Source: Chitinispirillia bacterium (GTDB lineage Bacteria; Fibrobacterota; Chitinivibrionia; Chitinivibrionales; Chitinispirillaceae). Taken from it: DNA of 38,668 nt. Shown piece by piece: positions 1 to 38,668 of this stretch; the stretch's first letter is position 1; each line of letters begins with the position of its first letter. The DNA is taken from the NCBI GenBank assembly GCA_009786575.1, contig WQRV01000007.1, forward strand, positions 1 to 38,668, in the 5' to 3' direction. The notes under the pieces are model-generated. The model saw only the letters and a program-made list of their open reading frames with translations, was not told where the DNA came from and did not search any database. The position numbers and the translations under genes were made by a program.

Positions 1-300
1 TGTCAGCATAAACGCTATGGCTAAGAAACACAGTGTGCCAAAAAATATATAATCGGCTGCAAACGGCGCTGAAACAAGCGCGGAGATTAGAGCGCCAATA
101 AGTAATACGCGTCTATGTTTATATAGAAACTCCATCACTCTGCAATAATTCTGATTGGCATTAAGAAGCGGTATTAAACCCGGTGATACAATTAGAGCAC
201 AGATTATTACAGCTACCCAAAAAGGTGTTAGTCCTAATTCTGCGCCCCAGATTATCAAAACTAAAGATAATATTACATTAAAAACAATCTTAAAATCCAT
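1..300 (-). CDS. Membrane protein, partial (3' end beyond window)
   Basis: Reading the minus strand from the ATG at 298-300 gives 100 codons without a stop, running off the left edge. The translation is strongly hydrophobic, with about three likely membrane segments (residues about 4-17, 21-42 and 66-99) joined by short basic turns such as YKHRR. I do not recognise the family. A Shine-Dalgarno-like GAGGGG six bases before the ATG supports this start. The frame stays open upstream to an in-frame ATG at 343-345, so a start 15 codons earlier is possible. The plus-strand reading frame at 155-409 is its antisense shadow. Function unknown; an integral inner-membrane protein is the safest statement. 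Confidence 0.7.
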   Translation of the reverse strand, partial: MDFKIVFNVILSLVLIIWGAELGLTPFWVAVIICALIVSPGLIPLLNANQNYCRVMEFLYKHRRVLLIGALISALVSAPFAADYIFFGTLCFLAIAFMLT

Positions 301-607
301 ATCGTTCCCCTCAGTTTGGATCAAATCTGCTATGCCTGTTGCCATAATACTACACTGCCCCGTTATTGCTGCGGATTCGATTTTTTGGCCGAAAGAATGC
401 CATTTTTAGATAATATATATAGATTCCCGGGAGAAATTCAAGGGGGATCGGGTGAAAATTCGGCTGAGGTTCCTGCATAAATCCCGCGGCATCTGCCTAA
501 AAACGTGTAAGTTATTGTAAATATTGACGATAGAGCGGTTTTGCGCGTAAAAATCCCGCCGGGGGGCCTGGCTGGGACGATTTTTTTTGCAAATTCCAAT
601 TTTATTA
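301..607. other. Intergenic region, mostly featureless
   Basis: This gap lies between the divergent genes at 300 (-) and 710 (+). It contains AT-rich patches (for example around 409-423) that could hold the promoter of the minus-strand gene, but I see no clear -35/-10 pair. No RNA gene or repeat was recognised. Confidence 0.4.
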
Positions 608-640
608 CTACCTACCTTGCTTGTCCATCATATATATTAA
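608..640 (+). promoter_or_regulatory. Conserved promoter motif, copy A
   Basis: A 33-nt segment ending in TATATATTAA is matched at 28 of 33 positions by the segment at 1591-1623 in front of yggS; the five differences are all transitions. The likely -10 box is TATATT at 633-638, giving a start point near 646 and a leader of about 64 nt before the ATG at 710. No good sigma70 -35 box sits 17 nt upstream. Conservation reaches well upstream of the -10, which suggests an activator site or a non-standard -35. Confidence 0.55.
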
Positions 641-709
641 TTTGTTGTATTGTTACTAAGTGTAAAAACCTTAAAAAAGCACAGAAATTGTGCGGACAGG
701 ATGTTTTCT

Positions 710-1516
710 ATGTGCAGATTTCAGGTGAAGGGCCGGGTTTTGTCGATGGCTGCCGCGGGTTGCCTGCTGGTTGCGGGGGTTGCGGGGGCGGATCAGTGCG
801 CGGTGGTTGACGAGGCGCAGGCCGCCAAGGCGCAGGCCATTCTCGCCGAGCGCCCCATGGTGCTCCATTACTGCGAGCCGTGCGGCGAGAAGGAGCCGGG
901 CGCTCCGTACGCGGTTGATACCGTTGGGGTTGCTGTCCACGGCGAGGGCAAGCGTGAGATATCCATCAACGGCAAGAAGGCAGACTTCGCGTACATATTT
1001 GTTAGGGTAGAGGCTGGTAAGTACGACAACATGGCGCTTTTGATCGGCTGTCCGGCCAAGGATGTGTCCCAGACCCTGGCGGTTGCCGGGGAGGGCGCGG
1101 AGCCGGCTGAAGAGCCTGTTGTAGAGGTGCCTGCCGCAGAGCCGCCGCATGTTGTTGCGGCGCCTATTGTCGATACGTCCGTTATCGCGGAGCCTGTCAC
1201 GACTGTTCCCCAGAGCGGCATGACGGCGTCTTACGTCTCCGGCGGCCGGATGGTGGGCACGGTCTATTTCTACCGCCACGGCAGCAGGATAATGAACTCG
1301 ACGCTTAGTATTTTCGACGCGGGCGGCAATCTTGTCAAGAGGATCGCCATCAGCGAAAGGGTACGGGGCGACAGGGAGAGCCGTGCGGTGGGGTCGTGGG
1401 ATCTGACGAGCATGACCGGCCGCACGGTGCGGGCCGGGACGTACACGGCCACCGGGAGGGTTGCCTCGCGGGGCGGCAAGGAAGAGGAAGTGTCGGTTAA
1501 GTTCAATCTCCGTTAA
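710..1516 (+). CDS. Secreted protein with C-terminal FlgD/Ig-like domain
   Basis: The 268-residue product starts with a basic region and a hydrophobic core ending in VAGVAGA, a typical Sec signal peptide. The N-terminal part (after the signal, to about residue 110) has a CEPCG motif plus a later GCP cysteine, possibly a disulfide or metal site. An Ala/Pro/Val/Glu-rich linker follows. The last ~85 residues resemble the FlgD-like beta domain that ends many secreted Fibrobacterota proteins (pattern VGSWDLTSMTGR..AGTY). The ATG at 710 is preferred because an AGG lies nine bases upstream; the ATG at 701 directly abuts that AGG. A strong terminator follows, so the gene is probably monocistronic. 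Function unknown; envelope or extracellular location is inferred. Confidence 0.75.
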   Translation: MCRFQVKGRVLSMAAAGCLLVAGVAGADQCAVVDEAQAAKAQAILAERPMVLHYCEPCGEKEPGAPYAVDTVGVAVHGEGKREISINGKKADFAYIFVRVEAGKYDNMALLIGCPAKDVSQTLAVAGEGAEPAEEPVVEVPAAEPPHVVAAPIVDTSVIAEPVTTVPQSGMTASYVSGGRMVGTVYFYRHGSRIMNSTLSIFDAGGNLVKRIAISERVRGDRESRAVGSWDLTSMTGRTVRAGTYTATGRVASRGGKEEEVSVKFNLR

Positions 1517-1530
1517 AGGTGCGGGAAATG

Positions 1531-1571
1531 CGGCGCGGGCGGCCGGTCTGGGGCCACGCGCCGTTTTTTTT
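1531..1571 (+). terminator. Rho-independent terminator
   Basis: A 7-bp GC stem (CGGCGCG / CGCGCCG) with an additional GGCC/GGCC pair inside is followed at once by eight T residues. It lies 15 nt after the stop of the secreted-protein gene and ends that transcript. Confidence 0.85.
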
Positions 1572-1590
1572 GTTTAATCCATACCTATTC

Positions 1591-1623
1591 TTACCTACTT
1601 TACTTGCCCATTATATATATTAA
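1591..1623 (+). promoter_or_regulatory. Conserved promoter motif, copy B (yggS)
   Basis: This is the second copy of the 33-nt motif found at 608-640. TATATT at 1616-1621 is the likely -10. The yggS ATG begins only eight bases after it, so the transcript should start at or within about two bases of the start codon. No Shine-Dalgarno sequence is possible in such a leader. Confidence 0.6.
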
Positions 1624-1629
1624 CCTATT

Positions 1630-2367
1630 ATGGACGATCTGGCCGGGCGGCTTTCGGATGTGCGGGGGAGGATTGAACGGGCCTGTTCCCGGGCGGGGCG
1701 GCCGGCTGCGTCCGTGCGCCTGATCGCCGTGACCAAGAACCACCCGGCGCAGACCGTGCAGGCGCTTATTGACCTGGGTGTGCGGGACATTGGCGAGAAC
1801 CGGGTGCAGGAGATTGAGGAGAAAGCGCCGGCGCTGACCGGGGAGTTCACGGTGCACATGATAGGGCACCTGCAGACCAACAAGGCGGGGAAGGTGTGGC
1901 CGCTGGCGGAGTGGATCCAGTCGGTTGACCGGGAGAGGCTGGTCCGGCGGCTTGAGGGGCTGTACGGCGGGGAAAACGGCCCATCGGCGGGATCGGCGCC
2001 TGATGGGCGCTGTAGGGGCGGCATCCGGCCGCCGGGGAAGAAGAAGGTGCTTGTCGAGGTAAATACATCCGGGGAGGAGTCGAAGTCCGGGTGCCGTCCC
2101 GAAGAGTGCCTGGGGTTGTGCGAGATCGTTGCTCGGAGCGCCGCGCTGGATCTGCGGGGGCTGATGACGATAGGGCCTTTGGGCGGGGACGAGCGGGCGG
2201 TGCGGAGGGCGTTCGCTCAGCTTCGGGAGTTATCCCGGACGTGCTGTACAGGGATTGAGGCGCCGGAGTTGTCGATGGGGATGAGCGGCGATTTTGAGTG
2301 GGCGGTTGAGGAGGGGGCCACGATGGTGCGCGTCGGCACGGTCCTCGTAGGCGGGCGGGTTTATTGA
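1630..2367 (+). CDS. yggS: PLP homeostasis protein, YggS/PLPBP family
   Basis: The product is 245 residues long and matches the YggS/YBL036C family, a TIM-barrel protein that binds pyridoxal phosphate and buffers PLP and amino-acid metabolism. Family marks are AVTKNH with the PLP lysine at K36, the IGENRVQE segment, HMIGHLQTNK, EVNTSGEESKSG, LMTIGP, LSMGMSGDFEWAVEEGATMVR and a final VRVGTVLVGGR-type motif. Between RRLEGLYGG and KKKVLVEVN there is an insertion of about 22 residues that the family lacks; the DNA there is a palindromic repeat also seen near 25892. The start lacks a Shine-Dalgarno and sits 8 nt after a -10 box, so the mRNA is probably leaderless. divIVA and yggU follow, a common neighbourhood for yggS. 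Confidence 0.92.
   Translation: MDDLAGRLSDVRGRIERACSRAGRPAASVRLIAVTKNHPAQTVQALIDLGVRDIGENRVQEIEEKAPALTGEFTVHMIGHLQTNKAGKVWPLAEWIQSVDRERLVRRLEGLYGGENGPSAGSAPDGRCRGGIRPPGKKKVLVEVNTSGEESKSGCRPEECLGLCEIVARSAALDLRGLMTIGPLGGDERAVRRAFAQLRELSRTCCTGIEAPELSMGMSGDFEWAVEEGATMVRVGTVLVGGRVY
2011..2036 (+). repeat. Palindromic repeat inserted within yggS
   Basis: The segment starts TGTAGGGGCGGC and closes with the complementary GGCCGCC, forming a short GC hairpin. An intergenic segment at 25892-25918 has the same layout (TGTAGGGGCGACC ... GGTCGCCC). It encodes part of the residues that interrupt the normal YggS alignment and keeps the reading frame open. Confidence 0.5.
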
Positions 2368-2375
2368 AAACTTGA

Positions 2376-2452
2376 TTGAATATTATACCCGTGCCGCTCT
2401 GCGACTGCACGACAACCGTGATGTCTCAGAGCGGCACGGGTATAATACTCAA
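2376..2452. repeat. Long-hairpin intergenic element, copy 1
   Basis: Two 26-nt arms (starting TTGAATATTATACCCG and ending with its complement) pair with a single mismatch around a loop containing CTGCACGACAACCGTGATGTC. Copies 2 and 3 share the AT-rich tips and the central box but not the stem middle. It begins 9 nt after the yggS stop and ends 80 nt before divIVA. Its function is unknown; see the finding on this family. Confidence 0.85.
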
Positions 2453-2532
2453 TTGTGGAGCCTATAAATTTTGATATTGACGCGGCGGGGAGCAGCCGTT
2501 GCCGCTAAAACATAAAAAAGAAGGGTTGGTTT

Positions 2533-3120
2533 ATGCATATTACGCCTCTTGACATCAGGAAACAGCCGTTTCCCCGCACGTTCCGCGGATTTGACCCGGA
2601 CGCGGTGAACAGCTTTTTGGAACACGTCGCCGGGGAGTACGAGGTGATCATCCGCCAGAACGACGCCTACGCGACGCAGGTGAAAAATCTGGAGCAGAAT
2701 CTCGAGAAGTTCAGGCAGATCGAGCAGGTGCTGAACGAGACGCTTCTTACCGCGCAGCGGACAAGCGACGAGGCGCGGGTCAACGCGCACAAGGAGGCGG
2801 ACCTCATCCTTAAGGACTCGCAGATCCGCGCCGACCGCTACGAGGACGAATCGCGCAACCGGGTCAGCAAGCTTGAGGGCGAGCTCGTATCCATCCGCAG
2901 CCAGCGTGACAGCTTTTTGGCGCGGTTCAAGGCTATGCTCCAAACGCAGCTCGACCTGCTCGAGGTGATAAGCGGCGACCTGCGCAGCGACGACGCGCAG
3001 GAACAGTCCGCGCCGCCGCCCCGCCAGCAGCAGCAGCTGCCGCCCAAGCGCGTGGCGGTAAAATCGCCGGACGACGCCACGATCGAGGACGTGCCGCCGC
3101 AGCCCGTCGTTGCCGGGTAA
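2533..3120 (+). CDS. divIVA: DivIVA-domain cell division/polarity protein
   Basis: The 195-residue protein begins with the DivIVA signature: MHITPLDIRKQPFPRTFRG, then FDPDAVNSFLE. A long heptad-rich coiled coil follows (about residues 35-150), then a Pro/Gln-rich tail. Proteins of this family bind negatively curved membrane at division sites and poles through the N-terminal domain and recruit partners through the coiled coil. The ATG has an AAGGG about seven bases upstream. The gene lies between yggS and a DUF167 gene; the yggS-...-divIVA association with division loci is common in many bacteria. DivIVA-domain proteins are best studied in Gram-positives, so the exact role here is inferred. 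A hairpin element occupies the upstream gap. Confidence 0.88.
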   Translation: MHITPLDIRKQPFPRTFRGFDPDAVNSFLEHVAGEYEVIIRQNDAYATQVKNLEQNLEKFRQIEQVLNETLLTAQRTSDEARVNAHKEADLILKDSQIRADRYEDESRNRVSKLEGELVSIRSQRDSFLARFKAMLQTQLDLLEVISGDLRSDDAQEQSAPPPRQQQQLPPKRVAVKSPDDATIEDVPPQPVVAG

Positions 3121-3201
3121 GGCTGATGCGGGGAGAGATCGATGCGGTGCGATTGCGCGACATCCACACGGCGTCTTTCAGCAATGCGGGCGGCTTGACT
3201 G

Positions 3202-3474
3202 ATGGCGGCGATTGATGTAAGGCTGAAACCGAGGGCGGGCAGGTGCGCGGTAAAGGTGTGCGGGCCGCGCAGCGTGGAGATATCGGTAACGTCTCCGCCG
3301 GCCGATAACAGGGCCAACGAGCAGTTAGTTGAGTATCTGGCGGATATCCTCGGCGTCAGCAAGTCGTCCTTAACTATAATCAAAGGCGGGCACAGCCGTA
3401 ATAAGGTCGTAGAGGCTGCGGGGTTAACGGAGAGCGGTATTGATGACAGGCTGCAAAAGCTGTCATTGCCATAA
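3202..3474 (+). CDS. yggU: DUF167 / YggU family protein
   Basis: The 90-residue product is a full-length DUF167 protein, with the KPRAGR start, the PADNRANEQLVEYLADILGV core and the IIKGGHSRNKVV segment that typify the family. The biochemical role of the family is not established; it often sits beside yggS and yggT. A stop codon lies two codons upstream in frame, so this ATG is the first possible start. There is no visible Shine-Dalgarno. A 29-codon frame (3126-3215, preceded by AAGG) overlaps the start by 14 nt and might couple translation, but I cannot support it as a gene. Hairpin element copy 2 begins 12 nt after the stop. Confidence 0.85.
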   Translation: MAAIDVRLKPRAGRCAVKVCGPRSVEISVTSPPADNRANEQLVEYLADILGVSKSSLTIIKGGHSRNKVVEAAGLTESGIDDRLQKLSLP

Positions 3475-3486
3475 ATATTGAAGAAA

Positions 3487-3569
3487 CGGTTAAATATTAT
3501 ACCCGCACCGCCCGCCGGCTGTACGGCAGCCGTGATGCCGGCGGACGGTACAGGCATAATATTTAACCG
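3487..3569. repeat. Long-hairpin intergenic element, copy 2
   Basis: Terminal arms CGGTTAAATATTAT... and ...ATAATATTTAACCG pair over more than 30 positions with four mismatches, all A-C or C-A. These would become G-U pairs in RNA from the minus strand. The central box reads CTGTACGGCAGCCGTGATGCC. The right flank (GAATCTATAAA) resembles that of copy 1 (GAGCCTATAAA), so the conserved unit extends past the arm. It sits 54 nt before punA. Confidence 0.88.
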
Positions 3570-3623
3570 GTGAATCTATAAAGGCAAATATCAACTATTA
3601 ACATATTACGGACGGAGGATAGA

Positions 3624-4445
3624 ATGGCGGAACTGTTTGAGATGATTCAGGAAGCGAAAAAGTTTATAGAGAGCAAAACAAAGGTATCGCCGAAATACGG
3701 CATCATCCTTGGTACAGGCTTAGGAAAACTTGCCGGCAGCATTAAGGTTGAGACCGCTATAAGCTACGCGGATATCCCGCATTTCCCCACGTCAACCGTT
3801 GAGTCGCACGCGGGCAGGCTGCTTCTGGGCACCATTTCCGGCAAGCCGGTGGCGGCCATGCAGGGGCGTTTCCATTTTTATGAGGGGTATTCGATGCAGC
3901 AGATCGTCTTCCCCGTGCGTGTGATGAAGTTTATGGGCGTTGAGGCCCTCTTTGTGTCGAACGCCTGCGGCGGCATCAACCCGCACTTTTCGCCGGGGAC
4001 GCTCATGGCGATTACCGACCACATAAGCTTGCTCCCCGGCAACCCGCTAATAGGCCCCAACGACGAGCGCATAGGCCCGCGCTTTCCCGATATGTCGGAG
4101 CCGTATTCGAATGAACTGATAAATCTGGCTATGAAGGCCGCGCTTGAAAACAACATAAGGCTCGAGCGCGGCGTTTACGCTTCGATGACCGGCCCGTCGC
4201 TCGAAACGCGCGCGGAGTACCGCATGCTCAAAACGCTTGGGGCTGATGTAATAGGCATGAGCACGGTGCCGGAGGTGATCGCCGCCGTCCACGCCGGGCT
4301 TAAAGTTATGGGCATCTCGGTAATTACCGACTCCTGCCTGCCCGACGCTCTGGAACCGGCTACGCTCGACAAGATACTCGCGGCCGCGGCAACCGCCGAG
4401 CCGTCTCTCGTGAAACTGATAGAAAAGGTTATGCAGGCGCTATGA
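3624..4445 (+). CDS. punA: Purine nucleoside phosphorylase (PNP/MTAP family)
   Basis: The 273-residue enzyme belongs to the trimeric PNP/MTAP family, which splits purine nucleosides with phosphate into base plus ribose-1-phosphate. Visible marks are [11 protein letters not shown] near residue 26, the phosphate-site stretch [35 protein letters not shown], and [10 protein letters not shown] with the base-contacting Glu. The position that is Asn in 6-oxopurine-specific PNPs (human Asn243) is Asp236 here (VITDS), as in MTAP-type enzymes and some bacterial PNPs. Substrate range (inosine/guanosine versus adenosine) is therefore uncertain. A GGAGG-type site (GACGGAGGATAGA) precedes the ATG. The stop overlaps the ileS start (ATGA), so the two are co-translated as the head of the operon that runs to lptA. 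Confidence 0.92.
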
Positions 4446-7400
4446 TGAAACCCGAAGGACTCTTTGAACCGGTAAACTCACAGATCCGCTTTCCAGAAAT
4501 AGAGCGCGGCGTGCTTGACTTATGGGAGAGGGAGAAAACATTTCAGGCATCACTCGATGCGACAGCCGGGAAGGACGCGTTTGTGTTCTACGACGGCCCG
4601 CCGTTTGCCACCGGGCTTCCGCACTACGGGCATTTACTGGCGGGAACGCTCAAGGACATTATTCCCAGATACTGGACGATGCGTGGGTACCATGTAGACA
4701 GGCGGTTCGGGTGGGACTGCCACGGCTTGCCCGTTGAGAATGAGATGGAGAAGGAGTTTAAGGTGTCGGGGAAGCGCGACATCGAGAAACTCGGCATCCA
4801 CCTGTTTAATGAGGCTTGCAGGTCGATTGTGCTGAGATATACGGGTCAGTGGGAGACGGTCGTCAACAGGATGGGGCGCTGGGTCGATTTTGTCAACCAG
4901 TACCGGACGATGGACCCGCCTTATATGGAGAGCATCTGGTGGGTGTTCCGGCAGATGTGGGACAAGGGGCTGATATACAGTGGGTTTCGGGTGCAGCCGT
5001 ACTGCCCGCGCTGCGCGACGCCGCTGTCTAATTTCGAGGTTAACGAGGGATACAAGGAGATAAGCGGCCCGTCTATCACCGTATCATTTCCGTTAGTTGA
5101 TGATCCCTCTGCGAAAATTCTGGTATGGACGACCACGCCCTGGACGCTGCCGTCCAATGTGGCGCTTGCGGTTGGCTCTGATATCGCGTATGTCAAGATT
5201 AAGGACGGCGATAATACCTATATTATGGCGAAAGACCGGCTTAGCGCGTATTATAAGGACGTGTCTGCGGTTGAAATCATCAAGGAACTGAAAGGCAGTG
5301 ACCTTGTGGGGCTGCGTTATGTGCCGATGTTTGATTTCTTTAAGGATAGGGACCCCAAATTCTTCGCCGTAACCGCCGCCGCCTTCGTGTCAACGGAAGA
5401 CGGCACAGGGATCGTCCACATCGCTCCCGCTTTTGGCGAGGATGACTTTCAGGTGGGGCAAAAACTGGGGCTGCCGATTGTTTGCCCTGTTGACGATGAG
5501 GGAAAGTTTACGGATGAGGCAGCGCCGTGGGCCGGCAAGCTTGTTTATACGGCAGATGACGAGATTACCAGAACGATAAAGTCATCCGGCAGGCTGTTCC
5601 ACAAAACAACCGCCGTCCACCGCTACCCGCACTGCTACCGCTGCGATACGGCGTTGATTTACAAAGCGATAACGACGTGGTTCATGAAGATCGAGCCGCT
5701 CAAACCCAATATGCTCGATAACAATCAGCAAATACACTGGGTCCCGCCGCATTTACAAAACGGGCGCTTCGGCAAGGGGATAGAGAGCGCGCCGGACTGG
5801 AATATCTCGCGGAACAGGTACTGGGGTACGCCGATACCGGTGTGGCTGTGCGATTGCGGGCACCGGGAGTGCGTGGGCGGGCTTGATGAATTGCATAATT
5901 TGGTTGGTGGCGGCGATAAATCCGCGGGGCAGGACATTCACGCGAAGACGGCGCAGAAAGTTCAGGACAGTTTGAAGACGGACGACGCGGCGAAGAGATT
6001 GTCCGACGCGGGGATCGACCCCTCATGGGCGCAGCGGCTGAGGGACGTTAAGATTAGTTCCGTCGATATCCACCGCCATATAGTTGACGAACTGGAAGCA
6101 AAATGCCCCAAATGCGGCGCGCTTATGAAGAGGACTTCGGAGGTGCTTGACTGCTGGTTCGAGTCGGGGTCTATGCCGTACGCGCAGCAACACTATCCGT
6201 TCGAGAACAAGGAAGTATTCGAGAAGAATTTCCCGGCTGATTTTATCGCGGAGGGGTTAGACCAGACGCGCGGATGGTTTTACACGCTGACGGTCCTCGC
6301 CGGCGCGCTCTTCTCCAAGCCGGCGTTCAAGAACGTAATCGTCAACGGCATCATACTTGCCGAGGACGGGAAGAAGTTATCTAAGCGTCTGCGCAACTAC
6401 GCGCCGCCGGAGGATGTGCTTAATCAGCTTGGGGCGGACGCGCTGAGGCTATTTTTGATCAATTCCCCCGCCGTCAAGGCAGAGGATTTGCGGTTTTCGG
6501 AGAAGGGTGTGATGGAGATGTCGCGGGCGGTGCTGCTGCCGTTCTGGAACGCGTATTCGTTCTTCGTTACGTATGCCAATGTTGACGGGTGGAAGCCGTT
6601 TGGATTAGAGCCTCCCCGGGGCGGGACGGAGCTTGACAGGTGGATAATATCTTTACTTAATGATGTCATAGCGCTGGTCAACAAAGAGATGGAGCAGTAT
6701 AATCTCTACAAGGTCGTCCCGCACCTCGTAGACTTTATAGACAACCTGACCAACTGGTACATCCGCCGCAGCCGCCGCCGCTTTTGGAAGAGCGAGAACG
6801 ACGGCGACAAGGATGTGGCGTACGGGACGCTCTACTACGTCCTCGTACAGTTCTCGAAGGTGATGGCGCCGTTTTTGCCGTTTGTTACCGAGGCAATTTA
6901 CCGCAACCTCGTCAACCGCAACCTCATCAACGGCAAACCCGGCGGCGAGCCGGCAAGCGTGCATCTGTCCCCGTATCCTTCAGCAATCAAATCGGCAATA
7001 GATGAGCCCCTTGAACTGAAGATGCAGATGATACGCCGGGCCGTAACAATGGGCCGCGCGCTGCGCAGCCGCTTTACCATCAAAACGCGCCAGCCGCTGA
7101 GCGAATTTACGGTCGTTGCGGCAGACAGGAAGAAGATCGAGTTGATAAAAGATATGGAAGAGCTTATCAAGGACGAGCTCAACGTCAAAAAGGTGATATT
7201 CGACTCGGAGGAGGAGCGCGTCGTCAGCATATCCGCTAAACCTAACTTCAAAAAATTAGGAAAAGTCTTCGGCCAGAGGATGAAGGAAGCGTCGGCTGTC
7301 ATTGAGAAGTTTACCGCGGCGGATATCAAGAATCTCGAAAAGGGCGGTACGATTGATGTCATCGGGACATCCTTAACATACGATGATATAGAGATCCGCC

Positions 7401-7753
7401 GCGTCAAGCGCGAGGGTTTTGAGGTGGAGACCGAAGGCGAGCTGACGGTCGGCCTAGAAATCACCATCACCCCGGAATTAAAGAAAGAGTGCATGGCCCG
7501 CGAGTTTGTCAACCGCGTACAAAACCGCCGCAAGGACACCGGGCTGAACGTGACGGACAGGATTGTCATCCGCTGCTCATGCCCTCCCGAAATCAGGGAG
7601 GCGCTTGAAGCGTTCAGGGACTATGTTTGTTCGGAGACGCTGGCGGTTGACATTAAATATGAACCGGAATCCGGTATCAGGGATGGCGGGCGTGTTGATG
7701 TTGAGGGGCAGGAAGTGGTAATTGGCGTAGAGAAAACAGAAAACGGCGGTTGA
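4442..7753 (+). CDS. ileS: Isoleucyl-tRNA synthetase, eukaryote-like type (IleS2)
   Basis: The 1103-residue class I synthetase charges tRNA-Ile. The HIGH motif is HYGH (residues 61-64) within [12 protein letters not shown] and the KMSKS motif is KLSKR (645-649). The CP1 editing domain is present ([27 protein letters not shown]), as are the [11 protein letters not shown] and DQTRGWFY segments. The HYGH and KLSKR forms and the [10 protein letters not shown] context place it in the second, eukaryote-like clade, known for intrinsic mupirocin tolerance in several bacteria. A run of about 45 residues between [11 protein letters not shown] and the [10 protein letters not shown] segment is longer than I expect for the family. 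The first ATG overlaps the punA stop; an adjacent second ATG is equally possible. The next gene starts 4 nt after the stop. Confidence 0.96.
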
Positions 7754-7757
7754 TCAC

Positions 7758-8690
7758 GTGGGGCTCTTGAAGAAGATATTTCCCCGAAAGTTCCGGCATT
7801 TTCTGCTGGGGCTTCTTGCGAAATCAGGTTTCGCGACAGGGAAGATGCTGCCGCGCAGTATCGGGCTTGCGCTGTTTTCGGCAGCGGGGGCTGTATGTTA
7901 TTATCTCTTGCCGAAAGACAGAAAGCAGACCATCCGCAACTTGAAAATTGTTTTTGGAGAGGAGTGGAGCGATAAAAAAATCCGCGCCACCGCCAAAGCG
8001 GTTTTCGTATCATTGGGAAAAAACCTTTTCGACGCCGTTCACTTAAAAACTGTACGCGCGAAGAAGTTTTATCAGGCATTCACGCACGACGACCTCAGCT
8101 GTATCGCCGAGGTAAAGAAAGAGGGCAAGGGGGCGGTTTTCATCACCGCGCACCTTGGGTGTTTTGAGATGCTCCTGCACTACTTCGCGCGCAGCGGCTT
8201 CGATGGCGTTATAGTGGGGCGGGCGTTTAAGAATACGGCGATAGACGAGGTTGTGCGCAAGATGCGCAGCGGGCCGGGCATAGAATACATAGACCGCTCC
8301 GAAGACCCCCGCAAAATAGTGCGGCGATTGCGTGAAGGCAAAATGATGGGCGCGCTGATTGATCAGGACACAAACGTCGAAGGCGTATTCGCCGATTTTT
8401 TGGGGTATCCGGCGTTTACGCCTTCGAGCGCGGTGCGGTTCGCAATGAAGTTCGGCATGCCGGTAATCGTATCGGTAACGGCCCGTACGGAGGGCGGCAA
8501 GCACCACGTATTCGTCAGCGACCGGGTCACATACGTTAAAACAGACGACTTCGAGGCCGATCTTTTGTCGGTCATTCAGAAGATAAACGGCATCATCGGC
8601 GGCTACATCCGCAAATACCCCGAGCAGTGGGTGTGGATGCACGACCGGTGGAAGACGAAACCTCCTGTAAAGGATACGGTTGACAAATGA
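7758..8690 (+). CDS. Lipid A acyltransferase, LpxL/HtrB-like
   Basis: The 310-residue protein matches the lysophospholipid acyltransferase family that adds secondary acyl chains to lipid A at the inner membrane. The catalytic HX4(D/E) box is seen in FITAHLGCFEML. Other marks are IDRSEDPRKIVRRLREG, GALIDQDTNVEGVF, the FLGYPAFTPSSAVRFA region and a terminal PEQWVWMHDRWK. The N-terminus is a short hydrophobic anchor. The GTG at 7758 follows the ileS stop by 4 nt; only a weak Shine-Dalgarno is visible, so translational coupling is likely. The stop overlaps the lptC start. Whether it acts on Kdo2-lipid IVA as LpxL or LpxM cannot be decided from sequence alone. Confidence 0.88.
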   Translation: MGLLKKIFPRKFRHFLLGLLAKSGFATGKMLPRSIGLALFSAAGAVCYYLLPKDRKQTIRNLKIVFGEEWSDKKIRATAKAVFVSLGKNLFDAVHLKTVRAKKFYQAFTHDDLSCIAEVKKEGKGAVFITAHLGCFEMLLHYFARSGFDGVIVGRAFKNTAIDEVVRKMRSGPGIEYIDRSEDPRKIVRRLREGKMMGALIDQDTNVEGVFADFLGYPAFTPSSAVRFAMKFGMPVIVSVTARTEGGKHHVFVSDRVTYVKTDDFEADLLSVIQKINGIIGGYIRKYPEQWVWMHDRWKTKPPVKDTVDK

Positions 8691-9268
8691 GAATTATCTA
8701 TACATTGATGCCATGCGCGGTTTTTATGTTGATTTTCGGCTGCGGCCCGCAGAAGGAGACGATTCCAGTTGCGCCGGACATCATCACCGAGCCGCATCAG
8801 GCGTTTACCGACGCCACACTCTTATTCTACGAACACGGCGTTAAGCGCTGGCAGTTAGATACCTACTATATGAACAAGCCACTGGCCGATACGGGGCACT
8901 TGCTTGTCGTACCTGTGAAGATTGCCGTATACGACACGGCCGGCAGCCTCTCTGCCCGCATTCTCTCCGACTCCGGCACCAGCGATTCAAAGATGGATAT
9001 TTTCAACTTGTGGGGCGGGGTCCACATCAAAAACGAGGATGGCATGACGGTGAGGAGCCACAGGCTCAAATGGTTTAAAAACGCGCGGTTAGTCACGTCC
9101 GACACTATAGTCCAGATAGAGACGCCCAAGGGCGATATTTTGATGGGCAAGGGCCTGAACGCGAAAGACGACTTCTCGCGTTTCTCGTTCAGCTCCGATG
9201 TTCAGGGTGTGTTCCCGGATTTCAAGCGCAGGGTGGAGGAGGAGGGCGATGAAAACTTTTTCATGTAG
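8687..9268 (+). CDS. lptC: LPS export protein LptC-like lipoprotein
   Basis: The 193-residue product has a lipoprotein signal ending LIFGC (Cys19). It then shows the LptC/YrbK jellyroll pattern: WQLDTYYM, LLVVPVKIAVYDTAG, repeated strand motifs such as MDIFNLWGGVHIKNEDG, and KWFKNARLVTSD. LptC normally bridges the LptBFG transporter to LptA in the periplasm and is usually anchored by a transmembrane helix; lipid anchoring, as in many Bacteroidota/Fibrobacterota proteins, is a variation. It overlaps the acyltransferase gene by 4 nt and lptA by 20 nt, which fixes its role in LPS export by context. Confidence 0.82.
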   Translation: MRIIYTLMPCAVFMLIFGCGPQKETIPVAPDIITEPHQAFTDATLLFYEHGVKRWQLDTYYMNKPLADTGHLLVVPVKIAVYDTAGSLSARILSDSGTSDSKMDIFNLWGGVHIKNEDGMTVRSHRLKWFKNARLVTSDTIVQIETPKGDILMGKGLNAKDDFSRFSFSSDVQGVFPDFKRRVEEEGDENFFM

Positions 9269-10964
9269 GCCTCCGTGTGCGGATACCGCCATACCGCGTG
9301 TCAATCGCCGCGCTGACGGCCGCGTTAGTGTGCGCGTCAACACGCATATCTTAGCAGCCGTAATACTGATTTGCTGCCTGCACGCGCCCGCGCAGATAAA
9401 CACGGGCGGTGCGCTGATTCTTGAACGCGCAAACAGCAACGAGAATACTTACGAGAACGCAAGCGGCAACTTTATCAGTTTCCTGCGCGGCGATGTGGCT
9501 TTCCGTCTCGACGACATCCGCATATCGGCGCAGGAGGCCATGTGGAACAGAAATGAGGGGGTAGTAGATTTTCACACAGACGTAAAGGTAGAGCAGCGCG
9601 GGCAGATAATGACCTGCAACCGCCTGAATTTCCGCCGCGACCGGAACACCCTCTCGGCCATTGGCAGCGTACATTACTCCGACTCCGCGAAAATAACATT
9701 CATGCGCGGACAGACCGCGGAGTACGCTACCAACAAGAAAGAGTGCATATTATACGGCGATCCGCTGCTTACGCGGATAGACACCACAGAGACCGATACG
9801 CTCTTCATCAGCGGCAAGTTCATGGTCTACAACGACTCCCTCAAAATAGCCACCGTAGTAGACTCCGTTAAGATATTCCGCGGCAGTCTCACCGCCACCG
9901 GCAGCAAGGGTGAGTACTTTGCGAAAGAGAATATGGCAAAACTGCGGGTAAAACCGGTTATCCTCTACGAGAAGCACAGGATAGTAGGCGATTCTGTTGA
10001 CCTGTTCTTCGGCAAGGAGTCGCTGGAAAGCGCTGCGGTTATGGGCAATACGCACGGATTCTACTCGGAGATCGCAGACTCATCATCGGATACGACCGTG
10101 ATGAATATCTGGAGTGACCGCCTGTATATGGCAATGTACGAATCCGGCAAGGTACACTCGATAAAGGCAACCGGCAGCGCGCGCGGCGACTACACGGAAA
10201 CCCCAGCCGATCCGGCAAAGGCTCCGGCCGCGACGCAGATATCGAGTGACAGCCTGCACATGTTCATGTTCGAAAACGGCAAGGTGAATGCCATAAAAGC
10301 CTACAGCCGTGCGCACGCGAGATACTCGGAGGCCGCGGCCGGGTCAAAGGCCGCAACCGTGACGCGCGTCACAAGCGACAGCCTGCACATGTACATGTTC
10401 GAAACAGGCAAGGTGAACACGATGAAAGCCTACGGCAGCGCGCGCGCCAGATACGTAGAAACCGCCGCGGATGAAAAAAGCACTACGCTAACGAGTATCT
10501 CAAGCGACAGCATGCACGTGTTTATGTTCGAGACCGGCAAGATCAGCGCTATGAAGGCCTACGGCAAAGCCCACGGCCGCAGTTCCGAGTGGAGCGCAGC
10601 ATCCGAAAGAGACTCCTCAATAACACACATCTGGAGCGACAGTTTACGGCTTGCAATGACCACCGCTGGAAAAATCAACACCATGCGGGCTTTCGGAAAC
10701 GTCATTAGCAGAAACTTCATAGCCGGCGACTCCGCCCGCACAAACGAAGTATCGGGGAACAGGATGATGCTTGCGTTTAACGCCGGCGGCAAAATAGAGC
10801 GCGCCCTCGTGCGGGGCAGCGCCAAAAGCCGCTACTTCGTGGAAGAGTCAGACGGCGGCGGGTGCAATGCGGCAAGCGGCGACCAGATCATCGTTACCTT
10901 CCTGCGGGGCAAGGCTCAACGGTTACGGGTACTGGGTAACGCAAAAGGAATCTATTTTCCGTAA
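9249..10964 (+). CDS. lptA: Extended LptA/OstA-like LPS transport protein with tandem repeats
   Basis: The 571-residue protein has a signal peptide with a long basic N-region and a hydrophobic core ahead of APAQ. The region about 60-280 shows the OstA/LptA pattern of paired beta strands (NFISFLRGDVAFRLDDIRI, MTCNRLNFRRDRNTLSAIG, TFMRGQTAEYATNKKECILYG). From about residue 285 to the end run five clear and two weaker copies of a ~43-residue unit (core SDSLHMFMFENGKVNAIKAY). Single-domain proteobacterial LptA is about 180 residues, so this is a greatly lengthened jellyroll filament able to span the periplasm. Fused OstA-like proteins are known in Bacteroidota. The ATG at 9249 lies within lptC; a GTG further in (before the RVNTHILAAV segment) would give a shorter, more ordinary signal peptide. 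It is the last gene of the operon and converges on the kinase gene. Confidence 0.85.
   Translation: MKTFSCRPPCADTAIPRVNRRADGRVSVRVNTHILAAVILICCLHAPAQINTGGALILERANSNENTYENASGNFISFLRGDVAFRLDDIRISAQEAMWNRNEGVVDFHTDVKVEQRGQIMTCNRLNFRRDRNTLSAIGSVHYSDSAKITFMRGQTAEYATNKKECILYGDPLLTRIDTTETDTLFISGKFMVYNDSLKIATVVDSVKIFRGSLTATGSKGEYFAKENMAKLRVKPVILYEKHRIVGDSVDLFFGKESLESAAVMGNTHGFYSEIADSSSDTTVMNIWSDRLYMAMYESGKVHSIKATGSARGDYTETPADPAKAPAATQISSDSLHMFMFENGKVNAIKAYSRAHARYSEAAAGSKAATVTRVTSDSLHMYMFETGKVNTMKAYGSARARYVETAADEKSTTLTSISSDSMHVFMFETGKISAMKAYGKAHGRSSEWSAASERDSSITHIWSDSLRLAMTTAGKINTMRAFGNVISRNFIAGDSARTNEVSGNRMMLAFNAGGKIERALVRGSAKSRYFVEESDGGGCNAASGDQIIVTFLRGKAQRLRVLGNAKGIYFP
10101..10730 (+). repeat. Tandem ~130-bp coding repeats in lptA
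   Basis: The AG(T/C)GAC codons of the SD motif recur near 10113, 10244, 10374, 10503 and 10634, a spacing of 129-131 nt. The three central units are most alike (SSDSLHMFMFENGKV, TSDSLHMYMFETGKV, SSDSMHVFMFETGKI), pointing to recent internal duplication. Confidence 0.8.
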
Positions 10965-10989
10965 AAACATCTGCGGATCCTGTGAATGT

Positions 10990-13900
10990 TCAGCCGAACC
11001 GCGACAGCAGCGTCCTCGCCCCGTCAGCTGCCCCCTCGAAGTCACTCTGCAGGTAGAGCGCGTCGTAGATGTCTTCTATCGCCCTGGCTGTTTCTTTTTT
11101 CCAGGACTTTTCCCTCAGGCGGCCGAACGACGCATAGGCAACGTCGTCATCGTATGCCTGACAAGAAGTAATGACAGACTGTAGCTGCTCTTTTAAAAAC
11201 GCGGTATCCTCTTCGAGATCATCCGTGTTGACACCGTCATCTTCTGGGGTTAGTTTTTCTATTAGTGCATGCAGCCGCTCTATAAAATCGTCCGTATTGG
11301 CGCTGATGTATTTCGCATCGCCCCTGCGCCCCGCCTTTTCCAGTTCGAGCGCACATTTAGATATCTCCTCCTCGCCTACGTTCGCCGCCGCCGATTTTAT
11401 GGCGTGAGCCGTTATCGTGAACAGCTTTGTGTCTCCGCCGCGCAGCGTCTCCCGCAGGGTAACCGCGGCTTTCTCCGCGTCGCGGCGGAAAATTTCGAGC
11501 ATCTTAGGGCTTACGGCGGCCTGTTCGCTGCCGGTACCGTCAACCGCCCCGGTGGTTTTGAATTCCCACATTTTAGCCTCCTGCGGATGCCTGTCGCGTA
11601 CAAATTTGTTCAGCAGGCCGTCTAAGCGGCCAATGTCTACCGGTTTGGAGATGAAGCCGTCGAAGCCGTGCCGCGCAAACATCTCATCGTTGCCCACGAG
11701 GGCGTTGGCGGTGAGCGCTACTACCGGCCCGTCATAGTTCAGTTCGCGGATAATCTTCGTTGCCTCCACGCCGTCCATCTTAGGCATCATGTGGTCCATG
11801 AATATTACGTCGTAGCGTTCGCCGTTTTTCACTCTGTCAATCGCGTCCGTTCCGCTTTTGGCCGTTACGATGTTCAGGCCGTATGGCTTGAGCAGGCCAA
11901 CGGCTACGTAGAGATTGGTTTCTACGTCGTCTACTACCAACACGCTGCCGTATGGCATGGGAGTCCTGGAGAATGTCATTCGCGCGCCCAGCCTCTCTTT
12001 GGTAAAGGTAAAGTCGCGCAGGCGCTCGGCGGTGGCTGCCCCTATAGTCTCGCCGGCAACCGCTGTTTGCCTGACGGTGGCTGTAAAGGTAGTTCCCCTG
12101 CCGTATTCGCTTTCGATAGTGATGGATCCGCCCATCATCTCAATCAACCGCTTTGTAATGCCCATCTTCAGCCCCGTTCCCCCCTTAACGCGGTTTGCCG
12201 GGACGTTTATGTACGCGTGGCCGGCGAAGAGCCGGGAGCGGTCTTCCGGCGTCATCCCGCAGCCGGTGTCTGAAACCGTGAAACGCAGCAGGATGTCGCC
12301 GTCATCCGCGGCCTGTCCGGACGCAAACGTGCCGGTTCCCATTTTTCTGCGACCGGACGCGCCCCACGCCAAATGCCTGACAGCGAGCCTCACACTCCCC
12401 TTCTCGGTGTACTTGATAGCGTTTGACAAAAAGTAATTGAGTATCTGCTTGAGCCGCAGCTCATCGCCGTATAGCCTCGCCGGCAGGTTTTCGCTCACGT
12501 CAAGCGTAAGCCTTATGGGCTTAGACCCGATCCTTACGATGTTAAGCTGAACCGCGTCGTTTAAAAGGCTTGGCAGATCGTACTCGGCGGAGGCAAGCTC
12601 TAACCTGCCGGTCTCGATCTTCGACAGGTCGAGGATGTCGTTTAAGATCCCCAGAAGCCCGCTGCCCGACGTGTGTATCCGCCGAAACGCCTCCGCGTAC
12701 TCCGGCGGCATATTCTCTTTTTGCAGCTGTATCTGCGCTATGCCGGCTATGGTGTTCATAGGGGTGCGGATTTCGTGCGACATAGATGCCAGAAACTCGC
12801 TCTTGAACCGCGACGTGGCCTCGAGCGACTCCATGGTCCGGCGCTGCGACCTGAGGAAACCGGAGATGAAGAGGTTGAACATGACGAATATCAGCGCTAT
12901 CACAACAAGCATGGCAACGAAGAGCTGTGTTTCAGACCCGCCCCCGCTGTCGCGCATGACAACCGCGCCGCCAACCGCTACAATGGCGGCGAAGATGGAA
13001 GCGGAGAAGATTATGAACTGGCGCTGTGAGCCCCATCTGGCACGGACGGGATTCGGCGCGGGCGTTTTGATGCGGTTCGGCGCGTAAGGGTTTGATGGCA
13101 ATACCGTATGGCGCGCGCTCTCCGGGTCATCAGTGCCGGAGATAGTTGTGCCGCCCGTCACCGGAACGGCCTGACGTACAGGCGCCGTTTTGGCAGTTCT
13201 CTCCTGAGTTGACGGGGCTGATTTGTCTGCCTCAGCGTACTGCTGGCGCCAATCAGCCGGCCACGATTTTACTGCCCCGACCGCGGCGCACCCGGGAACG
13301 CTCTTCTGCCTGACCGTTACGGTAAACTTGCTGCCCTTGCCGTACTCGCTCTCAACCGTGATGGACCCGCCCATCGCCTCCACGAGCCTCTTGGTGATGC
13401 TGAGGCCCAGCCCCGTCCCCTCGGTGCCGCGGTTGGCGTCGGCGTTGAAGCGCAGGTATTCGGAGAAGAGCCGCTCACGGTCTTCGGGCCGCATCCCCTG
13501 GCCGGTGTCGGAGACCGTAAACCGCAGGAATACCTCATCGCTGCCGTCTGTCAATATGTTTCCGTTTGCGGATAGCCGGGGATCCGCGGCATTGGCCGCT
13601 TTTTTACCGTTTGCCGGTACGCCGTTGCCGCCCGCCGATACCGCGTAATGGCTTACCGACAGCTTCACGCGGCCCTTTCTGGTATATTTGATCGCGTTTG
13701 ACAGGAGATTGTTCAGTATCTGCTTCAGCCTCAGCTCGTCCCCGTACAGTTTAGACGGCACGTTCTCATCGACATCAAGCTTGAGCTCTATGGGCTTTTT
13801 CCCTATACGTACCGCGTTTACCTGCACCGCGTCGCTTATCAGGCCGCGAATCCCGTATTCCGACGGGCGCAGTTCGACCTGCTCGGTTTCTATTTTCGAC

Positions 13901-14259
13901 ATATCGAGGATGTCGTTTATGATCTCAAGCATGTTGTTGCCGGAGCTGTGTATTTTCTCGAGCGCGGTCGCGTACTCCTCCGGCAGCCCCTCCTTCTGCA
14001 GCTGTATCTGCGCGATGCCGATGATGGCGTTCATGGGCGTGCGGATCTCGTGCGACATAGTGGCCAAAAAGCGGCTCTTGCCCCTGTTGGCCTCTTCTGC
14101 CGCTTCCTTTGCGTTTATTATGTCTTTCATCTTAACGGAGTAGCCGTTCTCTATGGACAAAAGCGCAACTTCGCGCTCATGCAGCCTGCGCTTAACCTCG
14201 CGCAGTTCTGACAGCAGCAGTGCGGTATCCAAGTCTTTTTTGCCGGATAATTCTTCCAT
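10990..14259 (-). CDS. Hybrid histidine kinase with two kinase modules, REC and HPt
   Basis: The 1089-residue protein has the order: coiled coil (about 15-60); first HisKA with SHEIRTPMN (His70); first HATPase with N box NNLLSNAIKYT, DTGQGM and GTGLGLSI; a low-complexity linker; two transmembrane helices (about 413-436 and 446-470) joined by a short loop; second HisKA (His495); second HATPase (LNYFLSNAIKYT, DTGCGM, but GTGLKMGI in place of the glycine-rich G2 box); a receiver domain with phospho-acceptor Asp822 (FMDHMMPKMDG); and an HPt domain with His952 (TAHAIKSAAANVG). There is no periplasmic sensor domain. It follows the HD-GYP response regulator by 41 nt with an AAGGAAG Shine-Dalgarno, so the two probably form one signalling pathway. 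The input signal is unknown. The modules are clearly an internal duplication. Confidence 0.93.
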   Translation of the reverse strand: MEELSGKKDLDTALLLSELREVKRRLHEREVALLSIENGYSVKMKDIINAKEAAEEANRGKSRFLATMSHEIRTPMNAIIGIAQIQLQKEGLPEEYATALEKIHSSGNNMLEIINDILDMSKIETEQVELRPSEYGIRGLISDAVQVNAVRIGKKPIELKLDVDENVPSKLYGDELRLKQILNNLLSNAIKYTRKGRVKLSVSHYAVSAGGNGVPANGKKAANAADPRLSANGNILTDGSDEVFLRFTVSDTGQGMRPEDRERLFSEYLRFNADANRGTEGTGLGLSITKRLVEAMGGSITVESEYGKGSKFTVTVRQKSVPGCAAVGAVKSWPADWRQQYAEADKSAPSTQERTAKTAPVRQAVPVTGGTTISGTDDPESARHTVLPSNPYAPNRIKTPAPNPVRARWGSQRQFIIFSASIFAAIVAVGGAVVMRDSGGGSETQLFVAMLVVIALIFVMFNLFISGFLRSQRRTMESLEATSRFKSEFLASMSHEIRTPMNTIAGIAQIQLQKENMPPEYAEAFRRIHTSGSGLLGILNDILDLSKIETGRLELASAEYDLPSLLNDAVQLNIVRIGSKPIRLTLDVSENLPARLYGDELRLKQILNYFLSNAIKYTEKGSVRLAVRHLAWGASGRRKMGTGTFASGQAADDGDILLRFTVSDTGCGMTPEDRSRLFAGHAYINVPANRVKGGTGLKMGITKRLIEMMGGSITIESEYGRGTTFTATVRQTAVAGETIGAATAERLRDFTFTKERLGARMTFSRTPMPYGSVLVVDDVETNLYVAVGLLKPYGLNIVTAKSGTDAIDRVKNGERYDVIFMDHMMPKMDGVEATKIIRELNYDGPVVALTANALVGNDEMFARHGFDGFISKPVDIGRLDGLLNKFVRDRHPQEAKMWEFKTTGAVDGTGSEQAAVSPKMLEIFRRDAEKAAVTLRETLRGGDTKLFTITAHAIKSAAANVGEEEISKCALELEKAGRRGDAKYISANTDDFIERLHALIEKLTPEDDGVNTDDLEEDTAFLKEQLQSVITSCQAYDDDVAYASFGRLREKSWKKETARAIEDIYDALYLQSDFEGAADGARTLLSRFG

Positions 14260-14300
14260 CTGTACATCTTCCTTTTTCTGCGGATATCTTCCGCAAATAT

Positions 14301-15332
14301 TTATACGGGCGGGATATGATTCGCCGCCTCCTGCGCGAACCTGCCGGCCGCGTTCAAAAACGCCTCTACGATCTTTGGGTCGAAATGGGAACCGCTCTCC
14401 TTAGTTATGATCTCAACCGCCTGTTCGTGCGTGAAAGGTTTTTTATACGGGCGCTCGGACACCAGCGCGTCGTAGACGTCCGCGACAGCCATGATCCGCC
14501 CCTCAAGCGGGATCGCCTCGCCGGCCAGGCCGCGGGGGTAGCCCGTACCGTCCCACCTCTCGTGGTGGTACCCGGCGAACATCCCGGCGTGGCGCAAAAA
14601 ACCGTCGTCTTTGGCCTTGCTCACAATCCGGTTTATGATGTGCTCGCCCTCTGTGCAGTGCGTCTTGATAAGGCCGAACTCCTCTTCGGTCAGCTTGCCC
14701 GGCTTGTTGAGGATGATGTCCGAAATCGCGATCTTCCCCACGTCGTGCAGCTGCGCCGACGGCAGCAGCAGGTTTATGTCCCAGCCCGATATGATATTAG
14801 AGTACGTCTGTGTGCGGATCAGCTCCGTCATGAGTATTTCCAGATAGGCCTGCGTCCGCTCGATGTGGCCGCCCGTCACCTTGTCGCGGCTCTCCACCAT
14901 GTCGGCGATGACGCTTATCGTCGCGTTGTGGATGTCGCGCACCGCCCGCTGGCTCTCCTTTATGATCCTGTCGGTCTCTATGTGGCTTTCGATGCGCCTG
15001 ATGAGGATGGGCTGCGAGAACGGCTTGGTGATGAAGTCGAGCGCACCCATCTCGAACCCCCGCACCTCCGTGGCGGCGTCGCGCTTTGCGGTCAGGAAGA
15101 TGACGGGGACCGCACGCAGCCGCGCGTCAGCCCGTATTGCCGCCATCACCTCGAAACCGTCCATCTCAGGCATGTCAACATCAAGCAGGATAAGGTCGGG
15201 CACTATCTTTTCGGCCAGTTTGAACAGCTTGGCCGGAGACTGCAGGGCAAAAGCCCTGTAAACCCCGTCCAAAGCGGTTTTGGCCGCCAAAAGGTTGGTC
15301 TCGTTGTCGTCTATGACGAATATGGTCTTCAT
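14301..15332 (-). CDS. Response regulator with HD-GYP domain (RpfG type)
   Basis: The 343-residue protein starts with a receiver domain (Asp51 in LILLDVDMPEMDG, Lys103 in TKPF). It continues into an HD-GYP domain: LHD at 195-197 (His196-Asp197) with HDVGKIAI, then HHERWDGTGYP at 256-266. HD-GYP proteins hydrolyse cyclic di-GMP (some cGAMP) to pGpG/GMP. The full HD and GYP signatures suggest an active enzyme. The ATG at 15332 gives the conserved MKTIFVIDDN start and has a G-rich site upstream; the frame stays open further upstream but that extension has no domain content. It is the first gene of a two-gene operon with the hybrid kinase, which probably phosphorylates Asp51. Confidence 0.92.
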   Translation of the reverse strand: MKTIFVIDDNETNLLAAKTALDGVYRAFALQSPAKLFKLAEKIVPDLILLDVDMPEMDGFEVMAAIRADARLRAVPVIFLTAKRDAATEVRGFEMGALDFITKPFSQPILIRRIESHIETDRIIKESQRAVRDIHNATISVIADMVESRDKVTGGHIERTQAYLEILMTELIRTQTYSNIISGWDINLLLPSAQLHDVGKIAISDIILNKPGKLTEEEFGLIKTHCTEGEHIINRIVSKAKDDGFLRHAGMFAGYHHERWDGTGYPRGLAGEAIPLEGRIMAVADVYDALVSERPYKKPFTHEQAVEIITKESGSHFDPKIVEAFLNAAGRFAQEAANHIPPV

Positions 15333-15461
15333 TGCCGCCTGCCCCCCCCAGGACCGCCGGATGCCCGGCGTGCGGAACTGCGTACTACACCATAAATATA
15401 CATCAAAATATTGCCGGGCGTATGCCAAAAGTAAAAATAATTGCGCCGCGGCGCTTTGCCG

Positions 15462-15490
15462 TTGACTCCGCGCCCGCCATGTTGTATTTT
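15462..15490 (+). promoter_or_regulatory. Sigma70-type promoter of lptB, leaderless
   Basis: TTGACT (15462-15467), a 17-nt spacer and TATTTT (15485-15490) form a good promoter. The lptB ATG begins nine bases after the -10 box, so the transcript leader should be zero to three bases long. No Shine-Dalgarno is present. Confidence 0.65.
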
Positions 15491-15499
15491 AGGTATATC

Positions 15500-16351
15500 A
15501 TGGACAACGAGGAAAATATCCCAAAAAATCCCGAAAATCAGGCCGCCGCGCAGGCCGCGCCGGATGCGGGCAGCCCGCCCGCCTCCGCCTTTGCCCCCGC
15601 CGCCCCGCAAACCGCCCCAAGCCGCCCCGTAAGGGAAATCCGCACCGAAGGTTTAGTCAAGATATACAACAAGCGCTACGTTGTAAACGGTACCTCAATA
15701 ACCGTAAAACAGGGCGAAATAGTAGGGCTCCTCGGCCCCAACGGCGCCGGGAAAACCACCTCGTTCTATATGATTGTGGGCCTCATAAGGGCAAACAAAG
15801 GCAAAATCTTCCTCGACAACAAAAACATCTCCCGCAAACCCATGTACCGCCGCGCCAGAATGGGGATAGGCTACCTGCCACAGGAACCGTCCATCTTCCG
15901 CAAGCTCTCGGTCGCCGACAACATCATGGCCGTCCTCGAATACCAGCGCATGAGCGCCAAACAGAGGAAAATAAGGATGCGGGAACTCTTAGAAGAACTA
16001 AACGTAGGCCACCTCGAACGCAGCCTGGGCTACATGCTCTCGGGAGGCGAGCGCCGCAGGGTAGAAATCGCCCGCACCCTCGCCATCAAGCCCGACTTCA
16101 TCCTCCTCGACGAACCCTTCGCCGGCGTAGACCCCATAGCCGTCGAAGACATCCAGAGCATCGTCCACCAGCTCAAAGACAAAGGCTACGGCGTGCTGAT
16201 AACCGACCACAACGTCCGCGAAACCCTGCGCATAACCGACCGCGCCTACATCATGTGCGAAGGGAAAATCCTCATATCCGGCACCGCCCACGAACTGGCA
16301 AACAGCCCCGAAGCCCGCAAAATCTACCTTGGGCAAAACTTCACGCTATAG
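15500..16351 (+). CDS. lptB: LPS export ABC transporter ATP-binding protein LptB
   Basis: The 283-residue ATPase powers LPS extraction by LptBFGC. It has Walker A GPNGAGKTT (residues 79-87), the Q-loop in GYLPQEPSIFRKLSV, the ABC signature LSGGERRRVEIART, Walker B FILLDEPFAGVDP and the H-loop in LITDHNVRETL. These phrases are highly specific to LptB. About 45 residues of Ala/Pro-rich, low-complexity sequence precede the ABC domain; standard LptB (about 240 residues) lacks this. The start is placed at 15500 because it sits just after a promoter -10 box; no Shine-Dalgarno exists. It lies apart from lptC/lptA and diverges from the HD-GYP gene across a 167-nt gap. Confidence 0.93.
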   Translation: MDNEENIPKNPENQAAAQAAPDAGSPPASAFAPAAPQTAPSRPVREIRTEGLVKIYNKRYVVNGTSITVKQGEIVGLLGPNGAGKTTSFYMIVGLIRANKGKIFLDNKNISRKPMYRRARMGIGYLPQEPSIFRKLSVADNIMAVLEYQRMSAKQRKIRMRELLEELNVGHLERSLGYMLSGGERRRVEIARTLAIKPDFILLDEPFAGVDPIAVEDIQSIVHQLKDKGYGVLITDHNVRETLRITDRAYIMCEGKILISGTAHELANSPEARKIYLGQNFTL

Positions 16352-16434
16352 TGAATAACCGCGTTCCCGGACGCCCTCTTTGAATATACACGCTTTCTAA
16401 AAATTCCGGCGCATGACGGCGTAGTTCCCCTGCG

Positions 16435-16695
16435 TCACTTGAACACGTAGTGCTTCTTAACCGGCGCGGTTACCTTCCATACGCACGACAAGCCCCGCGG
16501 GAAGACCACGTAGTCCCCCGGGCCGAAACTGGCGCTGCCGCCGGCGTGCTCTACCGTTACCCGGCCCTCGAGGATAAGGCAGGTCTCCTCGCTGTCGTAG
16601 CTCCAGTCGAACTCGGAGACCTCGCAGGTCCAGACGGGCTTGGAAAGCATCGCGTTTTTTTCGTCTTCGGTGGGCTTTCTGACGATAATATCCAT
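16435..16695 (-). CDS. Small cupin-domain protein
   Basis: The 86-residue single-domain cupin resembles the cupin_3 (DUF861 / EutQ-ureidoglycine-type) group. Marks are FDWSYDSEETCLILEGRVTV, then FGPGDYVVFPRGLSCVW. The ATG at 16695 has a strong AGGAGAGG nine bases upstream; the frame extends 12 codons further without such a site. Proteins of this size often bind a metal and act as small enzymes or sensors, but no substrate can be named. The canonical metal-binding histidines are largely missing (Glu and Cys near ETCLILEG remain), so enzymatic activity is doubtful. It converges on lptB. Confidence 0.8.
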   Translation of the reverse strand: MDIIVRKPTEDEKNAMLSKPVWTCEVSEFDWSYDSEETCLILEGRVTVEHAGGSASFGPGDYVVFPRGLSCVWKVTAPVKKHYVFK

Positions 16696-16815
16696 GTTAC
16701 AGCCTCTCCTCTTGCTATGGGTGGATGTCACCTTAATTCACCTTTATTGATAATATACGAAAAAACGGCGGCAAAAGCAAATTTAATGCCCAAATCAAAA
16801 TCTTATGGGATTATG

Positions 16816-16845
16816 TTGATATTTCGTGTGCGGGCATTGTATACT
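16816..16845 (+). promoter_or_regulatory. Promoter for the sugar porter gene
   Basis: TTGATA (16816-16821), an 18-nt spacer and TATACT (16840-16845) fit a sigma70 promoter. The start point would be near 16852 and the leader about 47 nt, ending in GAAAGGG before the ATG at 16899. A second TATAAT lies at 16853-16858. Confidence 0.55.
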
Positions 16846-16898
16846 GTGTGTATATAATTTACAATGTTATCGCGATACCTTATGAAAGGGATGCCACC

Positions 16899-18362
16899 AT
16901 GAAACAGAAAGAATACTCCGTTGGCTACGCGCTGTTTATCGCCTGTACGGCGGCGCTCGGCGGGTTCTTGTTCGGGTTCGACACGTCGGTAATCAACGGG
17001 ACGCTGGACGCGCTGCGGTTCAAGCTGGGGGCCAACGACGCGCAGCTGGGGTTTGCGGCGGCGGTGGCGGTCCTGGGTGCGGCAACGGGTGCGTTTTTCG
17101 CCGGTGCGCTGGCAGACCGGTTCGGGCGGCGCAAGGTTATGATGGCGGCGAGCTTCATCTTCTTCATAAGCTCGGTGGGCGCCGGGTGGCCCTACTTCCT
17201 CACGCTTGTTGGCCTGTCCGGCCACATGATTGAGGAGTTCATCTTCTGGCGCGTGTTCGGCGGCGTGGGCATCGGCGCGGCCAGCATTATCGTCCCGGCC
17301 TACATCGCTGAAATCGCCCCTGCGCCCCTGCGCGGGCGGCTGGCGGGCATGCAGCAGTTCGCTATCGTTATGGGAATCTTCACAGCGCTGCTATCCAACT
17401 ACATCCTCGGCAATATCGCCGGCGGCGGCGCCGCTATTATAAACGAGGCCCGCGTCACCACCGGCGTAACGATGATCGGCCGCTTTGAAACATGGCAGTG
17501 GATGTTCTGGATAGAGTGCATACCGGCGGCGGCCTACGGCCTGTTCGTCATATTCATCCCCGAAAGCCCGCGCTATTTAGTCGCCTGCAGGCAGCCCGAA
17601 AAGGCCGGAGAGATTCTGGGCAAAATCCTTACGCCCGGCGTGGTAGCGCAGAAGATAGCAGACATCAAAAAGAGCCTGAACTCCGAGGTAGCCCCCAAGT
17701 TCAGCGACTTGCTCGAAAAGGTCGCGGGCAAGACCCGCCTTGTCCCCATCGTCTGGGTCGGGATAGGCGTCGCCGCGCTGCAGCAGTTCGTGGGGATAAA
17801 CGTCATCTTCTACTACGGCAACGTCCTCTGGCAGTCGGTCGGCTTTACCCAGCAAGACGCCATGATGACGAGCGTCATTTCCTCCGTCGTCAACATCGCC
17901 AGCACCCTTATCGCGATAGCGCTGGTAGACAGGCTCGGGCGCAAGCCGCTGCTTTTGATTGGGTCTCTTGGGATGTTCGTAACGCTCGGCATTATGGCTG
18001 TGATATTCGGCACCGCTGGGTTAGACGCCAACAACAACCCGGAGATACACGGCTCTACCGCATACGTCGCGATTATATCCGCCAACCTCTACGTCGTATT
18101 CTTCGCGCTCTCGTGGGGGCCAGTTTGCTGGATACTGCTCGGCGAGATGTTCAACAACCGCATCCGCGGCGCCGCGCTTGCTTTGGGGGGATTGTCGCAG
18201 TGGCTCTCCAACTTCGCCATATCAGGCACCTTCCCGCTGCTGCTCGCAAAGATAGGCCTGGGCGGGGCTTACGGGATTTACTGCTTCTTCGCTTTCGTAA
18301 GCATATTCTTTGTTGTAACGAAAGTACGCGAAACAAAGGGGAAAGAGCTGGAGGATATGTGA
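16899..18362 (+). CDS. MFS sugar porter (XylE/GalP/GLUT type)
   Basis: The 487-residue protein is a 12-helix major facilitator of the sugar porter family, probably a proton-sugar symporter in the inner membrane. It shows GGFLFGFDTSVINGTLDAL in helix 1, DRFGRRK after helix 2, the EEFIFWRVFGGVGIGA segment, PESPRYL after helix 6, LQQFVGINVIFYYG in helix 7, DRLGRKPLL after helix 8 and a C-terminal ETKGKELE. All are sugar-porter signatures. The substrate (xylose, glucose, galactose or other) cannot be told apart here. The ATG at 16899 is chosen over earlier frame starts because of the AAAGGGATG site and the family start point. No catabolic genes flank it. Confidence 0.93.
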   Translation: MKQKEYSVGYALFIACTAALGGFLFGFDTSVINGTLDALRFKLGANDAQLGFAAAVAVLGAATGAFFAGALADRFGRRKVMMAASFIFFISSVGAGWPYFLTLVGLSGHMIEEFIFWRVFGGVGIGAASIIVPAYIAEIAPAPLRGRLAGMQQFAIVMGIFTALLSNYILGNIAGGGAAIINEARVTTGVTMIGRFETWQWMFWIECIPAAAYGLFVIFIPESPRYLVACRQPEKAGEILGKILTPGVVAQKIADIKKSLNSEVAPKFSDLLEKVAGKTRLVPIVWVGIGVAALQQFVGINVIFYYGNVLWQSVGFTQQDAMMTSVISSVVNIASTLIAIALVDRLGRKPLLLIGSLGMFVTLGIMAVIFGTAGLDANNNPEIHGSTAYVAIISANLYVVFFALSWGPVCWILLGEMFNNRIRGAALALGGLSQWLSNFAISGTFPLLLAKIGLGGAYGIYCFFAFVSIFFVVTKVRETKGKELEDM

Positions 18363-18372
18363 TTTTTCGGTT

Positions 18373-18413
18373 TTGCTCCCGTTGGCAGCTATTTTCTGCT
18401 AAAACGGGGGCAA
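18373..18413 (+). terminator. Hairpin after the sugar porter gene
   Basis: TTGCTCCCGTT pairs with AACGGGGGCAA (one G-T pair) 10 nt past the stop. Only a short run of T follows, so it may be a weak or Rho-assisted terminator. Confidence 0.5.
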
Positions 18414-18697
18414 TTTCCCGTAATTTTTTCCCTGTTGACAAGCGCACCGTTGAAAAAAATCTGCACCGGCAAAATATTTTTATTATATTTATAGTAGCTG
18501 CTCCTTAGAGAAACGCTGCGCTTGCTTACGTGTATCCGGCCAGCTCTCCCGCACCGGCTGCTTCTTGGAAATGCCGCGTTGTTTACTTACTGTTTGTCTG
18601 TGGATGCCGGCTGCGGCCGGTGTGTGTTTCGGCGCGTCCGCGCGTTTTTGCCGGCGTGCGCCGGCGTTTTTGTAAACAAATAACGGAGGGGGGCGTC
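18414..18697 (+). promoter_or_regulatory. Long leader region of the first pilin-like gene with two GC hairpins
   Basis: TTGACA (18435-18440) and TTGAAA (18450-18455) precede an AT-rich run near 18473-18495 that could hold a -10 box, though spacing is uncertain. About 200 nt downstream are two terminator-like hairpins in a row: a GGCGCGTCCGCGC hairpin followed by GTTTTT (18631-18649), then GCCGGC-GTGC-GCCGGC followed by GTTTTT (18650-18671). They end 26 nt before the ATG, just before the AACGGAGGGG Shine-Dalgarno. This layout could serve attenuation, but no riboswitch class was recognised. Confidence 0.4.
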
Positions 18698-20440
18698 ATG
18701 AAGATGCACGTGGGGGTGCTTTCAGGGCGTGGGCGGGAGGGTTCCGCGCTTATCGGCGTGCTGGCCGCGCTGGTTTTCATTGGCATTGTGACCGGCGCGA
18801 TGGTTAAGAGTACGGGCAGCCAGTCTGCGGCCGCCCGGAGTTACAGTTCGCAGCTTGTCGCGTCATCGACGCTGAGCAGCGCAATTATCGCGACCGAGAC
18901 GCATTTGGCGGGCAGGGACAACGCCGCAAGCGCGGCCGGCATCGTGTGCAGCCTGCTGAACAATCCCGGGTACGAGAGGAACAGGTACCTGTTTGGCCGC
19001 GACGGCAAGGTGCCCATATCTTCCGGCACCCCAACCCAGCGGTTCAGCAGCCTCTTGGACTCGGTTTTCGTGAGCGGCGGCGGGGTCTTCGCCAGAGTGC
19101 GCGTGGCAAGCGGGCAGGCGGCGGCGGGCAGGGACCTGAAGCGCGCCGTGGTCTTCGCGGAGCTCGGGGGTATTAAGGCGGAGAAGGATATTGAGAGCGG
19201 CTTTATGGGGAACGACGCGCTTTACCTTGCGGGGGGCGCGCTCGGCGGCTCTTTCACCGTAAAGGGGAGCGCCACGTTCGCGAGCGCCTCCAAGTTCACG
19301 CTTAACAGCGGGGCAGGGATAGTCTTCAACCCCGACGACTCGGGCAGGGGGGACGTTTACTTCAATTCGGCCGCGGAGCTCAAGAACCAAACCGTCACCT
19401 TCAACACCAAGGTCTACTTCGACAAGGCGGTAACCCTTAAGGGCGGCAGCGCGTTCAACAATGACGTGGCCTTCAACAGCACCTTCCTGACGGAGAACGG
19501 CACGGCCGCGGCCGGCGGGAATGTTTGGGCCAAGGGCGCCCTTGGGACCCCGGCAAACGGCGTGCAGCTCAACAGGATGTCCGGCACGGCGGGGAAGTTC
19601 AACTACACTTCCGAGTTCCCGGCAGACGAGATAGGCGCGGGAAAAAAGATAACGGGGTTCGGCGCGGACACGGAGCTGCACTCCGCAATGCCGGATGGCG
19701 ACAACCTCTCTGTGCATATAGGCGTGCGCAAGCTGCCGGACCGCGAGGAGCCCACAATCTCCATGGCGCTGCCGCCGGGAAAAGCGTTCGTTGCCATCAG
19801 TGAAGTGCTGAGCGGCAAGCAGTTTTCGGCCGGAGTGATAGAGAGCTACATCAAAAAGAAGCGGGACGACATGAACGCCGCCGACCCGGTTGTCAGGCAG
19901 CAGGCTAAGGACTTTTACGAGAAGCACTTCAGGAACGACCACCTGCTGGTAGAGTGGCCCACGGGCGCAAGCGCCAACCCCGTTTACAGCGAGACGCCGT
20001 TCAATGAAAAAATTGTCTTTAACATTACGGGCAGCGGCTACATGAACATGAACAACAGTTTCTACCACAGCGGGGAGAACGGCAGCACTATGGTTTACGT
20101 GGGGCAAAATGTTACATTGAACGGCTTTGGGTCCAAGGGCAACTTCCGCGGGCTCATCTACGTAGCCGAGGGCAACGCCAACAACCACACCGGCGACTGG
20201 GGCGCGAGCAGCAAGATAGACGGCGCGGTATTGCTGAAGGGCACGGGGCAGACGACGTTCAACGGCTCGACGAACATGCACATCACCCGCAACAACCAGG
20301 CACTGGCGCCGTTTGCCGGTTTTATCGCCGGCGGTAATCCAAACGCCTGGGAGGGCGGCGAAGGCGCCAAATACGAAACATCTGTAACCCGCCCGGACGC
20401 TGGGATTGATTTTCAGGCGTTCGGGTATTATTTCTATTAG
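18698..20440 (+). CDS. Large pilin/PilX-like surface protein, paralogue 1
   Basis: The 580-residue protein has a short basic leader and then EGSALIGVLAALVFIGIV, a class III/PilX-type pilin-like hydrophobic segment with a possible cleavage after Gly15; the Glu5 of classical pilins is absent. The next ~130 residues (STGSQS..., LLNNPGYERNRYLFG) are closely shared with the gene at 20703. The middle is rich in short Gly/Asn/Phe strand repeats (GSFTVKGSATFAS, DVYFNSAAELKNQTVTFNTKVYFD), suggestive of a beta-helix like that of polymer-forming bactofilin-like domains. The protein ends GIDFQAFGYYFY. The ATG has AACGGAGGGG upstream. It is probably secreted through a type IV pilus or type II-like system; no assembly genes are nearby. 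Function unknown, perhaps adhesion. Confidence 0.78.
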   Translation: MKMHVGVLSGRGREGSALIGVLAALVFIGIVTGAMVKSTGSQSAAARSYSSQLVASSTLSSAIIATETHLAGRDNAASAAGIVCSLLNNPGYERNRYLFGRDGKVPISSGTPTQRFSSLLDSVFVSGGGVFARVRVASGQAAAGRDLKRAVVFAELGGIKAEKDIESGFMGNDALYLAGGALGGSFTVKGSATFASASKFTLNSGAGIVFNPDDSGRGDVYFNSAAELKNQTVTFNTKVYFDKAVTLKGGSAFNNDVAFNSTFLTENGTAAAGGNVWAKGALGTPANGVQLNRMSGTAGKFNYTSEFPADEIGAGKKITGFGADTELHSAMPDGDNLSVHIGVRKLPDREEPTISMALPPGKAFVAISEVLSGKQFSAGVIESYIKKKRDDMNAADPVVRQQAKDFYEKHFRNDHLLVEWPTGASANPVYSETPFNEKIVFNITGSGYMNMNNSFYHSGENGSTMVYVGQNVTLNGFGSKGNFRGLIYVAEGNANNHTGDWGASSKIDGAVLLKGTGQTTFNGSTNMHITRNNQALAPFAGFIAGGNPNAWEGGEGAKYETSVTRPDAGIDFQAFGYYFY

Positions 20441-20483
20441 GAATTTGATTGCAGGGTAAATGAAAATTTGGCGCAAATGTTGC

Positions 20484-20531
20484 CTTCGACTCCGCTCAGG
20501 CAACGGTCCCGGTGGCTGAGCGGAGTCGAAG
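20484..20531. repeat. Perfect 16-bp inverted repeat between the pilin-like genes
   Basis: CTTCGACTCCGCTCAG and its exact complement are separated by 16 nt. Each arm also sits inside a smaller hairpin (GTTGCC...GGCAAC and GTGGC...GCCAC), so two alternative folds exist. The arm sequence is a motif I recall as dispersed in many unrelated bacterial genomes. Its role is unknown. Confidence 0.8.
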
Positions 20532-20702
20532 CCACGGTGGGTGGTACAAATAATAATTTGTTATCACGCCGCCAAACCCCAATTTACCCCAATCCCCCTG
20601 CCATAGCAATGGTTTAATAAACATCTGACAGCCTCCGTATTCATAATTGGAGGGGCCGGCCTGAGCCGCCTTTACAAGTAACAATTAACGGAGGGCAGAC
20701 TC

Positions 20703-22472
20703 ATGAAAAGACAGCTGAGAGAGGTTGCAAAGGGGGTGCGGAGCGGTTCCGCAATCGTTGGGGTGCTTGTCGTAATGGTATTCATGGCCATTGTCGCCGC
20801 GGCAATGGTTAAGAGCACGGGCAGCCAATCAATGGCAAGCAGGAGTTACGGCAGCCATCTCGTAGCGGCGTCTACCGTGAACAGCGCGGTTATCGCGACC
20901 GGGACGCATCTTTCGAACAGAGACAACGCTATCGGTACGGCGGCAATGATCTGCAGTTTGCTTAACAATCCCAACTACGGCAAAAACAGATATCTGTTCG
21001 GGCAGCACGGCAAGATCCCCATTGCGGTGAGCGCCCCCGGCCAGCGGTTCAGCAGCCGCCTGAGCGATGTCTTGCTTAACGGCAGCGGCGTTTTCGCCGC
21101 GGTTGATGTGCGGAGCGGGGCGGAGGCCTTTGGACGGGACCAGCGGCGGGCGACGGTGTTCGCTGAGCTCGGCGGGGTTACGGCCGGCAAGGTTGGCGGC
21201 ATCGGCGGGCCTTGGGCGAGCAACGCATTTTTCATAGGCGGGGGCCAGCTTATCGGAGACAGCCCGCTCACTATTGAGGGGCACGCCACCTTCGCGAACG
21301 ACTCGAACCCTTCAAGCCTCCTCAACCCCGGCGACGACGGCCGCTACGCGAGCATGAACATGGGCGCGAACCTGCTCCGCTTCACAAAGGACAGCGAGGG
21401 GCGGGGGGACGTATACTTCAACGGTCCCGCGGACCTGCGGGCCTCAAACATCAACTTCGAGACGAACGTCTACTTCAACTCTCAGGCCAACCTGCGGGGG
21501 AAGACCGCGTTTGGCGCCCAGGCCGGCTTCAACAAGAACTTCTGGAGCGTGGGCAACGAGGTTCTGGCCTCCAAGGACGTCTGGATGAACGGGAGCTTCA
21601 AGTCGCCGGAGGGGTACCCCGACCAGACCCGCTTTGGTCAGAGTCCAGGCAGCGGCGCAACATTCCACTATAACCAGGAAGTATTCAATGACCTCGACCG
21701 CCTTGATTTCCCATCCGAAAATCAGAATGCGGAAAAGCCTGCGGAGATGACTACAGAGGCGGTTTTGAAGAAGCTCGACAACATGAAACCCATAGAGCAG
21801 CGCATGGAGGACGAGCTAACCCTCGAGGTGGGGAACAAGGCGTTCTGCAGGCTCAGCGACATTATCTCCCACCCCACGCTGAACTGGTCGGTCAGCGGGG
21901 AGAAGCTGTCGGAGTTCATAAAGCAGGCACGGGCGGACCCGAAATACAAGAATAACTTCCATCCCGACCCGGAGAACGGCCACTTCCTGCTTGAGGAGAA
22001 CCAGGGGTGGGGCTGGGCCGGGGGGACGTTCGACGGCAAGGTTATCATAGACGTGAAGGGGCAGCTGAACGCGAACGGGCTGTTTTTCAACACCACCCAG
22101 AGCGCGAGCACGATGGTCTATGTGAACCGGTACGGCAAGCTGAACAACTGGGGCCCGGCGAAGGGCGGGACCTTCCACGGGCTGGTGTACGTGCACCCCC
22201 AGAACCGGGAGGAGCAGGTGTTTGCCGGCGGGCGCATTGAGGGCGCGGTGCTGCTCAAGGGCGGCAAGAAGATGTACACACCCACCGGCGGCTCTATGAC
22301 TATCGCCAAGAACGACAAGGTGTTGGAGGCTTTCGGGAGCATGCTTAAAAAGCCCAACGGCCAGCTGGCCAACGAGGGCGTCCCCTCCGGCGGCGGCGAG
22401 ATCTACGAGACGCAGCTGACCGAACCGGCCGGCGGCATCGATTTTCAGGTTTTCGGCTACTACTTCTACTGA
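20703..22472 (+). CDS. Large pilin/PilX-like surface protein, paralogue 2
   Basis: The 589-residue paralogue of the gene at 18698 has the same plan: basic leader, SGSAIVGVLVVMVFMAIVAAAMVK hydrophobic segment (possible cleavage after Gly15), the shared MVKSTGSQS and SLLNNPNYGKNRYLFG block, strand-rich middle (GDVYFNGPADL, NVYFNSQANLRGKTAFG), a DGKVIIDVKGQLNANGLFF / STMVYVNRYGKL block, a RIEGAVLLKGGKKMY segment and the same GIDFQVFGYYFY end. Similarity is highest at the two ends, and the middle has diverged. The Shine-Dalgarno AACGGAGGGC matches that of paralogue 1. A strong terminator follows. Probably exported and assembled at the surface; no function can be assigned. Confidence 0.78.
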   Translation: MKRQLREVAKGVRSGSAIVGVLVVMVFMAIVAAAMVKSTGSQSMASRSYGSHLVAASTVNSAVIATGTHLSNRDNAIGTAAMICSLLNNPNYGKNRYLFGQHGKIPIAVSAPGQRFSSRLSDVLLNGSGVFAAVDVRSGAEAFGRDQRRATVFAELGGVTAGKVGGIGGPWASNAFFIGGGQLIGDSPLTIEGHATFANDSNPSSLLNPGDDGRYASMNMGANLLRFTKDSEGRGDVYFNGPADLRASNINFETNVYFNSQANLRGKTAFGAQAGFNKNFWSVGNEVLASKDVWMNGSFKSPEGYPDQTRFGQSPGSGATFHYNQEVFNDLDRLDFPSENQNAEKPAEMTTEAVLKKLDNMKPIEQRMEDELTLEVGNKAFCRLSDIISHPTLNWSVSGEKLSEFIKQARADPKYKNNFHPDPENGHFLLEENQGWGWAGGTFDGKVIIDVKGQLNANGLFFNTTQSASTMVYVNRYGKLNNWGPAKGGTFHGLVYVHPQNREEQVFAGGRIEGAVLLKGGKKMYTPTGGSMTIAKNDKVLEAFGSMLKKPNGQLANEGVPSGGGEIYETQLTEPAGGIDFQVFGYYFY

Positions 22473-22481
22473 CCGCTTAAA

Positions 22482-22510
22482 GGGGGCGGGGCCGCCCGCC
22501 CCCCTCTTTT
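22482..22510 (+). terminator. Rho-independent terminator
   Basis: A 9-bp stem GGGGGCGGG / CCCGCCCCC with loop GCCG is followed by CTCTTTT, 10 nt after the second pilin-like gene. Confidence 0.85.
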
Positions 22511-22563
22511 ATCCAAAAAACAGTACCCGCCACCGTGCGCACGTTGTATATTCATTAAAGAGA

Positions 22564-22652
22564 CGGTTAAATATTGCGCCCGGCAGCTGCTTTGGCAACT
22601 GCGCGACAGCCGTAATGCCGCCCGAGCGGCTGCCGGGTACAATATTTAACCG
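22564..22652. repeat. Long-hairpin intergenic element, copy 3
   Basis: Arms CGGTTAAATATTG... and ...CAATATTTAACCG pair over about 33 positions with few mismatches. The central box is CTGCGCGACAGCCGTAATGCC. The tips and left flank (AAGAGACGGTTAAATATT) match copy 2, but the stem middle (CCCGGCAGC...) is different and still paired. It ends 58 nt before the next gene. Confidence 0.87.
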
Positions 22653-22710
22653 CGGGATCTTACAGAGGTACAGGGTTTATTCGTGTAACATTCTCATAAA
22701 AGGGGAAGAT

Positions 22711-23037
22711 ATGAGTTTCGACGACCATGAGAGGTTTGTGGCGAAAAACCGTTCGCTCGCCGCCGCGGAAGACATGAACCGCCGCGACGAGGCTATGGAG
22801 AAGAAGGGCCACTCCTACCTCCGGGAGCAGAAAGAGAGCTCCTGCTTCAACTGCAAGATGAAGAACACCTGCCGCGAGTTCGGCGCGCGCCGCAGCGGCG
22901 GGACGACCGGCGTGGTCTCCTTCGGCGGCGATGAACGGCTGATTTGCGACAAGTACGAACCCGCCGAAAAACAGCAGAAAGCCATGACCGACAAGCAGGT
23001 CAAGTCGCTCCTCAAAAATATAAAGAAAGGGTACTGA
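22711..23037 (+). CDS. Small cysteine-rich protein, possible metal binding
   Basis: The 108-residue product has a highly charged N-terminal half (DMNRRDEAMEKKGHSYLREQKE) likely to be helical, then CFNCKMKNTCREF and a later ICDKYEP. Four cysteines in a CxxC-x5-C...C arrangement suggest a zinc or iron-sulfur site. I do not recognise the family. The ATG at 22711 has AGGGGAAG close upstream; the open frame reaches further upstream through hairpin copy 3. It is the first of four close-packed genes; the next starts 5 nt after its stop. Confidence 0.72.
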   Translation: MSFDDHERFVAKNRSLAAAEDMNRRDEAMEKKGHSYLREQKESSCFNCKMKNTCREFGARRSGGTTGVVSFGGDERLICDKYEPAEKQQKAMTDKQVKSLLKNIKKGY

Positions 23038-23042
23038 CAAGC

Positions 23043-23627
23043 GTGGAAAACTCACCGCTCGAACTTTACGAGACCGCGTACCGCCTCCACTACACCGACA
23101 ACCGGATCCCGGAGGCGCTCAAGTACTACGACGCGATCATAAGGGAGTTCCCCAACTCCAACGAGTGCGGCTACTCGGTCATACAGATCAACAAGATCAA
23201 GGCCAACAGCGCCGCGGCGGCGATCGCGCCTAAGAAGAAGGGCGGCGCGCTTACCATTATCTCTTTTTTGCTCTGCCTGTTTATCATAGGCGCGTTGGGC
23301 GCCGGGGCCTACCTTGCCCATGAACGCGTGCTGCCGCAGGTCGAGCGGGCGCAAAAACGCGAAAATCTGGCAATACGGGCCCTAAGCAAGATGATCGACG
23401 GCAAGAACGAGGAGGCGCTGCTGATCCTCGACCAGCTCAAGGAACTGTCCGACACCGCCGACATCACGCCGTACGAGCTCTCCGCCCAGATATACAGCCG
23501 CGGCGGGTCCATCCCCCAGGCGCGCGCCGAGTACGAGGCGTTCTACAGGATGAACCCCGGGATGCAGACCGAACCCCTCGAGGAGCTCGTCCCCGAACCT
23601 TTGCCGGCGGCGAGGGCTAAAAAGTAA
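23043..23627 (+). CDS. TPR-like protein with one transmembrane helix
   Basis: The 194-residue protein starts at GTG 23043, 5 nt after the upstream stop, with AAAGGG in the preceding gene as ribosome site. Residues 1-60 form a TPR-like pair (YETAYRLHYTDNRIPEALKYYDAIIREFPNSNECGYSV). A transmembrane helix follows a KKK motif (about 76-97, LTIISFLLCLFIIGALGAGAYL). A second TPR-like region lies beyond it (NEEALLILDQLKEL, AQIYSRGGSIPQARAEYEAFY). It probably acts as a membrane-bound scaffold with one TPR domain on each side. The stop overlaps the next ATG by one base. Specific role unknown. Confidence 0.72.
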   Translation: MENSPLELYETAYRLHYTDNRIPEALKYYDAIIREFPNSNECGYSVIQINKIKANSAAAAIAPKKKGGALTIISFLLCLFIIGALGAGAYLAHERVLPQVERAQKRENLAIRALSKMIDGKNEEALLILDQLKELSDTADITPYELSAQIYSRGGSIPQARAEYEAFYRMNPGMQTEPLEELVPEPLPAARAKK

Positions 23628-24286
23628 TGGCGCACAGCGTAACGGACGCGCAGAGGGCAATAGAGGCCCGGGTCGAAGACGGCAGCGTGCTGAACCGCGA
23701 GGGCCAGTGGGTCCACATGTTCGAGCAGCTCACAATCGAGCAGCGCGTCATAGAAGAGCTGTCCGCGGGCAAGGTAAACGTAAACGGCGCATGGATCCGC
23801 ATCGTAGACGCCAAAAAATGGGCGGGCGCACCCAGAAACCCGGGGGCTGTGGCAGCGGCAAACCACTCCCCAAGCGTGCCCATCCCGCTGGCCGCCGCGC
23901 CGGTGCCAGCGCCCGCGCCAATAGCCCAAATACCAATCTCCCAAACCCCGCTTACCCCCGGCATGGCAACATCGGTGTTCGAGGCGGAAGACAACATGCT
24001 CGAAACCATCGCCATGGACGCGTCGGTAATCAAACAGATCGCCGTCATGGGCGGTGCGCCCGCAGGCATCAATACCGCACCCGCCGTACCGCTTGTAAGA
24101 GGCGCAAACAGCAACTTCGGCCTCTACAACTACAACGCCGGCGAAACCGACACCTTCGACGCCGGCCTCGCAGCCTCCGGCGCCGCGCCCCACGCGTCCG
24201 GCGAAGACTTCAGGATTCACGACGATATGTGCGAGACCACCATGATGACGTTCGACAACCACCCGCCAGCCGGAAAACAGGGCTGA
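23627..24286 (+). CDS. Uncharacterised protein with Pro/Ala linker
   Basis: The 219-residue product shares one base with the upstream stop (TAATG), which argues for coupled translation. Its N-terminus has two similar short strand motifs (VLNREGQWVHM and VNVNGAWIRIVDAKKW) linked by a helix. A Pro/Ala-rich stretch (about 85-110) separates this from an acidic C-terminal part with no recognisable motif. There is no signal peptide or membrane helix, so it is probably cytoplasmic. The protein is unrecognised; its neighbours (a Cys-rich protein, a TPR membrane protein and a secreted protein) suggest a membrane-linked complex. Confidence 0.68.
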   Translation: MAHSVTDAQRAIEARVEDGSVLNREGQWVHMFEQLTIEQRVIEELSAGKVNVNGAWIRIVDAKKWAGAPRNPGAVAAANHSPSVPIPLAAAPVPAPAPIAQIPISQTPLTPGMATSVFEAEDNMLETIAMDASVIKQIAVMGGAPAGINTAPAVPLVRGANSNFGLYNYNAGETDTFDAGLAASGAAPHASGEDFRIHDDMCETTMMTFDNHPPAGKQG

Positions 24287-24290
24287 CGCC

Positions 24291-24731
24291 ATGCAAGGCG
24301 CGAAACTCGCCGCAACCGCAATTCTGCTGCTGCTCTTCGCCGCGGCATTAAACGCCAATTTGCCGGACGGGTACTACCAGATCACTAACCTGACCTACGT
24401 ACAGGACGACGACGGCAAACAGCGCTGCTTCAACAACGCCGGCCTCTATATCTACGCAAACGGCAAAAAGATAAAAATCGCCGGCGCCTTCCGCGGCTAC
24501 CCCATATCGCGGACCCTGACAGTCGAAAGGACTATCAGCGACACGCTGGTGCTCAAAGACGCCGGCAACGCATCCGCCACCTACAAATTTCGCATCCGCA
24601 GCAACACGGTAACGGGCCGCCACCGCATAGGCTTCGACGACGGGTCGTCACACGTAATAGACGCCAAAGCCACTATACGGAAATTGAATCAGAGCGAGGT
24701 TGACAGGCTAGTGGAAATTTTGAATTTTTGA
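24291..24731 (+). CDS. Secreted small beta-rich protein
   Basis: The 146-residue product has a clear Sec signal peptide (KLAATAILLLLFAAALNA, cleavage near residue 22). The remainder is strand-rich: DGYYQITNLTYVQDDDGK, GLYIYANGKKIKIAGAF, RTLTVERTISDTLVLKDAG, ATYKFRIRSN. It resembles a small lipocalin-like or META-like barrel, but I cannot place it in a family. It starts 4 nt after the preceding stop and is the last gene of the cluster. A likely terminator follows. Periplasmic location is inferred. Confidence 0.7.
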   Translation: MQGAKLAATAILLLLFAAALNANLPDGYYQITNLTYVQDDDGKQRCFNNAGLYIYANGKKIKIAGAFRGYPISRTLTVERTISDTLVLKDAGNASATYKFRIRSNTVTGRHRIGFDDGSSHVIDAKATIRKLNQSEVDRLVEILNF

Positions 24732-24735
24732 TCCG

Positions 24736-24774
24736 CCCGCCTCGCCCGGATTGCAGTATACGGCGGGATTTTTT
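24736..24774 (+). terminator. Probable terminator
   Basis: CCCGCC (24736-24741) can pair with GGCGGG (24762-24767), followed by ATTTTTT. The loop is long (20 nt) and contains a further small hairpin. It ends the four-gene cluster. Confidence 0.5.
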
Positions 24775-24861
24775 CTCAACCGCCTTGACATTCCTACTGC
24801 GGTGATGTAAATTTATGGTATGGACAGGCGGACTGCGGGGGGACGCTTTTGGCGGGTTTTG

Positions 24862-24891
24862 TTGACCGGATTGTTGGAGAGATTATATAAT
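24862..24891 (+). promoter_or_regulatory. Promoter of the FISUMP lipoprotein gene
   Basis: TTGACC (24862-24867), 18 nt, TATAAT (24886-24891). Transcription would start near 24898, giving a leader of about 94 nt. A second candidate, TTGACA-17-TAAATT, lies at 24785-24813. Confidence 0.6.
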
Positions 24892-24991
24892 GGTGTTGGA
24901 AATAATGACAATTACGCCCACAATGCCGGGATTGCGGCAAAATTCCCATTTGCCCTGCATATCAACAATTTAAATAAAAGGATGGTGCATT

Positions 24992-25807
24992 ATGAGAGTA
25001 TCTGTTCGTAAGGTTGCGGTATTGGCTGCGGCGCTGGCGTTGTCGGCGGTGGTTGCGGCGGGGTGCGATGGGGATAATAATTCGGGCGGTTCCGATAATC
25101 CGGGAGGTACCGACCATACGCACAGTTGGGGCGATTGGAGCGTAACAACGCAGGCTACTTGTAATGCGCCCGGCTTGGAAATAAGATACTGTACACTTGA
25201 TAACACCCATAGCGAAACCAAGACGACAGCGCAGTTGACAGATACGGAGTGCAGCGGAGGCAGCGGTAGTGTAACGATAGACGGTCAAAGTTATCACACA
25301 GTAAAAATCGGTAATTTGACGTGGATGGCTGAAAACCTTAACCGCGTAACAAGCAGCAGTTGGTGTTATGATGATGATAATTCCAACTGTACGAAATATG
25401 GCCGGTTGTATACTTGGGATGCTGCAATGACGGCTTGTCCGTCCGGATGGCGGTTGCCTGATACAGCTAATTGGAGAAGACTGGTAGAAGTTGCCGGTGG
25501 CCGTAGTGTCGCTGGCAGTAAGTTGAAATCAACAAGTGGTTGGAACGATAGGGGAGATGGAACGAGTGGCAACGGTACGGACGAATTCGGCTTTTCGGCT
25601 CTGCCGGGCGGCGCCCGCGACAGCGACGGCACCTTCGCCCTCGCCGGTGTGACCGGCAACTGGTGGAGCGCCACGGAGGGCGGGTTGATCGCCACGGAGA
25701 GCGAGAACCGCTTAGCGTGGAGCAGGCTCATGCGTAGCACCAGCGACTCCGAGAACGAGGGCCCCAGCGGCAAGCACCTCGGTTTTTCGGTGAGGTGCGT
25801 GCGTTAG
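24992..25807 (+). CDS. FISUMP-domain lipoprotein
   Basis: The 271-residue protein has a lipoprotein signal (VVAAGC, Cys25), a Gly/Asn/Ser-rich spacer and a short module HTHSWGDWSVTTQATCNAPG followed by further cysteines, a pattern seen in several bacterial surface proteins. From about residue 95 it carries a FISUMP domain (Fibrobacter succinogenes major paralogous domain): YHTVKIGNLTWMAENLN, YGRLYTWDAAMTACPSGWRLP, GFSALPGGARDSDGTF, NWWSATEG and the final FSVRCVR. These proteins form large paralogue families in Fibrobacterota and are thought to be surface-exposed. Composition changes sharply near 25605: upstream codons are AT-neutral, downstream strongly GC-rich. AAGGATGG precedes the ATG and a terminator follows the stop. 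Confidence 0.92.
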   Translation: MRVSVRKVAVLAAALALSAVVAAGCDGDNNSGGSDNPGGTDHTHSWGDWSVTTQATCNAPGLEIRYCTLDNTHSETKTTAQLTDTECSGGSGSVTIDGQSYHTVKIGNLTWMAENLNRVTSSSWCYDDDNSNCTKYGRLYTWDAAMTACPSGWRLPDTANWRRLVEVAGGRSVAGSKLKSTSGWNDRGDGTSGNGTDEFGFSALPGGARDSDGTFALAGVTGNWWSATEGGLIATESENRLAWSRLMRSTSDSENEGPSGKHLGFSVRCVR

Positions 25808-25816
25808 GACTGTACT

Positions 25817-25851
25817 GGGGAGGCCGGTAATCCGGTCTCCCCTTTATTTTT
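25817..25851 (+). terminator. Rho-independent terminator
   Basis: GGGGAGGCCGG pairs with CCGGTCTCCCC (one G-T) around a TAAT loop and is followed by TTTATTTTT, 9 nt after the FISUMP gene. Confidence 0.88.
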
Positions 25852-25891
25852 GGGGATCATGTGATAAATGCCAATTTTCACCAATAATGCC

Positions 25892-25918
25892 TGTAGGGGC
25901 GACCGTCCCCGGTCGCCC
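25892..25918. repeat. Palindromic repeat (TGTAGGGGCG type), intergenic copy
   Basis: TGTAGGGGCGACC ... GGTCGCCC contains 8-bp complementary arms around a 6-nt loop. It matches in layout the segment inside yggS at 2011-2036. It lies in the gap between two convergent genes, which otherwise shows only the terminator. Confidence 0.5.
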
Positions 25919-25985
25919 GCCAACGCATAAATTACAATATCCCGCAAAATACACCAACAATCCCACGTAGGGCGTTGCGGGCCGT

Positions 25986-26648
25986 TCAGATGGTATTCAG
26001 GTCGAACCAGTCCTTGATGACCCAGAGTTTGTCCCCCGTTTTCCGGTCGGTTTCCCGTTCGAGGAGGAAGACCTGCATTTGCCCGTCTTTTTGGGTGCAG
26101 TAGAGGGTGTCGCGGAAGGAGATGCAGAGTTCGCCGGCGGTAATTTTTACTTCTACGCGGGTTGTGTCGAAGCCGTCGCTTACGGTGTAGCGGAAGTCGC
26201 GTTCGTCTATTATGGGGTATTCGTTGAACTCTATTGCATCGGCCATGTTGAACAGGCGGCGGTGTTTGGCGAGTTCGCTTTCGTGTCCCCAGTAGTGGTA
26301 GGAGCCGGGTTTTACGTAGTAGTATTCGGCCTCTTCGATTCTGGTGATTGTGGCGTCGGTGGGGTGCATTGCGGCGTAGGCGTCGGAGTAGTCGGGTGAG
26401 ATGAAGAAGCGGTATGTGCCGTTTTTCGGGAGCAGTTCGGTGAAGAGGTCGATCCGTTTGTCTTCGTATGCGCGGAAGAGGTGTTCTATTGTTCCGCGCG
26501 GGGTAGAGCGGATGTTCGGCCCCTCTTCGGGCAGTCCGGTGGGCGGCAGGAAGAGGTCGCATGAGACGGCGAGGAGTGTTAGCAGCATGGCTGCCGCGAG
26601 CGCCGCCGCCGCGGTTCCGTGGTTAGGGTTCGAAGAATGGCGCGCCAT
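25986..26648 (-). CDS. Lipoprotein of unknown function
   Basis: The 220-residue product has a hydrophobic signal ending LLAVSC (Cys30). The mature part begins DLFLPPTGLPEEGP and then has a RGTIEHLFRAYEDKRIDLFTELL segment typical of small NTF2-like or lipoprotein folds, followed by a strand-rich region ending KTGDKLWVIKDWFDLNTI. That ending, together with the TIEHLFRAYE start, resembles SnoaL/NTF2-like lipoproteins; this is only a guess. The ATG at 26648 has GGAAGGA eight bases upstream and lies inside the preceding gene (26-nt overlap). The next upstream gene encodes a related kind of lipoprotein (DPLNMADIIRGVFPEIQPGIDYGSYF), so the two may be distant paralogues. Confidence 0.78.
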   Translation of the reverse strand: MARHSSNPNHGTAAAALAAAMLLTLLAVSCDLFLPPTGLPEEGPNIRSTPRGTIEHLFRAYEDKRIDLFTELLPKNGTYRFFISPDYSDAYAAMHPTDATITRIEEAEYYYVKPGSYHYWGHESELAKHRRLFNMADAIEFNEYPIIDERDFRYTVSDGFDTTRVEVKITAGELCISFRDTLYCTQKDGQMQVFLLERETDRKTGDKLWVIKDWFDLNTI

Positions 26649-27177
26649 CGGGCGTATCCTTCCAGTAGCTTATTCTGTAGCCGTCCCCCGATATTGATAT
26701 GCGGAAGTCGGCGGCGCCCTTGTAGGTCAGGACGCCGTTTTGGTGGATGTTGTACGGTACGCCGTTGAGGTAGTGTACGCTGCCCTCGCGCCAGCTGCCG
26801 CCGGCCCTGTTTACTAACCACTCGACGCGCAGGGTGCGGGGCGAGCCGGAGCGCAGGGCGTCGAGCATGCGTATAACCTCCTTGCCGTGGATTGAGTACA
26901 GCTGGTAGCAGTGGAACTCGGCGTTGTCGGTAAAATAGCTGCCGTAGTCTATGCCGGGCTGGATCTCTGGGAAGACGCCTCTTATGATGTCGGCCATGTT
27001 TAGCGGGTCGTCGATCTCCCCGCTGTCGAGGGGCGGCTCGGGGATCTTCATGTCGAATATCCCGCACCCGCAGAGGGCGAATGTCAGTATCAGGGCCATA
27101 GTAAGAGACAGGCGCAGGACTGGCCGCCTCCGGCCGCCCGCACCGTTTATATCTGCGATTATACCCGTCCGTCTCAT
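26623..27177 (-). CDS. Lipoprotein of unknown function, related to its downstream neighbour
   Basis: The 184-residue product has a basic, Gly/Arg-rich start, a hydrophobic core (SLTMALILTFAL) and a CGC lipobox (probable lipid Cys38). The body includes a NMADIIRGVFPEIQPGIDYGSYFTDNAEFHC stretch split by short turns, and a C-terminal strand-rich part (DFRISISGDGYRISYWKDTPDG). The layout mirrors the next lipoprotein: a helix before a displaced beta sheet. The ATG shares one base with the stop of the beta-barrel gene (TGATG), so they are co-translated. Likely attached to the outer membrane, perhaps as partner of the barrel. Function unknown. Confidence 0.75.
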   Translation of the reverse strand: MRRTGIIADINGAGGRRRPVLRLSLTMALILTFALCGCGIFDMKIPEPPLDSGEIDDPLNMADIIRGVFPEIQPGIDYGSYFTDNAEFHCYQLYSIHGKEVIRMLDALRSGSPRTLRVEWLVNRAGGSWREGSVHYLNGVPYNIHQNGVLTYKGAADFRISISGDGYRISYWKDTPDGAPFFEP

Positions 27178-29276
27178 CAGAACCCGCCCTCCGCCTGCAA
27201 TCTGAAGTCCCAGTACCCCAGCGCCGAGTTTCCGGTAACGAACGTGCGGCTGAGGTGCGCCGACAGTTCGGCGCGTTCCCCGACCGTCACCGCCGCGTTT
27301 ACGTACGGCTTGATCGAGTATCCGTCCCCTTTTGCTAAAATATAATTTCCGCCGCTGAAGTTCCGGTCGCGGGCGGATGTAATCGCGTTCCCCGCCTCTA
27401 TGACCGCCCACGCGGGGGTGAGGCGGACGGAGGCGTCTACGGTGTAGTAGACCGACTTGCTTGAGACGGCGTAGTAGCCGGTCCGCGCCGAGCTGTCTTC
27501 CGCGAGGGCCTCGTCCATGTACTCGCGTCCGTACCAGAAGCCGTAGTCGGAGAGCTTGATGTTCCACTTGCCGCTTATTCCTATAAGCGGTGTTGTCTGC
27601 CAGTCCGCCGCGAGCGCGGAGTTTATGGCGCGGGAATAGCGGGGCCGCTGCAGCGCCTTCTGGTGGAACGCCGGGAAGTGGAACGACCCGCGCTTGGCCT
27701 CCGCCGAGAGCGCCTCGGATATGAAGAGCTCGCTTGCGGGGGCCCACTCCGCGGCGATCCCGAGGCGCTGGGTGTTGTCGGTGCGGTTGCTGCTGCTCTT
27801 GGCCTGCTTGAGGAAGACGAGATCGTAGTCGACAAGCTCGCCGAAGACTTCGGTCCGCAGCGTGCTGTCGCGCCTGTACTCGAGCGCGAGCCGCTGGGAT
27901 TGCGTGCGGCGGTCGCTGTCGTCGCTGTTTGTTACCGTTTCGCCCCGGCGGATGTAGGAGTTCGGGTACTCGGTGAGTATGCGCGCGAGGGAGAAGTCGT
28001 ACTTGAGCCGGTACGCCTCCGACATTTTGAGCGTGATCCGGTGGGTGGTGCGCGGGTCGAACGCCGAGTAGTCCCACAGGTTGACCTCTAAGCTGTCGCG
28101 GTTGCTCTCCGTCTCCACGGCGGCCATTTCCTTGCCGAAGAGCTTGTTGTGCCCGCGCCACTCAAACGCCAGCGTGCCGCTGTAGTAGAGCCCCGCGGCG
28201 CTGTCTGTGGATATGGCCCCCGAGAGCGTCTGGCGGATGGTGGTTTCATCGCGCCGCCGCGCGTCGTTCAGGAACTCTAATGTATTCTGGCTTACGGCAT
28301 AGTAGGCCGACGGTGTAATGACGTATATGGGCCCGAACTTGTAGCCCATCATCGCGGTGGCCGTGTGCTCTATGCGCCACGGCGTCTCGGTGAAGAGGGC
28401 GGCCCGGCTGTCGGCGCTGCCTTCGAGGTACCCCTCCCGGCCGTTGAAGAGCGAGAAGTCGCCGTAGGCGAAGAGGCTGTCCCGCCCGCCGATCTGCACC
28501 GCGCCGAGCGCGGAACTTGTGACGGATGCCATGCTGGAGTTTTCGATCTGGCGGCCCAGGCCGTCGGCGTATAAGTATACAGGCGCGAACGGCAGCTGCT
28601 CGTCCCACGACCCCACCGTAAACGCGCCGTACGCGCCCACGCTGCTGCGGTACGACCCGATTGTAAACGGCCCGGCCAGCGAGTCCACCCGCCGCCCGGA
28701 GAGGCCCGCCCGCAGATGTACGGGGACCCCAACAACCTTGAACCCCGCCGTGGGGCCGATGTCGACGGTGGCCAGCGCGTTGTTGCCGGAGCGGTCGTTT
28801 GAGTACTGCGCGATGGGTGTCCAGTCGAGGCCGGGGGTGACCCACGTGTATTTTTCTAATGGATAAGTGAACGACCCCGACGCGTTGACGTAGTGCCGGG
28901 TGTTCTCGAACCGGTCGCGCCGCAGCTCGTACCACAGCCCCTGCTCCACCGAGACCTTGCCGAAAGTGCTGGAGTAGGCAAAGTTGTTTATGCCGGTGTA
29001 CGATTTGTCAAATACGGCATGGTCGACGGCTGCGTTGAACGTTTTGTGGCCGGCGGCTGCGGAATCTGCGCCGTCCGCGGCGTTAGAATCAGCGTCAATC
29101 CCGCCATCCTCACCCGCCTCTTCGCTGATTCGGGGGAACGTAAGTTCCGGCGGGAAGTGCTGCGCGGCGGCGTTTAATGCGGTTAAGACAATTGTTGTCA
29201 ATACAAATATAAATATTCGCAAGTATGTCAACCGGGATGTTTTTAGCGGCGGGGCTTGATGGTGATAATGACTCAT
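27177..29276 (-). CDS. Outer-membrane beta-barrel protein
   Basis: The 699-residue protein has a signal peptide (IFIFVLTTIVLTALNAAAQ), an acidic Asp/Ala-rich spacer, then about 600 residues of alternating amphipathic strands with abundant aromatic residues and short turns (for example VSVEQGLWYELRRDRFENTRHYVNASGSF, broken by turns). It ends in a strand closing LQAEGGF with a terminal Phe, the usual barrel C-terminus recognised by BamA. No TonB box, plug or known motif is visible. The ATG at 29276 overlaps the ksgA stop by 4 nt and is preferred over an ATG 11 codons upstream. With the two lipoproteins it may form one outer-membrane assembly. Specific function unknown. Confidence 0.82.
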   Translation of the reverse strand: MSHYHHQAPPLKTSRLTYLRIFIFVLTTIVLTALNAAAQHFPPELTFPRISEEAGEDGGIDADSNAADGADSAAAGHKTFNAAVDHAVFDKSYTGINNFAYSSTFGKVSVEQGLWYELRRDRFENTRHYVNASGSFTYPLEKYTWVTPGLDWTPIAQYSNDRSGNNALATVDIGPTAGFKVVGVPVHLRAGLSGRRVDSLAGPFTIGSYRSSVGAYGAFTVGSWDEQLPFAPVYLYADGLGRQIENSSMASVTSSALGAVQIGGRDSLFAYGDFSLFNGREGYLEGSADSRAALFTETPWRIEHTATAMMGYKFGPIYVITPSAYYAVSQNTLEFLNDARRRDETTIRQTLSGAISTDSAAGLYYSGTLAFEWRGHNKLFGKEMAAVETESNRDSLEVNLWDYSAFDPRTTHRITLKMSEAYRLKYDFSLARILTEYPNSYIRRGETVTNSDDSDRRTQSQRLALEYRRDSTLRTEVFGELVDYDLVFLKQAKSSSNRTDNTQRLGIAAEWAPASELFISEALSAEAKRGSFHFPAFHQKALQRPRYSRAINSALAADWQTTPLIGISGKWNIKLSDYGFWYGREYMDEALAEDSSARTGYYAVSSKSVYYTVDASVRLTPAWAVIEAGNAITSARDRNFSGGNYILAKGDGYSIKPYVNAAVTVGERAELSAHLSRTFVTGNSALGYWDFRLQAEGGF

Positions 29277-30061
29277 TGCCCACCCGCGATCCGGTAAAAA
29301 TCCAGCCATTCGCCCACCCCCAGGTCCTCCGGCCGTACCGCCGCATCAATCCCCATCCCCGCCAGAATATCCCCGTAAAACTCCTTCTCCCGCCCAAGCT
29401 TAAGCGACATAACCTTGGCCAGCTGCTTGCGCCTCATGGAAAACCCGCTGTCCACAAACGAGAAAAAACCCTCCCACCTGCCCCGCTCCAGCTTCGCATC
29501 CACGCCTTTGTCAACAACAATCTGAAATACCGACGAGTCGACATTGGGCCGGGGGAAAAACGCCCCGGGTGGGACGTTAAAAAGCAGCTTCGCCTCCCCG
29601 AAGAACTGGCAAAAGATCGACAGCCACCCGTTCTGCCTGCTGTGCGGCGCCGACACGATCCGCATTGCCACCTCCCTCTGCACCATGAACGTGCAGGAGA
29701 GTACCCGCGGCGCGTACAGGAGCGTTTTTTTGATGATCATCGCCCCGATGTTGTACGGCAGGTTCCCGGCAACATGCAGCGGGAACCCCGCCTTACCGAA
29801 GTCGAACCCCATAACATCTTCGTGATGGAGCGTATACTCCCCGTTCCCCAGTTTCTCCTTTAGCGCCCCGAGAGCGTCCCCGTCAACCTCCACGAGGTGC
29901 ATCCCCGGGAACCTCTCGAGCAGGTGCAAGCTCAGCGCCCCGCGCCCCGGCCCGACCTCCAGCACCCCCTCGCCCGGCGCGGCGGGCACGGCTGCGGCGA
30001 TCCTCGACGCGTACGCGGGAGCGGTCAGAAAGTGCTGTCCAAGGTACTTTTTAGGGCCCAT
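29273..30061 (-). CDS. rsmA: 16S rRNA dimethyladenosine transferase KsgA/RsmA
   Basis: The 262-residue enzyme dimethylates the two adjacent adenines in the loop of 16S rRNA helix 45 late in 30S assembly. Marks are KKYLGQHFL at the start, the SAM-binding VLEVGPGRGALSLHLL, NLPYNIGAMIIKK (the NLPY catalytic motif), VQREVAMRIVS, and FFPRPNVDSSVFQ. Length is normal. It heads the minus-strand operon and diverges from the lipoprotein gene at 30220 across a very AT-rich 158-nt gap which must contain both promoters. Confidence 0.95.
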   Translation of the reverse strand: MGPKKYLGQHFLTAPAYASRIAAAVPAAPGEGVLEVGPGRGALSLHLLERFPGMHLVEVDGDALGALKEKLGNGEYTLHHEDVMGFDFGKAGFPLHVAGNLPYNIGAMIIKKTLLYAPRVLSCTFMVQREVAMRIVSAPHSRQNGWLSIFCQFFGEAKLLFNVPPGAFFPRPNVDSSVFQIVVDKGVDAKLERGRWEGFFSFVDSGFSMRRKQLAKVMSLKLGREKEFYGDILAGMGIDAAVRPEDLGVGEWLDFYRIAGGQ

Positions 30062-30219
30062 CGTCCACCGGTCGACTGCGCAAAAATCAAAATCTTTGCA
30101 TAATATAGGGTATAAGTGTTATTTTTGATACAGAGTACCAAATATAATAAATTAATTCACCGCCGCGCGATAACCGAAGAATATTCGTTTAAATCGCGTA
30201 CAACAGGAAAGGTCTGACC

Positions 30220-31539
30220 ATGAGAAACAGGATTGCCGTAGCCGTCCTCACCGCCGCCCTGCTGGCCCTCGCCGGCTGCGCCCCCACCATCCGCATGCAG
30301 GTAGAGCGCCCGCCCAACTGGAACACGTCGGGCATCAAGCGCATAGCCGTCATGCCCTTCGAGCACGACCGCTCCCGCGACCAGGAGCACATAGCCCGCT
30401 TCCTCACGGCAAGCGCGACCACAGCCGTCACCCAGACCGGGCAGTTCACCCTGGTCTCCGACAGCGAAATACAGCGGCTGCAGTATAGGCGAGAAAGCAT
30501 AGAGAACCACGTAGACGCCCTCTTCTCAGGCAAAATACTCGACATCCAGTACCGCGACAGCTCCTACATCACCCAGGTCTACGACCCCGATACCAAACAG
30601 ACGTACGAGACCACCGCCTACGACCGGGAGGTGACGCTCACCGTGACCTACTCCCTCGAGCGGGCGCGCGACGGGAGCGTTGTGGGCACCGCGACCAGAA
30701 CCGCCCGCGCCGCCGATACCCAGAAAGACTACAACTACCTCAAGGCCGTCCCGCAGCTCCTCCAGCAGTGCCGCGTGCTGGCCGGCCTCCCGCGCGACCT
30801 CGCGCCGTACACAGTCGTCGAAACGCGCACGCTCATGACCGAAAAGACAAAAGACAAGGCCCTAAAGGAGAAAATGAAAAACGCGGCAGCCCACGTAAGC
30901 GGGCAAAACTACAAAACCGCGCTCAACTCCTACATGGCAATCTACGGCGAGTACGGCACCTTCGCCGCAATCTACAACGCAAGCATAATGCAGGAAGCCC
31001 TCGGCGACACCCGCGCCGCGATAGACCTCATGAGCCAGGCCTCGACCGAGACCGGGAACCCGCAGGCCAGAAACGAACTGGCCCGCCTCACCAAACGCTT
31101 GCAGGAACAGGAAACGGTAGACACCGACTACAAGGAAACCGTCAGGCAGATCGACAGGGCGATTGCGCACGCGTCAGGCGAAGCCATGAAAATCCTCCCG
31201 CCGGGCGCGAGGGTCTGGATCGTCAACAACGAAAAAAGCGAACGCGCCCTCGCAAGTTCGGTAGCCGACGGCGTAACGTCCGCGCTAATTAAGAAAAGCG
31301 TAATAATCGTAGACCGCGAAAACTCCGAACTCATTGAACGCGAGTTTTTGCAGCAAATGTCGGGCGGCGTAAGCGACACCGACATCCTCAGCGCCGGCAA
31401 CCAGGCCGGCGCCAACATAATAATAATAATAGCCATCACCGGTACCGGCAGCATGAGGCGGTTACAGATGAGAATATTAGACGTGGAAAAAGGCGTCCCG
31501 ATACTGCAAAGCGACGCCGGGGGGAGCTGGGATTTGTAG
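30220..31539 (+). CDS. CsgG/LpoB-like lipoprotein
   Basis: The 439-residue lipoprotein has lipobox LALAGC (Cys20). An N-terminal alpha/beta domain begins IKRIAVMPFEHDRSRDQEH, the typical CsgG/LpoB/TolB-N type opening (a conserved 'RIAVLPF' strand), with SGKILDIQYRDSS later. The middle (about 215-310) is helical and TPR-like (YKTALNSYMAIYGEYGTFAAIYNASIM broken by short turns; AIDLMSQAS). The C-terminal domain repeats the CsgG-like pattern (KSVIIVDRENSELIEREFLQQ, AGANIIIIIAITGTG, LQMRILDVEKG). A duplicated CsgG-like fold flanking a TPR segment is the best reading. Possible roles are in surface secretion or cell-wall synthesis control. It starts 158 nt from divergent ksgA. Confidence 0.8.
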   Translation: MRNRIAVAVLTAALLALAGCAPTIRMQVERPPNWNTSGIKRIAVMPFEHDRSRDQEHIARFLTASATTAVTQTGQFTLVSDSEIQRLQYRRESIENHVDALFSGKILDIQYRDSSYITQVYDPDTKQTYETTAYDREVTLTVTYSLERARDGSVVGTATRTARAADTQKDYNYLKAVPQLLQQCRVLAGLPRDLAPYTVVETRTLMTEKTKDKALKEKMKNAAAHVSGQNYKTALNSYMAIYGEYGTFAAIYNASIMQEALGDTRAAIDLMSQASTETGNPQARNELARLTKRLQEQETVDTDYKETVRQIDRAIAHASGEAMKILPPGARVWIVNNEKSERALASSVADGVTSALIKKSVIIVDRENSELIEREFLQQMSGGVSDTDILSAGNQAGANIIIIIAITGTGSMRRLQMRILDVEKGVPILQSDAGGSWDL

Positions 31540-31712
31540 GGAGATGGGTTTGAATCATAAAACCCACCTGCGGAGTAATCAATAGTTGCATTGCAAGTTT
31601 TATTTATAAAATAAAATTTATACATAGAACTGTCTGGCAGAAAGTATATTTTTAAGGAAAGAGGTAATTGGTTACTGTAACACGTGCAATAAACAATACA
31701 CGTGGAGGGATT

Positions 31713-33206
31713 ATGTTAGAATATGTGGTTAGCCGAACCGATGCATTTATATCTTCAAAACCGAAAGCGCACCGAAAGTCTTTTGGCCAATTTTTTACGT
31801 CTGCGGCAACGGCTCGTTTTATGGCGGGGCTATTCACCATTCCGGCGAAAAATACTCTAAAATTACTTGACCCGGGTGCGGGGTCAGGCATACTTTCAGC
31901 CGCAGTGATTGAAATGGTTGGACAGCAATATCCCCATGTAGAAAAAATAGAACTGACTTGTTATGAAACGAACCCGGATGTTCTTCCGTTGCTGGAAGCA
32001 AACATTGAATATATAAATGATCGGTCAAAAATAAAAATAGCGGCGACAATTGTTAAGGATGATTACCTGCTGTCTCAATCAAATGATTTTTCCGGAACAC
32101 TTATGGCATCGCCAATTTCAGCGAAATATGATTTGATAATCGGCAACCCGCCGTATTTCAAACTTGCAAAAGGGGCACCGGAGGCTGTTTCCATGCCCGA
32201 AGTCTGTCATGGTGCGCCGAATATCTATTTTTTATTTGCGGCAATGAGCCTTTTTAATTTGCGCGATGGCGGTGAAATGGTGTATATAATTCCCCGCTCA
32301 TGGACATCCGGCGCGTATTTTTCCCATTTCCGAAACTATCTTCTGGGGAATGGCCGGTTAGCAGGTCTTCATATATTCACAAGCCGCAAAAAAGTTTTTG
32401 ACAAAGAAGATGTTTTGCAGGAAACAATAATTATGAACATACGGAAGACAAAAGTAACGCCGCCTGCCGTGAGGATTACGTCATCAGCGGATTCCGGCAA
32501 CTTTGCTGACATAACGGAGCTATTGGTACCATACGATACTGTTGTATCAGGCACAGAACGATATGTTCACCTCGTCACCTCGCTGGATGATGTTAATGTG
32601 CTTAATAAGGTTAACGGCTTCGAAAAATCACTGCCGTCTATGGGCATGAAGATGAAGACAGGGTTGACAGTAGATTTTCGGAATCGCGGCCTTCTTCGTA
32701 ATACATCTGGAGACCATACTGTACCGTTGTTCTATTCACAGCATATTCGGGATGGACGTGTAGTTTTCCCTATAGGAAAAGAAAATGAATATATATCAGA
32801 CGAACTTAGCAGTATGGTACAACTCAACCGAAATTACCTTTTTGTTAAACGGTTTACTGCAAAGGAAGAGCGGCGGCGTTTGCAGTGTGCTATTTATCTT
32901 GCGGACCGCTATCCAAACTATAAGAAAATCAGTACGCAGAACAAAATTAATTTTGTTGACACCACAGACGGTTCGTGTATGAGCGAAAAACTCGTTTACG
33001 GTCTTTATGTGGTTTTTAACTCAACGCTGTATGATATGTATTACCGCATTCTTAACGGCTCAACACAGGTCAACGCAACGGAAATGAACTCAATACCCGT
33101 TCCGGATCGTACCACCTTGGAAAATTTAGGGGTAAAACTAATGAAGTGCGGACGCTATACTACGGCAGACTGTGATGACTTCTTGAAAGAAGCCATATAT
33201 GTCTAA
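31713..33206 (+). CDS. DNA N6-adenine methyltransferase of a BsuBI/PstI-type system
   Basis: The 497-residue enzyme shows SAM motif I as LLDPGAGSG (residues 51-59), an upstream GQFFTS motif X-like box, and catalytic motif IV NPPY (145-148), the gamma-class order. Fellow type II enzymes methylate the adenine within a palindrome; the adjacent nuclease points to CTGCAG. The C-terminal half (about 300-490) is the target-recognition part. An ATG at 31713 with GGAGG seven bases upstream is preferred over an earlier frame start. Its stop overlaps the endonuclease start by 8 nt. Codon use is AT-rich compared with the genes before 31.5 kb, a sign of transfer. Confidence 0.9.
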   Translation: MLEYVVSRTDAFISSKPKAHRKSFGQFFTSAATARFMAGLFTIPAKNTLKLLDPGAGSGILSAAVIEMVGQQYPHVEKIELTCYETNPDVLPLLEANIEYINDRSKIKIAATIVKDDYLLSQSNDFSGTLMASPISAKYDLIIGNPPYFKLAKGAPEAVSMPEVCHGAPNIYFLFAAMSLFNLRDGGEMVYIIPRSWTSGAYFSHFRNYLLGNGRLAGLHIFTSRKKVFDKEDVLQETIIMNIRKTKVTPPAVRITSSADSGNFADITELLVPYDTVVSGTERYVHLVTSLDDVNVLNKVNGFEKSLPSMGMKMKTGLTVDFRNRGLLRNTSGDHTVPLFYSQHIRDGRVVFPIGKENEYISDELSSMVQLNRNYLFVKRFTAKEERRRLQCAIYLADRYPNYKKISTQNKINFVDTTDGSCMSEKLVYGLYVVFNSTLYDMYYRILNGSTQVNATEMNSIPVPDRTTLENLGVKLMKCGRYTTADCDDFLKEAIYV

Positions 33207-34116
33207 AAAAGATCAGGCGCGGAAGATACTCGCATTACTTAATATGCCAACAGCTCAACAAAGTGATATTTGCTGTTACGCCTTGTTGGCCATGGCTGCA
33301 ATTAAAAAGTCAGCAAAATGGTCTGATGCAACAAATGAGTGGATTCGTATTCACGATATTATACAGTTTACTAAAACTGCATACGGTATTGCTTATGCGG
33401 AAAACAGCCGGGAGACTTTTCGGAAACAAGCAATGCACCACTTCAGAAATGCCGCTATTATAGAGGACAACGGCCAGGCAACAAATTCTCCCAATTATCG
33501 TTATAGGATAACAGACGAATTTTTATCTCTATTGAGAACCTTTGGAAATAGTGAATGGACAACAATGCTAAAAATGTTCGGTGAAACCCACCAATCGCTT
33601 GTTGAGCTGTATGCCTCAAAAAAAGAAATGACAAAAATGCCGGTGTGCATTAACGGAGAAGAGTTAATGTTTTCTACCGGTAAGCACAATGAACTGCAAA
33701 AAGCAATTATAGAAGAGTTCGCACCGCGCTTCGCGCCATACTCTGCATGTTTGTATGTCGGTGATACTGCGGAAAAAAGCCTCTACAAGAACTCTGAGGT
33801 ATTACAACGCCTTGGCTTTTCAATTACACTTCACGACAAAATGCCGGATATTGTCCTTTATCGCCAGGAAAAAGAATGGCTCTATTTCATAGAAGCAGTT
33901 ACCAGCGTGGGGGCAATTGACGCTAAGCGGATTATCGAAATTGAGGCAATGACAAAACAGGTCAAAGCGGGAAAAATATATGTAACAGCTTTCCTTGACT
34001 TTAAAACATTTAAAACTTTTTCAGAATCATTGGCGTGGGAAACAGAAGTATGGATAGCAGATATTCCAAACCACATGATTCATATGAACGGGGATAAGTT
34101 TATGGGGCCGCGTTAA
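33199..34116 (+). CDS. BsuBI/PstI family type II restriction endonuclease
   Basis: The 305-residue nuclease has the family organisation: an N-terminal helical, winged-helix-like domain (about 1-130, with the DIIQFTKTAYGIAYAENSRE stretch) and a C-terminal PD-(D/E)XK nuclease fold. Family phrases are GKHNELQKAIIEEF, ACLYVGDTAEK, the PDIVLY strand with Asp217, EKEWLYFIEAVTSVGAID (Glu232) and IYVTAFLDF. Characterised members (BsuBI, PstI) cut CTGCAG. The gene is coupled to its methyltransferase. I count ten CTGCAG sites in this window, so there is no sign of site avoidance and acquisition may be recent. Confidence 0.92.
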   Translation: MSKKDQARKILALLNMPTAQQSDICCYALLAMAAIKKSAKWSDATNEWIRIHDIIQFTKTAYGIAYAENSRETFRKQAMHHFRNAAIIEDNGQATNSPNYRYRITDEFLSLLRTFGNSEWTTMLKMFGETHQSLVELYASKKEMTKMPVCINGEELMFSTGKHNELQKAIIEEFAPRFAPYSACLYVGDTAEKSLYKNSEVLQRLGFSITLHDKMPDIVLYRQEKEWLYFIEAVTSVGAIDAKRIIEIEAMTKQVKAGKIYVTAFLDFKTFKTFSESLAWETEVWIADIPNHMIHMNGDKFMGPR

Positions 34117-34327
34117 GAGATATTTTGTAGATTTTTAGTATTGACTCGGTGGAATGCTGCAAACGGCGTATAATATAAATCGTGTAACAATAATACGGTA
34201 CGGCTTTACGGTCAAGGATACCGGCGAGGCGGTGTGTGTGTGTGGCCGAGTTGATGGAGAGGTATCGGGGGTTGGTGGGGGAGAAAAATAATGGTTTTTA
34301 CTTTTTTAAAAAAAGGAGCGAAATAAT

Positions 34328-35320
34328 ATGAATGACACTCAAAAAGATTGTCCTATTTGTGGTTGTAGTTCAACATGTGAACGATATTTTAATGATGGTT
34401 TCCGTTCGTGCGTGATTTATAACTGCGATACCTGTGGGAAATATGCCTGTTACGCCCCAGATGAGAGAATGAAAGTTGATAAAAATAAACTTGCACCATA
34501 TTTATTTTATAATAGTTGGATAATCAATGATCAGAATAAATATTTCTTTGTCGGTACCAAAGAACAATTTAACGTCGCACAAAAAGAACTTACCAATGCT
34601 ATCTTATTAACTAACGAAGAAGTCGATATATGGTACCCACAAACATTTAGCGAAAAAATAGATAAAATCCTTTTAGGATTATCGGAGGTGCTTGATGATT
34701 ATGGAGAGTATATTAAATTACCACGGGAGAAAGCGTTAAGCGCTTTTTTCATAAAAAGATATTGCCCTGATGATTCAAATACACCAAAAGAAGATACGAC
34801 GACATCACTTAGATTTATTTATAAATATATGTTAGATTATGGTCTCATTGAAAAATTTGCGGACGGGTATGAAACCATAAGAATATTGCCCGATGGCTTC
34901 AAAAGAATTGATGAATTTCAGAAAAACAAATCAAATAGCAAAAATGTGTTTGTTGCAATGTCGTTTGATGAAAATATGAAAAATATACGGAGTGCTATTC
35001 GCGAAACAATCACAAAAACAGGTTACATTCCAAGGATCATGGATGAGATTGAACACAACAATCAGATTGTTCCAGAAATGCTACATGAGATAAGACAAAG
35101 TAAATTTATTATTGCAGAATTCACAAATCACAATAATGGAGCATATTATGAAGCCGGTTACGCCGCTGGTTTAGGAAAAGAGGTAATACATGTTTGCCAA
35201 AAAGGTATTTTTGGAGAAAAAGGCCATTTTGATATAAAACAAAAAGCTACTATTTTGTGGGAAACGGAAGTGGACCTTGTAGAAAAACTATGTAAGCGTA
35301 TTGAAGCGACTATTGTATAG
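34328..35320 (+). CDS. Zinc-ribbon / winged-helix / TIR-like (deoxyribosyltransferase-fold) protein
   Basis: The 330-residue protein has an N-terminal cysteine cluster (C8, C11, C13, C17, C28, C33, C36, C41) able to bind zinc. A helical region follows, then a winged-helix-like piece (about 160-198, ending ILPDGFKRIDEF). The C-terminal domain (about 205-328) begins NVFVAMSF and contains IEHNNQIVPEMLHEIRQSKFI cut by turns, IIAEFTNHNNGAYYEAGYAAGLG and VIHVCQK. This fold is shared by TIR domains and nucleoside 2-deoxyribosyltransferases; Glu275 in YYEAGYA matches the catalytic Glu. It probably acts on NAD or a nucleotide in response to a bound signal. AAAAGGAG precedes the ATG. It converges with thsA (52-nt gap). 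Not a characterised defence family as far as I know. Confidence 0.82.
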   Translation: MNDTQKDCPICGCSSTCERYFNDGFRSCVIYNCDTCGKYACYAPDERMKVDKNKLAPYLFYNSWIINDQNKYFFVGTKEQFNVAQKELTNAILLTNEEVDIWYPQTFSEKIDKILLGLSEVLDDYGEYIKLPREKALSAFFIKRYCPDDSNTPKEDTTTSLRFIYKYMLDYGLIEKFADGYETIRILPDGFKRIDEFQKNKSNSKNVFVAMSFDENMKNIRSAIRETITKTGYIPRIMDEIEHNNQIVPEMLHEIRQSKFIIAEFTNHNNGAYYEAGYAAGLGKEVIHVCQKGIFGEKGHFDIKQKATILWETEVDLVEKLCKRIEATIV

Positions 35321-35372
35321 ATAGCCTTACACACTTGATAATGAGTTGGTGATTTAAAAGTAGGTCTTATAT

Positions 35373-36299
35373 TTAGACCTCATATCCAATTTTTTCATTA
35401 CTATTAGAGAATGAGGTATATTTGCACAGATATTCAATAGATTTTTTAAGTTCTTCCATATCAATATTATGTTTTTCCACATCATTTGGACTTAATACTA
35501 TTGTCAACTTATCAGAAAATGTAGATTCCGAGCATGCAGCAATAAATGATTTAACAATTTCTCTAATAATTTCTTCTCTCGTTTGCGGTAATCTTGCGAA
35601 TCCGGTTCCAAGAACAGGAATTAACAAATTTTCTTTAAGTCCCTTTTTACTTATAAAAAACCAAATTTCTGCGAGTGTCTTTTTTAAATCATCATAGGTT
35701 CCTTTTGCCACTCCGTGTTCATTAATATTTGCAATAGCAACTATATATACAGTTCTGTTTGCAGGATTAAGTTTTACAATAGTACCTATTGGATATTTTT
35801 TGTTTTTTCCTATCCTATCTCCATGTAAGGTCTCAAATTGAATGCCTTGTAGGCCAAGATAGATTTCTTTATCAAGCTGTATTTCATTTCCATAATAAAA
35901 TTTCTTAGTAAATTGTCCCTGTATACTTTTCTCAGAAATTAGATTTTGTGAAAGATGGGTATCGAATGTCGTATTTGTACCTATTATTAAAGAACCGTTT
36001 TGCTTAAATAAATCTCCGATGACTATTTCAATTGAAGTATCTCGATTATCTAGCTTACATTCGAATGTTAATTTCGGCCATTTATATATTATTGCAATCA
36101 GCAATCCAATAATTAATAATAAAAACCAATGTTCTTGAGTGAATAGTATGAATGGTGTAGCTTCTCCAAACATAAAAGCAGAGAATTCAATAATGAGCCA
36201 AAATGAACCGAGCACACTTAAAAATACAGGTGCAAGGTTTTTAATAATTATTTTGACTTTAAAACAATGTCGTAATTGGAAAATAATAAGGTTAAACAT
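35373..36299 (-). CDS. thsA: Type II Thoeris effector ThsA (two TM helices + macro domain)
   Basis: The 308-residue protein has two transmembrane helices (about 22-44 and 57-72) and then a macro-like domain (DUF6430 type, about 86-290): EIVIGDLFKQNGSLIIGTN, RTVYIVAIANINEHG, and LLIPVLGTGFARLPQTREEI. This arrangement is that of ThsA in type II Thoeris, where the macro domain senses an ADP-ribose-type signal made by ThsB and the membrane part causes cell death. The gene follows thsB with a TGATG overlap, so translation is coupled; a GTG one codon earlier is an alternative start. AT-rich like its neighbours. It converges with the TIR-like gene at 34328. Confidence 0.85.
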   Translation of the reverse strand: MFNLIIFQLRHCFKVKIIIKNLAPVFLSVLGSFWLIIEFSAFMFGEATPFILFTQEHWFLLLIIGLLIAIIYKWPKLTFECKLDNRDTSIEIVIGDLFKQNGSLIIGTNTTFDTHLSQNLISEKSIQGQFTKKFYYGNEIQLDKEIYLGLQGIQFETLHGDRIGKNKKYPIGTIVKLNPANRTVYIVAIANINEHGVAKGTYDDLKKTLAEIWFFISKKGLKENLLIPVLGTGFARLPQTREEIIREIVKSFIAACSESTFSDKLTIVLSPNDVEKHNIDMEELKKSIEYLCKYTSFSNSNEKIGYEV

Positions 36300-36802
36300 C
36301 ACAAGCCCAACCCACGGTAAACATTGTCATTAAAATAATATGGCCCTGTTTTACCTTGATTCGTATAACTTTCGTGTGAGTTAAGCCAGTTCTCTAACGC
36401 GTATTGCATGATTTTTGCGTTAAAACTGATATGTACTACCAATTTATCACTAAGTATCGGTGGGCATCGATCTGTGTCTATTGCCCTTTTACCATTTAAG
36501 TTTACAGCAACTATTGGAAGATTCCGTGCCAGAGCTTGTTCTATTTCCCATCTAACAAATTTATAGAGGTATCGAGTTCTTTCACCTACCAACAACACAA
36601 ATATTTTTGTGCTTCTAAGGCGCTCCATTAGCTGATTTTTTATCGATTGTTCCATGCTTGTGTCTCTAGCATAATTTAAGTCATGGGCATCATAAAAATT
36701 GAATGACATATCATCATTTTGTTTCCAAGCCTGCATTAATCTGTAATAATGTATATCAGTATCACCGTCAAAGGAAACAAAAATTTTGTTTTTGTAACTC
36801 AT
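36299..36802 (-). CDS. thsB: Type II Thoeris TIR-domain protein ThsB
   Basis: The 167-residue protein is a single TIR-like domain of the MTH538/ThsB kind: KIFVSFDGDTDIHYYRLMQAW (split by turns), the helix of MEQSIKNQLMERLRSTKIFV, LVGERTRYLYKFVRWEIEQAL with the likely catalytic Glu86 and PIVAVNLNG. ThsB proteins recognise infection and use NAD to make a signal molecule; for type II systems this has been reported to be histidine-ADP-ribose. The ATG at 36802 has GGAGG eight bases upstream. It is first in the thsB-thsA operon. The final segment (YTNQGKTGPYYFNDNVYRGLGL) is a short tail of unknown role. Confidence 0.87.
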   Translation of the reverse strand: MSYKNKIFVSFDGDTDIHYYRLMQAWKQNDDMSFNFYDAHDLNYARDTSMEQSIKNQLMERLRSTKIFVLLVGERTRYLYKFVRWEIEQALARNLPIVAVNLNGKRAIDTDRCPPILSDKLVVHISFNAKIMQYALENWLNSHESYTNQGKTGPYYFNDNVYRGLGL

Positions 36803-37387
36803 AATAACAACCTCCAAATATAATAATATAGAAATAAAGGTATTAAAATTATTAATACCTACCTTTTTTCACAACATATAATACGAATATAGATTATGTT
36901 TATGGGAAAAGCAAATTTTTTTTGAAAAATATCTCGAATAACATTTTACAAACATATAGCGTACGAATGGCGCAGGTTTGCTACGACAGATGTCCATTAC
37001 GTAATTGTAGGCCCGTTCCATCAAATGCGGTTCTATTGTGGGGTATCGACGTTCCGGCAGAGGAAGGTGGGGCGAGCTGCGGTGTCTCAGCCACAATGCG
37101 CGAAGGCGGTATCAATGGAGGGTACGACCGGCATGCAAGTGATTATAAAGCAATGAGTTACGGCAATATCGCGCTTACAGGTAAAACAAAAACAGGTTCC
37201 CCTTGATTTTTTTACGGATTTATATTATATTTATACTGTAGAATGATTTACACGTACCGATCCAAGGGACGTATTATGAAAACGGTTCCGCCCAAAAAAT
37301 AAATATGGAAAGGGTATTTGTTTGCACAGAGCAACATTGTGGAAGAAGATTGAATTAATGTTTCACTAAACAAAGGAGGTACGCGCA
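36803..37387. other. Gene-free AT-rich gap with repeat copy A
   Basis: About 585 nt separate thsB (-) from the antitoxin gene (+). Upstream of thsB the sequence is very AT-rich and must hold its promoter. The middle contains copy A of the direct repeat (37015-37068). Open frames on both strands here (for example 36922-37206 plus, 36869-37096 minus) lack homology I can recognise and look spurious. The last 200 nt precede the antitoxin gene and hold its promoter; no clear boxes stand out. Confidence 0.5.
37015..37068. repeat. Direct repeat flanking the toxin-antitoxin pair, copy A
   Basis: GTTCCATCA..TGCGGTTCTATTG and TATCGA.GTTCCGGCAGAG are shared with 38055-38106 at about 46 of 54 positions. 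Copy A has two extra bases. On the minus strand copy B reads as an open frame including NIDTSIEPHLMELE, while the two extra bases break that frame in copy A. The two are probably fragments of one gene. Confidence 0.75.
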
Positions 37388-37600
37388 ATGAAAGTGGCAT
37401 CGGCTGATTTTATAAAGAGTCCTGCACTTTATTTGGGACGGGTTGGTACCGAGCCGGTGACTATCACGGAAGAGGGGCGTGAGGTTGCCGTTTTGACCAA
37501 GCCGCGCGGTACGCCGATTACGGACAGTCTGTTAGGTTTGCTCAAAGGCGAGGATATAGAGAGCGTTGATGCTATTAAGGATATGAGGCTGGGGGTATGA
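37388..37600 (+). CDS. Phd/YefM-type antitoxin
   Basis: The 70-residue protein fits the Phd/YefM antitoxin family: an N-terminal DNA-binding part (VASADFIKSPALYLGRVGTEPVTITEEGREVAVLTKP, broken by short turns) and a C-terminal toxin-binding tail. It would repress its own operon and neutralise the downstream PIN toxin. An AAAGGAGGT site seven bases upstream gives strong translation, as expected for an antitoxin. Its stop overlaps the toxin start (ATGA). Confidence 0.85.
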   Translation: MKVASADFIKSPALYLGRVGTEPVTITEEGREVAVLTKPRGTPITDSLLGLLKGEDIESVDAIKDMRLGV

Positions 37601-38001
37601 AAACTGTTTTTGTAGATACCAATGTTATCTTGGATGTTCTGTTGCAGAGAGGTGCTTTTTGGCAAGATGCTATGAAAGTATTTACGCTTGCGGAGCTTGG
37701 GGAGTTTCGCGCCTGTGTTTCGGCGTCGAGTATAACGGATATTTTTTATGTGGCAAAGAAAAAGCTAACAACGCCTGTAGCGCGGGCCGCGATAGATAAG
37801 TTACTTTATCTGTTTGAGGTGGTAAGCGTTGATATTAATGATTTGCGCAGTGCGTTGGCGCTTCCAATTGACGATATGGAAGACGCGTTGCAGGTATGGT
37901 GTGCACAAAAGGTCAAGGCAGATGCGTTGATTACCCGTGATGTTGGCGATTTCCAAGACATTGGTATTGCTGTGATAACTCCGGCGGACTATCAGTCATA
38001 A
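37597..38001 (+). CDS. PIN-domain toxin (VapC family)
   Basis: The 134-residue PIN nuclease begins MKTVFVDTNVILDVLL with Asp7 in the metal site. Other expected acidic positions are in the SSITDIFYVAKKK region, in PIDDMEDALQ and in ALITRDVGDF. Members cleave RNA, often tRNA or rRNA. It overlaps the antitoxin gene by 4 nt. The pairing of a PIN toxin with a Phd-type rather than AbrB-type antitoxin is a known variant. No promoter of its own is seen. Confidence 0.88.
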   Translation: MKTVFVDTNVILDVLLQRGAFWQDAMKVFTLAELGEFRACVSASSITDIFYVAKKKLTTPVARAAIDKLLYLFEVVSVDINDLRSALALPIDDMEDALQVWCAQKVKADALITRDVGDFQDIGIAVITPADYQS

Positions 38002-38054
38002 AGCCATTATCTTCAACCCAATTTTTGAGTGCCTCCCCCACGGCAGGTCCTCGA

Positions 38055-38106
38055 GTTCCATCAGGTGCGGTTCTATTGAGGTATCGATGTTCCGGCAGAG
38101 AGAGGT
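38055..38106. repeat. Direct repeat flanking the toxin-antitoxin pair, copy B
   Basis: Matches copy A at 37015-37068. On the minus strand the copy and its 3' flank translate as SLCRNIDTSIEPHLMELE. The sequence then appears frame-shifted (an ALKNWVEDNGFM segment lies in another frame), suggesting a decayed gene end whose tail runs antisense to the last codons of the toxin. Confidence 0.7.
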
Positions 38107-38143
38107 AAAATTATTTGCGCTGTCCCGTTCCAAAAAAATTGAC

Positions 38144-38668
38144 TTAATTTTGAACGCATTCCGGCCCCGGGACGTCTCTGCCTGAGTATTCCGCCATGGC
38201 CGTGTCGAAGTCCTTTACGATGCCTGCGTCTATGAATCCTTTTGCGGCCATGTCCTGGAGTATCGGCATGGTGTCGGCGTGGGTGCGGCCGGGGTGGTAG
38301 GGGCGGTCTTCGCAGACGGCTTGATATATGTCGGTGCAGGCGAGGAGGCGGGATACGAAGTCCAGTTCTTGCGCGCCTTTCCCGAACCAGTATCCGGTGC
38401 CGTCTAATTTCTCGTGGTGGTTTGAGGCCCAGCCGCAGACGTCTTCGAATCCGGTTATGCCGCTCAGGATATCGTAGGTGCCCTTTACGTGGGCCTTTAT
38501 GGTGTTGAACTCTTCGGGGGTGAGCTTGCCGGGTTTGTCGAGTATCTCGTTTGGAGTGGCTAATTTCCCGAGGTCGTGCATTGCCGCGGCGAGGTAGGTT
38601 TTCGTGCGCGTTGCGGGGTCGAAGTTGTAATAGCCGCCCATCAGCCAGGCCCTGTTGGCGATTTGGAC
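38144..38668 (-). CDS. HD-GYP domain protein, partial (5' end beyond window)
   Basis: The frame is open past the right edge; 174 codons are visible. Marks are MHDLGKLATPNEILDKPGKLT (HD motif plus downstream KPG segment) and NHHEKLDGTGYW (GYP region, Tyr then Trp rather than Pro), followed by LLACTDIYQAVCEDRPYHPGRTHADT. This is the catalytic part of a cyclic di-GMP phosphodiesterase-type protein. GYW instead of GYP is a common HD-domain variant. Its N-terminal domain lies beyond 38668. It reads toward repeat copy B and the toxin gene. A T-rich stretch lies just past the stop. Confidence 0.85.
   Translation of the reverse strand, partial: VQIANRAWLMGGYYNFDPATRTKTYLAAAMHDLGKLATPNEILDKPGKLTPEEFNTIKAHVKGTYDILSGITGFEDVCGWASNHHEKLDGTGYWFGKGAQELDFVSRLLACTDIYQAVCEDRPYHPGRTHADTMPILQDMAAKGFIDAGIVKDFDTAMAEYSGRDVPGPECVQN

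Follow-up and report, generated by a model that had tools for sequence, protein, structure and literature searches.

The gene at positions 34328–35320 of the window (the whole stretch of 38,668 nucleotides analyzed here, contig C7 of a 2.9-Mb draft genome) most likely encodes an abortive-infection effector associated with restriction-modification (RM) and predicted to act on NAD+, a reading held with moderate confidence. It is based on the embedding of relatives in RM operons, the modular exchange with a TIR domain, the chemistry of the predicted pocket, the patchy distribution, and matches to a PADLOC TIR effector model; the computations made here yielded the fold, the pattern of residues, the repeated insertion into RM operons, the patchiness, and a paralog joining the sensor to TIR. 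The single protein would form a second line behind restriction, in which the ribbon/winged-helix half may respond to nucleic acid that is invading, cut, or abnormal, or to failure of the RM partner, and would then release or oligomerize the C-terminal NDT/TIR-like domain. Judging from the pocket residues and the TIR swap, this domain would hydrolyze NAD+ via Glu275, and the depletion of NAD+ would halt the phage along with the cell. The open reading frame (ORF) proposed in the initial annotation was confirmed, with 330 aa and an AAGGAG 9 nt before the ATG; since the gene has at least 554 relatives, obtained from one genome scan, the ORF is no product of chance. The features of the locus are as follows.

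34328–35320, plus strand: the gene, encoding a 330-aa ribbon / winged-helix / NDT-TIR-like protein (ORF; 63-row family alignment; AlphaFold2 pLDDT 91.3)
34313–34318, plus strand: Shine-Dalgarno-like AAGGAG, 9 nt 5' of the ATG (seen in the sequence)
34328–34456, plus strand: zinc-ribbon-like N-terminus, residues 1–43, with C8/C11/C33/C36 (Cys conservation; beta ribbon in the AlphaFold2 model)
34637–34936, plus strand: helical / putative winged-helix part, residues 104–203 (Foldseek)
34937–35317, plus strand: C-terminal NDT/TIR-like predicted catalytic domain, residues 204–330 (PF05014, DUF4062; Foldseek BcmB, DNPH1, RPP1 TIR)
34949–34951, plus strand: Phe208, at the NDT Tyr position (invariant, 68/68; aligned to T. 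brucei NDT 2a0k)
35102–35104, plus strand: Lys259, at the DNPH1 general-acid Asp position (HMMER alignment to Rcl/DNPH1; Lys/Arg in 52/68)
35150–35152, plus strand: Glu275, predicted catalytic Glu (aligned to the catalytic Glu of Rcl/DNPH1; 68/68)
35225–35233, plus strand: His300-Phe301-Asp302 (HFD), invariant in 68/68
31668–33206, plus strand: Eco57I-class adenine methyltransferase of the adjoining RM system (PF07669 1.5e-15; PADLOC MTase_II 7e-110)
33199–34116, plus strand: BsuBI/PstI-type restriction endonuclease, 211 bp 5' of the gene (PF06616 3.7e-59, PF17728 8.6e-40)
35373–36302, minus strand: ThsA, TM-macro Thoeris effector and convergent neighbor, judged no functional partner of the gene (PF20016 9.3e-51)
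36299–36817, minus strand: ThsB, Thoeris TIR-like sensor (PF08937 2e-19; PADLOC ThsB 4e-78)
37597–38001: PIN_3-domain protein, possible toxin of a VapBC-like pair

The AlphaFold2 model, built on 63 relatives with a mean pLDDT of 91.3, begins with a beta-rich ribbon, continues through an alpha/beta linker into a helical/winged-helix part, and ends in a C-terminus that is Rossmann-like. The Cys-rich, sensor-like N-terminus of the initial annotation was borne out as a four-Cys ribbon, in which all 63 relatives keep C8, whereas C11 and C33 are each kept by 61 of the 63 and C36 by 52. The sensor part modeled alone reached a pLDDT of 92; because its Foldseek matches to the pNOB8 centromere-binding protein, MarR, and MukF are weak (probability up to 0.99, E about 0.05), the winged helix annotated earlier is plausible but not proven in residues 104–203 of the model.

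The C-terminal domain has PF05014 as its best Pfam match (E 3e-6, 1.1 bits below the curated cut-off), present in 51 of the 63 members, while DUF4062 is matched at E 3e-4 with 21.5 bits, below its curated cut-off of 24.7, and by only 4/63 members at E<=0.001. The closest solved folds in Foldseek are the CMP N-glycosidase BcmB (E 1.9e-4) and DNPH1 (about 1e-3), with a probability of 1.00, and MilB is also among the top PDB folds; the plant TIR RPP1 and SPARTA rank after BcmB and DNPH1, and the TIR likeness is at the fold level only. From this ranking, the modeled C-terminal fold is NDT/DNPH1-like with TIR as a cousin, so that the TIR/deoxyribosyltransferase fold originally annotated proved closer to the NDT/DNPH1 branch than to classical TIR. 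Membership of the classical TIR family was rejected, as the TIR Pfam models PF01582 and PF13676 had no match in the window protein up to E 1. The PADLOC TIR effector model PDLC00733 is matched by the C-terminal half of the family in 45/63 members, in the window protein over residues 245–320 only, and no nucleotide-cyclase partner as in PDLC00733 was identified in the window.

The C-terminal-domain profile aligns ungapped to rat Rcl/DNPH1 (HMMER, E 1.3e-4), and in this alignment E275, already proposed as the putative catalytic Glu, coincides with the catalytic Glu of Rcl/DNPH1. Structure prediction likewise gave an NDT/DNPH1 fold with that Glu retained. E275 stands within a YEAG motif in 68/68 sequences, an invariance partly built in by the genome-scan pattern, which required YEAG; Phe208 and HFD 300–302 lie outside the search pattern. 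Phe208 coincides with the NDT Tyr in the alignment to T. brucei NDT (2a0k), and Lys259 takes the place of D80, the general acid of DNPH1. The active-site Tyr and general-acid Asp of the 2'-deoxy-specific NDT/DNPH1 enzymes are thus replaced by Phe in 68/68 sequences and by Lys/Arg in 52/68, respectively. By its sequence, the family is a divergent NDT/DNPH1 branch and no canonical NDT. It shares the fold and the YEAG catalytic Glu with the NDT/DNPH1/MilB superfamily (PF05014), whereas it differs from it in the invariant Phe and the predominant Lys/Arg, and adds the ribbon/winged-helix sensor and the conserved HFD.

The nicotinamide of NAD+ is a good leaving group, requiring no acid, and a pocket that keeps the Glu and has lost the Tyr and the general acid would therefore fit NAD+ cleavage. 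The NAD or nucleotide chemistry suggested at the outset is supported as a prediction, while the sanitation of methylated deoxynucleotides is disfavored by the Phe/Lys pocket. MilB, a ribose user, carries Phe at the position of DNPH1 Y24, and F17Y moves MilB toward deoxyribose (PMC10603095). At the same position, Tyr is found in NDT, DNPH1, and some ThsB, whereas the residue in NADase TIR domains is usually Phe or Ala (PMC11204291).

In one locus, the N-terminal module is joined to a different domain. P0001 (L073:6373-7917), a protein of 514 aa encoded directly 5' of a family member, carries the family's N-terminal module (E 8e-34) followed by TIR_2 (5e-8, above the cut-off). At this locus, the ribbon/winged-helix module is thus predicted to be a sensor able to drive a TIR effector, and the NDT-like half is by analogy probably an effector likewise. 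No fusion of the sensor module other than to TIR was found in the 50 relatives' genomes or in 391 genomes belonging to one class.

Among solved folds, those most similar to the domain belong to nucleotide N-glycosidases rather than to NADases, which speaks against the NAD+-effector reading and for a domain like MilB, BcmB, or DNPH1, which would attack ribonucleotides or modified phage nucleotides, or clear abnormal ones, rather than act on NAD+. Such a domain agrees with BcmB, DNPH1, and MilB being the top PDB folds and with PF05014 as the top Pfam match. It is nonetheless unlikely, as the Asp with which DNPH1 protonates the neutral base is mostly Lys/Arg here, the invariant Phe speaks against 2'-deoxy substrates, and one paralog has TIR in place of the NDT-like domain.

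The gene was correctly placed by the initial annotation between a restriction system and Thoeris and convergent with thsA, with a BsuBI/PstI-type RM system upstream and a TM-macro Thoeris downstream. A survey of gene neighborhoods, suggested there as a check, found the relatives not mostly in housekeeping contexts and RM recurrent among their neighbors. In type III operons, the order Mod-gene-Res was found at three loci (L027, L029, and L039), where the gene starts 1-2 bp after Mod and the Res start lies between 22 bp 5' and 30 bp 3' of the gene end; at four others (L021, L023, L030, and L033), the gene lies between Mod and Res together with extra genes. It sits in the order HsdS-gene-HsdR at L068, 3' of HsdS at L032, and 3' of HsdR at L028. 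It overlaps the gene for an MmeI-like enzyme by 1 bp at L011, with Mrr_cat then downstream, and lies 3' of AlwI at L031, of IceA and a methylase at L019, and of an Mrr enzyme at L049.

Against the genome-wide density in the 50 relatives' whole genomes, 11 PF01555 methylase matches were observed in family loci versus 0.55 expected, 10 of them within 3 kb, while the enrichment of PF02384 was weaker (4 observed versus 0.48 expected; 50 genomes). The tree of 63 members requires at least 12 switches in RM linkage, which argues that no single inherited operon is involved. The recurrent partner is restriction-modification, not Thoeris. With phmmer, a detectable RM gene lay at most three genes away in 17 of the 81 sampled loci, about a fifth, a lower bound and a descriptive tally only, the queries having been drawn partly from the neighbors themselves; this count, and the few loci adjoining housekeeping genes (L063 and L089), speak against a backup for RM. 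Other neighbors include TIR (L025), SEFIR (L007), Schlafen AlbA_2 (L015), KAP NTPase (L067), and TPR-S (L010). The neighborhoods of the relatives support the earlier view of an uncharacterised defense-associated gene, although that reading had missed RM as the recurrent partner and the ribbon/winged-helix module with a TIR effector.

Several accessory genes were seen beside family members. An Abi_C (abortive infection C-terminus) gene (L030:4633-5460) separates the family member from Res in one type III operon, and DUF2971 genes adjoin the family member at L021 (type III operon) and L038. SNF2 helicase and DUF4391 genes (L027:1379-5293) lie 5' of a type III operon, with related genes at four other type III loci. 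The TPR-S proteins near family members at L010:6504-7778 and L065:5224-6447 have an N-terminal part that weakly matches the NDT-like domain.

A gene lying within RM operons of all types, with a winged helix and a ribbon, might also encode a DNA-binding regulator of the adjoining restriction genes whose C-terminal domain binds a ligand and is non-catalytic, and the ribbon of the restriction-alleviation protein Lar is matched by four relatives. This is improbable, since the catalytic Glu and HFD are invariant, the sensor half also occurs fused to TIR, the RM types adjoining the gene are unrelated and their promoters would differ, and RM is often absent.

The predicted NAD+ effector can be compared with several known systems. 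A 2026 report described DUF4062 as a TIR-like NADase conferring abortive defense, Swarozyc (PMC13174449). The family resembles it in a weak sequence match, a TIR/NDT-like domain with an auxiliary sensor, the Glu, the patchy distribution, and the link to defense. The auxiliary domain of Swarozyc is C-terminal, whereas the family has an N-terminal ribbon/wHTH and is embedded in RM operons; Swarozyc is further defined by NADase activity and a portal trigger, while the family is known here from sequence and model.

Retron-Eco1, as cited in PMC12548924, has an NDT-type effector that forms NAD+-hydrolysing filaments. In such effectors, too, a helix-turn-helix part accompanies an NDT-like domain in a defense setting, whereas the family has a Zn ribbon, and no reverse transcriptase was present among the gene's annotated neighbors in the window. 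The domain order of the Retron-Eco1 effector is the reverse of the family's.

PrrC and the RM-linked HEPN toxins are encoded by toxin genes in RM operons and act as a second line if restriction is blocked (PMC3710099). A recurrent location within RM operons was found for the family as well. The toxicity of PrrC-like proteins is curbed by the RM complex and freed when RM is blocked, and the family is likened to them by operon position; in contrast to the anticodon RNase and ABC ATPase of PrrC, it has a predicted NADase or N-glycosidase and a ribbon/wHTH sensor. The family is nearest in predicted mode of action to Swarozyc/DUF4062, Retron-Eco1, and RM-linked PrrC/HEPN, and by the tests made is a member of none of these protein families. 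A direct description of an NDT gene within RM operons was not found in the open-access papers searched.

RM systems are the commonest bacterial defense, and to our knowledge few RM backups comparable to PrrC are understood in detail. More tentatively, and with the balance somewhat against it, the family may represent an undescribed class of RM-embedded suicide modules, in which a sensor that detects cut DNA or a failure of restriction would be combined with an interchangeable NDT-like NADase or TIR as a common backup in type I, II, III, and IIG systems. If true, a portable NAD+-depleting backup in all main RM types would explain the response of cells once cutting is overcome by anti-restriction or by modified phage DNA. 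E275, F208, and K259 offer a simple three-residue test, and the NDT/TIR swap a natural handle on the sensor's target.

The family is rare, mobile, and uncharacterised, and widespread yet patchy. The 80 relatives kept of the at least 554 span many phyla, with Bacillota, Fibrobacterota, Spirochaetota, Pseudomonadota, and Chloroflexota among them. Within the phylum of the window's genome, which takes in Fibrimonadaceae and from which loci L002 and L011 also come, the family is present in 6/168 genomes and in 0/7 congeners; it was found in 2/391 genomes of one class. Relatives of the whole protein or part of it occur on four plasmids and on 37 IMG/VR viral contigs. A phage origin is unsupported by annotated phage records, which had no match to the protein, though the 37 IMG/VR contigs hold relatives. 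In an empty-site comparison on the short contigs of congeners, a search next to the conserved lipoprotein gene did not recover the genes that flank the window locus.

The ThsA macro domain was absent from all 50 relatives' genomes, while the same search found it in the window's own genome as a positive control; among the 168 phylum genomes, ThsA occurs in five others and the family in five others, the two sets being disjoint. The proposal of the initial annotation that the protein feeds ThsA, as an accessory enzyme making or modifying a ligand for its macro domain, was thus rejected as very improbable: the adjacency, the common low GC, and the NDT-like active site of the TM-macro-specific ThsB subfamily (PMC11204291) favor it, whereas these distributions, the convergence of the gene and thsA, the ThsB already present in the local Thoeris, and the Phe of the protein versus the Tyr of that ThsB subfamily all speak against it.

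The GC content is 33% in the gene (GC3 27%), 30-36% in Thoeris, 41-43% in the RM genes, and 58-62% in the flanks. The gene and Thoeris, both AT-rich, may have arrived together, as low GC is common to both, and the local pairing of the gene with the RM system may be an accident, given the 211-bp gap to the endonuclease gene and a GC closer to that of Thoeris. The region 31500-38000 is a mosaic in which GC steps from about 60% in the flank to 42% (RM), 31% (gene and Thoeris), 45% (PIN), and 55%, and these steps suggest that the parts of the island were acquired separately.
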